Assembly: GCA_021740645.1 (NCBI GenBank)
Contig: JAIOZL010000002.1
Coordinates: 62,001 to 126,000, forward strand
Origin: Bacteroidales bacterium
GTDB lineage: Bacteria > Bacteroidota > Bacteroidia > Bacteroidales > JAADJA01
Reading direction: 5' to 3'
Length of the DNA stretch: 64,000 nucleotides
The first letter of the stretch is position 1. Each line of letters begins with the position of its first letter. The notes under the pieces are model-generated. The model was not told the origin of the DNA. It searched no databases and worked only from the letters and a program-made list of their open reading frames with translations. The position numbers were made by a program, and so were the translations under genes. Below are positions 1 to 64,000 of the stretch, one piece after another.

Positions 1-431
1 AAGAAAATACCAATAAAAACTTCAAACTTGGAAAAGAGGCAATTGAAATGCTGGATGTTAGGGATACCAGGCTAATTGCTCCTTATCCTGTGGATCATAA
101 AGATATTCCCATTTATTTAAATGCTTGCGATGTATTATTATTTACTTCTTATAAGGAAGGATCTCCGAATGTTATCAAAGAGGCACTTGCATGTAATACT
201 ATAATTGTTACAACACCAAGTGGAGATATTCTGGAACGTATAAAAGGTGCAAATAATGTTTTTGTTGCTGAATTTAGTGCTAAGAGTGTTTGTCAGAAAA
301 TTATGGAAGCAATTAATTTTCAAGAAGAGCCAAACTCAAGAGATATTGTTAAAAACGAATTAGATGAAAATGTCATTGCCAGGAAATTAATCTCGATCTA
401 CGAAACTCATTTGAGAGATGAAGTTAGTTAA
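1..431 (+). CDS. Glycosyltransferase family 4, C-terminal part (cut by left edge)
   Basis: The reading frame is open from the first complete codon (base 3) to a TAA at 429-431, so the gene begins outside the window; the ATG at 48 is an internal Met. What remains is the end of a GT-B nucleotide-binding domain: an E-x7-E motif (EGSPNVIKE, in KEGSPNVIKEALACN) that binds the sugar-nucleotide donor, a TTPSGDILERI strand-turn, and a helical tail. This is typical of GT4 retaining glycosyltransferases that build surface polysaccharides in the cytoplasm. The gene overlaps the next by 14 bp, so the two are probably co-translated. The donor and acceptor sugars cannot be read from this fragment. Confidence 0.8.
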   Translation, partial: ENTNKNFKLGKEAIEMLDVRDTRLIAPYPVDHKDIPIYLNACDVLLFTSYKEGSPNVIKEALACNTIIVTTPSGDILERIKGANNVFVAEFSAKSVCQKIMEAINFQEEPNSRDIVKNELDENVIARKLISIYETHLRDEVS

Positions 432-1584
432 AGGAGTCATAATACTCGAAGGGCACGTTCAGGGACTGGCAAATACAAGGGCACTTGGTGAGAAAGGGAT
501 ACCGGTAATCGTTCTTGATATTGCAAATTGCTTAGCACAACATTCAAAATATTGCAAAAAATTTTATAAGTGTCCGCCATTCTTTTCAGAAGAGATCGTT
601 GATTTTTTAGTAAATCTTTGTAATAAAGAACAATTATTTGATTGGCTATTAATCCCTTCAAATGATCATGGTGTATATACCATTTCAAAGCATAAAAAAA
701 CGCTTGGAAAGTATTTCAAAATTTCAACCCCTGAATTATCAATCATTGAAAATATTTATGACAAAGAAAAATTGATTAAAAAGGCAGAACAAAATAACAT
801 TGCAACTCCGATCTCCTTTTTTTCACCAAAGGAGATCTTGTTAAAAAACTGCGATAATGTTGAGTTTCCACTTATAACCAGAGGAAAATTTGGATTGTCA
901 TTTTACCATAAAACAAAAAATAAGGCCTACATTGCGCGTAACATATATGAATTTGAAAAACAGATTGATGAGATTGAAAAATGTGGCGCTCTTGACTTAG
1001 CCTTTACTCAAAATGTAATTAAATACAGCAAAGAAAATAAAACTATTTCCTTCACTGCTTTTTGTATTGAAGGGCAAATAAAAACTTATTGGATTGGAGA
1101 AAAACTTCGTGATCATCCTATTGGATTTGGCACGGCCACGTTAGCTAGAAGTGTATTAAGGGAAGAATTGATTGAGCCTTCTAAAAAACTGGTGAAGATG
1201 TTAAAATACACAGGTGTTTGCGAAATAGAATATTTAAAAGATAATGCTGATCAAGAGTATAAATTAATAGAAATAAATGCAAGAACATGGCTTTGGACTG
1301 GTTTGGCCAGAAAATGCGGAATTGACTATGCAAATCTGCTTTATAATTATGTCAATAATATAGAACAGAATTACCCCCAGAAGTATGAAGTTGGATTATA
1401 CTGGATGCATCTTTACACAGATATGTTTTTTTCTATTCTGGGTATATTAAAAGGTAAATACACTACCATAGAGTATTTTAAATCTTTATTTAAGAAAAAG
1501 ACCTTTGCAATTTTTAGTTTTAAAGATTTCCGTCCTTTTATCTTTTTATCTTTTTCTCTTATAGGTTATATCAAACGTAGATAA
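418..1584 (+). CDS. ATP-grasp carboxylate-amine ligase-like protein
   Basis: 388 aa. An N-terminal Rossmann-like pre-ATP-grasp domain (VIILEGHVQGLANTRAL, residues ~7-23) is followed by an ATP-grasp fold. Near residue 290 is the metal-binding strand LIEINARTW, where E and N are the usual Mg2+-ATP ligands. Enzymes of this kind join a carboxylate to an amine through an acyl phosphate. In polysaccharide loci they are candidates for attaching amino acids to sugars or for making unusual amide building blocks, which is inference here. A hydrophobic, basic C-terminus (FLSFSLIGYIKRR) could touch the membrane. The ATG at 418 lies inside the end of the glycosyltransferase gene, and the aminotransferase gene starts 2 bp after the stop, so this is a tight operon. 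Confidence 0.75.
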   Translation: MKLVKGVIILEGHVQGLANTRALGEKGIPVIVLDIANCLAQHSKYCKKFYKCPPFFSEEIVDFLVNLCNKEQLFDWLLIPSNDHGVYTISKHKKTLGKYFKISTPELSIIENIYDKEKLIKKAEQNNIATPISFFSPKEILLKNCDNVEFPLITRGKFGLSFYHKTKNKAYIARNIYEFEKQIDEIEKCGALDLAFTQNVIKYSKENKTISFTAFCIEGQIKTYWIGEKLRDHPIGFGTATLARSVLREELIEPSKKLVKMLKYTGVCEIEYLKDNADQEYKLIEINARTWLWTGLARKCGIDYANLLYNYVNNIEQNYPQKYEVGLYWMHLYTDMFFSILGILKGKYTTIEYFKSLFKKKTFAIFSFKDFRPFIFLSFSLIGYIKRR

Positions 1585-1586
1585 AC

Positions 1587-2798
1587 TTGATACGGTATAG
1601 TTTTCCACATATTTATTTAAGTGATTTATTCAAAATTCCTTTTCAATTAAAGTCAGAAAAAAGGATCATTGATCACTTTAGAAATTATACAGGTAAAAAA
1701 CATATTCTTATAACAAGTTCATGTAGGTCTGCCTTATACTTAACTTATCTAGCCCTATCTGATAATAGAAGTGAAGTTATTACATCTCCCTTAACCTGCA
1801 CGAGTGCGGTTACTCCAATTGTGGAAGCAGGAAAGAGGCCGGTTTTTGTGGACATTAATCCAAAAACATTTTTAATAGATGAAAATAGAATAGAACCAGC
1901 AATAAATAAAAACACATTGGCAATTCAAGCAATTCATCTTGGAGGATTAATGTGTAATATGCATGAAATATCTGAAAGGGCTAAAATTAATAAACTCTAT
2001 GTTATAGAAGATTGTGCGCAAGGATATGGTTCTTCTCTGAATAACAGAAACTGTGGAAGTTTTGGAGATGTGGCATGCTTTAGCCTGGCAAAAAACATAT
2101 TTGGAATAGGAGGAGGTATTTTAGCAACTAGTAATGAAAATATTTACCAAAAAGCAGTTCTGATTCAATCGAAGTTTCTTTTAACATCACTACCCTTATC
2201 ATTATATAGGCTATTCAGAAGTTTTTTAGAAACTTATCCTGAAAATTCTTTAATGAACAAAATTCACCAAAGAATAAAAAGTTATCGGAACCGATCAGAT
2301 TCAGTTGAACAGAGAGATGAGAAAACTGAGTTATATCGTATGCTAAAAATACCCAACAAGCTAGAAATAAAAGTTGCATCGTATCAATTACAACACAGAA
2401 CAAATATTAATTTGAAAAAGCGAATTGAAATTGCTGGTAAAATACAGAATGGAATAAGAAAAACATTGAATAACACTAATTTTACAATACAATGTTCTGA
2501 CGCGAAAAAATCAGTTTCCTACACTAAGTTTTACCTTTATTTGGAGGGCTTTAATTCTAGAATGAATATTGAAAGAATAAATCATCAATTTAATATTGAG
2601 GCTAAACATCTTGAACACAAATCAAATTCCTTTTTTCAGGAAGATTTTTCGAAAATACCAATGTTAAGTGGCTATCTAGCCCCTCATTCACTTAATGAAT
2701 ATTATAAAGTACATAAAGATATTTTAACACTGCCTGTTCATGAAAAAATGGATGAGAGTAATATTAAAACTATTGTAAAATGCTTCATCGGATATTAA
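1587..2798 (+). CDS. DegT/DnrJ/EryC1-type PLP aminotransferase
   Basis: 403 aa, fold type I. The pattern EDCAQGYGS (Asp142, which pairs with the PLP ring nitrogen) and SLAKNIFGIGGG (Lys169, the expected Schiff-base lysine) fits sugar aminotransferases of the DegT/DnrJ/EryC1/StrS family. These transfer an amino group from Glu or Gln to a keto-sugar nucleotide, making amino sugars for surface glycans. An amino sugar would supply the nitrogen for the acyl, aminoacyl and deacetylase enzymes encoded downstream. The start is TTG at 1587, 2 bp after the previous stop, and no better ATG is near. The middle (residues ~205-260) is more divergent than in textbook members. Which sugar it acts on is not determined. 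Confidence 0.85.
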   Translation: MIRYSFPHIYLSDLFKIPFQLKSEKRIIDHFRNYTGKKHILITSSCRSALYLTYLALSDNRSEVITSPLTCTSAVTPIVEAGKRPVFVDINPKTFLIDENRIEPAINKNTLAIQAIHLGGLMCNMHEISERAKINKLYVIEDCAQGYGSSLNNRNCGSFGDVACFSLAKNIFGIGGGILATSNENIYQKAVLIQSKFLLTSLPLSLYRLFRSFLETYPENSLMNKIHQRIKSYRNRSDSVEQRDEKTELYRMLKIPNKLEIKVASYQLQHRTNINLKKRIEIAGKIQNGIRKTLNNTNFTIQCSDAKKSVSYTKFYLYLEGFNSRMNIERINHQFNIEAKHLEHKSNSFFQEDFSKIPMLSGYLAPHSLNEYYKVHKDILTLPVHEKMDESNIKTIVKCFIGY

Positions 2799-3865
2799 TT
2801 GAAGTAGGCCATCCTGCGCAAGTGCATCAATTTAGGATAATTGCAAAAAAATTATTGCAAAACAGTAATCAAGTTCTTTTTGTTGCGAAAAAAAAAGAAA
2901 TTACAATTACTCTACTCCAAATTTATGATTTGCCATATGAAATTATTGATGACTCGAAAAAAGGTATTGTTTCAAAAGTCCTTCACATTCCTAAGGTGTA
3001 TTTGAATTTTTATAGAATAGTTAAAAAATTTAAACCAAACATTATCCTAAGCCGATTTTCACTTCAAAGTTCGCATATTGCAAAATTGTTGAACATACCA
3101 CACATTGGATTTACCGATTCAGAGCATGTTAAACTTATGGATTCCCTTACAGTTCCTTTTGTTAACTATAAATTCACAGCGTTTTCATATTATAAGGATT
3201 TGGGTAAAAATCATTTTCGTTATCCCTCAAATATTGAGTTATTTTATTTACATCCTAAATGGTTTGTACCTGATAAATCAGTATTGGAATTTCTTGGAGT
3301 TAAAGAGGAAGAAAAATATGTGATCCTACGCTTTGTCTCATTTGATGCTCATCATGATGTAGGTCAAACGGGTATTATGTTTGAAGAAAAGGAAAAGTTG
3401 GTTGAAGCATTGTCTAAATATGCCAGGGTTTTTATTTCCTCTGAAAAACCATTGCCAGAAGTATTGGCAAAGTATCAAATTCAAATCCCACTTGAGAAGA
3501 TGCACGATGCAATGGCCTTTGCTTATTTGTATGTTGGCGAAGGAGGAACAATGGCTAGTGAATGTGCAATGTTAGGAACACCAAATGTTTTGATCAATTC
3601 ATTGGCAAAGCTCTGTGGTGTGCACAATGATTTAACCAAAAACCACAAAGTGCAACTTTATTATGATACTTTAAGTGAGGCTTATCAGCCAATATTAGAT
3701 TTAGTGAAAAATGAAAACACGAAAATTGAATGGGAAAAGCGTAGGCAGTTGTTTTTGTCAAAGATGATTGATGCAAGTAGTTTTATTGTTTGGGTTATTG
3801 AAAATTACCCAAAGAGTATTGAAATATTGAAAAATAATCCTGATTACTATAATAATTTCAAATAG
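2780..3865 (+). CDS. DUF354 family protein (GT-B-like), first copy
   Basis: 361 aa. The N-terminus MLHRILIEVGHPAQVHQF is the signature of DUF354, a family with a GT-B/MurG-like two-domain fold found in archaeal and bacterial polysaccharide loci. Function is unproven; it may be a glycosyltransferase or a sugar-nucleotide 2-epimerase-like enzyme. Conserved patches include LRFVSFDAHHDV, IPLEKMHDAM and EGGTMASECAMLGTP, the last resembling the UDP-binding loop of GT-B enzymes. A paralogue lies at 12644-13732 and shares all three patches. The ATG at 2780 overlaps the aminotransferase gene by 19 bp. Substrate unknown. Confidence 0.8.
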   Translation: MLHRILIEVGHPAQVHQFRIIAKKLLQNSNQVLFVAKKKEITITLLQIYDLPYEIIDDSKKGIVSKVLHIPKVYLNFYRIVKKFKPNIILSRFSLQSSHIAKLLNIPHIGFTDSEHVKLMDSLTVPFVNYKFTAFSYYKDLGKNHFRYPSNIELFYLHPKWFVPDKSVLEFLGVKEEEKYVILRFVSFDAHHDVGQTGIMFEEKEKLVEALSKYARVFISSEKPLPEVLAKYQIQIPLEKMHDAMAFAYLYVGEGGTMASECAMLGTPNVLINSLAKLCGVHNDLTKNHKVQLYYDTLSEAYQPILDLVKNENTKIEWEKRRQLFLSKMIDASSFIVWVIENYPKSIEILKNNPDYYNNFK

Positions 3866-3922
3866 GTAGATATTTGTACAAAAACCTCTATGATAATAAT
3901 TCTATTAAACAACTTATTATAA

Positions 3923-4864
3923 ATGGAATTGAATACAAGAGAAAATTATATATTTCCTGAACAATTAATAAATGTTTTAATCTGCCCAAAGTGTAAATCA
4001 GCAGATTTACGTTTTGCAAAAGATGAAGCTTTTTGTAATAATTGTGGGCAGCATTTTCCTGTTGTTGACGGATTTTTCAATTTTGATTGGCAGCCAAGGT
4101 CCAATTCCAATTTGAAAGATTTAGTAACAAATGCTAATGAAGAGCTACATGATAGTTATGCTGATTATTATGAAAAATCTGATTTAAATCAGGTTTTTAC
4201 GGAAGAATCGTTTTTGCATACAGAAAAATTGCTTTCTGAATCGGCTAAAAAATATGGCAAAGAAAGGCTTTTAGATTTGGGATGTGGAACAGGTTTTATA
4301 ATCAATGTCTCTCAGAAGCACTTTGATGAAATATACGGAATAGATGTATCTCGAAAAAGTCTAAAACTAGCTTCCAAATACAATGCGCATTTGGTTTGTG
4401 GATCAGTTTATTCAACTCCATTTTCAAATGATAGTTTTAATGTAATAACGGCAAATGCCACACTTCATCACTTATATGATTTCCATGCTTTTTTTGAAGA
4501 GGTTTATAGGATTTTAAAACCAGGAGGAGTCTTGCTAATTGACCACGATCCGAATGCTATTTTCAGAAGATATTTTGGTTGGCAAAAATTGTTGCGAAGA
4601 ATGATGCTAAGAAAAAAAAGAAAGAACATCGTTAATTGTGATAAAGAAGTTGCACAATATGCTGATTATCATCAATTCAAAACATCTGGCATTAAGCCAA
4701 AAAAAGTAAAGGCTTTGTTAGCAAAATCAGGATTTAAAAATGTTGAAGTATTTTATACTTTTCCTTTAAAACCCGATCAATTTACCCAAATATTAATAGG
4801 AATAAGTAGATATATTGATTCTCCATCGCTTCGATACCTTGTTGGATTTATTGCACAAAAATAG
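3923..4864 (+). CDS. Class I SAM-dependent methyltransferase with N-terminal zinc ribbon
   Basis: 313 aa. Residues ~16-45 hold two CxxC pairs (CPKC and CNNC), a Trm112-like zinc ribbon. A class I methyltransferase domain follows, with motif I LLDLGCGTGF, an acidic end to strand 2 (IYGIDVS) and the post-motif RILKPGGVLLIDHDP. Methyltransf_11-type enzymes in polysaccharide loci usually methylate sugars or modify lipid-linked intermediates; the acceptor here is not known. The C-terminal ~100 residues are basic (RRMMLRKKRKN) and may contact a membrane or nucleotide-sugar substrate. A 57-bp gap separates it from the DUF354 gene, all on one strand. Confidence 0.8.
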   Translation: MELNTRENYIFPEQLINVLICPKCKSADLRFAKDEAFCNNCGQHFPVVDGFFNFDWQPRSNSNLKDLVTNANEELHDSYADYYEKSDLNQVFTEESFLHTEKLLSESAKKYGKERLLDLGCGTGFIINVSQKHFDEIYGIDVSRKSLKLASKYNAHLVCGSVYSTPFSNDSFNVITANATLHHLYDFHAFFEEVYRILKPGGVLLIDHDPNAIFRRYFGWQKLLRRMMLRKKRKNIVNCDKEVAQYADYHQFKTSGIKPKKVKALLAKSGFKNVEVFYTFPLKPDQFTQILIGISRYIDSPSLRYLVGFIAQK

Positions 4865-4925
4865 TTATGTAGTATTAGCGCCATGTTATTCTGTTAAAAG
4901 ATATATTTAAAAAGATTCTTTGAAA

Positions 4926-5855
4926 ATGTTGAATTTGCCAACAAATATTAAGTCGAATAAAGTATTAATAACAGGAATAAATGGCCACATTGGGTCTTTT
5001 TTATTACGAAAATTACAAAATAATGGAATTGAGGTTGTGGGCCTTGATTTAAAGAAGGTTGCCCCATTTAGTAATATCCCTTTTATTGAAGCAGATATTA
5101 CCCAAAAAGGCACTTTAGATGATTATGATTCCTTACTAAAAGAATGTAACATTCTTGTGCATCTGGCAAGCCGAATAGAGGGAAGTCAGGATATTATTAG
5201 TGATGCTATTCCAGGTATCAATCTAAATGTAATAGGAACGATGAACCTTTTGCAAAAAATGCCCAATTTGAAATCAATAATTTATGCAAGCACATATATG
5301 GTTTATGGGAAGCCTGCAAGAAATCCTGTTATGGAGGATGATATTAAAGAACCTGTAAATATTTATGGTATAAGTAAATTAATTACCGAAAATTATCTAA
5401 AAACATATGCAAATTTGGCCAGTAAAAAGTTAAAAATTTTACGGTTTATGGGTGTATATGGTCCGGGAACACCTCAGACAACAAGGGCAATACCAAATTT
5501 TATAAAACTAATAGCAAATAATAAGGCACCAACATTATATGGAAAAGGTGAAGTGAGTCGAAACCATATATTCATTGATGATGCTGTGGAAGCAATTTGG
5601 TTATCTATTCTATCAGAAAAATCCGGTGTATTTAATATTGGAGGAGAGAGTTCAATAAATAATTTAGGATTGGTGGACATAATTAATGAAGTATTAGGGA
5701 AAAAAATAATTCCCACAATTGTTGATAGTAATGCCTATGATTTCATTTCAAACATTTCACTGGCTGGAAAAGAACTTGGATTTTATCCAAAAACTACATT
5801 TCAGCAGGGAATAGCGGCTGAGATAGAAAGCCTACAAAAATCAGGAATCATATGA
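4926..5855 (+). CDS. NAD-dependent epimerase/dehydratase (extended SDR), copy 1
   Basis: About 309 aa from ATG 4926. A TTG six bases upstream at 4920 would add two residues and cannot be excluded. The Rossmann motif ITGINGHIG (GxxGxxG) binds NAD(P), and YGISK is the catalytic YxxxK; YASTYMVYG supplies the conserved Ser/Thr. Extended SDRs of this kind epimerise or dehydrate nucleotide sugars. A second, divergent copy follows immediately with a 4-bp ATGA overlap, so the two probably act in succession on one sugar. The exact reaction (4-epimerase, 4,6-dehydratase or reductase) cannot be assigned from sequence alone. Confidence 0.82.
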   Translation: MLNLPTNIKSNKVLITGINGHIGSFLLRKLQNNGIEVVGLDLKKVAPFSNIPFIEADITQKGTLDDYDSLLKECNILVHLASRIEGSQDIISDAIPGINLNVIGTMNLLQKMPNLKSIIYASTYMVYGKPARNPVMEDDIKEPVNIYGISKLITENYLKTYANLASKKLKILRFMGVYGPGTPQTTRAIPNFIKLIANNKAPTLYGKGEVSRNHIFIDDAVEAIWLSILSEKSGVFNIGGESSINNLGLVDIINEVLGKKIIPTIVDSNAYDFISNISLAGKELGFYPKTTFQQGIAAEIESLQKSGII

Positions 5856-6796
5856 CCCTTGACTTAAAAAATGCAAATATTTTAATAACAGGAGGATCTG
5901 GTCAGATCGGATCACACCTGGTTGAAGCATTGTTACAAGAGGAGGCTAAAATTACTGTTTTAGGTCGTGATCCTAAAAATCTTAAAGAATTATTACCCCT
6001 ATATAAAAATAATGAAATAAAGTTTGTTAGGTGTGACTTGAGTGATCAAAAGAGTATTCAATCGATCGGTAATACTCTATCATATATAAAGTATGTCGTG
6101 CATTTTGCCTCAGATATGTCTCCGTCAATTAACAGTATTGAAGAAGAAGCAAAATTTATAGCAAGATTAAATCTTATTGGAATTATAGAACTTTTGGGTT
6201 TATTGAAAAATCTTAAAGGAATATGTTTCTCCTCCAGCATGGCTGTTTATGGCAATCCAGAATATATTCCTGTTGATGAATTATGTCCTCACAAGCCAAA
6301 TAGTTTTTATGGTAGTGCAAAATCAGGAAGCGAATTATTTCTTAAATTGTTCAGTAATAGAATGGCTATTCCTTTAACAATTCTAAGGTATGCCAGCGTT
6401 TATGGGCCAAGAAACAGAACTGGCAGATCAATACCATTATTTATTAAAAGTGCATTGAAGAATAAACAAATAAATTTAATAGGAGAAGGAAAGGGTTATA
6501 GAGACTTTGTTTATATTTCCGATGCGATTGATGCAACCCTAAATGCAATTAAATTAAATGAGGATTCGGAATATAATATCGGATCAGGTACTCCCTGTTC
6601 AATGTTAGATTTAGCCAATACCATTATAAAATTAACAAATTCACAAAGCGAAATAGGATATATTGATAAACCAAATAATTTCAATTTTTTATTTGATATT
6701 GAAAAGGCAAAAAAAATACTAAAATACCAGCCTGAAACAGATTTGGAAAAAGGTCTTAAAATGGAAATTGATTGGCATATTCAAGAGAATAAGTAA
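5852..6796 (+). CDS. NAD-dependent epimerase/dehydratase (extended SDR), copy 2
   Basis: 314 aa. It has the NAD-binding motif ITGGSGQIGSHL, the catalytic YGSAK tetrad element, and the YASVYGPRNRTG stretch typical of UDP-glucose 4-epimerase-like enzymes. Its ATG overlaps the stop of the preceding paralogue (ATGA), which suggests coupled translation. Its probable job is making a modified sugar nucleotide for the glycan built by this locus. Substrate unknown. An AT-rich gap of 69 bp follows before the acyltransferase gene. Confidence 0.82.
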   Translation: MTLDLKNANILITGGSGQIGSHLVEALLQEEAKITVLGRDPKNLKELLPLYKNNEIKFVRCDLSDQKSIQSIGNTLSYIKYVVHFASDMSPSINSIEEEAKFIARLNLIGIIELLGLLKNLKGICFSSSMAVYGNPEYIPVDELCPHKPNSFYGSAKSGSELFLKLFSNRMAIPLTILRYASVYGPRNRTGRSIPLFIKSALKNKQINLIGEGKGYRDFVYISDAIDATLNAIKLNEDSEYNIGSGTPCSMLDLANTIIKLTNSQSEIGYIDKPNNFNFLFDIEKAKKILKYQPETDLEKGLKMEIDWHIQENK

Positions 6797-6865
6797 ACCT
6801 GAAATTTAATTTATTAACTAAATATATCAGATAAAATAATAATTGTAAAAAACAAATAGCAAGAA

Positions 6866-7699
6866 ATGAAATATATTGATAAATTAAAAAATATTAACAT
6901 AACGGCTAACGAAATTGAAATAGGGAAAAATGTAAATTTCGGAAATAATATAAATATAAAAGTTAAAGGAAAGTTTAGTATTGGAAACAATAGTCGATTA
7001 GGTAATGATACTCAGATCTTTGGAAATAATGTAATATTTGGTGAGCACTTATTCAATAGCTCAGGATTAAGAATAGGTGGAGGAGGTCGCCAGCATCCAA
7101 ATGCTAATTTTAAAATTGGAGATCGTTGCACTATACACAATAATTTTATTAATGTGTGCGAAGAAGTTAATATTGGGGATGATGTAGGATTATCTCCTGA
7201 TACATCCATTGTAACTCATGGTTATTGGATGTCGGTATTAGAAGGTTTCCCTGCCAGTTTTAAAGGGGTATCCATTGGAAATGGAGTTATAGTAGGATAT
7301 AGAAGCTTAATTTTAATGGGGGTGACAATTGCGCCCTATATTGTTGTGGGAGCTAATTCAGTAGTGACAAGAAATTTAGATGTTGAAAGAGGAATTTATG
7401 CAGGAAGTCCTGCAAAATATATTAAGACTGTAGCCCCCCTTGATCAGTCTGAAAAAGAAGAAAAACTAAAGATGATTATAGAGGAGTATTTAAAAATTTC
7501 AAAGTATCATGGTATTAATACTTCTCTAAAAACAAAATATCCTTATATTACAATGAACGATTTCACCTTTAATGTAGAGACTTTTGAATATGAAGGAGAA
7601 GAAGATGAAGAAACAGATGATATGAGGGATTATTTTCGCAAATGGGGTATTCGTATTTATACAGAAAGACCTTTTGTAAGTAAATTTAGTTTTGAATAA
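6866..7699 (+). CDS. Left-handed beta-helix acyltransferase, copy 1
   Basis: 277 aa. Residues ~15-185 are built from imperfect hexapeptide repeats (for example VNFGNN, FSIGNN, CTIHNN, VSIGNG) ending with VVGANSVVTRNL and GSPAKYIK, the classic end of LbH O-/N-acetyltransferases. These trimeric enzymes use acetyl-CoA or acyl-ACP to acylate sugars. The C-terminal ~90 residues, after the helix, are acidic (EGEEDEETDD) and not typical of short maltose-acetyltransferase relatives; their role is unknown. The PIG-L deacetylase gene follows 27 bp later, so a deacetylate-then-reacylate scheme is plausible but inferred. Confidence 0.8.
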   Translation: MKYIDKLKNINITANEIEIGKNVNFGNNINIKVKGKFSIGNNSRLGNDTQIFGNNVIFGEHLFNSSGLRIGGGGRQHPNANFKIGDRCTIHNNFINVCEEVNIGDDVGLSPDTSIVTHGYWMSVLEGFPASFKGVSIGNGVIVGYRSLILMGVTIAPYIVVGANSVVTRNLDVERGIYAGSPAKYIKTVAPLDQSEKEEKLKMIIEEYLKISKYHGINTSLKTKYPYITMNDFTFNVETFEYEGEEDEETDDMRDYFRKWGIRIYTERPFVSKFSFE

Positions 7700-7726
7700 A
7701 TATGTACTAATTAATAAACTATATAT

Positions 7727-8374
7727 ATGTTGAATGACATAGAAAAAATATTGATACTATCGCCGCATACAGATGATGCAGAACTAGGATGTGGCGGAAC
7801 CATTTCAAAATTAATCGAAAATGGAAAGCAGGTTTTATGGATTGTTTTTTCAGCTGCTGAAGATTCTCTGCCAAAAGGGCTTCCGCCAGATTCGCTTGTA
7901 AAAGAATTTCTAAATGTGATCAATTATTTTAAGCTGGCTGAAGAAAATTACAAAATTTATAATTTCAAGGTTAGAAAATTAAATGAACTCAGACAAGAAA
8001 TTTTGGAAAATTTGGTTAAAATTCGAAATGAATTTAAACCGGATCTTGTAATAGGTCCATCTTTACATGATTTTCATCAGGATCATTCTGTGGTGTCTCA
8101 TGAAATGATCAGGGCATTTAAAACAAGTTGCAGTATAATTTGCTATGAGTTACCGTGGAACCATATTCAATTTGACACACAGTTTTTCGTAAAACTATCA
8201 CCTGACCATCTAAAAATCAAAACAGAAATATTAGATTTTTATAAAACCCAACAAATGATTGCCAGGCATTATTTCTCCGAAGAGTTTATCCGGGGGTTGG
8301 CAGCAGCAAGAGGAGCACAAGTCGGGGCTAAATATGCTGAAGCATTTGAAGTAATCAGATGGATTGATAAATAA
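7727..8374 (+). CDS. PIG-L family (LmbE-like) zinc deacetylase
   Basis: 215 aa. The zinc motif SPHTDDAELGCGGT (PHxDDxExGCGGT) near residue 14 and the second motif HDFHQDH near residue 117 identify the GlcNAc-PI/MshB/BshB deacetylase family. These remove N-acetyl groups from sugars or sugar conjugates with a single Zn2+. In this locus it most likely frees an amino group on a sugar nucleotide or lipid-linked sugar, which an acyl- or aminoacyl-transferase then modifies. BshB-type bacillithiol synthesis is an alternative, but no bshA or bshC is adjacent. Confidence 0.85.
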   Translation: MLNDIEKILILSPHTDDAELGCGGTISKLIENGKQVLWIVFSAAEDSLPKGLPPDSLVKEFLNVINYFKLAEENYKIYNFKVRKLNELRQEILENLVKIRNEFKPDLVIGPSLHDFHQDHSVVSHEMIRAFKTSCSIICYELPWNHIQFDTQFFVKLSPDHLKIKTEILDFYKTQQMIARHYFSEEFIRGLAAARGAQVGAKYAEAFEVIRWIDK

Positions 8375-8426
8375 ATTTTGAATAAAAATAATTTCATCAA
8401 ATATAAAATATAAAAAAAATCAGACA

Positions 8427-9110
8427 ATGAAAATTTTAATTACAGGCGCATCAAGGGGTATTGGAAAATACCTATTGAATATGTTTAAAAATGAGGGTAC
8501 AGAGGTTTTCGGAACTTATTTTAGTACTGCTCCAGAAAAAAAGAACTCCAATCTTTACAAAGTTAACATTGGTGAATATAGCGAGGTTAAAACATGGGTT
8601 GAACAGGTAGTGAAAGATGGGGATCAAATTGTCTTGATAAATTGTGCAGGTACAAACTACAACTCATTTGCCCACAAAGCAGACCTGGCAAAATGGAAGA
8701 GTGTAATAGATATTAATTTGATGGGCTCATTCCATTTAATCCATGCTTTGTTGCCATATATGAGGAATGTTGAATTTGGCAGAATCATCAATTTTGCTTC
8801 TATTGTAGCACAAAAGGGGATTCCTGGTACAAGCGCATATGCAGCATCAAAAGCTGCTCTTTGGGGAATGACTAAAAGCATTGCCGCTGAAAATGCTAAA
8901 AAAGGTATTACGATCAATAGCCTTAATCTGGGATATTTTAATATTGGAATGATTACCGAGGTGCCTGAGGAATTTTTAAATATTATAAAAAAGGAAATTC
9001 CAAAAGGAGATTTAGGTGATCCTAAAAATATCCTTGATATTGTTAAATTTTTGATCAATAGTGACTATACTACAGGCACAACCTTTGATATTAACGGTGG
9101 GTTGTTTTAA
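8427..9110 (+). CDS. FabG-like short-chain dehydrogenase/reductase
   Basis: 227 aa, a classical SDR. It has the cofactor motif TGASRGIG, the NCAG (NNAG-like) motif, the catalytic Ser in FASIVA, and YAASK as YxxxK. The C-terminus TTGTTFDINGGLF matches 3-oxoacyl-ACP reductases. Together with the FabH-like condensing enzyme at 11627 it could make a 3-hydroxyacyl group for the glycan, or it could simply reduce a keto-sugar. It lies between the deacetylase and a second acyltransferase in the same strand run. Confidence 0.85.
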   Translation: MKILITGASRGIGKYLLNMFKNEGTEVFGTYFSTAPEKKNSNLYKVNIGEYSEVKTWVEQVVKDGDQIVLINCAGTNYNSFAHKADLAKWKSVIDINLMGSFHLIHALLPYMRNVEFGRIINFASIVAQKGIPGTSAYAASKAALWGMTKSIAAENAKKGITINSLNLGYFNIGMITEVPEEFLNIIKKEIPKGDLGDPKNILDIVKFLINSDYTTGTTFDINGGLF

Positions 9111-9223
9111 GAGATTAAACCTTTACATATAATTTTTTCATCCTATTTTGCTTCAGGTGCATTCAGATGGTAGGTATTTATACCATAAAATGAATGTAAT
9201 TCATCTCAAAAAGATCATATCCA

Positions 9224-9829
9224 ATGAAAGATTATTTGGAATTTAAAAAACAACCCCTGCCTAATCATGTAGAGAGGAGTTTTTTTGAAGCTTTAAAAAA
9301 GACCTCAGCCGAACATGGTTATACAGGATTTATGGCAAATACAAGGTTTTTGTATAGAAGAACAATGGACTATATATTGCAGGTGGTTTCAAAGCTGCTT
9401 CCTTACAGTGGAATAAAAGTATGGCTTCAGAAAAGGCGGGGTGTAAAAATTGGGAAAGGAGTACATATCGGACCCATGGTAACTATTGATGATGTGTATC
9501 CTAATTTTGTTAAAATTGAAGATGGCGTTTCTATTGCAGGCCAAAATTTTATTATCACCCATAATAAACCTTTGGCATATCATAAAAATCTTTCCCCGGC
9601 TTTTTTAGGCCCGGTCATTATTAAAAAAAATGCCTGGATTGCCATTGGTGTTACAATATTACCAGGAGTAACAATAGGCGAAGGCGCTATAGTTGCAGCA
9701 GGATCTGTGGTTACCAAGGACATTCCTCCCAATACATTATGGGGAGGAGTTCCCGCAAAACAAATCAGGGAATTTGATATGAAGGATGGAGTGCCTGTTG
9801 GGTTTAAAAAAACTAATTCAAGCAAGTAA
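9224..9829 (+). CDS. Left-handed beta-helix acyltransferase, copy 2 (WbbJ/maltose O-acetyltransferase-like)
   Basis: 201 aa. An N-terminal helical segment of ~70 residues precedes hexapeptide repeats starting at GVKIGKGVHIGP. ITHNKPLAYH supplies the likely catalytic His, and the fold closes with AAGSVVTKDIPPNT and GVPAKQIREF. This is the usual layout of acetyl-CoA-dependent sugar O-acetyltransferases. The stop codon shares one base with the start of the next gene (TAATG). The acceptor is probably a sugar in the polysaccharide made here, which is inference from context. Confidence 0.83.
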   Translation: MKDYLEFKKQPLPNHVERSFFEALKKTSAEHGYTGFMANTRFLYRRTMDYILQVVSKLLPYSGIKVWLQKRRGVKIGKGVHIGPMVTIDDVYPNFVKIEDGVSIAGQNFIITHNKPLAYHKNLSPAFLGPVIIKKNAWIAIGVTILPGVTIGEGAIVAAGSVVTKDIPPNTLWGGVPAKQIREFDMKDGVPVGFKKTNSSK

Positions 9830-10683
9830 TGACACTTGATTTTACCTTAAAAAAGTATCAACAAATAATTGAAAGTATAGCTGATTCAAAGTATAAGGTT
9901 GTTACTGTAAAAGATTACATTGAAAGTGATATTAAGCCATCAAACGCTATAATAATAAGGCACGATGTGGACCTTGATGCTGATTATCAGCTGCAATTTG
10001 CCAGGTTGGAATCGGATTTGGGCATCCACACATCATATTACTTCAGACATATTGAAAAAATTTATAAGCAACCGATAATTAATCAAATTTATGAACTCGG
10101 GCATGAGGTTGGTTATCATTATGAGGTAATTACTAAAGCTAAAGGAGATAAAAATAAAGCGATTGATTTATTCAAAAAGGAGTTGTCTGACTTTCAGCGT
10201 AACTGGCATACAAAAACCGTTTGCCCGCATGGAGGTTCGTTTGTTGAAAATGTTGATGGCTATGCGTTAAAAGATATTGTTAAGCTTATCCCTAAACTTT
10301 TATCCAAGACTTCTGTTTTTTCTAACTGGACAAACTTTAATATATGGAAGGAGAATAAATTCAGTGATTTTAAATTAACCGGTGATGCTTATGATTCAAT
10401 TGATTTTAGTGGAATTCTATATCTATCAGATACTGGAAGAAGTTGGGATAAAAAATATAAACGACTTGATAAAGTGGAGTCGTTAATTAATCCCCAATAC
10501 CACATTTCAAGTTCAAACGATATTATTAAACTTATTGGAAAAGGAGAAGTTGATAAAATCTATCTTCTGGTTCATTTTGAGCAGTGGAAAAATACTTTTT
10601 TAGACTGGCTTTCCTGGTACATAGCCCAACTTATCAGGAGGAATGGTAAGAAAATTATTTTCAAATTAAAAATGAAAAAATAG
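9829..10683 (+). CDS. NodB-fold polysaccharide deacetylase-like protein, DTGRSW-type copy 1
   Basis: 284 aa. RHDVDLDADY supplies the NodB-like Asp-Asp pair and GHEVGYHYE a metal-type His. The usual second His of NodB enzymes (HxxxxH) is not obvious, so activity may differ from a true deacetylase. The segment LYLSDTGRSWDKKY is shared almost unchanged with the protein at 14447-15220 (LYLTDTGRSWSGKF), marking both as one subfamily within the locus. It starts on the last base of the acyltransferase stop codon. Substrate unknown. Confidence 0.7.
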   Translation: MTLDFTLKKYQQIIESIADSKYKVVTVKDYIESDIKPSNAIIIRHDVDLDADYQLQFARLESDLGIHTSYYFRHIEKIYKQPIINQIYELGHEVGYHYEVITKAKGDKNKAIDLFKKELSDFQRNWHTKTVCPHGGSFVENVDGYALKDIVKLIPKLLSKTSVFSNWTNFNIWKENKFSDFKLTGDAYDSIDFSGILYLSDTGRSWDKKYKRLDKVESLINPQYHISSSNDIIKLIGKGEVDKIYLLVHFEQWKNTFLDWLSWYIAQLIRRNGKKIIFKLKMKK

Positions 10684-10692
10684 CTCCACTTA

Positions 10693-11652
10693 TTGCAAAA
10701 TAGAGGGAAAAAATATTGTTTAATTACCAATGATGTTGAAACGACATCATTATGGAATCATTGCCTGAGTGACCAAACAGGGGAAAAGGTACTTAAGGAA
10801 GGAATGCCTGTTTTGCTTGAATTATACAGAAAGTATAATATTAAAGCCACATTTTACTTCACAGGTCATATTGCAAAGCTTTATCCAGATGTTGTTCGAA
10901 TGATTATTCCTGATGGCCATGAGGTGGGATGTCATGGACTAACCCACGAATCTGATAAGGCATTTGATAAACTTAGTTATCGAGACCAGGTGGATCATTT
11001 AATAAGGTCGAAAGGGATACTCGAATCAATTTCTAATACTAAAGTAGTATCATTTAGGGCTCCCGCACTAAGGGTAAATGAAGATACCCCCAAAGCACTA
11101 GCAGAAACCGGCTTCTTAATTGACAGCTCTGTCGCCCCTCAGAGAATGGATATGTTTTTATCATTTGGTTCAGTTAACAAACTTAAATGGTTTACTGCGC
11201 CCCGAAATCACTATTTTACAAAAGAGAATAATCTTGCCAGGCGCGGAAATGGAAACATTTTTGAAATACCGATTTTAGCCGCTGGCCTTCCATATACCGG
11301 TACTATGATGAGGATATCCCCATCAATTACTCATATTGTTAAACACATGCTTGTCTGGGAAACTTCAGTATTGAAAAGACCGTTAGTGTTTTTAATCCAT
11401 CCTAATGAACTTATTGAAGAAGAAATTATTGGTGGCAGAATTCAGAGAAGAGCGAATAACTATTTTGCATACTTACTTGGAGACAAGCTAAGATATTATA
11501 TTAAACTCAGAAATTTGGGGAAAAAAGCAATCCCTCTGTTCGAATCTCATCTATCATACTTAAGCAAGAAAAACTATTGCTTTGTTACAGCTAAAGATTA
11601 CTACGAATTAAATAAAACAAAATCGAATGAAACAATTAGTCAGGAAAGTTAA
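10693..11652 (+). CDS. Polysaccharide deacetylase (NodB homology domain)
   Basis: 319 aa. It carries the complete NodB set: NDVE near the N-terminus, HGLTH with the two metal histidines, SFRAPALR as the Arg motif, and a late HPNEL. These enzymes use a divalent metal to N-deacetylate GlcNAc or MurNAc in cell-wall or surface polymers. No signal peptide is visible, so it probably works on a cytoplasmic precursor. The start is TTG at 10693, 9 bp after the preceding stop, with no upstream ATG in frame. Its end overlaps the FabH-like gene by 26 bp. Confidence 0.85.
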   Translation: MQNRGKKYCLITNDVETTSLWNHCLSDQTGEKVLKEGMPVLLELYRKYNIKATFYFTGHIAKLYPDVVRMIIPDGHEVGCHGLTHESDKAFDKLSYRDQVDHLIRSKGILESISNTKVVSFRAPALRVNEDTPKALAETGFLIDSSVAPQRMDMFLSFGSVNKLKWFTAPRNHYFTKENNLARRGNGNIFEIPILAAGLPYTGTMMRISPSITHIVKHMLVWETSVLKRPLVFLIHPNELIEEEIIGGRIQRRANNYFAYLLGDKLRYYIKLRNLGKKAIPLFESHLSYLSKKNYCFVTAKDYYELNKTKSNETISQES

Positions 11653-12628
11653 AATTATTGGAACCGGATCATATGTCCCTGAGAAAATTTATACTAATAA
11701 ATATCTTGAGACACTTGTTGATACAAACGATGAGTGGATTCAAAAAACACTTGGTATAAAGGAAAGAAGAATTGCGGCAGATAACGAGGCTACAAGTGAT
11801 TTAGCGTGGCGTGCAGGATATAATGCAATTATTAATTCAGGGTTAACTAAGGATGATATTGATTTAATCATTGTCGCTACTTCTTCACCTGATAGATTAG
11901 CTCCGTCAACAGCTGCAATTACACAACATAAATTACAAGCCTATAACTCTGTGGCTTTTGATATTTCGGCGGTTTGCTCAGGGTTTTTATACGGCATGTC
12001 GGTAGCATCTCAGTTTATTGCAAGTGGGGTTTATGACAATGTATTAGTTATAGGAGCGGATACCTTTTCAAAAATTACCGATTGGACGAGAAGGGATTGT
12101 GTGTTTTTTGGTGATGGTGGAGGTGCTGCTGTGTTATCCTCGGCAAATATTAACGAAGGATTTATCGCTTTTCGTTTATATACAGATGGACGGGGTCATG
12201 ATAGTTTTACTGTTCCTGCTGGCGGATCTGAGATGCCTTGCACTAAGGAAACTTTAGACAGAGGTCTTCATTACTTCAAAATGGATGGCCGAGCAGTATA
12301 TAAAACTGGCACCAAGGTACTTCCAAAAGCAATATTTCAGGTGTTAAGCGATACGGGACTTACAATTGAGGATATAGATTTACTAATTCCACACCAACCG
12401 AGTATTGGGATTTTAAGGGAAACTGCAAGGATAATAAATCTTCCTTTTGAAAAGGTAATGACTAATATGGATCGTTATGCAAATACATCCGGGGCTACTA
12501 TTCCTTTAATTTTAGATGAAGTAAATAGGGAAGGGCGAATTAAAAATGGAAGCAATATATTATTTGCAGCTGTTGGAAGTGGTTGGACATATGGAGCATC
12601 AATAATTAAATGGTCGCAAGGGAAATAA
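11627..12628 (+). CDS. 3-oxoacyl-ACP synthase III (FabH-like) in a polysaccharide locus
   Basis: 333 aa. The thiolase-fold triad is intact: Cys117 in DISAVCSGF, His256 in IPHQPS, Asn286 in YANTSGA. FabH condenses an acyl-CoA starter with malonyl-ACP. Its position inside a glycan cluster, beside a FabG-like SDR and two acyltransferases, suggests it makes a dedicated acyl group rather than serving housekeeping lipid synthesis; that is inference. The ATG at 11627 overlaps the deacetylase gene by 26 bp. It could be a second copy of fabH, but the usual fabH neighbours (plsX, fabD) are absent. Confidence 0.85.
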   Translation: MKQLVRKVKIIGTGSYVPEKIYTNKYLETLVDTNDEWIQKTLGIKERRIAADNEATSDLAWRAGYNAIINSGLTKDDIDLIIVATSSPDRLAPSTAAITQHKLQAYNSVAFDISAVCSGFLYGMSVASQFIASGVYDNVLVIGADTFSKITDWTRRDCVFFGDGGGAAVLSSANINEGFIAFRLYTDGRGHDSFTVPAGGSEMPCTKETLDRGLHYFKMDGRAVYKTGTKVLPKAIFQVLSDTGLTIEDIDLLIPHQPSIGILRETARIINLPFEKVMTNMDRYANTSGATIPLILDEVNREGRIKNGSNILFAAVGSGWTYGASIIKWSQGK

Positions 12629-12643
12629 AATAATCGATAGAGA

Positions 12644-13732
12644 TTGAATTACTTAATTGACATAGGTCATCCTGCCCATGTCCACTTATTTCGAAATTTA
12701 TATTTTCGCTTAAAGGAAAGTGGTCATAAGGTTATAGTAACCACTAAAAACATTCCATCCGCAGTAAAATTACTTGAGCAATATAAAATTGATTTTATTG
12801 GGATAGGTGCAAAAGCTGATGGTCTTTTTAATAAATTTTTAAAGCAGTTTTTTTTCACAAGACAGTTAATAAAAATTATTAAGAAGGAAAAAATCGATAT
12901 TACCCTGGGTGTTTCCATAACAATAAGCCATGCTTCACTATTTACCCGGTCTAAAAGCATTGTTTTTGATGATGATGATTTTAATGCAACCCCACTCTTT
13001 GCTTTATCAAGCCATCTATTTGCTAATAATGTGTTAGTACCCGACTGCTGTAAAACCATGTCACTAAAAAAAATTAAAAAATATCCGGGATATCATGAAC
13101 TTGCCTATTTACATCCAAAAATTTTTCAACCGGATGAATCAATCTGGCAGGAAATGGGATTACAAGTAGGAGATCCTTATTTCGTGTTAAGATTTAATTC
13201 ATTTAAGGCACATCATGATATAAAAGCTTCTGGACTATCTGATGATAATAAGCAGTTTTTGATTAAAATACTGAGCAAAGCTGGTAGGGTTTTTATTTCA
13301 GGAGAGGATGAATTGATACCTGAATTTAGAAATTACAAGCTTCCTGTTCCCCTTGAAAAAATTCACTCTGTATTATATTATGCTACTTTTTTAGTGAGTG
13401 ATAGTCAAACCATGACTTCCGAAGCAGCAGTATTGGGAACCCCTTCCTTGAGGTTAAACAGCTTTGTGGGTAAAATTTCGTATCTAAAAGAACAAGAGGA
13501 AAAATATGGGCTAACCTATGGATTTTACCCTTATCAGTTTAATGAATTGGTAAATAAGATTGAAGAACTCTTATCTTATAAGGACTTAAATGAAACCTGG
13601 AAAAAGAAAAGAGCCCTTATGCACAAAGACAAAATCGATGTAACAGCTTTTTTTGTGTGGTTTTTTGAAAATTATCCTTCCAGTGTTGATACTATGAAAA
13701 AAGAACCGGATTATGCGTACAACTTTTTATAG
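12644..13732 (+). CDS. DUF354 family protein (GT-B-like), second copy
   Basis: 362 aa, a paralogue of the protein at 2780-3865. It shares the N-terminal DIGHPAHVHLF, LRFNSFKAHHDI, VPLEKIHSVL and a SEAAVLGTP donor-site-like loop. The two copies lie ~9 kb apart and are clearly diverged, so they may process two different sugars or two steps. Function is unproven; the fold suggests glycosyl transfer or sugar-nucleotide epimerisation. The start is TTG at 12644, 15 bp after the FabH-like stop. It is the last gene before a 276-bp stretch that holds only a short inverted repeat. Confidence 0.8.
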   Translation: MNYLIDIGHPAHVHLFRNLYFRLKESGHKVIVTTKNIPSAVKLLEQYKIDFIGIGAKADGLFNKFLKQFFFTRQLIKIIKKEKIDITLGVSITISHASLFTRSKSIVFDDDDFNATPLFALSSHLFANNVLVPDCCKTMSLKKIKKYPGYHELAYLHPKIFQPDESIWQEMGLQVGDPYFVLRFNSFKAHHDIKASGLSDDNKQFLIKILSKAGRVFISGEDELIPEFRNYKLPVPLEKIHSVLYYATFLVSDSQTMTSEAAVLGTPSLRLNSFVGKISYLKEQEEKYGLTYGFYPYQFNELVNKIEELLSYKDLNETWKKKRALMHKDKIDVTAFFVWFFENYPSSVDTMKKEPDYAYNFL

Positions 13733-13839
13733 ATTGCCCTTGAGGTTGACGGATAAAAGAGGCTAAAAACCTGCTGCTGATTTTAGCAAATAAACACTAA
13801 GAGAATCTTCCAAAATAATTTCTCTAATAAGCTGGTGAA

Positions 13840-13917
13840 TCATCGGATGACTGAAAGTGCTGATTGCTGCAATAGGAAAATTCGATACCCATTTTATATT
13901 TATAAGTCATCCGATGA
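13840..13917. repeat. 78-bp unit bounded by perfect 13-bp inverted repeats
   Basis: TCATCGGATGACT at 13840-13852 is matched by its exact reverse complement AGTCATCCGATGA at 13905-13917, with 52 bp between. The unit sits in the gap between the DUF354 and VanZ-like genes and has no coding content. The same half-site (GTCATCGGATG) recurs in a tight hairpin before menD at 50652-50678. This fits a small dispersed palindromic or MITE-like repeat, or a long-loop structure. The rest of the gap (13733-14008) shows nothing else recognisable. Confidence 0.5.
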
Positions 13918-14008
13918 ATAGTTTAAGTTATTTTGAAAGTATTATTATGTAAATTACAATTTGGGAATCAGATTCCAATATTGTAATATTTTCTCTGGAA
14001 AAATACAG

Positions 14009-14419
14009 ATGCATATAAAAGTAGTTTCTGAGTGGTTTAGTGCTACACGGATTAAAACCCTGTTTATCGGCTATACTATTTTATTATTTCTATTAGCCAT
14101 ATTGCCAATCAACAGTTCCGGATCAGCCATCAATCACACCTTTGTGGTTTCTATTAGATTGGATTATTTATTGCATTGTGTTGTTTTTATCCCCTGGATG
14201 CTGTTGTTGTGGAAATGGACCGGAGTGAATTTCCGGATTAGTTTAGGGCGATCGGTCTTATTTATCCTGTTGAGTTTACTGTTCGCCATGTGCAATGAAG
14301 GGGTGCAATACTTTTTACCCTATCGTGCTTTTAATATCAATGATCTGCTCGCTAACGGATTAGGTGTGTTGATCGGGGCGGTGGTTTTTATCTCAAAACA
14401 GAATCAAATTTATTGCTAA
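14009..14419 (+). CDS. VanZ-like membrane protein
   Basis: 136 aa from ATG 14009; a TTG at 13961 would add 16 residues. About four hydrophobic segments are visible. The conserved VanZ features are RLDYLLHCVVF, the acidic/Gln pair in CNEGVQYFLP, and the FNINDLLANGLGVLIGA tail. VanZ-family proteins are small membrane proteins of mostly unknown role; VanZ itself gives low-level teicoplanin resistance. The gene is noticeably GC-richer than its neighbours in the locus (for example GATCGGGGCGGTGG near 14370), so it may have a separate history. Confidence 0.75.
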   Translation: MHIKVVSEWFSATRIKTLFIGYTILLFLLAILPINSSGSAINHTFVVSIRLDYLLHCVVFIPWMLLLWKWTGVNFRISLGRSVLFILLSLLFAMCNEGVQYFLPYRAFNINDLLANGLGVLIGAVVFISKQNQIYC

Positions 14420-14446
14420 ATACTGTTAAATAACTAATTATTAAAT

Positions 14447-15220
14447 TTGCATCAATTGGATTTTACTTTTAATAGCTATTATAGATTAATTGACCAATTA
14501 ATAGAAGCTGGGTATTCTTTTCAAACAATAAGTGAGTTTTTAAAACATCCCCATAAAAAGGTAGTCCTTCTTCGGCATGATGTTGAGGCAAGATATCCTA
14601 ATGCACTTCTATTTGCTCAATTTCAATATCAGCATAGTATTAAAGGAACATATTATTTCAGGTTTTTAAAAAATCATTATGATTCCGGAATTATTAAAGA
14701 GATCGCGGCCTTAGGCCATGAAATTGGATATCATTATGATGATTTAAGTTATACTAAAGGAGAATATGAGGCGGCAATAGAAAGATTTCAAAAAAATCTG
14801 AATACGCTTCGAGAGATAGCTCCAGTCAAAACTATTTGTATGGAGGGCGCTCCTGCATCAAAACATGACAATAGGGACTTGTGGAATAAATATAACTTTT
14901 CCGATTACCAAATTGAAAGTGAGCCTTACTTAAGTTTGGATTTTTCTCAAATTTTATACTTGACTGATACAGGAAGGTCGTGGAGCGGGAAATTCAGTGT
15001 AAGGGATAAATCAACAGAAATTATTGGGGGAAATAAAAGCTCATATAAAACTACCGGTGATATTATCAATGCTTTATCTAATAATAACTTTCCGAATGCA
15101 GCAATGCTAACATTTCATCCCCAGAGATGGAATAATAGTTTAATTCCATGGACAGCCGAGTTTGTTTTACAAAACATTAAAAACCAGCTTAAAAAAATAG
15201 TAATTTCACTAGGAGAATGA
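14447..15220 (+). CDS. NodB-fold polysaccharide deacetylase-like protein, DTGRSW-type copy 2
   Basis: 257 aa, a paralogue of the protein at 9829. LRHDVEARYPNALLF replaces RHDVDLDADY, GHEIGYHYDD carries the His, and LYLTDTGRSWSGKF is the shared subfamily motif. The HDVE pattern resembles true deacetylase active sites. The annotated start is TTG at 14447, but a promoter-like TAAATTTG covers 14442-14449 and a second TTG at 14456 matches the paralogue's N-terminus better, so the start is uncertain. The stop overlaps the FemAB start by 4 bp (ATGA), linking the two products. Confidence 0.7.
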   Translation: MHQLDFTFNSYYRLIDQLIEAGYSFQTISEFLKHPHKKVVLLRHDVEARYPNALLFAQFQYQHSIKGTYYFRFLKNHYDSGIIKEIAALGHEIGYHYDDLSYTKGEYEAAIERFQKNLNTLREIAPVKTICMEGAPASKHDNRDLWNKYNFSDYQIESEPYLSLDFSQILYLTDTGRSWSGKFSVRDKSTEIIGGNKSSYKTTGDIINALSNNNFPNAAMLTFHPQRWNNSLIPWTAEFVLQNIKNQLKKIVISLGE

Positions 15221-16248
15221 ATTATAAAGTAATTTCAAAATACCAAAATATTAAATTAACAGAATGGGACAATTTTGTTGGTCTTAATCCTAATGGTACA
15301 GTATTTCAATCCTCTGAAATGATGGAATTATTTAATAAAACGCATAATTATCAACCTGTTCCTATTTGTGTTTTAATAGACAATAAAATTGTTGGGGTTA
15401 TTTTAGGAGTTATAATTAAGGAGTATTCCGGTCCTCTTGGATTTTTTTCTTCACGAACTGTGGTTTATGGTGGTCCTTTAACTGATCCATTTATAAAAGA
15501 CACTGAGAGGGTAATTGATTTATTAATCAATGAGTTAATAAGTAAAGTAAAAAATCGATCTATATTTATACAATTCAGGAATTTTTCTGATCAATCAAAC
15601 TTTATCCCCATATTCAATAAATATGGGTTTAATTTTATGGAGAGGCTAAACTATTTAGTGGATACAACTTCTGAAAAACTTGTTAAGAAAAGAATGAGTA
15701 ATAGTAAATTAAGACAGGTAAGAAAAGGCCTTGAGACAGGAGTTGAAATCAGGACCCCTGAAAATGAGAAGGAAGTAAAATCATTATATCAAATATTATC
15801 TACCCTTTACAAGAAAAAAGTAAAAAAACCATTACCCAACTATTCTTTTTTCAAAAATTTTTATGAACAATCAAAAAAAGGGAAGCTGGGTGAGATCCTC
15901 TTAGTTTTGTTTGAAAAGAAAGTTATTGGTGGAATTGTTTCCCCTGTATTCAGGGATAAAACCATCTACGAATGGTACGTTTGCGGCCTCGACCAGGAAT
16001 ACAAACACCTCTACCCCAGCGTACTGGCCACTTGGGCGGCAATGGATTATGCCCTGAAAAACAATATCCAGGCCTTCGACTTTATGGGGGTTGGGGTTCC
16101 TGATAAAGATTACGGGGTGAGGGAATTTAAATCAAAATTCGGGGGAGAATTGGTGAACTATGGCCGGTTTGGGCGGATTAATAATAAGTTTTTGTATGCC
16201 ATAACCGAGGTGGGCTTTAATGTTTTAGCCCTGATGAAAAAAATATAA
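15217..16248 (+). CDS. FemAB/GNAT-type aminoacyl- or acyltransferase
   Basis: 343 aa. The layout is that of the FemAB-like double-GNAT family: an N-terminal GNAT half with VFQSSEMMELF, then a C-terminal half with YEWYVCGLDQEY and FDFMGVGVPDKDYGVREFKSKFGGE. Family members add amino acids from aminoacyl-tRNA to peptidoglycan precursors or act in exopolysaccharide systems. Here it may put an aminoacyl group on a sugar amine, working with the DTGRSW-type protein it overlaps by 4 bp. The first ~745 bases are AT-rich like the cassette to the left, while the last ~290 (from about 15960) are clearly GC-richer, as if the gene were a recombinant. Confidence 0.75.
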   Translation: MNYKVISKYQNIKLTEWDNFVGLNPNGTVFQSSEMMELFNKTHNYQPVPICVLIDNKIVGVILGVIIKEYSGPLGFFSSRTVVYGGPLTDPFIKDTERVIDLLINELISKVKNRSIFIQFRNFSDQSNFIPIFNKYGFNFMERLNYLVDTTSEKLVKKRMSNSKLRQVRKGLETGVEIRTPENEKEVKSLYQILSTLYKKKVKKPLPNYSFFKNFYEQSKKGKLGEILLVLFEKKVIGGIVSPVFRDKTIYEWYVCGLDQEYKHLYPSVLATWAAMDYALKNNIQAFDFMGVGVPDKDYGVREFKSKFGGELVNYGRFGRINNKFLYAITEVGFNVLALMKKI

Positions 16249-16288
16249 GTATTTTTAAAATGGATTTTCCTATTTTTAGTAAAGCGAT

Positions 16289-17863
16289 ATGGTCCAGGTG
16301 GAACTGAAAGAAAATAGAACCAAAAAGAATAAAGCGCTTCGAAGAAAGCTTATCTATCTTTTGATAGACATTTTAATTGTTACGCTTTCTTTCCTTATAT
16401 TTATTTGGATCAAGCCTGCTTCAAGGAGAATTTATCTGCCCACCTATTTTAATCCCTTTTTATTCTTCACGTTTGTCTGGGTATTTGTTTCCATCATCAT
16501 TTCGAAGTATAACCTTTTTAAAGCAAAAAACTATAAAGAGGTATTTATCCCTGTCCTGATCTCCAACCTAACGATACTGGCAGTTGTTACTACCCTTATT
16601 TATTCCTTCGGGGTGTTTAATTATTCGAGGCTGATCGTTTTTGGTACCATGCTGGTGGCGACTTTGCTTGAATTAATATTCACATGGCTGTATATGTCTG
16701 TCAAACGGCCGGTCATTGTGCCGGAATTTGATATAAGTGCGGTCCGGAAAACGAAATTTTATCCATCAGACCGGACATTCACACATGAAAAAAAGGATGA
16801 GGTCAAATACATTGAAAATCGGACACAAATCAAACAGATCATCATTGATGAAAGCAGTGAGAATGTATACGACTTTATTTCTACTTACGTAGATGTGGGC
16901 AATCCCGAAACCCTTACCTTATCCACAACAACAAGGTTTAACATCGACCAGCTCCCCGAAAATCGGTTTCATAACATTGTCAATCTTCATAAAATAAATG
17001 ATTTCAGATATATCAATAAATTTTTTGAATCGGTTAACTTTAAGCTTCCCCCCGGAGGAATTTATATCAACAGTGCAGAGACCTACCCGCTCCGAAAACA
17101 AAGGATCCTCAAAGAATACCCCATAATTATTAACTACATCTATTATTTCTTTGATTTTATTTTTACCCGTGTTTTCCCTAAACTTATCTTCACCAAGAAA
17201 TTTTATTTTTGGGTTACCCGTGGATATAACCGGGTGATAAGTCGGGCAGAAACGCTGGGCCGTCTTTATTCCTGTGGATTTGAATGTGTGGATGAAAAGT
17301 TTATTGATGGTAAATTTTATTTTGCTATGAGAAAAGTAAAAGCGCCCTCACTGGATACCAATCCTACCTATGGCCCGTTTATCCGCTTAAAACGATATGG
17401 TAAGAATATGAAAGAAATTGGGGTATATAAAATGCGGACCATGCATGCCTATTCTGAATATTTACAGGAGTATGTGTACCAGCAAAACCAGCTACAGGAA
17501 GGGGGAAAATTCAGCAATGATTTCAGGGTGACTGCTGCGGGCCGGTTCATGCGAAAGTTCTGGCTGGATGAATTGCCCATGATCTTTAATTTGTTTTTGG
17601 GGGATATGAAGCTGGTGGGCATAAGACCTTTAAGTAAGCATTACTTTAATTTATATACCCAAGAATTAAAAGATAAAAGGATTCAGGTAAAACCAGGGCT
17701 TGTCCCGCCATTTTATGCAGATATGCCAAAAACGCTGGAAGAAATTATGGCTTCAGAAATGAAATACCTTGAGGCATATTCGAGGCACCCCCTATGGACA
17801 GACATCAGGTACTTTTTCCTGGCATTTTATAATATTATGTTCAGAAGCGCCAGAAGTAAATAA
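16289..17863 (+). CDS. Polyprenyl-phosphate sugar-1-phosphate transferase (WcaJ-type, initiating)
   Basis: 524 aa. Four N-terminal membrane segments (~residues 20-130) precede a cytoplasmic linker, one more membrane segment near 285-305, and a C-terminal bacterial sugar transferase domain. Key motifs are YKMRTMHAYSEY, RVTAAGRFMRKFWLDELP and LGDMKLVGIRPL. These enzymes start polysaccharide synthesis by moving a sugar-1-phosphate onto undecaprenyl phosphate. Between the last membrane segment and the core lies an unusual ~70-residue insert (NRVISRAETLGRLYSCGFEC and following), and the usual GPRP is GIRP. The GC content matches the core genome, so this gene anchors the variable locus. Confidence 0.85.
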   Translation: MVQVELKENRTKKNKALRRKLIYLLIDILIVTLSFLIFIWIKPASRRIYLPTYFNPFLFFTFVWVFVSIIISKYNLFKAKNYKEVFIPVLISNLTILAVVTTLIYSFGVFNYSRLIVFGTMLVATLLELIFTWLYMSVKRPVIVPEFDISAVRKTKFYPSDRTFTHEKKDEVKYIENRTQIKQIIIDESSENVYDFISTYVDVGNPETLTLSTTTRFNIDQLPENRFHNIVNLHKINDFRYINKFFESVNFKLPPGGIYINSAETYPLRKQRILKEYPIIINYIYYFFDFIFTRVFPKLIFTKKFYFWVTRGYNRVISRAETLGRLYSCGFECVDEKFIDGKFYFAMRKVKAPSLDTNPTYGPFIRLKRYGKNMKEIGVYKMRTMHAYSEYLQEYVYQQNQLQEGGKFSNDFRVTAAGRFMRKFWLDELPMIFNLFLGDMKLVGIRPLSKHYFNLYTQELKDKRIQVKPGLVPPFYADMPKTLEEIMASEMKYLEAYSRHPLWTDIRYFFLAFYNIMFRSARSK

Positions 17864-17878
17864 AAATAAAATAAAACT

Positions 17879-19585
17879 GTGAAATCTTCTCTCAAATATA
17901 CATGGCTGATAAGCCTGGTGCTAAGCTCCTTTACCTGCTTTCAAACCAGTAAAGCCCAAACTGTTTATGAACATGTTTCCAATCACAACATCTATGATTT
18001 TGTTGATGAGTTGGCCAATGATGGTATTATTGAAATTAATAGTGCTGTTAAGCCCTATCCCAGAATACTAATTGCTGAAAAACTTTTGGAAGCCAAAACG
18101 AAAAAGGAACTCCTGAATAAAAGGCAGGAAAAAGAACTCACTTTTTATCTTCTCGAATACAAAATGGAAACGGGTTCATTGCCGGATTATAACCCAAAAT
18201 TTGATATATTTAAAAATAACCCCAATATGGCTTTCGCTGTCAATCCCTTAGGGGGCTATTACAAAGATGAAAATTTTACAATGGCCATTAATCCTATATG
18301 GGGGATTAATTATTTTATCAAAGAAAATGAGAATATCTTTCATCGCTGGGGGGGGATAAAAGCGCATGCCTACGTAGATGATCATTGGGGATTTTATGCC
18401 AGCTTGCGGGATAATAATGAAACGAAGCGTATTTCTGAATATAATTATTTTACTTTACGCCCTGGTGGAGCTTATAAAGGAACACCAGATGGTGGAGGTG
18501 ATTTTAGTGAGATGCGGGGAGGAGTCACCTATTCGTGGAATTGGGGAACTGTTGGCCTGGTGAAAGACCATGTAAACTGGGGAACGAATTATCACGGACC
18601 CATGATCATGTCGGACAGGGCGCCATCTTCTGCCCAGATTAAATTGCACATTAAACCTGTAAAATGGTTTGAACTAAACTATTACCATGGCTGGCTGGTT
18701 TCCATGGATGTCGACAGCATCCGGTCATATTATTCTTCCAACCCACCAAGAGAGGTCTACCGCCCAAAATATATCGCTGCCAATATGTTCACTTTTACTC
18801 CCTGGAAAAAGCTGAATGTTTCGGTAGGTAATTCCATTATTTACAGCGACATGAATGTGCATCCTGCTTATTTGATTCCTGTGTTGTTTTTTAAATCGGT
18901 TGACCATACCGTAAACAACGGTATTGATAATCAGAACTCACAAATGTTTTTCGATGTTAGTTCCAGGAATATTAAAAATTTGCATTTGTATGGAACGCTT
19001 TATATTGATGAATTAAAAGTGGAACGCATCACCGATCCGGATAAACATAATTTCTGGAGTGCCAAGGTTGGCTTTAAAACAAGCAATATGGGTTTGGAAA
19101 ATCTTTCCCTTAACCTGGAGTATTCCATGTCAATGCCCATTACTTACCAGCATCGCGTCCCTACCCTTACCTATGAATCCAATTTTTATAATATGGGCTA
19201 TTACCTGCGGGATAATTCCCAGGAAATTTTTGCCAGTATCGGGTATAAACCCATAAGGGGATTGCATTTAAAAGCATCTTATTTGCTGGCCCAGCATGGG
19301 CCCGATTATGTTTATGAGATTGGCCCGGGAACTGACGTTACTTCTCACGGCCTGCTGGAAGATGTAAAGTGGCAAAACGAAACCATTTCCTTCAGGGTAA
19401 GCTATGAATTCATTAACAATGCCTACCTTTTTGCCGAATTAATTCAGAGTAATGTCACCGGTGATGTGGATGTTTACCAATCGGGCGAAGAGACTGTGGT
19501 CAAAGACTATCTCGAAATTTATACGCCTGAGTTTTTTCGCGGCGATAATACCATCATTTCTGCTGGTTTTAATATTGGCTTTTAA
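17879..19585 (+). CDS. Wzi-family capsule assembly outer-membrane protein
   Basis: 568 aa with a signal peptide (basic start, hydrophobic core, likely cleavage after SKA/AQ near residue 27). The body is rich in alternating strands ending in aromatic residues and closes with NTIISAGFNIGF, as in outer-membrane beta-barrels. GGVTYSWNWGTVGLVKDHVNWG matches the Caps_assemb_Wzi family, which tethers or helps assemble capsule at the cell surface. The start is GTG at 17879, 15 bp after the sugar transferase stop. The pairing supports export of the glycan as capsule or a similar surface layer. Confidence 0.82.
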   Translation: MKSSLKYTWLISLVLSSFTCFQTSKAQTVYEHVSNHNIYDFVDELANDGIIEINSAVKPYPRILIAEKLLEAKTKKELLNKRQEKELTFYLLEYKMETGSLPDYNPKFDIFKNNPNMAFAVNPLGGYYKDENFTMAINPIWGINYFIKENENIFHRWGGIKAHAYVDDHWGFYASLRDNNETKRISEYNYFTLRPGGAYKGTPDGGGDFSEMRGGVTYSWNWGTVGLVKDHVNWGTNYHGPMIMSDRAPSSAQIKLHIKPVKWFELNYYHGWLVSMDVDSIRSYYSSNPPREVYRPKYIAANMFTFTPWKKLNVSVGNSIIYSDMNVHPAYLIPVLFFKSVDHTVNNGIDNQNSQMFFDVSSRNIKNLHLYGTLYIDELKVERITDPDKHNFWSAKVGFKTSNMGLENLSLNLEYSMSMPITYQHRVPTLTYESNFYNMGYYLRDNSQEIFASIGYKPIRGLHLKASYLLAQHGPDYVYEIGPGTDVTSHGLLEDVKWQNETISFRVSYEFINNAYLFAELIQSNVTGDVDVYQSGEETVVKDYLEIYTPEFFRGDNTIISAGFNIGF

Positions 19586-19672
19586 ATGAAAATACTGCCT
19601 TAGCGGCGGTCATTTCCCGGCGAAACATTCCTTTCCAACAAACTTTTCACTGATTCATTTTGTCAATTATTT

Positions 19673-19680
19673 TACATTTG
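19673..19680 (+). promoter_or_regulatory. Promoter -7 box (TACATTTG) of the C69 dipeptidase gene
   Basis: TACATTTG fits the Bacteroidota -7 consensus TAnnTTTG and lies 33 bp before the ATG at 19713. No TTTG lies at the best distance for a -33 element, so only the -7 half is convincing. Confidence 0.35.
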
Positions 19681-19712
19681 CATTTGATATTATAAAATTT
19701 AAAAATAGATAT

Positions 19713-21413
19713 ATGAAAAAACAAATTTTAATAAGTTTAATCCTCGGTTTAATATTTTCTGGCATGCAATTGTTTGCCTGCACTAATTTCCTTGTAACAA
19801 AAGGGGCTTCAGTGGACGGCTCTACCTTAATAAGTTATGCTGCTGATTCGCATGTACTTTATGGCGAGTTGTATCACTGGCCTGCTGCCAGCTATCCTGA
19901 AGGCGCTATGCTTGATGTGTATGAATGGGATACAGGCAAGTTTTTAGGACAGATAAAACAGGCTCCCGTTACCTATAATGTAGTAGGCAATATCAATGAA
20001 CACCAGGTGGCTATTGGTGAAACGACTTATGGCGGGCGCAGTGAGCTTGCCACACAAGAGGGTGCCATTATGGATTATGGAAGCCTGATATATATAGGCT
20101 TACAGAGGTCAAAGTCAGCCAGAGAAGCGATTCAGGTTATTACTACCCTCATGAATGAATATGGTTATGCCAGTTCCGGAGAATCTTTTTCTATTTCCGA
20201 TCCCAATGAAGTATGGATACTTGAACTTATTGGTAAAGGTGAAGGAGAAAAAGGTGGCGTGTGGGTTGCCTTGAAAATACCTGATGGTTATGTTTCAGCA
20301 CACGCCAACCAGGCAAGGATACAAACCTTCCCGCTTGCCGATGGTAAAAAGTCGATTACCTTTTCTCAGATTGATAAGATCAATGATCCGGGAATTGAAT
20401 GTGTTTATGCTGATGACGTCATTTCATTTGCCCGTCAAAAGAATTGGTTTGATGGAAAAGATAAAGAATTTAGTTTTTCAGATACCTATGCTCCTGTTGA
20501 TTTTGGTGGTGCCCGTTTTTGCGAAGTTAGGGTATGGTCATTCTTCAGAAGTATTAAAGATGGAATGGATCAGTATTTTGATTATGCATCAGGCCATAAT
20601 CTTGATAACAGAATGCCTTTGTGGATCAAACCCGACCGCAAGATATCAGCGAAAGATGTAATGGATTTTATGAGAGACCATCTGGAAGGTACGCCATTGG
20701 ATATGACACAGGATATTGGTGCCGGTATGTTTGGAAATCCTTACCGCTGGCGTCCGTTGACCTGGCAGGTTGATAGCGCTACTTACTGTAATGAAAGAGC
20801 TACTGCTACCCAACAGACCGGTTTTGTTTTCGTGGCACAGGGCAGGTCGTGGTTACCCGATCCAATTGGTGGTATTTTATGGTTTGGCGTGGATGACGCA
20901 GCCAGCACTATTTTTGTTCCCATGTACTGCAGTATTACAGAGACTCCTTTTGCATTTGCACAAGGTAATGGGGCGATGATGGAGTTCACGTTTGAGTCGG
21001 CCTTTTGGGTGTTTAATATGGTGTCAAACTTTACCTATACCAGGTATAATGTCATTCATCCGGAAGTAAAAACGAAACAAACGGAAATGGAATTAAAATT
21101 CATTGATGAAGTAAAGAAAATTGATGCAAAAGCTTCGGAAGTATATAAATCTGATAAAAAAGGAGCTGTTAGCTTGCTGACTAAATATTCTGTTGCTGCG
21201 GGGCAAAATACACATAAAGAATGGCTGAATTTTTATACCTATTTGTTTACAAAATATATGGATGGAAATGTAAAAGAAGCAGTGGATGTGCCGGAAGGTT
21301 ACAAATACCATAACCCAAAATTGTCTCAACCCGGATATAGTAAAGAATGGTATAAAAAGATTGTGGAAGATACAGGCGATAAATTTAAAATGCCCGGCCC
21401 GGCAGGACACTAG
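19713..21413 (+). CDS. Peptidase family C69 dipeptidase (Ntn hydrolase)
   Basis: 566 aa. A signal peptide (residues 1-22) ends directly before Cys23 in LFACTNFLVTKGAS, the expected N-terminal nucleophile exposed by processing in C69 (PepD-like) dipeptidases. DGSTLISYAADSH follows, as in the family. These hydrolases cleave a broad range of dipeptides; export suggests periplasmic or surface peptide use. It has its own promoter-like box and no same-strand partner. An S46 dipeptidyl-peptidase at 57549 could supply its dipeptides, which is inference. Confidence 0.85.
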   Translation: MKKQILISLILGLIFSGMQLFACTNFLVTKGASVDGSTLISYAADSHVLYGELYHWPAASYPEGAMLDVYEWDTGKFLGQIKQAPVTYNVVGNINEHQVAIGETTYGGRSELATQEGAIMDYGSLIYIGLQRSKSAREAIQVITTLMNEYGYASSGESFSISDPNEVWILELIGKGEGEKGGVWVALKIPDGYVSAHANQARIQTFPLADGKKSITFSQIDKINDPGIECVYADDVISFARQKNWFDGKDKEFSFSDTYAPVDFGGARFCEVRVWSFFRSIKDGMDQYFDYASGHNLDNRMPLWIKPDRKISAKDVMDFMRDHLEGTPLDMTQDIGAGMFGNPYRWRPLTWQVDSATYCNERATATQQTGFVFVAQGRSWLPDPIGGILWFGVDDAASTIFVPMYCSITETPFAFAQGNGAMMEFTFESAFWVFNMVSNFTYTRYNVIHPEVKTKQTEMELKFIDEVKKIDAKASEVYKSDKKGAVSLLTKYSVAAGQNTHKEWLNFYTYLFTKYMDGNVKEAVDVPEGYKYHNPKLSQPGYSKEWYKKIVEDTGDKFKMPGPAGH

Positions 21414-21471
21414 AAATACATTTAAAAGCAGAAAGACGAAAATATCTCATACGTCTGCTTTCTAATCTTTT

Positions 21472-21544
21472 GGTCATGATGAGCTGTGTCGAAACATATT
21501 TGAACTCCAGCATTGTACACATTTCGACAAAGCTCAATGTGACC
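21472..21544. repeat. REP-like palindrome with 26-bp imperfect terminal inverted repeats
   Basis: The left arm 21472-21497 begins GGTCATGATGAGCTGTGTCG, and the right arm 21519-21544 is its reverse complement at about 20 of 26 positions, ending TCAATGTGACC. It lies between two convergent genes (C69 dipeptidase and DUF427). The half-site GAGCTTTGTCGAAAT resembles a short repeat I recall as common in Bacteroidota intergenic regions. As RNA it would fold into a long hairpin and could act as a bidirectional terminator. Confidence 0.6.
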
Positions 21545-21575
21545 TAAATTTCAGATTTATGAGACATCCTCTTTT

Positions 21576-21854
21576 TTATTCCACTTTTACCCCTCGCCAA
21601 AAGGCAATATAATTTTTTATTGGGGATGCTTTTTCAGAAGGATCAGGATAATACCATGCAGCATCCTTATTTACCTGTCCATCTATCACCACATCATAAT
21701 ATGATGCCGTTCCTTTCCATTGACACACCGTATGGGTATCGCTATGTTTTAGAAATTCTTTTTTAACCGATTCTGCAGGGAAATAATGATTCCCTTCCAC
21801 ATTTTTTGTCTTATCACTTTCAGCGATTACTTTCCCATTCCAATATGCTTTCAT
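21576..21854 (-). CDS. DUF427 domain protein
   Basis: 92 aa. The single DUF427 domain starts MKAYWNGKVIAESD and carries the typical CQWKGTASYYDV and AAWYYPDPSE patches (Cys, Trp, Asp-Pro). DUF427 proteins are small, soluble and of unknown biochemical function; they often stand near methyltransferases or oxidative-stress genes. It is the last gene of a three-gene operon, starting 4 bp after the egtD stop, so a link to the EgtB/EgtD pathway is likely but unproven. Confidence 0.85.
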   Translation of the reverse strand: MKAYWNGKVIAESDKTKNVEGNHYFPAESVKKEFLKHSDTHTVCQWKGTASYYDVVIDGQVNKDAAWYYPDPSEKASPIKNYIAFWRGVKVE

Positions 21855-21858
21855 TGTT

Positions 21859-22824
21859 CTAATTTTTAAGTTTCCAAACAGAATTCATATAATATTGACG
21901 TTTATCGTAAAAGTTCCTTACTACTTCAAAACCAGAATTATTTGCCAGGTCCCTGATCATTTTCATATCATACTTTTGCGACATTTCCATGTAAATAGTT
22001 TCCCACTTATCAAATTCAATGGTTTGGTTCAGGTCATGAATATAAACCGATTGCTTATCCTTACTCACTAAATAGCTTTTTGCCGTGCCGGTTTGCGGGT
22101 CATAAACCTCATGATGATCAAACTTTAATAATTCAAAATCAGCCCCCAGATCTTCATTAATACGGCGCAACAGATTCAAATTAAAGGATGAGGTATAACC
22201 ATACGGGTCATTATATGCTTTCAGGATTACCTCCGGGTCTTTCTTCAGGTCAAAACCTATAAACAGCATGTCGTCAGGGTTCATGATTTCTTTTAACTGT
22301 TTGAAAAACCGGATTGACTCGGGCTCATTAAAATTACCAATGTTTGAACCAAGAAATAAAAGAATTTTAGGCGTTTTGCCGGTTTGGCTTAATTCATTTA
22401 TTAACTGAAAGTAGTCACCTACTTTTCCGTTAACATCCAGGGTAGGTAATTCAGTCTCCAATTCATTGACCAGGTCAACCACCGCTTTCTCAGAAATATC
22501 AACAGGGATGTATTTTAAATTGCTGTTTCGTTGAAGAAAATAGTTTAATAATATTTTTGTTTTCATTCCATCACCTGCGCCCAATTCCACCATCTCAAAA
22601 GGTTTTCCGTGTTGCGAAAAAACTTCATATATAAGGTGTTTTTGATTCAGGAATATCTCCTCTTCACAACTAGTAAGATAGTACTCTGGCATTTGCATTA
22701 TTTTCTGAAATATCCTGCTTCCTTTTGCATCATAAAAATACTTTGATCCTAAATGTTTGGGCATAGAGGTAAGCCCATTGGATATATCTATTGCAAATTG
22801 GGATAGTTTTAATTCAGTTTCCAT
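21859..22824 (-). CDS. egtD: L-histidine N-alpha-methyltransferase EgtD
   Basis: 321 aa, the usual length. The SAM-binding motif ELGAGDGMKTKILL, the TSCEEEIFLN stretch near residue 53 and a late IYMEMSQKYD match EgtD, which trimethylates histidine to hercynine, the first step of ergothioneine synthesis. It follows egtB by 5 bp, so the two are co-transcribed. The egtC and egtE partners of the mycobacterial pathway are not in the window. If the pathway is complete here, it would use a cysteine-type EgtB and an unlinked lyase, or make a related sulfur metabolite. Confidence 0.88.
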   Translation of the reverse strand: METELKLSQFAIDISNGLTSMPKHLGSKYFYDAKGSRIFQKIMQMPEYYLTSCEEEIFLNQKHLIYEVFSQHGKPFEMVELGAGDGMKTKILLNYFLQRNSNLKYIPVDISEKAVVDLVNELETELPTLDVNGKVGDYFQLINELSQTGKTPKILLFLGSNIGNFNEPESIRFFKQLKEIMNPDDMLFIGFDLKKDPEVILKAYNDPYGYTSSFNLNLLRRINEDLGADFELLKFDHHEVYDPQTGTAKSYLVSKDKQSVYIHDLNQTIEFDKWETIYMEMSQKYDMKMIRDLANNSGFEVVRNFYDKRQYYMNSVWKLKN

Positions 22825-22829
22825 ATGCT

Positions 22830-23978
22830 TTATTTTGCTAACCTTATTCCATTAAATTGCCAACCCATATTCGGATGGAAAAAATTCCGGTATGTTTTCC
22901 TGCTATGGTTTTCACTTGTCGCAACGGAGGAACCTCTTAACACTTTTTGATTGACCATAAATTTTCCATTGTATTCTCCCACGGCACCTTTATCCTTTTT
23001 ATACCCTGGGTAGGGTAAATAAGCACTTTCAGTCCATTCCCAGCGTTTACCCCAGTCAAATTGATCAGATGCTGCTTCCCATTCAAATTCTGTAGGTAAT
23101 CGGCAACTTTTCCACTGGGCAAAAGCAGCAGCTTCGTAATAGGAAATATGGGTTAAAATATGATCAGGGTTCAGCTTTTTAGGCCCTGCAAGCGTATATT
23201 GAAACCATTGTCCATCCTGTTGAAACCAGTACCAGGGCTTTGTAATTTTATTTTCCTTTAGCCAGTTAAGGGCTTCCTCGTGCCAGAATTCAAACCTATG
23301 GTATCCGTTATTTTCTATAAATTCGAGGAACTCGCCGTTCCTGACAAGATCCTTTCTTATCTCATATGGCTGAAGATATACTTTATGGTGAGCTAACTCA
23401 TTGTCATAACAAAAACCCTCACCCTGATAGCCAATTTCATAGATATTGCTTTCCACTGAAACGAATTCCTTATAGGTATCTTCACCATCCTCACAAAGAG
23501 CATTTTCATTATAGGCAGGCAAAAGTGGGTTGAGGCTGAAGGTATATTTGAGATCGGTAAAAAATAGTTCCTGATGCTGTTGCTCATGATTTATTCCAAG
23601 CAATACCAGGTTTTCCAGGATTGAATCAAGCTTATCGCTTTTTAAAAGTATTTGCATATGCTTATCTATATAATGCCGGTATTGATAAACCTCCTCCACA
23701 GTTGGCCTGCTTAAATCTCCTCGACTTTGCCTTGTGGTCCTCTCTCCCAGACTATTATAATAACTGTTGAATAAGAAATTGAACCGGGGGTGGAACTGTT
23801 TATATCCCGGGAGATATTGTTTTAATATCATCTCCTCGAAAAACCAGGTTGTGTGGGCTAAATTCCATTTTGGCGGACTTATAAAAAAGGTGGGCTGCGG
23901 GATGTAGTCTTCTATTTTCAAAGGTTTGCATATTTCCTCAGAATAGCTTCTTGTTTTTGAATAAAAATCAAATAACAT
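22830..23978 (-). CDS. egtB: EgtB-like hercynine sulfoxide synthase (DinB + FGE-type)
   Basis: 382 aa. An N-terminal DinB-like four-helix part carries the likely iron-binding histidines: His42 in NLAHTTWFFEE and His131/His135 in NHEQQHQE, the HxxxHxE pattern of EgtB. The C-terminal FGE-sulfatase-like domain has WTESAYLPYPGY, LRGSSVAT and a final MGWQFNGIRLA. EgtB couples hercynine to a thiol using O2 and iron. The enzyme is somewhat shorter than mycobacterial EgtB. O2 dependence implies at least occasional oxygen exposure, which contrasts with the AFOR gene at 34474. OvoA is less likely because it is fused to its own methyltransferase. Confidence 0.87.
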   Translation of the reverse strand: MLFDFYSKTRSYSEEICKPLKIEDYIPQPTFFISPPKWNLAHTTWFFEEMILKQYLPGYKQFHPRFNFLFNSYYNSLGERTTRQSRGDLSRPTVEEVYQYRHYIDKHMQILLKSDKLDSILENLVLLGINHEQQHQELFFTDLKYTFSLNPLLPAYNENALCEDGEDTYKEFVSVESNIYEIGYQGEGFCYDNELAHHKVYLQPYEIRKDLVRNGEFLEFIENNGYHRFEFWHEEALNWLKENKITKPWYWFQQDGQWFQYTLAGPKKLNPDHILTHISYYEAAAFAQWKSCRLPTEFEWEAASDQFDWGKRWEWTESAYLPYPGYKKDKGAVGEYNGKFMVNQKVLRGSSVATSENHSRKTYRNFFHPNMGWQFNGIRLAK

Positions 23979-24025
23979 AAATGGTAATTTTGATCTATTA
24001 GTACGTAGAAATAATAAATTACTTA

Positions 24026-24871
24026 CTAATTCAACCTAAATTGATAGGCCAGGACAACCATTCCTTGTAAGTACTTAATATTCTGACTGGCTCTTTCGGT
24101 GCCCCCACGAGGTGTTAAAACGATCCCGGGCATATGAACAAAGCCTGCATGGCCGGCTACCTGAAGATAAAGTCTTGAAAGAAAATGAAATTTGACAGCT
24201 GTAAAAACGGAAAATCCCAGCCCAGTAAAATGTGGCCTGTCATCATTTCGCACGCCAAATACTTTCGCATTCGTCCATGGCATAGGGAAAATAATTCCTG
24301 TTCCCAATACGGTACCGAGGCCCATGGATTGTTCAGGATTAGACAAGAGAAGGTCGTGCCTTTCAATATTTGCCTGTATCAGATTTAATCCATCTGAATG
24401 TTCAATCCTTATAAATTTGTCGTGATTGGCTTTTATCATTTCTCCATCATAAGTCCCGGCATATTCTTCCGAAGCCTCCTTATCTATTGTCCCGGAAATT
24501 TTAACCATTGCATCATTTTGGGTTTGGTACTTAGTGTGATCCCATCCTGCAGAAACAGCATATTTATTAGTAATAAAAAACCCCCCTCTCGCATTAAACT
24601 GGGGGATGGTAACCTTTAAAGGATTTAAATATCCATCCACTGTAAATCTTTCAGGGAGGTCATGAGCCGGGACATCATATAATGTGAAGTCGTAGCTGTC
24701 CGATTTAAAGTGTATGTCGCTTCTGGCATACACTGAACGGTTGTAACCCCAGAAAAGGAAAAACTGGCCCTTCGGTTTCTTTAAATCAATATGGCTTACC
24801 TGGGAAGTTGCATCATTGATCATCAGCAGAAAAAGGATGGCTACGATACCAAATTTGCTTAATCCAGTCAT
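24026..24871 (-). CDS. Exported protein, probable outer-membrane beta-barrel, function unknown
   Basis: 281 aa. A signal peptide (FGIVAILFLLMINDATSQ) is followed by GQFFLFWGYNRSVYARSDIH, then DFTLYDVPAHDLP and FNARGGFFITNKYAVSAGWD. Many strands alternate, and it ends in MVVLAYQFRLN, typical of small Bacteroidota outer-membrane barrels. I recognise the pattern as recurring in the phylum but cannot name a function. It is transcribed ahead of egtB with a 47-bp gap, so it may be in the same transcript or separate. Confidence 0.65.
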   Translation of the reverse strand: MTGLSKFGIVAILFLLMINDATSQVSHIDLKKPKGQFFLFWGYNRSVYARSDIHFKSDSYDFTLYDVPAHDLPERFTVDGYLNPLKVTIPQFNARGGFFITNKYAVSAGWDHTKYQTQNDAMVKISGTIDKEASEEYAGTYDGEMIKANHDKFIRIEHSDGLNLIQANIERHDLLLSNPEQSMGLGTVLGTGIIFPMPWTNAKVFGVRNDDRPHFTGLGFSVFTAVKFHFLSRLYLQVAGHAGFVHMPGIVLTPRGGTERASQNIKYLQGMVVLAYQFRLN

Positions 24872-25041
24872 AAGGTTATGTTGTTAACTTAATTAATATG
24901 GAAATTATCCATTTTTAGATTTAAACAACTAACAAATTAAACTCAGCATAGTTCATCAAAGATTCCCAATATTTATATTGAGGTGTTTACATATTTTGTT
25001 TTATTTTGCACTTTTATAACTCATTAAAAAATAGAAACATC

Positions 25042-25761
25042 ATGCGAAATTTAAAACTTATAGCTATGCTCTTGTTATTTGCCGGACTCATTGTTTCCTG
25101 CAGTAATAATCAGGATGCACAGGAATCGGAAAAACTATATGCCGGGAACCACAAAGTGGAAGTGAAAGAAGTAATTCAGGCTACTGCTTATACGTATTTA
25201 TTGGTGACTGAAAAAGGAGAAGAATACTGGATGGCAATCTCAAAAATGGAAGTGGGCGAAGGTGCTGTATTGTATTACCGCGACAGAATGGAAATGAAAA
25301 ACTTCCCGAGCAAAGAGTTGGATAAAACATTTGATAAAATTTATTTTATCCAGGAGGTCAGCGACAACCCTATATTGCCTCCAGGTCAAACGTTTATGGG
25401 TAAAACCGAACCGGAAAAACCAAGCATTGAAAAGATTGAGGTAAATATTGATCTGCCTGATGGCGTAACTTCTATTGACGATTTGTTTACCAACAAAGAA
25501 TCCTTTGACAACAAGTCCGTAACCGTTATGGGCAAGGTAACCAAAGTTAATGCAAGCATAATGGAGCGGAACTGGATCCATATTCAGGATGGAACGGGTG
25601 GTGACACCAATTATGACCTTACTATTACTACTGATGATCTACCACAGGTTGGCGAAATTGTTACCTATACAGGTGTTGTCGGATTGAAAAAAGATTTTGG
25701 AAGTGGTTACTATTACGAATTATTACTGGAACAAGGCGAACGGGTAAACAACGAAATTTAG
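25042..25761 (+). CDS. Lipoprotein with C-terminal OB-fold-like domain
   Basis: 239 aa from ATG 25042; an in-frame ATG at 25006 would spoil the signal peptide, so I chose 25042. The lipobox GLIVSC puts the acylated Cys near residue 19. Two parts follow: a beta-rich segment (AGNHKVEVKEVIQATAYTYL) and, after a linker, a region resembling OB-fold tag-along domains (KSVTVMGKVTKVNASIMERN, DGTGGDTNYDLTIT). Similar lipoproteins are seen near cytochrome or nitrite-reductase genes, but no such gene is here. A strong terminator follows. Confidence 0.7.
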   Translation: MRNLKLIAMLLLFAGLIVSCSNNQDAQESEKLYAGNHKVEVKEVIQATAYTYLLVTEKGEEYWMAISKMEVGEGAVLYYRDRMEMKNFPSKELDKTFDKIYFIQEVSDNPILPPGQTFMGKTEPEKPSIEKIEVNIDLPDGVTSIDDLFTNKESFDNKSVTVMGKVTKVNASIMERNWIHIQDGTGGDTNYDLTITTDDLPQVGEIVTYTGVVGLKKDFGSGYYYELLLEQGERVNNEI

Positions 25762-25787
25762 ACAAAAGAGATACTTCAATTAATAAC

Positions 25788-25818
25788 AAAAAAGCCGGTT
25801 TTGATTCCGGCTTTTTTT
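25788..25818. terminator. Bidirectional intrinsic terminator
   Basis: AAAAAAGCCGG, loop TTTTGATT, CCGGC and a run of seven T. It ends the lipoprotein gene on the + strand and, read the other way, has a U-tract too. It directly borders the tRNA-like fragment at 25819. Confidence 0.85.
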
Positions 25819-25849
25819 CTCCCCTTCTTAGACTCGAACCAAGGACCTA
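25819..25849 (-). repeat. Truncated copy of the tRNA-Asn 3' part (att-like direct repeat)
   Basis: These 31 bases equal 26499-26529, the 3' part of the intact tRNA-Asn (discriminator base, acceptor strand, whole T-arm, variable loop), with one mismatch (A at 25830 against G at 26510). The orientation is the same and the offset 680 bp. Homology stops before the anticodon arm, where TCCGCCTAAGGCGGA stands instead, though TCAGCCGC at 25865-25872 also matches 26541-26548. This is the layout left when an element inserts at a tRNA 3' end. Confidence 0.7.
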
Positions 25850-25983
25850 TCCGCCTAAGGCGGATCAGCCGCCGCCATCAATTAATTGTTTTATTAACTG
25901 CCTACCTTTTCCAGATTTTAGGAATTTTTCCCTTCTCAAAGCCAATCCTCTTGAAGGGAAGGACACTGCCTTCAGGACTAGCC

Positions 25984-26256
25984 CTACTCGATTTCTTTGA
26001 GGCTTTCTTTCAGCATTAACTTTATCGTTTTTTTGCCAGCAGTAGTTTTAAAGTATTTTTCTCTTCTCAAAGCATCTTCCTTCGACAAGTAATATTCACA
26101 AAAAATTAATTTTAATGGTCTTCTTGGAGCTGTACTTTTTGAATTTCCGGATTGATGCTCAGCAAGTCTTCTCTTAATGTCTGTTGTAAATCCTATGTAT
26201 AGTTTGTTATCCTTTAAGCTGTATAGGATATAAACACAATATTTTAGGTCCTTCAT
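25984..26256 (-). CDS. GIY-YIG nuclease (URI/UPF0213-type)
   Basis: 90 aa, one GIY-YIG domain: YCVYILYSLKDNKLYIGFT holds the two signature strands, TDIKRRLAEH the conserved Arg and His, and YYLSKEDALRREKYFKT the usual second half. Stand-alone proteins of this type are common in Bacteroidota and often sit beside rRNA or tRNA genes; the cellular role is not settled. Here the gene lies between an intact tRNA-Asn and a 31-bp copy of that tRNA's 3' end, suggesting it travels with a tiny tRNA-targeted element. Confidence 0.88.
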   Translation of the reverse strand: MKDLKYCVYILYSLKDNKLYIGFTTDIKRRLAEHQSGNSKSTAPRRPLKLIFCEYYLSKEDALRREKYFKTTAGKKTIKLMLKESLKEIE

Positions 26257-26315
26257 CCCACAAATATAAAAAAAGGATGACAGCTATAGACTATCATGCT
26301 TTAATTTTTAAAGGC

Positions 26316-26345
26316 AGTGAAGGACGTTGCAGTGAAGGACGTTGC
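26316..26345. repeat. Two tandem 15-bp repeats (AGTGAAGGACGTTGC), third partial copy at 26451
   Basis: AGTGAAGGACGTTGC stands at 26316-26330 and again at 26331-26345. AAGGACGTTGCCTTCA follows the second copy's phase and recurs at 26451-26466. These repeats fill the space between the nuclease gene and the tRNA and have no obvious coding content. Confidence 0.7.
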
Positions 26346-26370
26346 CTTCATTACTTGGCCTTCACAGCCA

Positions 26371-26493
26371 TGAAGCGAACTTGTTCTGCTTTCTGGAAAT
26401 TAAAAAGGTAGCTGTTAAATTCTGCTACCTTCTTTTTCTATACCGCCCTAAAGGACGTTGCCTTCAGGACGGTGAAGCGAACTTGTTCTGCTT
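26371..26493. repeat. Direct repeat pair, 21 bp, beside the tRNA gene
   Basis: TGAAGCGAACTTGTTCTGCT plus one more T occurs at 26371-26391 and 26473-26493, 102 bp apart. The second copy ends 5 bp before the tRNA 3' end. The stretch between contains the tRNA terminator, so a duplication of the tRNA-flanking sequence is likely. Confidence 0.65.
26405..26437 (-). terminator. Intrinsic terminator downstream of tRNA-Asn
   Basis: AAGGTAGC at 26405-26412 pairs with GCTACCTT at 26424-26431. Read on the - strand the stem is followed by TTTTTAAT, which suits the tRNA transcript; a CTTTTT run on the + side makes it usable in both directions. Confidence 0.75.
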
Positions 26494-26498
26494 CACCG

Positions 26499-26572
26499 CT
26501 CCCCTTCTTGGACTCGAACCAAGGACCTACTGATTAACAGTCAGCCGCTCTAACCAACTGAGCTAAAGGGGA
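26499..26572 (-). tRNA. tRNA-Asn (anticodon GTT)
   Basis: A complete 74-nt cloverleaf on the - strand. Acceptor stem TCCCCTT/AAGGGGA, D-arm GCTCAGTTGGTTAGAGC, anticodon arm GCTGA-CTGTTAA-TCAGT with GTT at positions 34-36, variable loop AGGTC, T-arm CTTGG-TTCGAGT-CCAAG, discriminator G. No CCA is encoded. A promoter lies upstream at 26612-26641 and a terminator downstream at 26405-26437. Its 3' 31 nt are repeated at 25819-25849. Confidence 0.96.
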
Positions 26573-26611
26573 ATATTTAATATTTTAAGAACGTATTCCT
26601 TTAAAGGGTGG

Positions 26612-26641
26612 CAAAAGTATAAATTATTTCTAAATAAACAA
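26612..26641 (-). promoter_or_regulatory. Promoter of tRNA-Asn (TTG, N19, TACTTTTG)
   Basis: On the - strand TTG (26639-26641) is followed after 19 bp by TACTTTTG (26612-26619), fitting the -33/-7 Bacteroidota pattern. It lies 39 bp before the tRNA 5' end. Confidence 0.55.
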
Positions 26642-26780
26642 TACATTTGCGAAAATTTTTGCACGCAATTCTTAATAATTGCAATTAGGAAAAGCTAATA
26701 AAAACTAAGGATACAAATAAGTAAAAATGACATTTGTTCCGGTGGGAAATTAAATTTCTCTGTAAAAAAATTATAACATT

Positions 26781-27761
26781 ATGGCAAAAGTACTTGGAAT
26801 AGGAAATGCGCTGGTAGATATAATGACCAAACTAAGAAGCGATGAAACCCTTTCAATGTTTAATCTTCCGAAAGGAAGTATGCAGCTTGTAGATGCCGAA
26901 TTTAGCGACAAGGTTAATAAAGGAACGGACCACCTCGCTAAAACAATTGCTTCAGGAGGATCAGCCGCAAATACCATTCATGGGTTAGCAAAAATGGGCA
27001 TAAGCACCGGCTTTATCGGAAAGGTGGGCCATGATGATCTTGGAAGGCTCTTTGAAGAGGACATGAAGGCCAGTGGGATTAGTCCGTTATTGTTAAAAAG
27101 CAATACCCCTTCAGGAAAAGCGATGGCCCTGATAAGTCCTGATTCGGAGCGGACCTTTGCTACTTTTTTGGGAGCTGCCGTGGAGCTTTCTGCCGGCGAC
27201 CTCACAGATAGTTTATATAAAGACTATGATTATTTTCATATTGAAGGATACCTGGTTCAAAACCATGAATTAATTGAACAGGCGGTTAGGCTGGCAAAGA
27301 AGAATGGCCTTAAGGTATCTCTTGATATGGCAAGCTATAATGTAGTAGAAGATAACCTTGAGTTTCTTCAGAGGATCGTGAAAGAATATGTTGACATTGT
27401 TTTTGCCAATGAAGAAGAGGCAAAATCGTTTACGGGTAAAGAGCCGGAAGAAGCGATCCATGTATTTGGTGAGCTTTGCGAGATTGCAGTTGTCAAAATC
27501 GGGAAGGAAGGTTCATTAATAAAAAATGCCGGCAAGCTAACAAAGGTAAAGGCTATTAATGCGAACAGCATTGATACAACGGGAGCAGGTGATCTTTACG
27601 CCGCTGGTTTTTTGTATGGACTGATTAATGGCCATTCTTTTGAGTTGTGTGGTAAGGCAGGTTCAATTCTGGCTGGCAGGACCATTGAAGTTATTGGGCC
27701 AAAAATGACAGATGAGAATTGGACAGAGGTTAGAAAACTCGTAAGTGAGCTCAAGAATTAA
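26781..27761 (+). CDS. PfkB-family sugar/nucleoside kinase, adenosine kinase-like
   Basis: 326 aa. The N-terminal part starts GIGNALVDIM. SGGSAANTIHGLAKMG and IGKVGHDDLG form the PfkB signature 1, and SIDTTGAGDLYAAGF contains the anion hole and catalytic Asp (DTTGAGD). This branch is usually annotated adenosine kinase (adenosine + ATP to AMP + ADP), but ribokinase-like substrates cannot be excluded. A TACATTTG box at 26642-26649 could start a long leader. It precedes the EF-G paralogue by ~118 bp; whether they share a transcript is unclear. Confidence 0.82.
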   Translation: MAKVLGIGNALVDIMTKLRSDETLSMFNLPKGSMQLVDAEFSDKVNKGTDHLAKTIASGGSAANTIHGLAKMGISTGFIGKVGHDDLGRLFEEDMKASGISPLLLKSNTPSGKAMALISPDSERTFATFLGAAVELSAGDLTDSLYKDYDYFHIEGYLVQNHELIEQAVRLAKKNGLKVSLDMASYNVVEDNLEFLQRIVKEYVDIVFANEEEAKSFTGKEPEEAIHVFGELCEIAVVKIGKEGSLIKNAGKLTKVKAINANSIDTTGAGDLYAAGFLYGLINGHSFELCGKAGSILAGRTIEVIGPKMTDENWTEVRKLVSELKN

Positions 27762-27822
27762 TACTTTTTTTGCTTTAAGCAAGAATAACAACACTTTGTG
27801 TAGTAATTGTTAAGATTTTTTA

Positions 27823-27830
27823 TATTTTTG
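27823..27830 (+). promoter_or_regulatory. Promoter -7 box (TATTTTTG) of the EF-G paralogue
   Basis: TATTTTTG fits TAnnTTTG and lies 49 bp before ATG 27880. A TTTG at 27795-27798 is 24 bp upstream, a little farther than usual, so confidence is moderate. Confidence 0.4.
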
Positions 27831-27879
27831 GCGCTCGCATTTTGAGAACATATTATAAATTATTAATAATCAGTATAAA

Positions 27880-30012
27880 ATGAAGGTTTACCAAACAAAA
27901 GACATTCGGAATATTGCACTCGTCGGAAGTGCTAAATCTGGTAAGACCACCCTTGCTGAAGACATGATGTTTGAAGGTGGTTTAATCAACAGGCGGGGTT
28001 CAGTAGATGATAAAAATACAGTCTCGGATTACAGGCCAATTGAACTGGAAAGACAAAACTCAGTTTCATCCACTGTTTGTTTTGCTGAATTTAACGGCAG
28101 GAAAATCAATATAATTGATAGCCCGGGATTTGATGACTTTGTAGGAGAGGTAATTGCCTCCATCAATGTTGTTGACACTGCAGTAATTCTGTTGAATGCC
28201 CAAAATGGTATCGAAGTAGGTGCTGAAATTGCCTGGATGCATACCATGAAAAATAACAAGCCCGTTATTTTTGCGGTCAATCACCTTGAACATGATAATT
28301 CAAACTTCGATGAACTTATCACTCAAATGAAGTCTTTGTTTGGAAACATAGCTGTGTGTCAGTACCCTGTGAATATAGGGCCAGGATTTAATTCTGTTAT
28401 CGACCTTCTTAAAATGAAAATGTTTAAGTTTCCTGAGGGTGGAGGTAGTGCTGAAATAGTTGACATTCCTGATAGCGAAAAGGATAAAGCCGAAGAAATG
28501 CAGGCTACCATGATCGAAGATCTTGCATCAAGTGATGAAGCCTTAATGGAGAAGTTTTTCGAGGCAGGAACCCTAACTGAAGAGGAGATGCGCGAAGCGG
28601 TAAAGGTTGGTCTGAGGGATAGGGAGCTTTTCCCCGTAATGTGTATAAACACCAAACATAATATGGGGGTGAACAGGCTTATGGAGTTTATTACCAATAA
28701 TGCACCCTCACCAGATGAAATGCCAAAAGTGAAGGCATTAAATGATAAAGAAATGACTTTTAATCCGGCCGAACCTGTTTCTGCTTTTGTTTTTAAAACA
28801 TCTATTGAGCCTCACTTCGGTGAAGTTTCCTTTTTTAAATTAATGAATGGGGAAATTGAAGAAGGAACTGACCTTATCAATTCCAAGTCAGGCACAAAAG
28901 AGCGTTTAGGGCAATTATTTGCAGTTTATGGGAAAAATCGAGAGAAGCTTACAAAAGTAGTTCCCGGAGATATTGCAGCCTCCGTGAAATTAAAAGATAC
29001 AGCTACAAATTCTACCTTAACTACTTCAAAAAACTCGAAGGATATTATACCTCCTATTGAATTTCCTGAACCGAAATTCAGGGTAGCTGTTAAGGCATCA
29101 AATTCAGGTGATGAAGAAAAAATGGCTGGAATTCTTAACTCCTTGCATAAAGTTGACCAAACTCTTGTCATCCAGTATTCAAAAGAGTTAAAGCAATTGA
29201 TTTTAGGCGGACAGGGTGAATTGCACTTAAACATTACCAAATGGCAAATTGAAAACCTCGAAAATATTCCTATCGAGTTTATTTCACCTAAAATTCCATA
29301 CAGAGAAACCATTACCAGGTCAGCTAAAGCGGATTACAGACATAAAAAGCAATCGGGAGGTTCAGGACAGTTTGGTGAGGTACACATGATGATAGAGCCT
29401 TATGTTGAAGGGATGGAGTGGACCACAGAATTTCCTGTCAGAAAATCAGAAGAGATTCAACTTGACTGGGGCGGAAAACTGATCATGAACAACTGTATTG
29501 TTGGAGGTGCCATTGATGCCAGGTTCTTGCCGGCTATCCTGAAAGGGGTTATGGAAAAAATGGAAGAAGGCCCCTTAACAGGCTCATATGCCCGTGACAT
29601 TGTATTTTATGTTTATGATGGGAAAATGCACCCGGTTGATTCGAATGAGATTTCTTTTAAACTTGCCGGACGTAACGCTTTCCGCGAAGCCTTTAAAAAT
29701 GCAGGCCCTCAAATTCTGGAACCTGTTTATGACGTTGAAGTACTGGTTCCTGAAGAAAGAATGGGAGACGTAATGACCGACCTCCAGGGAAGAAGAGCCA
29801 TCATTATGGGAATGGGCCGCGAAGGCAAATATCAGAAAATCGAAGCAAAAGCACCTTTAGCCGAAATGAATAAATATGCTACTGCATTAAGTTCTATAAC
29901 AAGTGGAAGAGGGATGTATTCAATGAAATTTGCTGAATATACCAATGTTCCGCCGGATGTACAGGTTCAATTATTAAAAGACTACGAAGCTTCACAAAAC
30001 GAAGAAGACTAG
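27880..30012 (+). CDS. EF-G paralogue with altered GTPase motifs (EF-G2-like)
   Basis: 710 aa with all five EF-G domains. The P-loop GSAKSGKT (residues 16-23) is kept, but the other G motifs are changed. Switch I reads RQNSVSS instead of RGITIxS. DTPGHVDF is DSPGFDDF, so the catalytic His is Phe84. NKxD is NHLE (134-137). Domain IV is canonical (QSGGSGQFGEVHM, HPVDSNEISFKLAGRNAF), so ribosome translocation contacts look intact. This matches Bacteroidota EF-G2; the Bacteroides protein is reported to support slow translation without GTPase activity. That function is transferred by homology. A terminator follows at 30029-30070. Confidence 0.88.
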   Translation: MKVYQTKDIRNIALVGSAKSGKTTLAEDMMFEGGLINRRGSVDDKNTVSDYRPIELERQNSVSSTVCFAEFNGRKINIIDSPGFDDFVGEVIASINVVDTAVILLNAQNGIEVGAEIAWMHTMKNNKPVIFAVNHLEHDNSNFDELITQMKSLFGNIAVCQYPVNIGPGFNSVIDLLKMKMFKFPEGGGSAEIVDIPDSEKDKAEEMQATMIEDLASSDEALMEKFFEAGTLTEEEMREAVKVGLRDRELFPVMCINTKHNMGVNRLMEFITNNAPSPDEMPKVKALNDKEMTFNPAEPVSAFVFKTSIEPHFGEVSFFKLMNGEIEEGTDLINSKSGTKERLGQLFAVYGKNREKLTKVVPGDIAASVKLKDTATNSTLTTSKNSKDIIPPIEFPEPKFRVAVKASNSGDEEKMAGILNSLHKVDQTLVIQYSKELKQLILGGQGELHLNITKWQIENLENIPIEFISPKIPYRETITRSAKADYRHKKQSGGSGQFGEVHMMIEPYVEGMEWTTEFPVRKSEEIQLDWGGKLIMNNCIVGGAIDARFLPAILKGVMEKMEEGPLTGSYARDIVFYVYDGKMHPVDSNEISFKLAGRNAFREAFKNAGPQILEPVYDVEVLVPEERMGDVMTDLQGRRAIIMGMGREGKYQKIEAKAPLAEMNKYATALSSITSGRGMYSMKFAEYTNVPPDVQVQLLKDYEASQNEED

Positions 30013-30028
30013 TCAAAAAAATTATAAA

Positions 30029-30070
30029 GGAAAGCCCCGGATTGATTTATCATGCGGGGCTTTTTATATT
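30029..30070. terminator. Intrinsic terminator between EF-G paralogue and DUF3127 genes
   Basis: AAAGCCCCG (30031-30039), a 15-base loop, CGGGGCTTT (30055-30063), then TTATATTTT. It serves the + strand EF-G gene and, being A-rich on the other side, probably also the converging DUF3127 gene. Confidence 0.85.
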
Positions 30071-30087
30071 TTCTGAATAGCGATTTA

Positions 30088-30450
30088 TTAAAAAGGCAGG
30101 TCATCCGTTGGGTCATCTGGAATATTCTCAGGAGGCGTAATCTCATGAGGAATATTATTTACAGGTGGTTGGCCTGGTTGTTCGGCTTGCGCTTTTACAA
30201 TCCTCCATGCCTTAACATCAGTGTACCACCGGTTATTGTATTCCCTGCTTTCGATATTTATACTCGCAGTTATCAATTCATTTTCGGTGAAGCTTCCCAG
30301 ATCAACTTTATCGCCCCATACGGTTATACAAACTTTTTTTGGGAATTGATCCTGGGTTTCCAGAATGAAACTTTGCTTTTTCCAGGGCCCGTTTTTACCC
30401 TCTCCTTTTTCTTCAGGTAAAACCTGAACTAATTTTCCAGTTATTTCCAT
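30088..30450 (-). CDS. DUF3127 protein with SSB-like acidic tail
   Basis: 120 aa from ATG 30450; an in-frame ATG at 30477 would add nine residues and overlap the mtaB end. MEITGKLVQVLP, GKNGPWKKQSFILETQD and KKVCITVWGDKVD are the DUF3127 OB-fold-like core. The C-terminus ends in PDDPTDDLPF, strikingly like the acidic tip (DDDIPF) by which single-stranded DNA-binding protein recruits partners. A role in DNA replication or repair is inferred. It follows mtaB directly on the - strand, so it is probably the last gene of that run. Confidence 0.85.
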   Translation of the reverse strand: MEITGKLVQVLPEEKGEGKNGPWKKQSFILETQDQFPKKVCITVWGDKVDLGSFTENELITASINIESREYNNRWYTDVKAWRIVKAQAEQPGQPPVNNIPHEITPPENIPDDPTDDLPF

Positions 30451-30457
30451 GATATCT

Positions 30458-31750
30458 TTATTTGATTGTTTCGCCAATTAAAATCGGATCCTCCGAACTT
30501 TCTATTTCCTTGATCAATACAGTAGTAAATTTTTTTAAAACTGTTTTTTCATCAACTTTAAATTTAACGGGAACATAGTTTTCACCAAATCCGGAGGCCA
30601 TTCCTTTGCTGTTTATTTTTTCAACAAATACCTTCTGCGTTTTACCAATAAAACTAGTTCTGTATTTCCTTTTATGTTTTATTGCAATATTACGAATGAT
30701 TTTGCTTCGTTCATTTTTGATTTTTTCTGATACATGATCCGGAAGTCTCTCCGCACGGGTCCCACGTCTTACCGAGTATTTAAACGTATGAATATGGCTA
30801 AACCCAATCTCTTCAATTACCTTACAGCTTACCAGGAACTCCTCTTCTGTTTCACCCGGAAAGCCAACTATTATATCGGTTGTAAAATTAAAATCGGGAA
30901 TGATCTTCCTTACTTTTTTTACCATGGATACAAATTCACTAAGCGTATATTGTCTGCGCATTTTCAAGAGGATCTTATCCGACCCGCTTTGTAAACACAT
31001 GTGCAAATGAGGAGTAAGTTTTGGATGTTTGAACAGCTCAAAAAGTTCGTCACCAAAGCCCTCAGGCTCAATCGAAGAAATCCTTACCCTGAAATCACCA
31101 GGAATTTCCAGGATTTTTTCTACTAATCCTTCAAAATTCAATCCATCGTGTTCGTATCGGCCAATGTTAACGCCCGTTAAAACAATTTCTTTGTAGCCAA
31201 ATTCCAGAACTTTTTTGATGTTCTCTTCTATGCTTTTCCAAGGCCTGCTTTCGGCCCTTCCGCGAACATGAGGGACGATACAAAATGTACAAAAGTTATT
31301 GCAGCCATCCTGGATTTTTATAAGACTCCGTGAATGAAAACTTGTCTCCGCCGGGCCAAAATCAAAACGGTCTCTTTTCAGGTCTTCCACGGATAGGATT
31401 TCTCCTTTAAAATGACTGTCGAGCAATTGGAATATAGAGCCCTTTTGATCATTTTCAATGGTATAGGTAATGGTATTATTTCCTTCCAGTTTATTTTTAT
31501 GGTTGTTGGCCATACATCCGGTAACCACAAGGACAGCATCTTTATTTTTCCTGGAGGCCTGGCTTACTACCTGACGTGATTTATGATCGCTCATATTGGT
31601 TACGGTGCAGGTATTTACCACATAGGCGTCCGCTTCTTCACTAAAGTCTACAATCTCATACCCCCCTTTTGCAAAATCATTTAACACCGAATCTGTTTCA
31701 TAGAGGTTTAGCCTGCACCCCAGGGTTTTAAACGCGATCTTTTTTTTCAT
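30458..31750 (-). CDS. mtaB: tRNA t6A37 methylthiotransferase MtaB
   Basis: 430 aa. The N-terminal UPF0004 domain starts FKTLGCRLNLYETD, with VNTCTVTN and VTGCMA giving the three cluster cysteines. The radical-SAM motif is CNNFCTFC (CxxxCxxC) followed by IVPHVRGRAESRP, the MtaB-type variant. A short TRAM-like domain ends the protein. It converts t6A37 to ms2t6A37 in ANN-decoding tRNAs. Its start overlaps the miaB stop by 4 bp (ATGA), so the two methylthiotransferases are co-translated. Confidence 0.93.
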   Translation of the reverse strand: MKKKIAFKTLGCRLNLYETDSVLNDFAKGGYEIVDFSEEADAYVVNTCTVTNMSDHKSRQVVSQASRKNKDAVLVVTGCMANNHKNKLEGNNTITYTIENDQKGSIFQLLDSHFKGEILSVEDLKRDRFDFGPAETSFHSRSLIKIQDGCNNFCTFCIVPHVRGRAESRPWKSIEENIKKVLEFGYKEIVLTGVNIGRYEHDGLNFEGLVEKILEIPGDFRVRISSIEPEGFGDELFELFKHPKLTPHLHMCLQSGSDKILLKMRRQYTLSEFVSMVKKVRKIIPDFNFTTDIIVGFPGETEEEFLVSCKVIEEIGFSHIHTFKYSVRRGTRAERLPDHVSEKIKNERSKIIRNIAIKHKRKYRTSFIGKTQKVFVEKINSKGMASGFGENYVPVKFKVDEKTVLKKFTTVLIKEIESSEDPILIGETIK

Positions 31751-33159
31751 ACTTCAAGGGATTTTGTTACTTTCAATAAATCCCCCGCCACTGAAAACTC
31801 AGCTGCTGAAGTAATTTTTACATCCACCATTTGGCCGATCAGATCTATATCTGTGGAATGAACCCTCACATTAATTCTTCCTTCGGTTAACCCGGACAGG
31901 AATTCCCCTTTTCTTTCTTTCCCCCGAACCAACACTTTAAAAGTTTTACCAAGCATAGCTTTGTTTTGGGCAAAAGAACTTTCTTTAAGGTCTTCTGTCA
32001 GGGTATGGAACCGATTTTTTTTCGTTTGAACTTCCACATCATCTATCCATCTGGAGCTAACGGCACCTGGCCGTTGGGAATATTGCGCAATATAGGCCAT
32101 ATTATACTTGAATTCCTTCATAATGCTCCGGGTATTCTCAAACTGCTCGTCCGTCTCACCTGTAAAGCCAACGATAATATCCGTAAATAGGGTCGCCTGT
32201 GGAATTAGTTTTCGAATGGTTTTTACAATGTGCCGGTATTTCTCGACTGAATGTTTCCGGTTCATTTTTATCAGGAGTTTATCATCACCCGATTGTATGG
32301 GTAGGTGGATTTGTTTAGCAAGGCAATCATAGTTTGAAACAACTTCGATAACCTCGTCAGTCATATCCCTTGGATGGGGGGAAGTAAAATACACCCAAAA
32401 CTCTTTACCGGAATTTTTTCCAAACTCACCTATTTGCCTTAGCAGTTCAGGAAAACTTATTTCTTCCCCCTTTTTGTCCAGTCCATAAGAATTTACGTTT
32501 TGGCCAAGTAGGGTAATAGATTTATAATTTTGATCAACCAGCGACTTTACTTCTTCAATGATCTCAGCCGCTGGCCGGGAAACTTCACGACCCCGCGTGT
32601 AAGGTACTGCACAAAATGTACAAAATTTATCACAACCGTTTTGAATGGGAACAAAAGCTTCGAATTCTGATTCATATACTGGATTGATATTCCAAAAATC
32701 AGATATATGTTCATTTAATTTTAACGCCTTTGTTTTTTGTTTGACTTCCTCAACCCGGGGATTTGAATAGATGGGTTTATTTTGCTTCTGAGGGTTTAAA
32801 CTAACCTGGCTAACCACACCATATTGCCTGATCATTTCAGGTAATTCCTGCAATTCGCTCATGGGGAATACCAGGTCGAACAATTTCAGAAATTTATCTT
32901 TATCGGAAGGAAGGATGCAGCCTGTTACAAAGGTAATGAGGTTCTTTTTGTTTTTAAGTTTATTCCATTTATGAATCCGTGAATATACCTTGTCGATTGC
33001 CTTTTGCCTGACCGAACAGGCAAGTATACCTACAAGGCTCGCTTCGTCCTCATTGTCTGTCCATTCATAGCCCATCTGCTCGATCACAGGTTTCGTGCGT
33101 TCTGTGTCCGACATGTTCATTTGGCAGCCGAGTGTTAGTATGTGGTATTTCATTTTCAA
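31747..33159 (-). CDS. miaB: tRNA-2-methylthio-N6-dimethylallyladenosine synthase MiaB
   Basis: 470 aa. It has the UPF0004 domain (LTLGCQMNMSDTER; the second cysteine in ILACSVRQKA; VTGCILP), the radical-SAM CDKFCTFC and the MiaB-type AVPYTRGREVSRP and LLGQNVNSYG, and a C-terminal TRAM domain (GKTFKVLVRG onward). MiaB adds the methylthio group to i6A37 of UNN-decoding tRNAs using two Fe-S clusters. NTC in the usual second motif is LAC, a mild variation. It is the first gene of miaB-mtaB-DUF3127; the four-helix pseudogene ends 68 bp upstream. Confidence 0.92.
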   Translation of the reverse strand: MKMKYHILTLGCQMNMSDTERTKPVIEQMGYEWTDNEDEASLVGILACSVRQKAIDKVYSRIHKWNKLKNKKNLITFVTGCILPSDKDKFLKLFDLVFPMSELQELPEMIRQYGVVSQVSLNPQKQNKPIYSNPRVEEVKQKTKALKLNEHISDFWNINPVYESEFEAFVPIQNGCDKFCTFCAVPYTRGREVSRPAAEIIEEVKSLVDQNYKSITLLGQNVNSYGLDKKGEEISFPELLRQIGEFGKNSGKEFWVYFTSPHPRDMTDEVIEVVSNYDCLAKQIHLPIQSGDDKLLIKMNRKHSVEKYRHIVKTIRKLIPQATLFTDIIVGFTGETDEQFENTRSIMKEFKYNMAYIAQYSQRPGAVSSRWIDDVEVQTKKNRFHTLTEDLKESSFAQNKAMLGKTFKVLVRGKERKGEFLSGLTEGRINVRVHSTDIDLIGQMVDVKITSAAEFSVAGDLLKVTKSLEV

Positions 33160-33227
33160 GTCAAAATATCAAATAATCAAAGTACAAGTGGCAAAGTAAT
33201 AAAACCGTCAATCAATTTAACAAATTG

Positions 33228-33590
33228 CTATTTATTAATGTTTTTTAATGCCGTATTTACGCTAGTTATGAAAATGGCGATTAATTCATTACTCTCCTTA
33301 ATTGCTGATTCAAGCTTTCCCTTTTTCGTATAAATATTTCCTAATTCTAAAATTTTTAATGCAACCCTCGTTTCATTCAATTCCTTTAAAACAATCTAAA
33401 TTTTATGCACGAAATCCCTCTTTGATTCGGCACTGCTTGCTTCTCCGTAGTTAAGTGCAGGAGAAGTGCCCGATCTAATCATTTGTCCTGCAAGATGTTT
33501 TCCTGCAAGGGTATGTGGAAGATCCTCAGCAATTTCAATTATCAAAACAGCAAACCTTATAAGCCTTTCTTCTAAATCACCTTTGCTCAT
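33228..33590 (-). pseudogene. 23S-IVP/four-helix bundle protein gene interrupted by an amber codon
   Basis: The frame opens at ATG 33590 and reads LIIEIAEDLPHTLAGKHLAG and RSGTSPALNYGEASSAESK, typical of the four-helix-bundle family first seen in 23S rRNA intervening sequences. A TAG at 33396-33398 interrupts after DFVHKI. The same frame then continues IVLKELNETRVALKIL and NELIAIFITSVNTALK to a TAG at 33228-33230, giving 121 codons, the normal family length. Family members have Lys or Leu at the stop position, so one base change (for example AAG to TAG) explains it. It is either a recent pseudogene or a readthrough gene. Confidence 0.85.
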
Positions 33591-33637
33591 TTATTTCACT
33601 TTTTACTTCGATTATTTTATTGTTTGATATTTTTACT

Positions 33638-34297
33638 TTAAAAATACACTTCCGCATGCAAATTCTCCGATGGCACTCCCTGCTCCTTTAAAATATCAAA
33701 AACATCATAGATCATATTCACGTTACCGCAAAGGTAAATTAGGGTGTCTTTATTTACAGGATTTTGTTTTACATAATCTGTTACACGCCCAATAAAGTCA
33801 CCTTTTTTATCCTGTGAAACGCAGGAAATATAATTCCCCTTTGGATAATGTGTTTTTTCATAAGCTTCATTGGAATACCGAATGCCATGGATAATTTTAA
33901 AATCGATGCCTGGATGCGACCGCATAATACTATGAAAGGGGGCAATACCGGTTCCGCTGGCAATGAATAAAAATTTCCTGGAATTTTCATCTTCCTCTTT
34001 TATGGTAAAAAATCCAAACGGCCCATCTACTTCCAATTGATCTCCTGGATTAAGGCGCTTGAGTTTTTTCGAAACCAGGCCTTCGTCTACTTCCTTTACC
34101 AGGATTTCCAGATAGTCGTCGTTAATCCCACTATAAATTGAATAATCCCTTTTTTCGGTATCTCCGGCAAGCCCCAGGTTCAAATTCTGACCGGCTTTAA
34201 ACTGCATCCCGTAGCGGTTTATCCGCACTACATAAGTTGAATCAGTTAAATCACGTACACTTTGAACCTTATATTTGTTGTTTATTATCGTTTCCAT
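33638..34297 (-). CDS. Flavin-dependent ferredoxin/flavodoxin-NAD(P)H reductase-like protein
   Basis: 219 aa. RDYSIYSG is the FAD-binding RxYS motif, FIASGTGIAPFHSI the nucleotide-binding glycine motif, and YLCGNVNMIYDV the CGxxxMI-type element near the C-terminus. There is no Fe-S domain, so it is a simple FNR-fold reductase that passes electrons between NAD(P)H and a one-electron carrier. It stands back to back with the AFOR gene at 34474, and the divergent arrangement suggests they exchange electrons through ferredoxin, which is inference. A promoter lies at 34349-34380. Confidence 0.82.
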   Translation of the reverse strand: METIINNKYKVQSVRDLTDSTYVVRINRYGMQFKAGQNLNLGLAGDTEKRDYSIYSGINDDYLEILVKEVDEGLVSKKLKRLNPGDQLEVDGPFGFFTIKEEDENSRKFLFIASGTGIAPFHSIMRSHPGIDFKIIHGIRYSNEAYEKTHYPKGNYISCVSQDKKGDFIGRVTDYVKQNPVNKDTLIYLCGNVNMIYDVFDILKEQGVPSENLHAEVYF

Positions 34298-34348
34298 TTA
34301 CCTTAAATCATCAATTTGATTATCAAACTCCTGCCTTTGAAAGGGCGG

Positions 34349-34380
34349 CAAAAATATCTAAAATATGGAATGATTCCAAA
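34349..34380 (-). promoter_or_regulatory. Promoter (TTTG, N20, TATTTTTG) of the reductase gene
   Basis: On the - strand TTTG (34377-34380) and TATTTTTG (34349-34356) are separated by 20 bp, close to the phylum consensus, 51 bp before the ATG. Confidence 0.55.
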
Positions 34381-34473
34381 TAAACCTGTAAACCCAAAAA
34401 TTGTTTTAATCATTGTCCTTTCAAGGTTTCAATCCTTTTAAAATCCTTATCTTTATTCTAAAAATGCAGTTTT

Positions 34474-36348
34474 ATGACTACAGCCTTAAAAGTGTTAATG
34501 ATAGAAGCCGGAAGTTCGTTTTACAGGATAAACAGGTATAAACTGGGCGACTTTTGGGGGCCGGTCGACCTGGGGTTGCACCTTGCCGGAAAACATAATA
34601 GCCTGAACATTGGTGTAGGATTGCTTGCCGGATCAATTTTCCCGGGCTCAAACCGATTGATTGTAAACGGTTTTTCACCTTGCTGGGGTGGCTTCTTTAT
34701 TTCCAGCATGGGTGGGGCAGGATTGGTTTTTGATAACCTGGGTATCAATATGATCTCATTGATCGGACGGGCACCTTCCCCTTCTGTTCTTTATTTAAAC
34801 AGGCATCACGGCGAAGAGGTCGAGGTAAAGATTGAACCTGTCGATCTTTGGAAAGTTTGGGATTCAGGACGTAAGGGCACCTATGGGATGATGGAATATA
34901 CCTACCAGAATTTTGGGGATAAATTTTCAAACACACCAAGAATTTTAGCAACGGGTCCTGCCTCAATATCCACAGATTTTGGGGCTATTGGTTCTGCCCC
35001 GATTAAAAAGGAAAAAATTTCTAATGTTGATACCTGGGCTGGTAGGGGTGGTTTCGGATCAAAAATGCTACAACAACATAATATTGCAGCTATTATTTAT
35101 GGAGGGACCTATATCGATGAAGATTTTCGCGACCGGAAAGTAGCAGATGTTTGGTTCGAGGACAAGTATCAGAAAAAGATGGCTGCAAAAGACATTGAGG
35201 CAACAACCAAATACCGTTTTGATCCAAACTTTGAAACCGGTGGAACATTTGGGGTGAATTATGCCACCCTTGGTGGAAGGGTTATCGCATTTAATTATAA
35301 GTCGTTTGAATGGCCGGAACAGAAACGATTGGCAATGCATCAAAATCTTATTGTGGAGCATTATCTGAAACAATTCAATGAGGAAACAATTTCAAAAAAG
35401 CAACAGTTCAATTGCGGGGAACCTTGTGTAGCCGTTTGCAAAAAAATGAACGACCACTATAAAAAGGATTATGAACCCTATCAAACCATGGGGCCTCTCA
35501 GCGGTATCTTTGATCAGCGGGCGGCAGAAAAGGTAAATCATCATGCAGATATGCTTGGATTTGATGCTATTTCTGTAGGGGGTGTCATCAGCTGGTTGAT
35601 GGAGTGCCTGGATAGAAAATTATTATTGCCTGAGGAATTGGGTGTAAGTAAACTCCCGGTATTCACTTTGGATAATTTCAAAGTTGAAAAGGATTCAAAA
35701 CATAATTCTGAAATAGCCATTGAACTGCTGAATTCTATTATCCATAAAAAAGGCCTTGTAAATTTAAGCGAAGGAGCCCGAAAGTTTGGAAGAAGGCTTT
35801 CACGGAAAAAGGGGGTGAACCTTCTTGACTTGTTTGTATTTGCTTCCTTTGGCCGAAATGGTTGGATGGTTCCTAACCAATACTGGACACCGGGCGTATT
35901 GTCACCCATGCCCATCATGGGCAAGTATTATATGAACTATGGCAATGAATTTATTCCGCCGCGTGAACTTGGGCATCAAAATGCGGCCAGGTTCAATAAG
36001 GAATTGATCCTCGATAACCTTGGGTTTTGCAGGTTCCATCGAAATTGGGCAGAAGAAATGATGCCAGAAGTAATAGGTGAGTTATTTGGATTGGAGGAAA
36101 AGTTTCTGAATAATATATCACATACGGCTAACCGGATCAATAGCCGCAATGCCTCCGTATTCTGGGAATCGAAAAGGAACTTTGAACTAATTCATTCCTT
36201 TCTAAAACGTCAACATGAAGTACTTGGGGCTTCAGGAAAGGAATTGGATCATTGGCTTCAATATTTCGACAAAGATCAAAAGGCTGCTGCAATTGATTAC
36301 TGGTACGAAATCCATAAAGGGGTACATGAATCGCTAAGGGAGTTTTAG
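34474..36348 (+). CDS. Aldehyde:ferredoxin oxidoreductase family protein (tungstopterin)
   Basis: 624 aa, normal AFOR length. N-terminal patches SMGGAGLVFDNLG and ATGPASISTDFGAIG match the pterin-binding domain; WAGRGGFGSKM is the conserved RGGxG loop. The 4Fe-4S ligands are Cys314, Cys318 and Cys322 (CGEPCVAVC) with Cys519 in LGFCRFH as the fourth. The first spacing is C-x3-C instead of the C-x2-C of Pyrococcus AFOR. The enzyme oxidises aldehydes to acids and reduces ferredoxin, with W or Mo at a bis-pterin site. Its substrate is unknown. TATCTTTA at 34448-34455 is a possible -7 box. Confidence 0.85.
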   Translation: MTTALKVLMIEAGSSFYRINRYKLGDFWGPVDLGLHLAGKHNSLNIGVGLLAGSIFPGSNRLIVNGFSPCWGGFFISSMGGAGLVFDNLGINMISLIGRAPSPSVLYLNRHHGEEVEVKIEPVDLWKVWDSGRKGTYGMMEYTYQNFGDKFSNTPRILATGPASISTDFGAIGSAPIKKEKISNVDTWAGRGGFGSKMLQQHNIAAIIYGGTYIDEDFRDRKVADVWFEDKYQKKMAAKDIEATTKYRFDPNFETGGTFGVNYATLGGRVIAFNYKSFEWPEQKRLAMHQNLIVEHYLKQFNEETISKKQQFNCGEPCVAVCKKMNDHYKKDYEPYQTMGPLSGIFDQRAAEKVNHHADMLGFDAISVGGVISWLMECLDRKLLLPEELGVSKLPVFTLDNFKVEKDSKHNSEIAIELLNSIIHKKGLVNLSEGARKFGRRLSRKKGVNLLDLFVFASFGRNGWMVPNQYWTPGVLSPMPIMGKYYMNYGNEFIPPRELGHQNAARFNKELILDNLGFCRFHRNWAEEMMPEVIGELFGLEEKFLNNISHTANRINSRNASVFWESKRNFELIHSFLKRQHEVLGASGKELDHWLQYFDKDQKAAAIDYWYEIHKGVHESLREF

Positions 36349-36361
36349 GGAGTACAGTGTA

Positions 36362-37783
36362 TCATCCATTTTTCCTTTTATGCAAAATAATTCCCAAAAG
36401 AAGCACAAATAAGGCAACAATAAATGCCGGTATAAAGGATGATTTAGCCTGGAACTTCTCCGGGTGGATGGTCCCCCAAATGAAAAAGAAAAGATTGACA
36501 ACAAACCCAGCCATCACGCTTGCAACAGCAATCTTCCGATAAGGGTAAACATCCTTCTTAACCAAACCCAAAAAAGTAATGGGAACAAAAATGACAATGG
36601 TTGCAATACCTACCACCATTAAATCAACGATTTTAGGAAGTAGAAGGGCCATACCAAGGGCTATGACTCCAATAATAATAGCAGCTATTCGAATTTCTTT
36701 ATGGATATGTTTTTTATCAGCCAGCATCTTTTGTTTCCGCCAGCCTGCAAAATCACGTATTGCTGAAATGGCAATCAGGTTCAGGAAGCTATCTCCCGAA
36801 GACATTAGCGCTGACATTAAGCCAACCACAGCAAAACCAAGGATAAAGGGTGTGCTGTGTCTTTCGAGGAAAAGATAGGCCACATCTTTGGGTTCTATAT
36901 CTGTGTCCATGGTTATTTTAATAGTCATCCCTACCAATGGAAAGATGATATAAAATGGCAACATTCCCAATCCTGAAATAATGCTGACTTTTTTGGCTAC
37001 CTTCTCATTTTTGGCAGCAAGTATCCGCTGCCATATATCCATTCTGATCAATACTGATGGGGCAAGAAATAGCGGAAGCGCGACAATAAAAGCCCAACCG
37101 TAATAAGTTCCGTTAATAAAACTGGCCGGTAATTCACTTATTCTTGAAAGTCCATTTGTATCGGTATAAATCCCTGGAATAAAAATAAAGATGATCATTA
37201 AAACGATTACAATAAATTGCAAAAGATCGGTCAGGATTACCCCGGCCAGACCTGCAAAAGCGGTATAGGCGATCACAATCAAACAGGAGATAATAGCAGC
37301 TGGGATATAGTCGATGACAAAAGCAAATTTTAACAACGAGGCCATCCCAACGAATTGTGCAGCGAGAAGGAAAAAAAAGATAAAAATATTGACACCACTT
37401 ACCGCAGATGAAAACAGCTTTGAAAATCCATGCTCTTCGTCTTGTGTAAACCGTGAATTAAGAAATTGAGGAAAGGAATAGATCTTCTCTTTGCGACCTA
37501 TGCGGTTCATCCTGGGGGCAAAACGGGACAAAATAAAAAAACCAATGACGTAGGCGATCCCAATCCCAACAGCAGCGAACCCCGACTCATAGCCCATGGC
37601 CATCAAACCAATAGATGTGCCGCCCCCTACAAATGTGGCCAGAGTTGTTGCTACCAGAGGGAATGTTTTTGTGCTCCGGTTATTAACCAGGTAATTTTCA
37701 AGATCTCCGGATTTTACATGACGGGTGGTAAGGTAAAGGATGAGAATTAAGTAAATGACCAACCAAAAAATAAGCCAGGTCAT
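36362..37783 (-). CDS. Sodium:solute symporter family (SSS) transporter
   Basis: 473 aa with about 12-13 hydrophobic segments, starting at residue 3. FVGGGTSIGLMAMGYESG in the first core helices and the GLAGVILTDLLQFIV stretch are typical of the SSS family (LeuT-like fold), which imports sugars, amino acids or vitamins with Na+. SSGDSFLNLIAISAIRD late in the protein is the usual Na+-site helix. Its ATG overlaps the MNT gene stop by 4 bp, so it is translated from the HEPN-MNT transcript, an unusual arrangement. It converges with the AFOR gene 13 bp away. Substrate unknown. Confidence 0.85.
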   Translation of the reverse strand: MTWLIFWLVIYLILILYLTTRHVKSGDLENYLVNNRSTKTFPLVATTLATFVGGGTSIGLMAMGYESGFAAVGIGIAYVIGFFILSRFAPRMNRIGRKEKIYSFPQFLNSRFTQDEEHGFSKLFSSAVSGVNIFIFFFLLAAQFVGMASLLKFAFVIDYIPAAIISCLIVIAYTAFAGLAGVILTDLLQFIVIVLMIIFIFIPGIYTDTNGLSRISELPASFINGTYYGWAFIVALPLFLAPSVLIRMDIWQRILAAKNEKVAKKVSIISGLGMLPFYIIFPLVGMTIKITMDTDIEPKDVAYLFLERHSTPFILGFAVVGLMSALMSSGDSFLNLIAISAIRDFAGWRKQKMLADKKHIHKEIRIAAIIIGVIALGMALLLPKIVDLMVVGIATIVIFVPITFLGLVKKDVYPYRKIAVASVMAGFVVNLFFFIWGTIHPEKFQAKSSFIPAFIVALFVLLLGIILHKRKNG

Positions 37784-38103
37784 TTCACTATTTCTTTTGA
37801 TTTCGAATAGATTTTTATCCCAACATTATCAATGTGGTCTTTTAGTTCTTTATTCTGGCAATTTTCATAGTGGGTAATATCAAAGAAATAAGGAAGTGGT
37901 AAATCTTCATTTAATAAAGCCGAAAGTTTAACCACAATATGATAACTTATATTTTCTCCTTTGATCGCAATGTCAACATCCGATCCTTTTTTAAAATTGC
38001 CCATTGCACGGGAACCATATAAGTAGCCCTCCTGAATATCATCAAATTGGGCTAACCCATTTATAATCATGCTAAAGCTTTTATCTGAGAGGCCATAATT
38101 CAT
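37780..38103 (-). CDS. MNT-type nucleotidyltransferase (antitoxin MntA-like)
   Basis: 107 aa. GS at 30-31 followed by DVD at 42-44 (GSRAMGNFKKGSDVDIAIKG) is the minimal nucleotidyltransferase GSx10DxD active site. MntA-type proteins AMPylate the active-site Tyr of a HEPN RNase partner and neutralise it. The partner HEPN gene is directly upstream with a 4-bp overlap, and the symporter gene is directly downstream with another. No second substrate-binding domain is fused. Confidence 0.88.
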   Translation of the reverse strand: MNYGLSDKSFSMIINGLAQFDDIQEGYLYGSRAMGNFKKGSDVDIAIKGENISYHIVVKLSALLNEDLPLPYFFDITHYENCQNKELKDHIDNVGIKIYSKSKEIVK

Positions 38104-38504
38104 AGCTGATTCTTAAAATAGGCATAAAACTTAATAAGCTCAATAGAATATTCATCATGAATTTTTTTTAATGCTTCCTCAAAGTTTTTCTCATCGTAAG
38201 TATGGGCAAGAGTATTCCGTTTATCAAGCATATCCATCCATATTTCGCCTGTATCAATCATATCATAATGAAATGCATTTTTAATGATATCTCTTGGGAA
38301 TTTTAAAGTTGTCCCTTTACTTTCCATGAAATCCTTCATTAATTTCCAGGCTAATTCAAAAGTGTATTCAAATCGTTGCACCAATCCTTCCTTTTCAAGC
38401 ACTGAGAGGGTGGAATAGTTTTCGATTGCCTCTTTAAACTGCATGTAAGCCTTTTCAAAATTTATAAATCGCTGACGCCACCGTGTGTTCTTTTCATTTT
38501 CCAT
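38100..38504 (-). CDS. HEPN-domain protein (HepT-like toxin, HI0074 family)
   Basis: 134 aa, all-alpha. The sequence RNTLAHTY (Arg96, His101, Tyr103) fits the Rx4HxY motif of active HEPN RNases, where the Tyr is the target of AMPylation by MNT partners. The N-terminal RFINFEKAYMQFKEAI and ENYSTLSVLEKEGLVQRFE match the HI0074 (nucleotidyltransferase substrate-binding) branch. A strong promoter sits 22 bp upstream. With the MNT gene it forms a likely toxin-antitoxin pair. Confidence 0.87.
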   Translation of the reverse strand: MENEKNTRWRQRFINFEKAYMQFKEAIENYSTLSVLEKEGLVQRFEYTFELAWKLMKDFMESKGTTLKFPRDIIKNAFHYDMIDTGEIWMDMLDKRNTLAHTYDEKNFEEALKKIHDEYSIELIKFYAYFKNQL

Positions 38505-38526
38505 ATGAGTGGTAACTTTCTTCTAG

Positions 38527-38557
38527 CAAAGATATGAAAACTGATCATTACTTCAAA
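38527..38557 (-). promoter_or_regulatory. Promoter of the HEPN-MNT-symporter operon (TTTG, N19, TATCTTTG)
   Basis: On the - strand TTTG (38554-38557), a 19-bp spacer and TATCTTTG (38527-38534) match the Bacteroidota consensus at every defined base. The HEPN ATG is 22 bp from the -7 box, giving a very short leader. Confidence 0.7.
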
Positions 38558-38705
38558 TGAAGAACAAGGTTGAAGTTTAATAGGTTAAGTTCCATGGTAT
38601 GTGAGTCAATAAAATGATTTTAAATTAATTTCATTTAACACCAATAGATGAAAATCTTAATAAATTTAAAAATTCGAATTTCATCAATTCAAAAACAAAA
38701 AGTAG

Positions 38706-39200
38706 TTAATCATACAACTTCGAATACTCATAGGTATTCTTGCAATAGTTTAAAAATTTTTCAAAATCCTTAAAATCAATAACCAAACTTGCGGTATTAA
38801 TGCATGGATGAAAACTAATCTTTTCCGATTTTTTCAAATTCTCATCCAGAAATACATGAACGTGGTTTTCTTTGTCGTTGATCAAAGCTAGAGGAGATAC
38901 CGAGCCCGGGGTGATGCCAAGGTATTTCATCATTCGTTTTGGCGATGCAAACGTCAGTTTTCCCTGCTTCAATCTTTTTTCCAGATCGTGGATACGAAGA
39001 TCCTGTGTGTGTTCAAGGATTACAAGATAATGCCGGTTGCCTTTATGATTCCGGAAGAATATATTTTTACAATGTGTAGCTTTCAGATCTTTCCAGTATT
39101 TTTTTGCTTCCTCAATGGTTGGTGCCGGAGGATGCTCATTATATTTATAAGGAATGTTAAGTTCCTTCAGGATTTTATAAAGTTCAGGCTGTCCGTTCAT
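38706..39200 (-). CDS. Prolyl-tRNA deacylase ProX (YbaK-like)
   Basis: 164 aa from ATG 39200; upstream ATGs at 39212 and 39221 are possible, but MNGQPELYKIL is the usual family start. EHPPAPTIEEA, CKNIFFRNHKGNRHYL and LGITPGSVSPLAL are the ProX/PrdX trans-editing signature, with the Lys of CKN as the likely catalytic residue. The protein hydrolyses Ala-tRNAPro made by prolyl-tRNA synthetase. The ~200 bp between this gene's end and the HEPN start hold the HEPN promoter and AT-rich filler. Confidence 0.9.
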   Translation of the reverse strand: MNGQPELYKILKELNIPYKYNEHPPAPTIEEAKKYWKDLKATHCKNIFFRNHKGNRHYLVILEHTQDLRIHDLEKRLKQGKLTFASPKRMMKYLGITPGSVSPLALINDKENHVHVFLDENLKKSEKISFHPCINTASLVIDFKDFEKFLNYCKNTYEYSKLYD

Positions 39201-39224
39201 TTTAGGTACCATTTTTTCCAAAAA

Positions 39225-39254
39225 TAAAAAAAGTCCTGCATTTGCAGGACTTTT
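39225..39254 (-). terminator. Terminator of the amtB transcript
   Basis: On the - strand AAAAGTCCTGC, a 4-base loop, GCAGGACTTTT, followed by TTTATTTTTGG. It ends the TorF-amtB transcript just ahead of proX. Confidence 0.85.
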
Positions 39255-39282
39255 AACACTCTAAATCAAACCAAAGCTTTCT

Positions 39283-40494
39283 TTATAAAGCCCCTTCGTC
39301 ATATGCTTTTTCTCCATGGAGGGAATCATCCAATCCAAGGTCTTCTTCTGATTCTGATACTTTTACAGGAGTAATTGCATTGATGATTATCAACATCAGG
39401 TAAGTAAACAGGAATGCATAGGCTGCACCTAGAGCTACAGCAACTACTTCTTTCATAAAGAATGCCACATCCCCTTCAATCAATCCGGATTGTCCACCAA
39501 TAGCTTCTACTGCAAAAACACCAAGTAAAATTGTTCCAAGTGTCCCTCCAATTCCGTGCACACCCCATACATCAAGAGCATCATCCCATCCCAATCGATT
39601 TTTAAGTTGGACCGCGAGATAGCATATAGCTCCGGCAGCAATTCCAATTACCATCGCAGCCCATAAAGGTACAAACCCTGCAGCAGGCGTAATCGTGGCC
39701 AGTCCCGCAACGGCACCAGTTAACAAACCTACAAATTTAGGCTTACGATCCCTTGACCATTCAATTATTAACCAGGTAATAGCGGCAAATGAAGCAGCCA
39801 CATCTGTATTCAGGAAAGCAAGTGTTGTGATGGCATCCACATCTAATTCACTCCCCGCATTAAATCCGTACCAACCAAACCAAAGTAATCCGGTACCAAT
39901 AGCAACCAGAGGAATGCTATTTGGCGGAGAGGCAGTATCCCTGCGTTTTCCAACGTAAAATACTGAGGCAAGTGCAGCAAAACCTGCAGTGGCATGAACC
40001 ACAATACCTCCGGCAAAATCTTTCACACCCCATTCAGCCAGGAATCCACCACCCCATACCATATGAACGAAGGGATAATATACAAATAGTTGCCAAACAA
40101 CCAGGAAGATTAAATAGGCTTTAAAAGTCACCCTGTTAACAAATGCCCCGGTAATAAGGGCAGGTGTAATAATGGCAAACATCATTTGGTAAGCTACAAA
40201 AATGTACATGGGGTATTTCCCATTGTCAAAGGCAGCATCGAACGGCATTCCGTGGAGGAAGGCAAGATCAAGATTACCAATAATTCCTCCTTCACCGCCG
40301 CTGAAACAAAGTGAGAAGCCAACAGCTACCCACATAATTGTTGTTATTCCTAAAGAAACAAAGGTTTGGATCATAATGCCCAAAATGTTTCTTTTTCCTG
40401 CCAATCCTCCATAAAAGAAAGCCAGGCCAGGTGTCATTAACATAACAAGGCTTGTGGCAAGAATCATAAATCCTGTTGAACCGCTATCAAACAT
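39283..40494 (-). CDS. amtB: Ammonium transporter AmtB
   Basis: 403 aa, about 11 membrane helices. TPGLAFFYGG begins the core; the twin-histidine pore residues stand in VVHATAGFAAL and WGVHGIGGTLG. It conducts ammonium across the inner membrane. There is no signal peptide and no adjacent glnK, unlike the usual proteobacterial pair; an unlinked PII is expected. It lies 32 bp after the TorF-like gene on the same strand, so the two are probably co-transcribed and respond together to nitrogen supply. Confidence 0.93.
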   Translation of the reverse strand: MFDSGSTGFMILATSLVMLMTPGLAFFYGGLAGKRNILGIMIQTFVSLGITTIMWVAVGFSLCFSGGEGGIIGNLDLAFLHGMPFDAAFDNGKYPMYIFVAYQMMFAIITPALITGAFVNRVTFKAYLIFLVVWQLFVYYPFVHMVWGGGFLAEWGVKDFAGGIVVHATAGFAALASVFYVGKRRDTASPPNSIPLVAIGTGLLWFGWYGFNAGSELDVDAITTLAFLNTDVAASFAAITWLIIEWSRDRKPKFVGLLTGAVAGLATITPAAGFVPLWAAMVIGIAAGAICYLAVQLKNRLGWDDALDVWGVHGIGGTLGTILLGVFAVEAIGGQSGLIEGDVAFFMKEVVAVALGAAYAFLFTYLMLIIINAITPVKVSESEEDLGLDDSLHGEKAYDEGAL

Positions 40495-40526
40495 AATTTT
40501 TTCTCCTATTTTTAGTGAATAATTTT

Positions 40527-41279
40527 TTAAAGCGAAATGCCCAGCACGAAAAAGATATTTTGTTGCTGTGGGTTAGTAATCACTGATACGTTTACAGGAA
40601 GCGCAAACTTTTCAGTTATTTGCACTTCTTTTTCTGCTTTTATACCAATATTAATAATGCCCTCATGAGGACCATAAAAACCGGATTCTCCTTTATCTGA
40701 GTCTGGTTTTGTCGGTGTTCCGCCTAAGAAGAAATCCAGGTTCGTTTCATTTATAGCCGCAGAATAACCCAATTCGAAATAGGTTGAATACTGTAAAGTA
40801 TTATCAACAGTGCGGGCATCTGCCCCTGCGAAATTAGTGGCTACCAGCAGGCTGACCGGAATCTTTTCTGTTCCGTTAAAGCTTACAGCTCCTTCAAATA
40901 CATGGCCGGTGTTGTTATAATCGTACTGGAAATACTTATTGTTGGCCACAGATGCATCAGGAAAAAAGTAATCAGTCACCAACACCGTAAAAATGTCATT
41001 AAAAGTATAGGATGCATATAAGTCTGCTTCCTGGAAATTGGCATCATTGGTGGCATAAGAACCCCAGGCACCAAAAGCAAATCCACCACAGCCGAGTTCC
41101 ATATATGGCTGTATAGCCGGAGAATTTCCAAAATCGGCCCCCCGCCATATATATCGGCTTACTAGGTCGGCCCCTGGATCAAGCGTAAGTTTATCCTGCC
41201 CTAAAGCAGATTGTGCAAACAGGATAAAAATAAGTCCTGCCAAAAAACATGATTGATAAAAAGTAGCGTGTCTCTTCAT
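40527..41279 (-). CDS. TorF-family putative outer-membrane porin
   Basis: 250 aa with a signal peptide ending near SALGQ. SRYIWRGADFGNSPAIQPYMELG is the TorF family start, followed by alternating beta strands (DLYASYTFNDIF, FELGYSAAINET) and the final NIFFVLGISL typical of barrels. The family is of uncertain substrate. The genomic link to amtB suggests it helps nitrogenous solutes or small ions cross the outer membrane, which is inference. No clear sigma-54 site is visible upstream. Confidence 0.75.
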   Translation of the reverse strand: MKRHATFYQSCFLAGLIFILFAQSALGQDKLTLDPGADLVSRYIWRGADFGNSPAIQPYMELGCGGFAFGAWGSYATNDANFQEADLYASYTFNDIFTVLVTDYFFPDASVANNKYFQYDYNNTGHVFEGAVSFNGTEKIPVSLLVATNFAGADARTVDNTLQYSTYFELGYSAAINETNLDFFLGGTPTKPDSDKGESGFYGPHEGIINIGIKAEKEVQITEKFALPVNVSVITNPQQQNIFFVLGISL

Positions 41280-41410
41280 TTTATTTTTATTTAAAATTAT
41301 TGAGACAAAGATTTAAAAAATACGCGCTATTTTCAATAGTTCATTTAAGGAAAGTGAATACGTGAATTTTGGATAATTAAGTACGTGTTTTACTTAAATT
41401 TTGGCCAGCA

Positions 41411-42055
41411 TCAAATTTCAATAATGTGGTTTTTAATAGCAAATTTAATGAGTTCAACCGTTGATTTTAAACCTAGTTTTTGCATAATGTGGTTCTTATG
41501 TGATTCAACGGTTCGGGTTGAAATGAACAGAAGGTCTGCCATTTCTTTGTTGGTTTTCCCTTCTGCAAATAGCTTTAAAATTTCGAGTTCCCTGCTGGAA
41601 AGCGAGTTTTCAGAATTCCCCTCGTTTTTAGCTTTTTTTATATAACTTTTTAAGATGATATTGGAAACAGGTTCGCTAAAATACTCTTCCCCAATAGCCA
41701 CTTTTCTGATAGCTTCAATCAACTCCTGCCGGGTGGAATTTTTAGGTAAATATGCCAGGGCTCCGGCTTTGACAGCATTAAAAATAAAATCCTCATTCAG
41801 GTGCATCGAAAGGATAATCACTTTAATAACAGGGTATTCGGCAGCCAGTTTCTTAGTAATCTCAATTCCTGAAATATCAGGTAAACTGATGTCAAGGATA
41901 GCGATGTCGGGTATTTGCACTTTCAGTAAACTGAAAAACTCTTTTGCTGTGGAAGCTTCGCCTATCACTTCTATCCCATCGGTCTGTATGAGAGCTTTGA
42001 TCCCGTCACGCACTATGGCATGATCATCTACAAGCAATACTTTAATCGGATTCAT
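41411..42055 (-). CDS. NarL/LuxR-type response regulator
   Basis: 214 aa from ATG 42055; an ATG at 42082 would add nine residues inside the kinase gene. The receiver domain holds VDDH and phospho-acceptor Asp55 (AILDISLPD), with Lys in LPKNSTRQE. The C-terminal LuxR helix-turn-helix reads SSRELEILKLFAEGKTNKEM. It binds DNA when phosphorylated by its partner kinase, whose gene overlaps by 14 bp. Targets are unknown; the TorF-amtB pair is the next gene set downstream on the same strand. Confidence 0.92.
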   Translation of the reverse strand: MNPIKVLLVDDHAIVRDGIKALIQTDGIEVIGEASTAKEFFSLLKVQIPDIAILDISLPDISGIEITKKLAAEYPVIKVIILSMHLNEDFIFNAVKAGALAYLPKNSTRQELIEAIRKVAIGEEYFSEPVSNIILKSYIKKAKNEGNSENSLSSRELEILKLFAEGKTNKEMADLLFISTRTVESHKNHIMQKLGLKSTVELIKFAIKNHIIEI

Positions 42056-43832
42056 TTGTAGTAGAATTAAGTGGTACTTCAATCCTGATACTTGTTCCCT
42101 GTCCGGGCAGGGATTTTATTTCTATGTTTCCCTGAAGCAAACGTATTCGCTCCCTCATGTTTGGTATGCCATTTCCTGAGAGATTATTTTCTTCAGGAGG
42201 GTTAATTCCTTTACCATTATCAGTAATGTTAACGATAATAGAGTCAGGATTCTTTTTTAAACTCACTTCTGCTATTTTGGCTTCGGCATGCTTCACAATA
42301 TTACTCAGAGCTTCCTGCATGATCCTGAATAGGTATATAGTGCTCCGGTCATTGAGATCGTTGAATCTCCCGCTATGGGTGCAACGAATTTCAGTTGTGG
42401 TATTCTCCGAAATATCATCGCAGATGTTTTTTAGGGCGGTGATCAAACCAAATTCCTTTAATACTGCAGGCATTAGGTTATTAGATATCCTTCGGATTTC
42501 ATTAATCGTTTCATCAAAGGAAGTTTTTACTTCTTTAATGGTTTTTCCGGTATTACACACATCTTTACCGTCGATTCCTTCGAGTTTAAGTTTTAAGGCA
42601 ATTAGGGATTGACCCAATCCATCATGTAGCTCCCTTGAAAGCCGCTGCCGTTCAAGTTCCTGCCCATCAATCATGGCCGTAAAACGTTTATTCCGCTCCT
42701 GTTGCAACTCCGTGTCTTTTTCCCTGAGGCTCGATGCCATATCGTTGAAAGAGTTAGTAAGTTGGCCAATTTCATCGTTTTTTATCTGAGGTAATTTAAC
42801 ATTAAGATTTCCACGTCGTATGTATGTTGTGGCTTCATTTAATTTGATCAGGGGTAGGGTTATCCTTTTTGAAAAAATAAAGGATATTATAAAAACAACA
42901 ACAGCCACAAAAATGGTTAATATTAAAATGTTATTTCTTATGATATAAATGGATTTAGTTGCTTCAGCATAATCTATTTCTGAAAGGATTACCCAATTTA
43001 AACCCGGAAGATTTATTTTACTATAGGAGCTAAGCACCTTGATTCCACGATAATCATCAATAACTGAGGTGCCAACGGTGTTATTAAATGCCTTTTTTAC
43101 TCCCTCTGTCTTTACCTGGGTAACCATGATGGAATTTTCCTGAAACCGGGAGTTGCTTCGCATTAGTTCATCCTGACCCACCAGGTAGGACTCACCGGAT
43201 AATCCTAATCCACCTCCGGGATTTTGTTCAAGCATAATGGCATTTATTGCCTCCAGTGAAATCTCAAGGATTACTTTCAATGATCTACCAGAATTTGCAG
43301 TAAGCAGGGGTCCTGAAATGAACATTCTTTTTTTGCTAGTTACAGGATCAATGTTATAATCATGTATGATAAAATATTCAGATTGGGCCTGATCCTTCAA
43401 AATATTATTCAAAGGATCCTGGGATAGCAGGTTAATATATTCAAAACGAATAACCTTGGAATCATTAAAATTACATCGGGCCAGTTCTCCGCTTTGTTGT
43501 TCAATCACTGCGCACTCATAATACCTGCTTGCCCGAAGATGTTCCCATAAATAATTTTGTCCTTTATTTCTGGTATTTTCTTTCCTGTCTTTTTTTAAAT
43601 TATCTATATCATATGTATTAGAGATAAGCTTCAGTTCATTCATGCGATCCTGAAAAAATTGCTCAATTTGTCCCTTTTTCACCACTCTCACTGATGTTAG
43701 CTGGTCGAATGTTCTGCTTAGTAGCGCCTTTTTGAAGGTATAAAAGGAATAGGTGCTAACTACTGCAATGGCAATAACACCAATGATCACAAAGTATAAT
43801 ACAATTTTATCTGAAAGGGATCTGATCCTCAT
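42042..43832 (-). CDS. Sensor histidine kinase (Cache-like sensor, HAMP, HisKA_3)
   Basis: 596 aa. Membrane helix 1 is at ~10-30, an extracytoplasmic sensor at ~35-295 (SGESYLVGQDELMRSNSRF is Cache-like), helix 2 at ~301-320, HAMP at ~321-375, and HisKA_3 with phospho-acceptor His403 (RLSRELHDGLGQS). The ATPase domain has NIVKHAEA, TDNGKGI and GNGIPNMRERI. It is NarX-like in layout and phosphorylates the overlapping NarL-type regulator. A TACATTTG box at 43847-43854 (- strand) is a candidate promoter. The ligand is unknown. Confidence 0.9.
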   Translation of the reverse strand: MRIRSLSDKIVLYFVIIGVIAIAVVSTYSFYTFKKALLSRTFDQLTSVRVVKKGQIEQFFQDRMNELKLISNTYDIDNLKKDRKENTRNKGQNYLWEHLRASRYYECAVIEQQSGELARCNFNDSKVIRFEYINLLSQDPLNNILKDQAQSEYFIIHDYNIDPVTSKKRMFISGPLLTANSGRSLKVILEISLEAINAIMLEQNPGGGLGLSGESYLVGQDELMRSNSRFQENSIMVTQVKTEGVKKAFNNTVGTSVIDDYRGIKVLSSYSKINLPGLNWVILSEIDYAEATKSIYIIRNNILILTIFVAVVVFIISFIFSKRITLPLIKLNEATTYIRRGNLNVKLPQIKNDEIGQLTNSFNDMASSLREKDTELQQERNKRFTAMIDGQELERQRLSRELHDGLGQSLIALKLKLEGIDGKDVCNTGKTIKEVKTSFDETINEIRRISNNLMPAVLKEFGLITALKNICDDISENTTTEIRCTHSGRFNDLNDRSTIYLFRIMQEALSNIVKHAEAKIAEVSLKKNPDSIIVNITDNGKGINPPEENNLSGNGIPNMRERIRLLQGNIEIKSLPGQGTSIRIEVPLNSTTNESD

Positions 43833-43931
43833 AAGCTATAAAACGTCAAATGTAAAAAGTTTTATGCATAGAAATAAGTTGTCAGGAATAAAATCGACCG
43901 GAGTCGCTATTTTCCTAATAAAGTGATCTAA

Positions 43932-45023
43932 TTATTTATATCCTATTGCTGCATACCCCACCCAATGCCTCATATGGGCCGGCGCAGTTGTTCCCATACC
44001 CAGATCATTTACTTCAACAACAGGATGATCGATGCTATTGGCATAACCAATCTTGCTTCCTTTTAAAGGTTCATTTCCCAGGGCTTCATTCAAATGGTAG
44101 GAGGTAAGTAATCCCAATGGTACAGAATATCGGCCGCACCAGGTCCAATTGTATTCCCTGAAATCATTCTCATTAACCGTAAAATTGCAAAAAGCCTGAA
44201 TTTTCTGTGGTGTCAAATACCCAGAAAGTATATCTATAATCCTTTGTTCATACTTAAGGGCTTTTACATAACCGATGCTGTCTGTGCCAAATTTGGCGAA
44301 ATCTTTTCCTCCCCAATCTTCATCGCCATAATGAACGGCATCGGTTGAAATCACTATGGCCAGATCTTTGCCCCAGATCAAATCCTTTTCTTCCATATAT
44401 TTTTGGAGGGTTGTGGAAAGGGGCTTAGCGATTTCTTCCATTTTATCAAACGACATATACGGCACCAGGATGGAAACGATCTCTACATTTGAATTGAAAT
44501 ACTGCAGAAAAGGAAGAATGGCTTCCACTGAATGTTCCATTCGTTGCATGGAGTCGTTTACCTGAAAAATTTGACTGGGAAGACGCTCAATAATCGCATC
44601 TCTAAGTTCTGATACTTTTATGTTTCCATAAGGCCCTTTCCAGAAATTGTAACTATCAAATACAATCTGATCCTCAAGATTAAGCAGTTTTGCTTTATGC
44701 GCTACTCCAAAAAGGATTACAGTTTTGGCCTTAATGTTTTGAAGTGCTGAAGGGTATAAATTTCCCACATAGGCATAATCGTCGTGCGGACATATCACTA
44801 CTTTTGGATTTCCCACAAAATGAATTTTACCCATTTCTGAATTTTGATTTTCCATTCGACGTATCCTGGCTATTATACTATCCATCTGCCAGTCATACTG
44901 TGCAAAGCCCACGGTATCAGCTAATGACCTCACATTGGTTTCTACCCGTTCTTTTTGATGACATGCTGAAATCGTTATCCACAATAGCAGTATAGAAATA
45001 CCGTTAAAAATTTTGTAATTCAT
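43932..45023 (-). CDS. MEMO1-family lipoprotein (AmmeMemoRadiSam system protein B type)
   Basis: 363 aa. A lipobox ITISAC near residue 21 marks it as a membrane-anchored lipoprotein, unusual for the MEMO fold. The fold signatures are CPHDDYAYVG, VAHKAKLL, MEHSVEAILPFLQYF and STDAVHYG, covering the metal or dioxygenase-like pocket of MEMO1 proteins. In prokaryotes these travel with AMMECR1 and a radical-SAM enzyme; neither is adjacent. Function unknown. Its start overlaps the end of the Rossmann gene at 45004 by 20 bp, so they share a transcript. Confidence 0.82.
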   Translation of the reverse strand: MNYKIFNGISILLLWITISACHQKERVETNVRSLADTVGFAQYDWQMDSIIARIRRMENQNSEMGKIHFVGNPKVVICPHDDYAYVGNLYPSALQNIKAKTVILFGVAHKAKLLNLEDQIVFDSYNFWKGPYGNIKVSELRDAIIERLPSQIFQVNDSMQRMEHSVEAILPFLQYFNSNVEIVSILVPYMSFDKMEEIAKPLSTTLQKYMEEKDLIWGKDLAIVISTDAVHYGDEDWGGKDFAKFGTDSIGYVKALKYEQRIIDILSGYLTPQKIQAFCNFTVNENDFREYNWTWCGRYSVPLGLLTSYHLNEALGNEPLKGSKIGYANSIDHPVVEVNDLGMGTTAPAHMRHWVGYAAIGYK

Positions 45024-45654
45024 TTGATTCTAATATTTTGAATTGTTCTTTGTTTTTTAAAGCTGTTTGCACCATAGCCCGGGCCACCCTGTCTGCCTGA
45101 ATACCTTTATATTTTCTAAGCTTTCCTATAAAAAGGGGATTAATTATTTTATAAACAGCAATGGCCGTTTTTTCACCCGCACGGTGTTCTTTTCTTTTTC
45201 CCATTAACAAAGATGGCCTGAAAATAAAAAGTTGAGGTAGCCCAATTTCTTTTAATGCATTTTCCACTTCACCTTTTATTCGGTTATAGAATATTGCCGA
45301 TCGCGAATTTGACCCTAATGCACTTACGATAAGAAATTTTTCAACTTTCCATTCTCTTGCTTTTTTACCCAATTCCAGCACATAGTCAAAATCAACCTTT
45401 CGGAAATTATCTTTTGTCCCGGCTTTTTTAATTGTTGTCCCGAGGGTGCAAAAAATATGATGAACTGACCCTGGTATTTGAAATTCATTTAACTTTTCAA
45501 AGTCCAAAATATGAGGGATTACCTTTGGCGAAGTAATTTCAATCTCCTTTCTTAAAATAACATGAATTTTGTCGTATGTTTCTTCTTTAACCAACTGAGA
45601 TAAAAGTTCCGACCCGACCAGGCCTGTTGCCCCTGCTATTACTGCTGTTTTCAT
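45004..45654 (-). CDS. NAD(P)-binding Rossmann oxidoreductase (atypical SDR)
   Basis: 216 aa. AVIAGATGLVGSELLSQL is the GxxGxxG cofactor motif; HHIFCTLGTTIKKAGTK, FLIVSALGSNSRS and FYNRIKGEVE (YxxxK-like) match the HTATIP2/TIP30-like atypical SDRs. The substrate is unknown. A TATATTTG box at 45706-45713 (- strand) could be its promoter. It is the first gene of the two-gene set with the MEMO lipoprotein. Confidence 0.82.
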   Translation of the reverse strand: MKTAVIAGATGLVGSELLSQLVKEETYDKIHVILRKEIEITSPKVIPHILDFEKLNEFQIPGSVHHIFCTLGTTIKKAGTKDNFRKVDFDYVLELGKKAREWKVEKFLIVSALGSNSRSAIFYNRIKGEVENALKEIGLPQLFIFRPSLLMGKRKEHRAGEKTAIAVYKIINPLFIGKLRKYKGIQADRVARAMVQTALKNKEQFKILESNELQNF

Positions 45655-45812
45655 ATTAAAATACTTTAATTAGAACACAGATAACACTCATTTGGCGGAT
45701 TTAAACAAATATATTAGTCGGTGGTTATCTGTTTAATCTGAGGTATCTGCGTTCAATTCATTTCGGATTAAAATTAATCATTAAATTTATAGCATCAATA
45801 TAATGATTGTAA

Positions 45813-46199
45813 ATGAGCAGATACCGGCTTTTACTAGTTTTGGCTTTAATCGTCATCGTTCCCATCGGTTTTTTAACCAAATTTTATACAGGCCCTGCGC
45901 AATCGTGGGTTAATGATTCGTTGGGTGGGTTATTTTATGAAATTTTCTGGTGTCTTGTTTTTGGATTTATTTTCCAAAAGACAAAAGCCATTAAGATAGC
46001 GCTAATCGTATGCGCTTCAACCTGTTTCCTGGAATTTCTGCAGTTGTGGGATGTTTCTTTTCTGGAGAAACTGAGAGGGACCTTTTTAGGGCAAACCATA
46101 TTGGGTAACTCTTTTAACTGGCTCGACTTCCCATACTATTTTGTTGGAAGCTTTTTTGGTTTTTTGTTTTTAATCCAATTCAAGAAATTAAGCAAATAA
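45813..46199 (+). CDS. DUF2809 family membrane protein
   Basis: 128 aa with about four membrane helices. LGGLFYEIFWCLVFGF, FLEFLQLWD and ILGNSFNWLDFPYYFVG match DUF2809, a small integral membrane family of unknown function distantly like VanZ (acidic/Gln motif in helix 3). It is alone on the + strand and divergent from the Rossmann gene, with a 158-bp spacer that holds no clear structure beyond a promoter-like box. Confidence 0.8.
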   Translation: MSRYRLLLVLALIVIVPIGFLTKFYTGPAQSWVNDSLGGLFYEIFWCLVFGFIFQKTKAIKIALIVCASTCFLEFLQLWDVSFLEKLRGTFLGQTILGNSFNWLDFPYYFVGSFFGFLFLIQFKKLSK

Positions 46200-46203
46200 A
46201 CAA

Positions 46204-47349
46204 TTATCCTTCAAACATATATTCAACGATCCTTTTTACGTCTTTATCTTTTAGGCTATAATGCATACCGCCTACTTTGTTTTGAATCATCAGTTGGATT
46301 ATTTCTGACTTTTTACTTCCATCAATTCCGATTTCACTCATTCGAACAGGGCATTCAATTTTCCGGAAGAAATTTTCAATTTCAAGAATGGTTTTTTCTG
46401 GATCAGATTGATCAAAAAGTGCTTTGCCCAATTCTGAAATTCTTTCAGGAATTCTTTCCGTCATTAATTTGAGCCATGCAGGATATGCAATACTAAGTGT
46501 TGCTCCATGGGCCGTGTCGTATAATAACGAAAGAATGTGGCCTATGCTATGCACACCCCATTCACCGAACTCCCGACCATTAGAAGTCAGGCCATTTAAT
46601 GCCATAGTGGCTGCATACATGATTTTAGCCCTCAGTTCATAATCTCCCAAATTATTTAAAAGAGCCGGTCCATAATCCATAGCCTCTTTTATGATTGAAT
46701 ACACAAAACGGTCAGATAGTGTGGCTTCCCCTTTCCCGAAATAGTTTTCCAGGGCATGGGCTATTAAGTCGGCAATTCCATAAGCAGTATATGCTTTTGA
46801 TACTGAGAAAGTATAGGAGGGATCGAGGAAGGAATGTTGAGGGTACATCAGCTTGTGCCGGAAACCTAATTTCTTTTTTAATTGAGGATTTTGTACAACG
46901 GCAAACTGATTCATTTCGGAGCCGGTGGCTGCCAGGGTCAGCACGCTGATAATGGGAACAGCAGCTGTTGGTTTCCGCTTATTTTCCATAAAATCCCATA
47001 CATCTCCTCCTGATGAAATTCCCAGGGCGATTAATTTAGCTGAGTCGATCACACTCCCTCCGCCCACAGCTAAAACTACCTCAACTTGTTTCTCTCTCCC
47101 AAGACTGACGGCATTATTCACATCCATGATCAAAGGATTTGGTTTTATTCCTTTGCATTCAATTACATTTGCCTTAATGGAGTTAAGCTGATGAATAACT
47201 GCATTATAAATTCCATTTTTTTTAATGGAACCTTTCCCGTAAACCAGCAATACATTTTTTCCATAATTTGAAACCACTTTTCCAAGGTCATTTATAACAT
47301 CATTTCCAAAGTGGACTATTGTTGGGTTTTCTATTTTGAAGTTTTGCAT
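46204..47349 (-). CDS. Iron-containing alcohol dehydrogenase (BDH-type)
   Basis: 381 aa, the normal type III length. The nucleotide motif GGGSVIDSAK follows an N-terminal GKGSIKKNG. The metal ligands lie in DLIAHALENYF and HSIGHILSLLYDTAHG (Asp and three His). LAATGSEMN is the family signature. It resembles NADPH-dependent butanol dehydrogenases and YqhD-like aldehyde reductases, so it likely reduces aldehydes to alcohols. It converges with DUF2809 4 bp away. It could work with the AFOR on the same aldehydes, which is inference. Confidence 0.9.
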   Translation of the reverse strand: MQNFKIENPTIVHFGNDVINDLGKVVSNYGKNVLLVYGKGSIKKNGIYNAVIHQLNSIKANVIECKGIKPNPLIMDVNNAVSLGREKQVEVVLAVGGGSVIDSAKLIALGISSGGDVWDFMENKRKPTAAVPIISVLTLAATGSEMNQFAVVQNPQLKKKLGFRHKLMYPQHSFLDPSYTFSVSKAYTAYGIADLIAHALENYFGKGEATLSDRFVYSIIKEAMDYGPALLNNLGDYELRAKIMYAATMALNGLTSNGREFGEWGVHSIGHILSLLYDTAHGATLSIAYPAWLKLMTERIPERISELGKALFDQSDPEKTILEIENFFRKIECPVRMSEIGIDGSKKSEIIQLMIQNKVGGMHYSLKDKDVKRIVEYMFEG

Positions 47350-47469
47350 TGCTGTTTATTAATTTTTTTATTTTGGTGATAAAAATAGGAATTCTTTTTT
47401 TTATATTTTCGCTGCATATGTAAGTTGCCAAATAGCTTATAACAAAATTCCAATTATTAATAGTCGTAT

Positions 47470-47736
47470 ATGAAAATCAAAATTTTTCAGTTTTTAATTC
47501 TTGCATTGTTCTTACAAATTTCCGTATCATTTTCTCAAAATGATCTCCCTTTGGATGCAATTGTAAAATCTATAGCCGAATTAGGCTTTGGCCCTGTTCA
47601 AAATTTTTCCACTGGAGAAGGAAAAATTATTAGTGTTGTTTGGGTACAACATAAATGTTTTATATTTGCAGTATCAATACAACATAATAAATTTGTTATT
47701 GTTGAATGTATAAAACAGTTGTTATGCAAAATCTAA
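47470..47736 (+). pseudogene. Truncated exported-protein remnant
   Basis: The frame begins with a good signal peptide (FLILALFLQISVSFSQ) and ~30 ordinary residues (LPLDAIVKSIAELGFG), then loses protein-like character at about residue 55, where the promoter and leader of the ATPase gene begin (47639 onward). It ends inside the ATPase gene. I read it as the 5' stump of a secreted-protein gene cut off when the ATPase cassette arrived. It may instead be a small peptide; confidence is low. Confidence 0.35.
47639..47668 (+). promoter_or_regulatory. Promoter of the AAA_14 ATPase gene (TTTG, N18, TATATTTG)
   Basis: TTTG at 47639-47642 and TATATTTG at 47661-47668 with an 18-bp spacer. Between the box and the ATG lies an imperfect inverted repeat, CAACATAATAA and TGTTATTGTTG (about 47680-47704), that could be an operator. 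Confidence 0.6.
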
Positions 47737-48920
47737 TAAATTACTCCTCGGCACGAATAAATAGTGTATCAACAAAATTTGTCAGGTATTTAACAAAAGA
47801 AATAGAATGGGACGACCGGTTGATAGGGATTACAGGTGCCAGGGGAACAGGGAAAACAACATTGATGTTGCAACACATAAAAAACACTTTCGGGGCATCC
47901 GGCGATACGTTGTATGTTTCTTTGGACGACTATTATTTTACCCAACACCGTCTATTTGACCTGGCTGAAAAGTTTTATATGAATGGAGGTTTGCATCTTT
48001 TTGTTGATGAAGTGCATAAATATCCGTCATGGTCAATTGACATTAAGAATATTTACGATATTTTTCCTGAATTAAAAATAGTTTTTTCCGGTTCGTCGGC
48101 TTTACAATTGCATAAAGCGACAGGAGACCTAAGCCGCAGGGCAGCCATGTATCATTTACATGAATTGTCATTTCGGGAGTACCTTAACCTTACACTTAAA
48201 ACAAATTTTGAATCAATTTTAATAAGCGATATTTTAAGTAACCATCAAAAACTGGCTGGAGATATTGTTAAAAACATCAGGATAACTGCATTGTTTAAAA
48301 ATTATTTGCAGAACGGGGCGTACCCATTTTTTATAGAAGCGAAAGGCCAATACTACGATAGGTTAATAAACACTGTAAATACAATTATTGAAAACGATTT
48401 ACCAGCGATAGAAAATATAAACTATCAATCGGTACATAAATTACGAAAACTGATTTCTTTAATTGCTGATAGTGTCCCGTTTAAAATCAATATTTCTGAA
48501 TTAAGCCGTAAATCAGGATTAAGCCGAGATGTTTTGTTACGCTTACTTGCTTTATTGGATAATGCAAGCCTCATAACTAATATCCGGCAAAAAGGGGCTC
48601 CAACAGGCCATTTAACAAAACCCGATAAAATATATTTAAATAATACGGCTTTACTATTTGCAATAAATACAAACCAGCAAGTCTCATCCGGTACCATACG
48701 AGAAACCTTTTTTATGAATCAGTTGATACAAAAGCATAAATTACTCTCTGTTAAGAAAGGCGATTTTCTTGTTGATAATAAGTACACTTTCGAAATTGGT
48801 GGAAGAAACAAAACCAATGAACAGATCGCAGGTTTGAATAATGCATTTGTTGTTGCCGATGATATTGAGTTTGGTTATAAAAATACTATCCCTCTTTGGA
48901 TGTTTGGTTTTTTATATTAA
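47706..48920 (+). CDS. AAA_14/DUF4143 family ATPase
   Basis: 404 aa. Walker A GARGTGKTT, Walker B HLFVDEVHKYP, sensor 1 KIVFSGSSALQ and SRRAAMYHLHELSFREYL define the AAA_14 domain; the C-terminal DUF4143 part ends DIEFGYKNTIPLWMFGFLY. These ATPases are very common in Bacteroidota, often as variable or transferred genes, and their biological role is unknown. ATG 47706 and ATG 47724 are both possible. It has its own promoter and interrupts what looks like a secreted-protein gene. No clear remnant of that gene is seen after 48920. Confidence 0.88.
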   Translation: MYKTVVMQNLINYSSARINSVSTKFVRYLTKEIEWDDRLIGITGARGTGKTTLMLQHIKNTFGASGDTLYVSLDDYYFTQHRLFDLAEKFYMNGGLHLFVDEVHKYPSWSIDIKNIYDIFPELKIVFSGSSALQLHKATGDLSRRAAMYHLHELSFREYLNLTLKTNFESILISDILSNHQKLAGDIVKNIRITALFKNYLQNGAYPFFIEAKGQYYDRLINTVNTIIENDLPAIENINYQSVHKLRKLISLIADSVPFKINISELSRKSGLSRDVLLRLLALLDNASLITNIRQKGAPTGHLTKPDKIYLNNTALLFAINTNQQVSSGTIRETFFMNQLIQKHKLLSVKKGDFLVDNKYTFEIGGRNKTNEQIAGLNNAFVVADDIEFGYKNTIPLWMFGFLY

Positions 48921-49048
48921 TCCTTTTGTATAATATTATTAAATCATTATTTGCTTAGATGTCCATCCCAATTATCATGAAAACCGATTTATAAAATCAA
49001 TGTTATAAACCTTGAACTGTACAGGCAAGTGAATTTAATTCATTTAGT

Positions 49049-49056
49049 TAAATTTG
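49049..49056 (+). promoter_or_regulatory. Promoter -7 box (TAAATTTG) heading the menaquinone cluster
   Basis: TAAATTTG fits TAnnTTTG and lies 20 bp before ATG 49077. It also argues against the upstream ATG at 49029 as the start. Confidence 0.5.
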
Positions 49057-49076
49057 CATCAATCAAAATAACTACT

Positions 49077-49505
49077 ATGATCTCACTAAACACACCCATC
49101 GAACAACTCAACGCCATGAATAAAAACACCCTCATGGATCAACTCGGAATCGAATATCTCGAAGCAAAAGAAGGATATGTAAAAGCCAAAATGCCGGTGG
49201 ACAGCAGGACTAAACAACCCTTTGATATTTTGCACGGCGGTGCCAGTATTGCTTTGGCTGAAACCATCGCTAGCTTAGGTTCTGCTTTACTTGTGGATAT
49301 GGAAAAGAACGATGTGAGAGGCGCAGCTGTAACTGCTAATCATATTGGTGCAATAGCCAGAGGGTATGTGTATGCTGAAGCAAATCTTATTCATAAAGGA
49401 AGTATTACCCATGTGTGGGATATTGAAATTAAGGACCAGGGCGGGTATCGGGTTTCGGTTTGCAGGATTACTGTAATCATTATTCCCAAAAGAGAAATTA
49501 AATAA
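49077..49505 (+). CDS. menI: Hotdog thioesterase, probable DHNA-CoA hydrolase (MenI-like)
   Basis: 142 aa from ATG 49077. A single hotdog domain of the PaaI type with the active-site loop FDILHGGASIALAETIAS (His-Gly-Gly and catalytic Glu) and HIGAIARGYVYAEA. It is the first gene of the menaquinone cluster and stands 19 bp before menF. DHNA-CoA hydrolysis is the step between MenB and MenA, so context supports MenI; from sequence alone any PaaI-type acyl-CoA thioesterase is possible. Confidence 0.75.
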   Translation: MISLNTPIEQLNAMNKNTLMDQLGIEYLEAKEGYVKAKMPVDSRTKQPFDILHGGASIALAETIASLGSALLVDMEKNDVRGAAVTANHIGAIARGYVYAEANLIHKGSITHVWDIEIKDQGGYRVSVCRITVIIIPKREIK

Positions 49506-49524
49506 TTAATAATTACTTGATTAA

Positions 49525-50622
49525 GTGCTAAACAAGATAACTCAACTCCTCCAGGTTTGCCTGGAAAAAAATGTTCCATTTGTTAGCTATTCCCTTCCGG
49601 AAAGCAATGAAATACATACCTGGGTGCAAAGCTCAGGACAGTTCAATTATGTGGAACATTTTTATGAGATTGCTGACAAGGAAGGATTTGTTTATGCCCC
49701 CTTTCACCGCAGAACCAATTTCCCTATTGCTTTTTTTGAACCAGAAGATATTTTCGTTAATGATGAAATCGATCTACAGTTTATAGAAAAGCTTGCAAAC
49801 AGGGACAAGATGTATCCTGACGATAAACTTGAAATACCAATATCTATTCGAAAAGAGGAATATTTATTGCAAACTGCCAAATTTGTTTCTTCCTTAAATG
49901 ACCAATTTACGAAAGCTGTGCTGTCCCGTGTTGAAAGAATCCTTAAGCCGGCAGGCTTTGATCCAGGGGAGTTTTTTCTCCATTTGAAAAAATCTTATCC
50001 CAAAGCTTTTTGCCATATCATTTATCTTCCCGGAGCCGGCCTGTGGACAGGCGCTTCACCTGAAACATTAGTGAGGATGGACGGAAAACAAGCATGGACA
50101 TTATCCCTCGCCGGAACACAGCCAAAACCAAAGGATGATAAAACCATTAAATGGTCGGAAAAGGAAATTGCAGAACAAAGGATAGTAACAGATTATATTG
50201 AGGAGATTCTCAGAGGCTTTCGCCTTCATAGTTTTGAAAAGGAAAAAACTTATGACCTCACTGCCGGAAATGCAGTTCATCTGGCCACAAAATTTAAGTT
50301 TGACCAACAACTAATTAAGGATCATTTTGCAGGTTTTGTGACTCAACTTCATCCAACACCAGCTGTTTGTGGTTTTCCCAAAGAAAAAGCACTTGACCTA
50401 ATTTTTGAAACAGAAGAGCATAATCGGGAATATTATTCGGGATATTGTGGCCCTTTAAATTATAAAAATAATACCGACCTCTTTGTTAATCTGCGATGCA
50501 TGAAAATACTTAATGATGAAATGGCCTTATTTGTTGGTGGTGGATTAACGAAGTTATCAGCACCTGAAAAGGAATGGGAAGAGACCGTATTAAAGGCAAA
50601 GACATTATTGTCAATCATATAA
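49525..50622 (+). CDS. menF: Isochorismate synthase MenF
   Basis: 365 aa. The chorismate-binding domain has WTGASPETLVRM, WTLSLAGTQ (the conserved Thr of the active site), KEIAEQRIVTDYIE, the HPTPAVCGFPKEKAL loop, and EHNREYYSGYCGPL. It converts chorismate to isochorismate, the entry to menaquinone. The start is GTG at 49525. A pchA- or entC-type siderophore role is unlikely given the men neighbours. Confidence 0.9.
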   Translation: MLNKITQLLQVCLEKNVPFVSYSLPESNEIHTWVQSSGQFNYVEHFYEIADKEGFVYAPFHRRTNFPIAFFEPEDIFVNDEIDLQFIEKLANRDKMYPDDKLEIPISIRKEEYLLQTAKFVSSLNDQFTKAVLSRVERILKPAGFDPGEFFLHLKKSYPKAFCHIIYLPGAGLWTGASPETLVRMDGKQAWTLSLAGTQPKPKDDKTIKWSEKEIAEQRIVTDYIEEILRGFRLHSFEKEKTYDLTAGNAVHLATKFKFDQQLIKDHFAGFVTQLHPTPAVCGFPKEKALDLIFETEEHNREYYSGYCGPLNYKNNTDLFVNLRCMKILNDEMALFVGGGLTKLSAPEKEWEETVLKAKTLLSII

Positions 50623-50638
50623 TTTTTCCCGACCTTTG
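50608..50638 (+). promoter_or_regulatory. Possible internal promoter ahead of menD (TTG, N20, GACCTTTG)
   Basis: TTG at 50608-50610 and GACCTTTG at 50631-50638, 20 bp apart. The same CGACCTTTGC stands before menB at 52404-52413, so both genes may have weak internal promoters. Confidence 0.4.
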
Positions 50639-50651
50639 CAATACTATAATT

Positions 50652-50678
50652 CATCCGGTGACTCAAAGTCATCGGATG
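50652..50678. repeat. 12-bp hairpin with 3-nt loop in the menD leader
   Basis: CATCCGGTGACT, loop CAA, AGTCATCGGATG, with one G-U pair. It ends 14 bp before ATG 50693, and the half-site recurs in the inverted repeats at 13840-13917. No U-tract follows, so it is not a terminator; it could influence menD translation or be a dispersed palindrome. Confidence 0.6.
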
Positions 50679-50692
50679 CGCATTTTTATCCT

Positions 50693-52381
50693 ATGACATC
50701 GAATAAAGAAGGCGCAGCATTACTGGCAGATATTTTCGTAAAACATGGATTATCTCATATTGTGATTTCCCCGGGTTCACGTAATGCCCCGCTTATTGTT
50801 TCTTTTGTCAATAATCCTTCTGTGAAAGCATTAAGTATTGTTGATGAGCGCAGCGCCGCTTTTTTTGCTATGGGCATGGCCCAGCAAACCAAAAAAACCG
50901 TAGCTATTACCTGTACCTCCGGTTCAGCAGTACTTAATTATGCCCCGGCTATTGCTGAAGCTTTTTATCAAAAAGTACCATTATTGATTATTACAGCCGA
51001 CCGACCAAGTGAAATGATCGATCAGGGGGATGGCCAAACTATTCGGCAAAAAAATGTTTTCGCTAACTATGTAAAAAAGAGTTTCGAGATTCAGGGCGAA
51101 TTAGTGTCTGAAGATGAACGCACCAATGTTATCAACTTTATTAATGAGGCCATTGAATTAACTACAAAACCCGATTTCGGCCCTGTGCATATCAATATGC
51201 CTTTTGCTGAGCCTATTTATGGGCAGGTTAAAAATCCCGGATATGATATCAAGCTTCCTTTAGCATATCATGAGCCAACAGTAATGCTTGAAGATATTCT
51301 TCATCCCTTTGCTGACAAATGGAGGCAATATCCCAAAAAGCTACTTATTGCTGGGATGATGGATCCCAATCCGGAATTGAAGCGGGTTTTAAAAGAAATT
51401 ACCAGGGATGGTTCTGTTGCATTACTGACAGAAACCACCTCAAATCTCTTTGGACATGATTGCTCTTGTTCCTGTATCGATAAGGTAGTGCATACGATTA
51501 AACCCGAAGAATCTGATAATTTCAAACCTGATTTATTGATTTCTTTCGGTGGCCATGTTGTATCAAAAATGGTTAAAGCATTTATTCGGAACAATAAGCC
51601 TAAAGAGCATTGGCATATTGATCCGGTAGATGTAGAAATGAATACTTACCAATGCCTGAGTCATGGGATACCCCTGAATCCGGTTGATTTTTTTAAAGGC
51701 ATGCCAGGGATAAATTCCCATGAAAGTGGCTATAAGAAACTTTGGATAGAGCGTGCAAATCGTTCAGAAATAAGGCATGATAAATTTTTAGAGAATTGTG
51801 AATATTCTGATCTGAAGGTTTTTGAGTAAATTCTGAATTTTATTCCGGAAGACAGCAATCTACAACTTGGCAACAGCACACCTGTCAGGTATAGCCAATT
51901 ATTTAAATCGGGTAAAGTATTTAAAGTTAATTCAAACCGGGGTACAAGCGGGATTGATGGAACCGTATCCACAGCCGCAGGAGCAGCCTGGATCAATGGT
52001 TTACCTACCATATTGATAACAGGTGATCTGGGATTTTTATACGACTCAAACGCTTTAATGAATCATCATCTGACTGAAAATCTCCGTATAATCGTTATTA
52101 ATAACCATGGTGGGGGAATTTTCAGATTTATTTCCGGGCCAGACGAAACAAATCAACTGGAGAAGTTTTTTGAAGCTAAACATAGCTGGAATGCTGAATA
52201 CATCGCTAAAAATTTCAATGTATCCTATTATAATGCTACTAACCTTGATGAGCTTGCATTAGTTTTACCTCAGTTTTTCAATACCCGGAATAAAAACCGG
52301 CCTGCCATCCTTGAGGTTTTTACTCCTCATAAAAAAAATGCCGAAATCCTCAAGTCATATTTTAATTATTTGAGAGAATAA
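50693..52381 (+). pseudogene. menD: menD (SEPHCHC synthase) interrupted by in-frame TAA at codon 379
   Basis: The frame from ATG 50693 (TTG 50636 lies in the promoter) reads as a normal MenD: VISPGSRNAPL, VDERSAAFFAMGMAQ, CTSGSAVLNYAPAIAEAF and GDGQTIRQKNVF. At 51827-51829 a TAA follows DLKVFE. The same frame continues LNFIPEDSNLQLGNSTPVRY, NRGTSGIDGTVSTAAG and the ThDP/Mg2+ motif GDLGFLYDSNAL, to the stop at 52381. Total 563 codons is normal MenD length. Truncation at 378 aa would lose the pyrophosphate-binding domain and abolish activity. It is a nonsense mutation, a sequence error, or readthrough; a frameshift is excluded because the frame does not change. Confidence 0.9.
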
Positions 52382-52433
52382 AGCTTTCGTATTAAACATT
52401 TTACGACCTTTGCTGTTCCAAAAAAAAGATAAT

Positions 52434-53258
52434 ATGGGACTTCAAAGAGACTGGAAAACATTAAAAGAATACGAAGACATTTTATTCGAATTTTGGGAGG
52501 GTATAGCTAAAATTACCATCAACCGCCCCGAAGTATATAATGCTTTCAGGCCAACCACAGTATTTGAATTAAGTGATGCCTTTAGACTATGCCGAGAAAA
52601 CCAGGAAATTTATACGGTAATACTTACAGGGGCAGGGGATAAGGCGTTTTGTAGTGGAGGTGATCAAAATGTAAAAAGTAAAGGTGGGTATGTGGATAAA
52701 GATGGTGTCCCTCGTTTAAATGTACTGGATGTGCAACGTCAAATACGATCCCTACCTAAGCCGGTTATTGCGATGGTGAATGGGTACGCCATAGGTGGCG
52801 GTCATGTATTGCATGTGATGTGTGATTTAACACTGGCATCAGAAAATGCAAAGTTTGGCCAAACAGGACCAAAGGTCGGTAGTTTTGATGCGGGTTTTGG
52901 ATCCTCTTATTTAGCGCGGCATGTAGGCCAAAAAAAAGCCCGGGAGATATGGTTTCTGAACCTACAATATACAGCCAGGGAGGCTGAAGAAATGGGCATG
53001 GTTAATAAAGTTGTTCCTTTCGATCAGCTGGAAGATGCTACAGTGGAATGGTGCCAAATCATGATGAAACGCAGTCCGATGGCCCTCCGTATGATCAAGA
53101 TGGGATTAAATGCTGAGCTTGATGGACAGGCAGGAATTCAGGAGCTGGCTGGGAATGCTACTTTACTTTATTATTTAACTGATGAAGCCCAGGAAGGAAA
53201 ACACGCTTTTCTTGAAAAGAGAGATCCTGATTTTAAGAAATACCCAAAATTTCCTTAA
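52434..53258 (+). CDS. menB: 1,4-dihydroxy-2-naphthoyl-CoA synthase MenB
   Basis: 274 aa from ATG 52434; an upstream ATG at 52410 would add eight residues that do not fit the family. Crotonase fold: [32 protein letters not shown] (MenB oxyanion and loop), [16 protein letters not shown], and [18 protein letters not shown], diagnostic of MenB. It closes the naphthoate ring from succinylbenzoyl-CoA. It follows menD by 52 bp with CGACCTTTGC upstream. Confidence 0.95.
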
Positions 53259-53281
53259 TTTGCACAATAATAACATAGCTA

Positions 53282-54181
53282 TTGAATATTAAACCCTGGA
53301 TACATGCCTTTCGACTTAGGACGTTGCCACTTGCATTGAGCAGTGTCGCCCTGGGTTGTTTTTTAGCCTATTACGACGGAGGATTTAATTTAAAAGTGAG
53401 CATCCTGGCCGGATTAACAACCTTGTTTTTACAAATCCTTTCCAATCTGGCCAATGATTATGGGGACTCAAAACATGGTGTGGATAGTGAATCGAGGGTG
53501 GGGCCGGTAAGAGCGGTGCAAAGTGGGAATATTCGTCCCCTTACCATGAAAAAAGTTGTAATCCTTTTTATGGTTTTATCACTGGTATTCGGATTATGGC
53601 TGATTTATGAAGGGACAAAAGCGATTCCTTTTTTTAATGTGCTTATTTTTCTTGTGCTTGGATTAGGGTCAATAGCTGCAGCTGTAAAATATACCATAGG
53701 GAAAAGTCCTTACGGATATTCAGGATATGGGGACCTTTTTGTATTCCTGTTTTTCGGACTAACAGGAGTTATTGGAACCTACTTTTTAAATACTCAGTTT
53801 TTCAATTGGGAAATTTTGTTGCCTGCTTCCGCTATGGGATTTTTGAGCGCCGGGGTTTTAAACCTCAATAATATGCGCGACAGGGTCAACGATAAAATCT
53901 CAGGAAAAAATACTCTGGTCGTGATCATGGGAATTGAAAAAGCCCGTTGGTATCATTTTTCATTACTCGCCGGATCGGTTATTGCCGGCCTGGCCTATAT
54001 GCTTCTTAATTATCATTCCCCTTTCCAGATGCTTTTTTTAATCACTATACCAATGTTATGGATCAATGTGGTGGTTGTTTTCAAAAATACAATACCCGAA
54101 GAATTGGATCCTTACCTTAAAAAACTTGCCATTGCCAGCTTACTCTTTTCTTTAAGTTTTGGGATCGGATTGTTGTTTTAA
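53282..54181 (+). CDS. menA: 1,4-dihydroxy-2-naphthoate polyprenyltransferase MenA
   Basis: 299 aa with about 8-9 membrane helices. The UbiA-family prenyl-diphosphate motif is NLANDYGDSKHGVD, and the second Asp motif lies in LNNMRDRVNDKISGK. RAVQSGNIRP is typical of MenA. It attaches the polyprenyl tail to DHNA in the membrane. The start is TTG at 53282, 23 bp after menB, with no ATG close by. Confidence 0.93.
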   Translation: MNIKPWIHAFRLRTLPLALSSVALGCFLAYYDGGFNLKVSILAGLTTLFLQILSNLANDYGDSKHGVDSESRVGPVRAVQSGNIRPLTMKKVVILFMVLSLVFGLWLIYEGTKAIPFFNVLIFLVLGLGSIAAAVKYTIGKSPYGYSGYGDLFVFLFFGLTGVIGTYFLNTQFFNWEILLPASAMGFLSAGVLNLNNMRDRVNDKISGKNTLVVIMGIEKARWYHFSLLAGSVIAGLAYMLLNYHSPFQMLFLITIPMLWINVVVVFKNTIPEELDPYLKKLAIASLLFSLSFGIGLLF

Positions 54182-54190
54182 TCTTTTGCT

Positions 54191-55252
54191 ATGCTTCATG
54201 CGGAATTGAAAAAGTATACCCTTAAATTTAAATTCCCGGCGGGTACATCCAGGGGTGTTTTAACAGAGAAAGAAACCTGGTTTATTATCCTTAGGGATGA
54301 AACCGGCAAAACGGGTATAGGTGAATGTGGCTTGTTAAAAGGATTAAGTATCGATGACCGGCCTGATTACAAATCAAAACTGGGCCAGGTTTGTAAAGAA
54401 ATAAAAGGGGCTCAAAGCATCAATCCTACCCAATGGAATGACTATCCTTCCATACGTTTTGGTCTTGAAATGGCGCTAAGTGATCATAACAGTAAAAAAG
54501 AACGGGTATTATTCCCATCGGATTTTACCAATGGGAAAAATTCAATCCTTATCAATGGCCTTGTTTGGATGGGAGATTTTGATTTTATGCAAAAACAAAT
54601 CACGTATAAAATTGATAATGGATTTAAATGTATTAAGCTGAAAATTGGAGCCATCGACTTTGAAAAGGAAATTGAACTCATTAAGTTAATTAGGAATGAA
54701 TTTTCAAAAAAGGATATTGAACTCAGGGTAGATGCAAATGGTGCTTTTCGTTTTCAGGATGCTATTGAAAAATTAAAACGGCTTTCAGATTTTGACCTTC
54801 ACTCCATTGAGCAACCCATCAAACAGGGTCAATGGGAGGAGATGGCAAAGCTTTGTGAGGTAACACCATTACCAATTGCACTGGATGAAGAGTTGATTGG
54901 AATATTTGATAAAAAGAAAAAGGAAGAATTTCTTGATCAAATCAACCCACACTACATCATTTTAAAACCCAGCCTTTTGGGTGGATTTGCTGCTTCTGAA
55001 GAATGGATAAACCTTGCAGAAAAAAGGGAAATTGGCTGGTGGGTAACTTCTGCACTTGAGTCGAACATTGGATTAAATGCAATAGCTCAATGGACGTACA
55101 CTTTAGGTAACAAAATGCCTCAGGGCCTTGGAACCGGGCAATTGTACACCAATAATTTTACTTCTCCGCTTTTTATACATGAAGGCCGGTTAAATTATGG
55201 AATTGATAAATACTGGAATTTGAACCCAATAATAAGCGAATCAATAAATTGA
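54191..55252 (+). CDS. menC: o-Succinylbenzoate synthase MenC
   Basis: 353 aa, enolase superfamily. The catalytic KxK is in IKLKIGAID. The metal ligands lie in RVDANGAF, SIEQPIKQG and ALDEELIG, with the second lysine in IILKPSLLGG. SALESNIGLNAIAQW is the usual C-terminal loop. It dehydrates SHCHC to o-succinylbenzoate. It starts 9 bp after menA and is followed 4 bp later by menE, so translation is probably coupled. Confidence 0.93.
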   Translation: MLHAELKKYTLKFKFPAGTSRGVLTEKETWFIILRDETGKTGIGECGLLKGLSIDDRPDYKSKLGQVCKEIKGAQSINPTQWNDYPSIRFGLEMALSDHNSKKERVLFPSDFTNGKNSILINGLVWMGDFDFMQKQITYKIDNGFKCIKLKIGAIDFEKEIELIKLIRNEFSKKDIELRVDANGAFRFQDAIEKLKRLSDFDLHSIEQPIKQGQWEEMAKLCEVTPLPIALDEELIGIFDKKKKEEFLDQINPHYIILKPSLLGGFAASEEWINLAEKREIGWWVTSALESNIGLNAIAQWTYTLGNKMPQGLGTGQLYTNNFTSPLFIHEGRLNYGIDKYWNLNPIISESIN

Positions 55253-55256
55253 ACCG

Positions 55257-56345
55257 TTGAACATTAATAATAAATACCAGGAATTACAAATTGGGAGCAT
55301 GGTTTACTCCAGGGCAGCGCTCTTGCAAAAATGTGATGAGGTTATTAATGGAAACCACCCTTCCTGGGAAAAACAACTTTATACTTTTATTCAGGAATGG
55401 TTCCTGGATAATCCTTTTATAGTCGTTCAAACATCAGGGTCTACAGGTAATCCAAAGACTGTTCAACTTTCAAAAGATAACATGATTCTGAGTGCGCTGC
55501 GTACAGGCATTTTTTTTAATCTGAAAAAAGGGGACAAAGCCCTGCTTTGCCTCCCGGTTGATTTTGTTGCCGGGAAAATGATGGTAGTAAGAGCTATTGT
55601 TCTGGGATTGAATTTGATTCCGGTTGAGCCAAAAGGTATAGCTTTGGATAACATTCATGAAGATTTTCAGTTTGCTGCCATGACTCCCATGCAGGTTTTT
55701 AACACCCTATCTGAAGAATATGGAATTTTAAAACTAAACAGAATTAAAAACCTTATAATTGGAGGAGGTCAAATTTCACCCGCGTTGTTTGAAAAACTTA
55801 AACCGTTAAAAACAGAAGTATACCATACCTATGGGATGACAGAAACATATACACATATTGCGGTAAAAAAGGTTTCCCGGAATCAAACCGAAAGCTGTTT
55901 TTTTGGTTTGCCCGGGGTTAGTTTTACTAAAAATGAAAATAATTGCCTAGTTATCAATGATGCAATTTTAGGGATACAGGATTTGCAGACAAATGATATT
56001 GTTAATTTGATATCTGAAACTAAAATTGATTTTGAAGGCAGGTATGATAACGTAATCAATTCGGGTGGAATTAAAATCTCTCCTGAAAAAATTGAACATC
56101 AAATTGAAGCTTATGTCCATGATAGATTTATTGTCGGAGCCATGCCTGATGAAAAACTTGGTGAGAAGTTAGTCTTAGTAATTGAATCTGAAGATAAAGG
56201 CAAATACCATCTTCAGGATATTTTGGATTTAACTGGTTTGCGAGCCTGGGAAAAGCCAAAGAAAATAATTTATATGGCTGTTTTCCCTGAAACGAAAAAT
56301 GGAAAGATAAACAGGAAAAAGCTGATTGAAAAGCTCACCAATTAA
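55257..56345 (+). CDS. menE: o-Succinylbenzoate-CoA ligase MenE (short form)
   Basis: 362 aa. Adenylate-forming enzyme: phosphate loop VQTSGSTGNPKTV, YHTYGMTETYTHIA (A5), RYDNVINSGGIKISPEKIE (A8 hinge) and KNGKINRKKL with the catalytic C-terminal Lys. It is clearly shorter than Escherichia MenE, typical of Bacteroidota. It activates succinylbenzoate with ATP and CoA. The start is TTG at 55257. It ends the cluster; menH, which is often dispensable or unlinked, is missing. Confidence 0.9.
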   Translation: MNINNKYQELQIGSMVYSRAALLQKCDEVINGNHPSWEKQLYTFIQEWFLDNPFIVVQTSGSTGNPKTVQLSKDNMILSALRTGIFFNLKKGDKALLCLPVDFVAGKMMVVRAIVLGLNLIPVEPKGIALDNIHEDFQFAAMTPMQVFNTLSEEYGILKLNRIKNLIIGGGQISPALFEKLKPLKTEVYHTYGMTETYTHIAVKKVSRNQTESCFFGLPGVSFTKNENNCLVINDAILGIQDLQTNDIVNLISETKIDFEGRYDNVINSGGIKISPEKIEHQIEAYVHDRFIVGAMPDEKLGEKLVLVIESEDKGKYHLQDILDLTGLRAWEKPKKIIYMAVFPETKNGKINRKKLIEKLTN

Positions 56346-56407
56346 AAATGAATTTACCATCTCCTAAAGCCGCTTGACAAATTGCATGATACTCTGCCCG
56401 CTTTTTA

Positions 56408-56415
56408 TATCTTTG
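56408..56415 (+). promoter_or_regulatory. Promoter -7 box (TATCTTTG) of the mannose-1-phosphate guanylyltransferase gene
   Basis: TATCTTTG is a full TAnnTTTG match 24 bp before ATG 56440. A TTG at 56382-56384 is 23 bp upstream, slightly far for the -33 element. Confidence 0.5.
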
Positions 56416-56439
56416 CACCCTAAATAAATTCCATACATT

Positions 56440-57531
56440 ATGAACAAAAACAATTATTGTGTGATAATGGCAGGTGGGATTGGGGCCAGGTTTTGGCCAA
56501 TGAGCAGAACGACACACCCGAAACAATTCATTGATATACTTGGTACAGGAAAAACATTAATTCAACAGACTTTTGAACGATTTCTGGAAGTTTGCCCTCG
56601 CGAGAACATTTACATTGTGACCAATGATATGTACAAAGAAATGATCTTGCAACAACTGGAAGACATTAGTGAAAACCAGGTTTTATGCGAACCGATGCGA
56701 CGAAATACTGCACCGGCTATTGCCTATGCGGCCTATAAAATAAAGGAAGAAAACGCGAATGCAAATCTGGTGGTTGCCCCTTCAGATCATATTATTCTTA
56801 AAGAAGAAAGTTTTAAAGAAGTTATCCTTACAGCCCTTGAAGCAACCGCAGCTAATGATTGGCTACTTACCCTGGGTATAAAACCCTCAAGGCCCGACAC
56901 CGGATACGGTTATATTCAGTTTGAAGAAGGAAGCCCTTATGCTACGGATGAAAGGGTGTATAAAGTGAAAACATTCACTGAAAAACCCAACCTTGAATTG
57001 GCTAAAACATTCCTCGAAAGCGGTGATTTCCTGTGGAATTCAGGAATATTTATTTGGTCGTTAAAAAGTATATTAAATGCCTTTGAGCAATACCTCCCTG
57101 AAGTAGATTATCTTTTTAAACAAGGTATTGGAAAATATTCAACTAAGGAGGAAGAAAACTTTGTTCATACAAGTTATCCTATCTGTAAAAACATTTCAAT
57201 CGACTATGGTGTGATGGAAAAAGCCACGAATGTTTATGTTCTTGCTTCTGATTTTGGATGGTCCGACCTTGGCACCTGGGGTTCTTTATTTGATGTACGA
57301 AAAAAAGATGCAAACAACAATGCCATTGTTGGGGATAACGTATTATCATTTAACTCCAATAATTGCGTGGTGAATGTACCAAGGGAAAAGTTGGTGGTTT
57401 TACAGGGCCTGAATGATTACATTGTAGTAGAAGACGATGGGATATTGCTGGTTTGCAGAAAAGAAGATGAACAGAACATCAGGGATATTGTAAATACAGT
57501 AAAACTGGAAAAAGGAGATCAATACGTTTAA
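56440..57531 (+). CDS. manC: Mannose-1-phosphate guanylyltransferase
   Basis: 363 aa. The nucleotidyltransferase start IMAGGIGARFWPMSR is followed by THPKQFIDILG (catalytic Lys), EPMRRNTAPAIAYAA, VAPSDHII and KPSRPDTGYGYIQ; FTEKPNLELAK is the second Lys motif. It makes GDP-mannose from mannose-1-phosphate and GTP. The isomerase domain of long ManC proteins is absent. It may feed the polysaccharide locus at 1-19.6 kb or protein/lipid glycosylation. Confidence 0.92.
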   Translation: MNKNNYCVIMAGGIGARFWPMSRTTHPKQFIDILGTGKTLIQQTFERFLEVCPRENIYIVTNDMYKEMILQQLEDISENQVLCEPMRRNTAPAIAYAAYKIKEENANANLVVAPSDHIILKEESFKEVILTALEATAANDWLLTLGIKPSRPDTGYGYIQFEEGSPYATDERVYKVKTFTEKPNLELAKTFLESGDFLWNSGIFIWSLKSILNAFEQYLPEVDYLFKQGIGKYSTKEEENFVHTSYPICKNISIDYGVMEKATNVYVLASDFGWSDLGTWGSLFDVRKKDANNNAIVGDNVLSFNSNNCVVNVPREKLVVLQGLNDYIVVEDDGILLVCRKEDEQNIRDIVNTVKLEKGDQYV

Positions 57532-57548
57532 TAAATAACAATTTTATT

Positions 57549-59771
57549 ATGAAAATAAAAATTTTTGGTTTTTTGATTTTGTTGATTGGCATACAGCCAT
57601 TCGCAAAGGCAGATGAAGGCATGTGGTTGCCTCTTTTGATTGAGAGGCTGAATTATGTCGACATGCAAAAAGAAGGCCTGCAACTGACTGCTGAGGAAAT
57701 TTACAGCGTGAACCATTCAAGTTTAAAGGATGCGATCATTATTTTTGGTGGAGGATGTACTGGAGAAATAATTTCTGATCAGGGATTGATCCTGACCAAC
57801 CACCATTGTGGATATGGACGTATACAAGAGCATTCATCAATAGAGCACGACTATTTGAAAGATGGTTTTTGGGCTGAAACTTTAAAAGATGAATTGCCCA
57901 ATCCCGGATTGAAAGCTACTTTTCTTATACGGATGGAAGATGTTACAGCCAAGGTACTTGAGGAAATTGGCGAGACACTTACCGAAGAAGAAAGGGCAAT
58001 AAAAATCCGCGATCGGTCGAAGAGTCTTCAGAATGCTGCAGAGGAAGGAAATCATTACAAGGCTTCTGTGCGCAGTTTTTATGAAGGAAATGAGTATTAC
58101 CTGTTTGTATATGAAGTTTTTGAAGATGTTCGTTTTGTGGGTGCACCCCCTTCATCTATTGGTAAATTTGGTGCCGATACCGACAACTGGATGTGGCCCC
58201 GACATACGGGTGATTTTTCTATGTTCAGGGTGTATACAGACAAAGAAGGAAAACCTGCCGAATATTCAGAGGACAATATTCCATTAAAACCTAAACATCA
58301 TCTTCCTGTTTCTTTGGATGGAGTTGAAAAAGGAGATTTTGCCATGATTATGGGTTATCCGGGAGGAACCGACCGGTTCATGACCTCGTATGGCATTAAA
58401 ATGGCACTCGATATTTCTAATCAAACGGTTGTTGACATTCGTGATGTGAAGCTAAAGATCATGATGGAGGACATGCAGTCTGATGACGGTATTCGAATTA
58501 AATACGCTACAAAATATGCACGTATTTCCAATTACTGGAAGTATTTTATTGGTCAGTCCAAAGGATTAAAAAGGCTGAAAGTGTATGATAAAAAAGTTAA
58601 GATTGAAAAGGAATTTACGGATTGGGTGGCAAACAATAAATCTGCATCCGAAAAATATTCCGAAACCCTTGGCTTAATTGAGCAGGCATACAAAGAAATC
58701 AGTGAATATGAACTAGCCCGTATTTTTCAGCGGGAAGCCATTAGCAGGGGGAGTGAAATTCTTGGGTTTGCCGGCCGTGCATCAAGCCTGAAAAAGGAAC
58801 TTATGGAGGCCAACCCTGATCAGGAAAAGATCAATAACTTAGTGGAGGATATCAGGGAGCGGGCAAAAGGTTATTTTAAAGATTATAACCTGCCAACAGA
58901 TAAAAAATTGCTCGCAGCCATGTTTGACATGTATTATAAAAATGTTCCGCCTGCCCAACAACCTCCTTATATGAAGGAGATTGCAAAAAAATTCAAAATG
59001 GATTTTAATGCTTTTGCTGAATTTGTTTTTGCAAAATCATATTTTACCTCTCCTGAAAAACTGGAATTGTTATTGGTTTCACCCTCCGTTAAAAAAATTG
59101 AACGCGACCCTGCTTATAAAACGATGAAGGAGTTTAATAATTATTATGTGGATAATATTGACCCCAAAATAACTCAGGCTTATGATAAAATGGAAAAAGG
59201 AATGCGTTTGTTTGTTGCCGGACTCCGTGAAATGCAGCCCAATAAAACCTTCTATCCTGATGCTAACTTTACTATGCGTTTAACCTATGGAAAGGTTTTA
59301 GACTATTACCCGGCTGACGCTGTCCATTACAACTATTATACAACCCTAAAAGGGGTAATGGAAAAAGAAGACCCTAATAATTGGGAGTTTGTTGTTCATC
59401 CTAAATTAAAAGAATTGTACCAAAATAAAGATTATGGAAGGTATGGTGAGGGAGACATTATGAAAGTATGTTTTCTAACCAACCATGATATCACAGGAGG
59501 GAACTCAGGAAGTCCCGTAATAAATGGTAAAGGCGAATTAATCGGTTTGGCATTTGATGGTAACTGGGAAGCCATGAGTGGAGATATTGCCTTTGAACCC
59601 GAACTTCAAAGAACCATTAATGTGGATATACGATACGTCCTTTTTATCATTGACAAATTTGCAGGTGCCAAACGACTGATAGATGAAATGGATTTGGTAC
59701 AAAAGAATAATAGGCCCGCCTATGATGGGATAAAATTAACAGAACCTGCACCTGAGGCAGTCGAAAATTAA
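57549..59771 (+). CDS. S46 family dipeptidyl-peptidase (DPP7-like)
   Basis: 740 aa with a signal peptide (residues 1-20). The catalytic triad fits S46: His86 in LTNHHCGYG, Asp222 in RHTGDFSMFR, Ser653 in GGNSGSPVING. Eighteen residues after the Ser stands Gly (AFDGNWEAM), as in DPP7, whereas DPP11 has Arg there for acidic P1 residues; so hydrophobic P1 preference is inferred. It removes dipeptides from peptide N-termini in the periplasm. It follows manC by 17 bp without clear functional link. A strong terminator follows. Confidence 0.92.
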   Translation: MKIKIFGFLILLIGIQPFAKADEGMWLPLLIERLNYVDMQKEGLQLTAEEIYSVNHSSLKDAIIIFGGGCTGEIISDQGLILTNHHCGYGRIQEHSSIEHDYLKDGFWAETLKDELPNPGLKATFLIRMEDVTAKVLEEIGETLTEEERAIKIRDRSKSLQNAAEEGNHYKASVRSFYEGNEYYLFVYEVFEDVRFVGAPPSSIGKFGADTDNWMWPRHTGDFSMFRVYTDKEGKPAEYSEDNIPLKPKHHLPVSLDGVEKGDFAMIMGYPGGTDRFMTSYGIKMALDISNQTVVDIRDVKLKIMMEDMQSDDGIRIKYATKYARISNYWKYFIGQSKGLKRLKVYDKKVKIEKEFTDWVANNKSASEKYSETLGLIEQAYKEISEYELARIFQREAISRGSEILGFAGRASSLKKELMEANPDQEKINNLVEDIRERAKGYFKDYNLPTDKKLLAAMFDMYYKNVPPAQQPPYMKEIAKKFKMDFNAFAEFVFAKSYFTSPEKLELLLVSPSVKKIERDPAYKTMKEFNNYYVDNIDPKITQAYDKMEKGMRLFVAGLREMQPNKTFYPDANFTMRLTYGKVLDYYPADAVHYNYYTTLKGVMEKEDPNNWEFVVHPKLKELYQNKDYGRYGEGDIMKVCFLTNHDITGGNSGSPVINGKGELIGLAFDGNWEAMSGDIAFEPELQRTINVDIRYVLFIIDKFAGAKRLIDEMDLVQKNNRPAYDGIKLTEPAPEAVEN

Positions 59772-59792
59772 TATCCTAAGTTTAAAATATCA

Positions 59793-59834
59793 AGCGGAAT
59801 GACTCTTCATTGGGCATTCCGCTTTTTATTTTTA
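59793..59834 (+). terminator. Intrinsic terminator after the S46 peptidase gene
   Basis: AGCGGAATG (59793-59801), a 12-base loop, CATTCCGCT (59814-59822), then TTTTATTTTT. Confidence 0.88.
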
Positions 59835-59908
59835 AATAAACGACAATCAGTTTAACAGGCAATTACTGCATTGATTTTTCGTAACTTCGCATTCCAATTT
59901 TAAAATTT

Positions 59909-61867
59909 GTGATTGCCAGGGATACCATACAAACTATAATGGAAACTGCTCGTGTAGAGGAGGTGGTTGGTGATTTTGTGACCCTTCGTAAAAGAGGAGT
60001 CAATATGTTAGGGCTTTGTCCTTTTCACAATGAAAAAACGCCGTCCTTTACCGTTTCTCCTGCTAAAGGGATTTACAAATGTTTTGGTTGTGGTAAAGCC
60101 GGAAATTCGGTGAACTTCATCATGGACCACGAACATTATTCCTACCCCGAAGCTTTAAAATTCCTGGCTAAAAAATACAATATTGAAATTGAGGAAGAAG
60201 AGCAAACCCCGGAACAAATCGAGGCCCTTAATGAAAAAGAAAGCCTGTTTGCTGTTACTGCATTTGCTCAAAAATATTTCACGGATCAGCTTTTTAATTC
60301 AGAAGAAGGAAAAGCAATTGGATTGAGTTATTTCAAAGGCAGGGAATTCAGGGAGCACATAATGCAGCAGTTTCAACTGGGTTACAGCCCTGATACCTGG
60401 GAAGCGTTTACTAAAAATGCCCATGAAAACGGTTATAAAGACGAGTTCCTAGTCAAGTCGGGTTTAACCATTGATAAGAATGGACGCAAGTTCGATCGGT
60501 TTTCAGGAAGGGTAATATTTCCCATTCATAGCCTTTCGGGCCGGGTAATCGGTTTTGGAGGACGACTCCTAAAAAATGAGGAAAAAAAGGCCAAGTACAT
60601 TAATTCCCCCGAATCGGATATTTATAGCAAAAGCCAGGTTTTATATGGTATTTATTTTGCAAAAAATGCCATTATTCGTAAGGACAATTGTTACCTGGTG
60701 GAAGGCTATACCGATGTCATTTCTCTTTTTCAGGCAGGTTTTGAGAATGTGGTTGCTTCATCGGGAACCTCTCTTACTACCGACCAAATTCGCCTGATCA
60801 AAAGGTATACACCCAACATCACCATTTTATACGATGGAGATGCAGCAGGACTTAAGGCCTCTTTTCGTGGTATTGATATGATCCTTGAGCAAGGGATGAA
60901 TGTAAAGGTGGTCCTTTTCCCGGAAGGCGAGGACCCGGATTCTTATGTGCGCAATCATCGTTCAGCCGAAGTAGAAGAATTTTTGGCCACACAGGCAAAA
61001 GATTTCATTCAGTTTAAAACCAATATACTTCTTAAGGAAGCCAAGAGTGATCCCATTAAAAAAGCCGGGATGATCAAAGAAATTGTTCAGTCCATTTCGC
61101 AGATTCCTGATGCCATTATCCGCTCAGTGTATGTGAAGGAATGTTCCTTTATGATGGAAATGGCTGAGCAGACTTTGATGAACGAACTTAATAAACTGTT
61201 GCGGAAAAAGTTCAGGCAGAATATAAATGATATTCCTGAAGAAACTGTGGTTGAGGTTCCTGAAATTCCCTATGAGAGACAGATTCAGGTTAAACAGAAT
61301 GATACTTCTTACCAGGAAAAAGACATCATCCGCCTTATGTTGAATTATGGGCATGAAGAAATATTTTTGGATCAAACTTCTGAAGAAGGGGAGCAGATTG
61401 AGGTGGGGGTGAAAGTGGCAGAGTTTATCGTAAATGATATACGAATGGATGAAATCACCTTCAGTAACGAGAGATTTCAAAAAATCTATGAAGAATATAT
61501 TGACTTCATCGACCGGGGGGAACTTCCTTCCGAAAGCCACTTCATTAACCATAAAAGCAAAAATATTTCCTCGGTTGCCATTGATTTGTTAACCACTCCT
61601 TACCAGTTAAGTGATAAATGGGAATCGGTAGCCCGGATTGAGGTGTTTACCGAATTTCAGAAATTAAAGCAGGCTGTATTTAATTCTGTGCTTTCATTTA
61701 AGGCAAAAAAAATTGAACAATTAATTGCGGAAGTACAGGAAAAAATTAAGCATGCAAATGATGCAGAACATTATGAAGATATGATCCTTCTGATGAAGCG
61801 TCAAAAAGAATTAAAAGATATTAGTAAGGATATCAATCTGCAACTTGGACGAGTTATTACGAAGTAA
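59909..61867 (+). CDS. dnaG: DNA primase DnaG
   Basis: 652 aa. The zinc-binding domain has CPFHNEKTPSF and CFGCGKAGN (CHC2). The Toprim core shows YLVEGYTDVISLFQ, SSGTSLT and ILYDGDAAGLKA. The C-terminal helical part probably binds helicase. It synthesises RNA primers at the fork. The start is GTG at 59909 (MIARDTIQTIMETA aligns with family N-termini). TAACTTCG at 59882-59889 is a weak promoter-like box. Confidence 0.95.
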   Translation: MIARDTIQTIMETARVEEVVGDFVTLRKRGVNMLGLCPFHNEKTPSFTVSPAKGIYKCFGCGKAGNSVNFIMDHEHYSYPEALKFLAKKYNIEIEEEEQTPEQIEALNEKESLFAVTAFAQKYFTDQLFNSEEGKAIGLSYFKGREFREHIMQQFQLGYSPDTWEAFTKNAHENGYKDEFLVKSGLTIDKNGRKFDRFSGRVIFPIHSLSGRVIGFGGRLLKNEEKKAKYINSPESDIYSKSQVLYGIYFAKNAIIRKDNCYLVEGYTDVISLFQAGFENVVASSGTSLTTDQIRLIKRYTPNITILYDGDAAGLKASFRGIDMILEQGMNVKVVLFPEGEDPDSYVRNHRSAEVEEFLATQAKDFIQFKTNILLKEAKSDPIKKAGMIKEIVQSISQIPDAIIRSVYVKECSFMMEMAEQTLMNELNKLLRKKFRQNINDIPEETVVEVPEIPYERQIQVKQNDTSYQEKDIIRLMLNYGHEEIFLDQTSEEGEQIEVGVKVAEFIVNDIRMDEITFSNERFQKIYEEYIDFIDRGELPSESHFINHKSKNISSVAIDLLTTPYQLSDKWESVARIEVFTEFQKLKQAVFNSVLSFKAKKIEQLIAEVQEKIKHANDAEHYEDMILLMKRQKELKDISKDINLQLGRVITK

Positions 61868-61870
61868 ATC

Positions 61871-61917
61871 AAAGCTTCTAAGAAGTTTTGAACTTCTCAG
61901 AAGCTTTATTTATTTTT
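61871..61917. terminator. Bidirectional terminator between dnaG and the thiolase gene
   Basis: AAAGCTTCTAAGAAGTT, loop TTG, AACTTCTCAGAAGCTTT, then ATTTATTTTT. It stands between two convergent genes and can serve both. Confidence 0.85.
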
Positions 61918-61928
61918 AGGATCGGTTT

Positions 61929-63179
61929 CTAAAGGTCAGCCCGTTTATAAACCACCGCCACAGCCGTTACATCATCACCACCCATATTAATGGTCATACC
62001 GTAAGGTTTGTCAGGCTTCATCTCAATCTGGGCATCACCCGCTTTTCCGGTGAGTTGTTCCCAAATAGTCACAGCCTGGTGAACGCCGGTTCCTCCGGTA
62101 GGATGACCCCATCCAATTAGGCCACCGGTCGTATTTATCGGAATTAGACCATCACGGGCAGTATTCCTGTCAGCCACAAATTGTGCACCTTTTCCTGGTT
62201 CAGCAAATCCAAGTGCTTCGGTTGTGAGGATACCAGCAATAGAAAAACAATCGTGTACTTCAGCCGTACCCAGTTGTTTGATGGTGATTCCTGCCATATC
62301 CATGGCCTGCTTAGCTGCTTTTTTGATTGCTGTTAGTTCGGTTTTATCTGGTGGGTCGTTGGTTATATTACGTTCAACCTGGGCAAAACCAACAATTTCT
62401 ATCGCCTGGTCTTTAGGAATTCCACAACGCTTTAATCCTTCTTCAGAAAGAATAGCAACCGCAGAAGCTCCATCAGAAACTTTGGAACAATCCAACACAT
62501 TTAAACTATCAACAAAAGCTTTTCCATTGGGAGTCATTTTATCGTATAAAGCTCCGAGGTCAGGAACCTTGTTTTCATACTCCTGTGCTGTAGGGCAAAG
62601 CCGTGCATTTTCAATCGCATTTACAAACCATTGTTTCATTCCTTTCCGGGCGTACTCCATACCATATTTTTCATAATAAGCTTTTGCCCGGTCGCTAAAC
62701 TGTCCGGGGAAAAAATAGGCATGACCGTTTTTACGATTTTTAAACCAACCTGCTCCGGCCAGTACATCAGCTCCATAAATCGCTTTCATGGTATTTTGTA
62801 CTTCTACCCCAACTGTAAGCACAACTTCGGCAGTTTCAGCCAGGACTGACTTCATTGCAGCCATCATGGATAATGCTCCTGAAGCGCAGGCTCCTTCTGT
62901 TCGTATGCTGGGTTTGTATTGCAGCCCCTCATCGATATATGGAATAAATCCGGCGAGGTGTCCTTGCTTGTTAAAACGCGAGGCCATGAAATTACCAATG
63001 GCACCCTCATCCACATTTTTTGCTCCACCAATTTGTTTTAGTGTTCCCTGTCCGGCTTCCCTGATATATTGTTCAAGTTCGGGGCGGGGCTTTTTAGGAT
63101 TAAATTCACTACGGCCTGTTCCTAATGAAACAGTATTGTAACCAGCTGCTATATATACTTTTCGTCTTAGTTTACTCAT
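61929..63179 (-). CDS. Thiolase family protein (acetyl-CoA acyltransferase-like)
   Basis: 416 aa, SCP2/acetyl-CoA-acetyltransferase-like branch. The nucleophile Cys lies in GACASGALSMMAAMKS; EVHDCFSIAGILTTEALG and GGLIGWGHPTGGTGVHQ carry the His and late active-site motifs. It lacks the late CxG of degradative FadA/AtoB thiolases, as SCP-2 thiolases do. It lies 30 bp after the 3-hydroxyacyl-CoA dehydrogenase gene on the same strand, so the pair likely runs the last two steps of a beta-oxidation-type route. Confidence 0.87.
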   Translation of the reverse strand: MSKLRRKVYIAAGYNTVSLGTGRSEFNPKKPRPELEQYIREAGQGTLKQIGGAKNVDEGAIGNFMASRFNKQGHLAGFIPYIDEGLQYKPSIRTEGACASGALSMMAAMKSVLAETAEVVLTVGVEVQNTMKAIYGADVLAGAGWFKNRKNGHAYFFPGQFSDRAKAYYEKYGMEYARKGMKQWFVNAIENARLCPTAQEYENKVPDLGALYDKMTPNGKAFVDSLNVLDCSKVSDGASAVAILSEEGLKRCGIPKDQAIEIVGFAQVERNITNDPPDKTELTAIKKAAKQAMDMAGITIKQLGTAEVHDCFSIAGILTTEALGFAEPGKGAQFVADRNTARDGLIPINTTGGLIGWGHPTGGTGVHQAVTIWEQLTGKAGDAQIEMKPDKPYGMTINMGGDDVTAVAVVYKRADL

Positions 63180-63209
63180 TTCTTTAAATTTAACAATTTA
63201 ACGTCCACA

Positions 63210-64000
63210 TTAGTTTTGCATGTAATTATTAATGGGGCCATAGGAATGGAAAAACCCGGTTAACATCACGGTATTCACATCCTCAGCATTATTGGCCACC
63301 TTACTTGAAACCAGGAAGTTTCCTATTTCATTTGATCGTTTATTATAGGCTTTTGCCAATTTTGCTCCAGGTGTATCCATACTGGCTAATTCATTAAAAT
63401 AGGTTTGCAGCATGCTCTCTTTTCCTCCCCGGCTGAAATTAACAATTTTCCAGGGTTTCCATGATGCGGGTAATGTTCCCAGTTTTTCATCACATGTTTT
63501 ACTAAAGGAATCAATCTCCACATAATCCTTAATACCAGGACTGAAAACGGCTACGGGTTTTCCGCGTTCATATTTGAGGAAACCGTCTTTTTGGGATCCG
63601 TCAGAATTTTGTCCGCCTTTGACACCCATCTCAAACAATTTATCTAAAAGATCGCTGTGTAAATCTTCTTCAGGCAAATGAGGGTTCATCACCTGCATAA
63701 TAAACCTAACCACGTCGATGCCAACATAATCAATTAGTTGGAAAATACCCATCGGCCTTACAAGGAAGTCTTGTGATACTTTATTTATAGTATAAACAGC
63801 TTCCACAAAAGACAATTCTTTCGAAAGTTTTTCTACTTCTTTTATGCCATGCAATGCATCCCGCATAAAATGACCGTTACCTATAAAACCTGCATAGTCG
63901 TTGGAAGGAACAACAATTTTCTTTAGGCTTTTAGCATAAGCATTGGCAAAGTCAATCATTTCCGAGCTGTTTGTTTTTGTAGTGATCAGCTCAACCAAAC
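63210..64000 (-). CDS. 3-hydroxyacyl-CoA dehydrogenase, C-terminal part (cut by right edge)
   Basis: The frame is open to the window end; the TTG at 63998 is an internal Leu in LVELITTKTNSS, which normally follows the NAD-binding domain. NDYAGFIGNGHFMRD and RPMGIFQLIDYVGIDVVRFI are the C-terminal 3HCDH domain that forms the dimer and substrate pocket. The catalytic His and NAD domain lie outside. An extra ~110-residue tail after the domain suggests a fused or extended form. It is the upstream partner of the thiolase. Confidence 0.85.
   Translation of the reverse strand, partial: LVELITTKTNSSEMIDFANAYAKSLKKIVVPSNDYAGFIGNGHFMRDALHGIKEVEKLSKELSFVEAVYTINKVSQDFLVRPMGIFQLIDYVGIDVVRFIMQVMNPHLPEEDLHSDLLDKLFEMGVKGGQNSDGSQKDGFLKYERGKPVAVFSPGIKDYVEIDSFSKTCDEKLGTLPASWKPWKIVNFSRGGKESMLQTYFNELASMDTPGAKLAKAYNKRSNEIGNFLVSSKVANNAEDVNTVMLTGFFHSYGPINNYMQN

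Follow-up and report, generated by a model that had tools for sequence, protein, structure and literature searches.

The gene at positions 27,880 to 30,012 (forward strand) of the window, a 64,000-nucleotide stretch of a Bacteroidales contig, is the fusA2 gene of a Bacteroidota EF-G2, a known factor of which it encodes a well-conserved variant. It starts with ATG and runs through an intact frame of 710 aa. The orthology of the protein, the states of its motifs, an insert in its domain IV and the presence of canonical fusA in the same genome were each established in this analysis. The product is probably a spare protein-synthesis factor that does not burn GTP and, to judge from its sequence, one with a rebuilt nucleotide pocket that combines a conserved lysine with an unusual base-recognition motif. 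We place a probability of about three in four on the explanation as a whole, whereby Bacteroidota EF-G2 would be a slow ribosomal translocase in which the nucleotide is probably structural, hydrolysis goes unused and the domain IV insert aids release. EF-G2 offers a natural means of testing whether translocation is driven by GTP hydrolysis, and the clade to which the window protein belongs provides a second, more altered natural version with a changed cation site, a changed base motif and a shorter insert.

Identity and distribution of the EF-G2 gene

The window protein was assigned by profile search, in which it scored 1093.3 bits over its full length against the NCBIfam model NF058620 (EFG2_Bacteroid; cut-off 1000). 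Against TIGR00484, the model of canonical EF-G (EFG I), the score was 499 bits, below the cut-off of 659.4, and the RGITI, DTPGH and NKxD motifs were absent. The best solved-structure sequence was the 718-aa chain of 7uvp/8dmf, EF-G2 of Bacteroides thetaiotaomicron (fusA2, BT2167), with an identity of 56.9% over 708 columns; identity to either canonical EF-G of the same genome was approximately 31%. The window protein was modelled with AlphaFold2 (pLDDT 84.1, pTM 0.80), and when the predicted structure was used as a Foldseek query, 8dmf was the top match (E 3.9e-92, TM 0.90, 56% identity). The title of that entry reads 'Cryo-EM structure of the ribosome-bound Bacteroides thetaiotaomicron EF-G2'; in the sequence file, the 7uvp/8dmf chain bears the name 'Tetracycline resistance protein TetQ'.

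Phylogenetic trees were built with FastTree, some nodes of which were weakly supported. In two runs, the clade of the window protein (96 rows) and that of 7uvp (38 rows) were sisters, the joint group of 134 rows receiving a support of 100 and standing apart from EF-G I. Among named loci, the closest come from metagenome-assembled Bacteroidales. In addition to family model and fold, the window protein shares with B. thetaiotaomicron EF-G2 the lack of the catalytic His, the GKT of the P-loop, Ser at the position of the switch I Thr, an insert at the same place in domain IV and the presence of a canonical EF-G encoded at another site of the genome. The Bacteroides EF-G2-type identity proposed in the initial annotation is backed by the family model, the insert, the tree and the fold alike.

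The same annotation had reasoned that, if the genome held no second, canonical fusA, this gene would have to be the housekeeping factor. Besides the window gene, two canonical EF-Gs scoring over the TIGR00484 cut-off were found in the genome, which disposes of that objection. One lies on contig 11 in a str-type cluster, flanked by ORFs that we read as rpsL- and rpsG-like; the other, on contig 27 (L010:2866-4938), scored 966 bits against TIGR00484 and lies outside the str cluster. A tetracycline-protection-like protein is encoded on contig 82 (L011:3083-5068); it possesses DTPGH and NKTD motifs and, with 547 bits against a cut-off of 775, falls below the tet cut-offs.

By our own reading of the match list, 56 of the 60 genomes sampled in the order, that of the window included, carry an EF-G2 orthologue (53 near full length and three partial). 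No orthologue was found in G004, G018, G044 or G055, and the partial protein of G009 was left out of further comparison. Across the phylum, NF058620 matched 54 of 148 genomes at E <= 1e-200. In a sample of 395, the scores of the matches listed showed a gap, with none falling between 727 and 566 bits; three proteins of the lower-scoring group (L178-L180) were found to be EFG II members that lack the insert of domain IV. The 206 loci with a match above 480 bits yielded 199 distinct proteins. One copy of the window protein and two proteins shorter than 600 aa were left out, and the remaining 196 were combined with the window protein and 7uvp to give 198 EFG II rows: 195 core EF-G2 rows, among them the window protein and 7uvp, and the three outgroup proteins. 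The start of L152 was out of frame, and its P-loop was not scorable. A set of 22 canonical EF-Gs comprised the two of the window's own genome and 20 picked from about 60 lower-scoring matches in the same order. By our reading of the coordinates, EF-G2 and a canonical-type EF-G are arranged divergently, within about 4 kb, in nine of the 60 genomes of the order (G006, G007, G014, G024, G031, G033, G038, G043 and G056), an arrangement in which regulation of the two could be coupled.

The nucleotide pocket of EF-G2

The motifs quoted in the initial annotation (RQNSVSS, DSPGF with Phe84, NHLE, QSGGSGQFGEVHM and HPVDSNEISF) are present letter for letter. The statement that all key GTPase residues had been lost proved too strong, given that Lys22, Thr23, the Mg-ligand Ser61, Asp80, Gly83 and Asn134 are retained. 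The P-loop, described there as intact, does keep GxxxxGKT, but the Asp19 of canonical EF-G is replaced by Lys. It reads GSAKSGKT (residues 16 to 23; 27,925 to 27,948, on the forward strand as are all other parts of the gene), with Lys19 encoded at 27,934 to 27,936; residues 16 and 25, Gly and Leu, match the residues given for EFG II in the P-loop region (Margus 2011, PMC3150367). Switch I (G2) reads RQNSVSS (residues 58 to 64; 28,051 to 28,071), with Ser61 for the Mg-ligand Thr and Gln59 for Gly. At G3, DSPGF (residues 80 to 84; 28,117 to 28,131) has Phe84 at the position of the catalytic His, while at G4, NHLE (residues 134 to 137; 28,279 to 28,290) replaces NKxD. The G5 region, CIN (residues 255 to 257; 28,642 to 28,650), contains no SAx.

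All 22 canonical EF-Gs possess D19, G59, T61, H84, K135 and D137, indicating that the changes are real and belong to the EF-G2 paralogue. Among the 195 core EF-G2 rows, Lys22, Asp80, Pro82 and Gly83 were each present in every one, Gly21 and Thr/Ser23 each in 194 and Asn134 in 193; residue 61 was Ser in 189 and Thr in five. At G4, conversely, Lys135 was retained in 33/195 and Asp137 in 138/195. As far as conservation can tell, the phosphate and Mg site of EF-G2 is strongly constrained, and the catalytic and base-recognition parts are altered, a combination that suggests a nucleotide that is held and not turned over. The near-invariance of Lys22, Asp80, Gly83 and Ser/Thr61 (the last in 194/195) likewise argues for retained nucleotide binding.

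Comparison with B. thetaiotaomicron EF-G2 revealed differences in several of these motifs: YGYSV at G2 where the window protein has RQNSV, DCPGS where it has DSPGF, NQLD where it has NHLE, and Gly19 in place of Lys19. YGYSV is the G2 sequence given for Bacteroidetes EFG II by Margus 2011 (PMC3150367). YGYSVF was found in 10 of 161 proteins of our first EF-G2 sample, which leaned to relatives of the window protein. The loss of RGITI with Ser in fourth place, as in RQNSV, agrees with EFG II as portrayed in that publication; NKxD, however, is reported there as conserved in EFG II (as a conserved motif and not as a subfamily definition), whereas the window protein has NHLE (Margus 2011, PMC3150367).

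Within the 33-member clade of the window protein, Asn134, His135, Leu136 and Glu137 were each found in 33/33, and synonymous changes had occurred at all four codons: AAT (17) and AAC (16) for Asn, CAT (16) and CAC (17) for His, five different codons for Leu, and GAA (23) and GAG (10) for Glu. Fixed residues accompanied by synonymous change indicate that the motif is held by selection and is not drifting; the reading of NHLE as decay was rejected on the same codon variation. By parsimony on the tree, Asp137 changed to Glu approximately four times, with two reversals.

Lys19 is equally persistent, with Lys or Arg at this position in all 95 scorable members of the 96-member clade (Lys in 93, Arg in two). 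Overall, parsimony gave about six gains of Lys/Arg19 and two losses. Translational GTPases are reported to hold a monovalent cation with the P-loop Asp and the switch I Gly, and a Gly in the EFG II P-loop is noted in the same source (Atkinson 2015, PMC4342817). The window protein has Lys at the former position and Gln at the latter. In P-loop NTPases more widely, the site between the alpha and gamma phosphates is described as filled by K+/Na+, a Lys/Arg finger or water, the finger usually activating hydrolysis (PMC6310460). That a positive charge was gained repeatedly where the cation is held suggests that the Lys/Arg19 side chain might replace K+, in the window clade and in around five further independent gains, though we regard this substitution as doubtful. 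Gly59, the second cation ligand, does not co-vary with residue 19, which speaks against it: by our own count among the 20 commonest pairs listed, Gly59 was lost in 93/103 Lys/Arg19 rows and in 45/88 Gly19 rows, and on the tree residue 59 changed 45 times versus seven for residue 19. The two losses of the charge also count against it, as does the usual activating effect of such fingers, which would instead favour a slow GTPase. A literature search of partial coverage found no paper on Lys/Arg19 in EF-G2, and the novelty of the observation is accordingly provisional.

Domain IV, hydrolysis and translocation

Conservation within EF-G2 is highest in domains IV and V (mean identities of 67.3% and 61.1%, from 3000 random pairs); a domain IV better conserved than domains I to III is also reported for EFG II by Margus 2011 (PMC3150367). 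Loop I of domain IV, QSGGSGQFGEVHM (residues 491 to 503; 29,350 to 29,388), is invariant at 11 of 13 columns across 38 aligned sequences and nearly so at H502. The conserved loop II, HPVDSNEISF (residues 584 to 593; 29,629 to 29,658), shows H584, V586, D587, S588, N589 and F593 to be invariant across the same number of aligned sequences.

Between the loops, an insert of 18 aa (residues 512 to 529; 29,413 to 29,466) was identified by comparison with the str-cluster EF-G of the same genome, relative to which it is the only internal insert longer than 10 residues; the initial annotation had missed it. The stretch from GEVH to IVGG was found to measure at least 45 residues in 195/195 core EF-G2 proteins (155 at 45, 36 at 54 and four others at 46 to 58), versus 24 to 28 residues in 22/22 canonical EF-Gs. 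All three outgroup EFG II proteins class as insert-free, L178, for example, with 25 residues. The long form of the insert defines one clade of 38 that contains 7uvp, and the insert of B. thetaiotaomicron EF-G2 is 27 aa versus 18 aa in the window protein. In Han's 2023 work, a 26-residue region is reportedly responsible both for the lack of GTPase activity and for release from the ribosome, and we presume the domain IV insert to be that region. If so, the window version does without nine residues of the B. thetaiotaomicron insert. Contrasting the two proteins could separate the change that removes GTPase activity from the change that permits release. A literature search on the 26-residue region of EF-G2 found nothing.

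The catalytic His84 was found in 0/198 EFG II rows compared with 22/22 canonical EF-Gs. Chain 9k0z, which we take to be of the mycobacterial EF-G-2 type, possesses DTPGY at G3 and Gly at P-loop position 19. Thermus thermophilus EF-G-2 (1WDT/2dy1), another EFG II protein, has DAPGY, with Tyr at the catalytic His position. On these sequences, loss of the catalytic His predates the EF-G2 family. Thermus EF-G-2, 30% identical to the window protein in the fold alignment, is nonetheless reported to bind and hydrolyse GTP, and EF-G-2 of Mycobacterium smegmatis, from another phylum, is reported to bind guanine nucleotides without ribosome-dependent GTPase activity (Margus 2011, PMC3150367). The deduction that a protein without the His must be without GTPase activity was for this reason rejected. 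The initial annotation had proposed the same energy-sparing translocase as in Bacteroides: the EF-G2 identity and the canonical fusA support this, but its step from missing His to missing hydrolysis is unsafe alone. B. thetaiotaomicron EF-G2 is reported to translocate without GTP hydrolysis (Han 2023, as cited in PMC12775393 and PMC10294740), and the hydrolysis-free case for the window protein follows from its orthology to that factor. We infer that the window protein would behave likewise and would still bind nucleotide.

The explanation that we favour is one in which EF-G2, an EFG II paralogue, would bind the ribosome via intact domains III to V and move tRNA and mRNA slowly. A Mg-nucleotide would most likely be held as a structural ligand, but with no catalytic His and with changed switch I and cation sites its hydrolysis would go unused. 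The family-specific insert of domain IV would in turn help EF-G2 to leave the ribosome without hydrolysis. Counting against this explanation are the nine-residue shortfall of the window insert, the lack of a BT4338-type site upstream of the gene (see below), the reported GTP hydrolysis by the His-less Thermus EF-G-2 and Lys19 itself, which could also be a sign of activity.

Residual GTPase activity is conceivable since Thermus EF-G-2, a reported GTP hydrolyser, also lacks the His. In a slow but genuine GTPase, residue 84 and the ribosome would together permit hydrolysis as in the Thermus protein with its DAPGY (1WDT; cited as a GTP hydrolyser by Margus 2011, PMC3150367), perhaps with the aid of Lys19, given that Lys/Arg fingers between the alpha and gamma phosphates are usually activators (PMC6310460). 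The near-invariant P-loop, Ser61 and DxPG of EF-G2 would suit such an enzyme. We nevertheless consider it unlikely: B. thetaiotaomicron EF-G2, of the same family and carrying its insert at the matching position, reportedly does not hydrolyse GTP, the M. smegmatis protein is described as lacking ribosome-dependent GTPase activity (PMC3150367), and the window protein lacks the canonical Lys135, Asp137, Gly59 and P-loop Asp. With NHLE at G4 and a degenerate G5 (CIN), the residues that canonically confer base specificity are gone, which could instead mean that guanine specificity has been lost, with another NTP, ppGpp or no ligand bound, and that the protein acts independently of nucleotide. This too is improbable in view of the nearly invariant phosphate and Mg site, with Asn134 in 193/195, and of the constancy of NHLE amid synonymous change, which argues for a retained ligand and a defined pocket.

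Two further readings dispute the identity or the function of the gene altogether. The 'TetQ' label on 7uvp might point to a tetracycline-type ribosomal protection protein, an identity that was rejected as very improbable: the window protein scored 239 bits against NF012153 (cut-off 775) and 121 against Tet(Q) (cut-off 1425), and the title of 8dmf names EF-G2. The divergent G motifs could also be expected of a decaying, functionless duplicate. With a 710-aa frame intact, orthologues in 56/60 of the genomes sampled in the order and synonymous variation around fixed residues, this pseudogene reading was likewise rejected, and its probability is negligible.

Upstream region and neighbouring genes

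Directly upstream of the EF-G2 gene on the same strand, across a gap of 118 bp, lies a gene for a PfkB-family sugar/nucleoside kinase (26,781 to 27,761), which met no NCBIfam cut-off. It is a recurrent neighbour: among 122 loci with at least 1200 bp of upstream sequence, the window included, we counted a PfkB homologue on the same strand and no more than 300 bp upstream in 46. Kinase and EF-G2 are possibly co-transcribed and a functional pair.

A weak promoter-like arrangement was found on the forward strand at 27,795 to 27,830, consisting of TTTG (27,795 to 27,798) and TAnnTTTG (27,823 to 27,830) with a spacer of 24, elements that resemble a promoter of the Bacteroidota type. The pattern TTG-17..23-TAnnTTTG was present in 47 of 173 EF-G2 upstream regions versus 1.15 expected from mononucleotide shuffles; by our count, the spacer between the window elements is one base too long to fit it.

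In B. thetaiotaomicron, fusA2 is reported to be driven by BT4338 during carbon limitation (PMC6989115). Over the 300 bp that precede the window gene, the best match to the published motif covered 9 of 14 positions, and no BT4338-type site was found. A starvation role for the window gene is borrowed by analogy from B. thetaiotaomicron and is accordingly tentative. At a threshold of at least 11 of 14 positions, the motif occurred in 7/25 upstream regions of the long-insert clade (2.45 expected from mononucleotide shuffles, as for the following figures), in 7/54 of the E137 group to which the window protein belongs (4.3 expected) and in 3/100 of the remaining regions (5.05 expected). These counts suggest a weak BT4338 signal in the Bacteroides-like clade and lend no support to one in the window.

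Elsewhere in the window, an EgtB gene scoring over its cut-off adjoins a gene for an EgtD-like methyltransferase (283 versus 291 bits) at 21,859 to 23,978, together an ergothioneine pathway pair. At 34,474 to 36,348 lies a relative of archaeal GAPOR (356 bits versus a cut-off of 1300), with a flavin reductase-like ORF beside it on the opposite strand.
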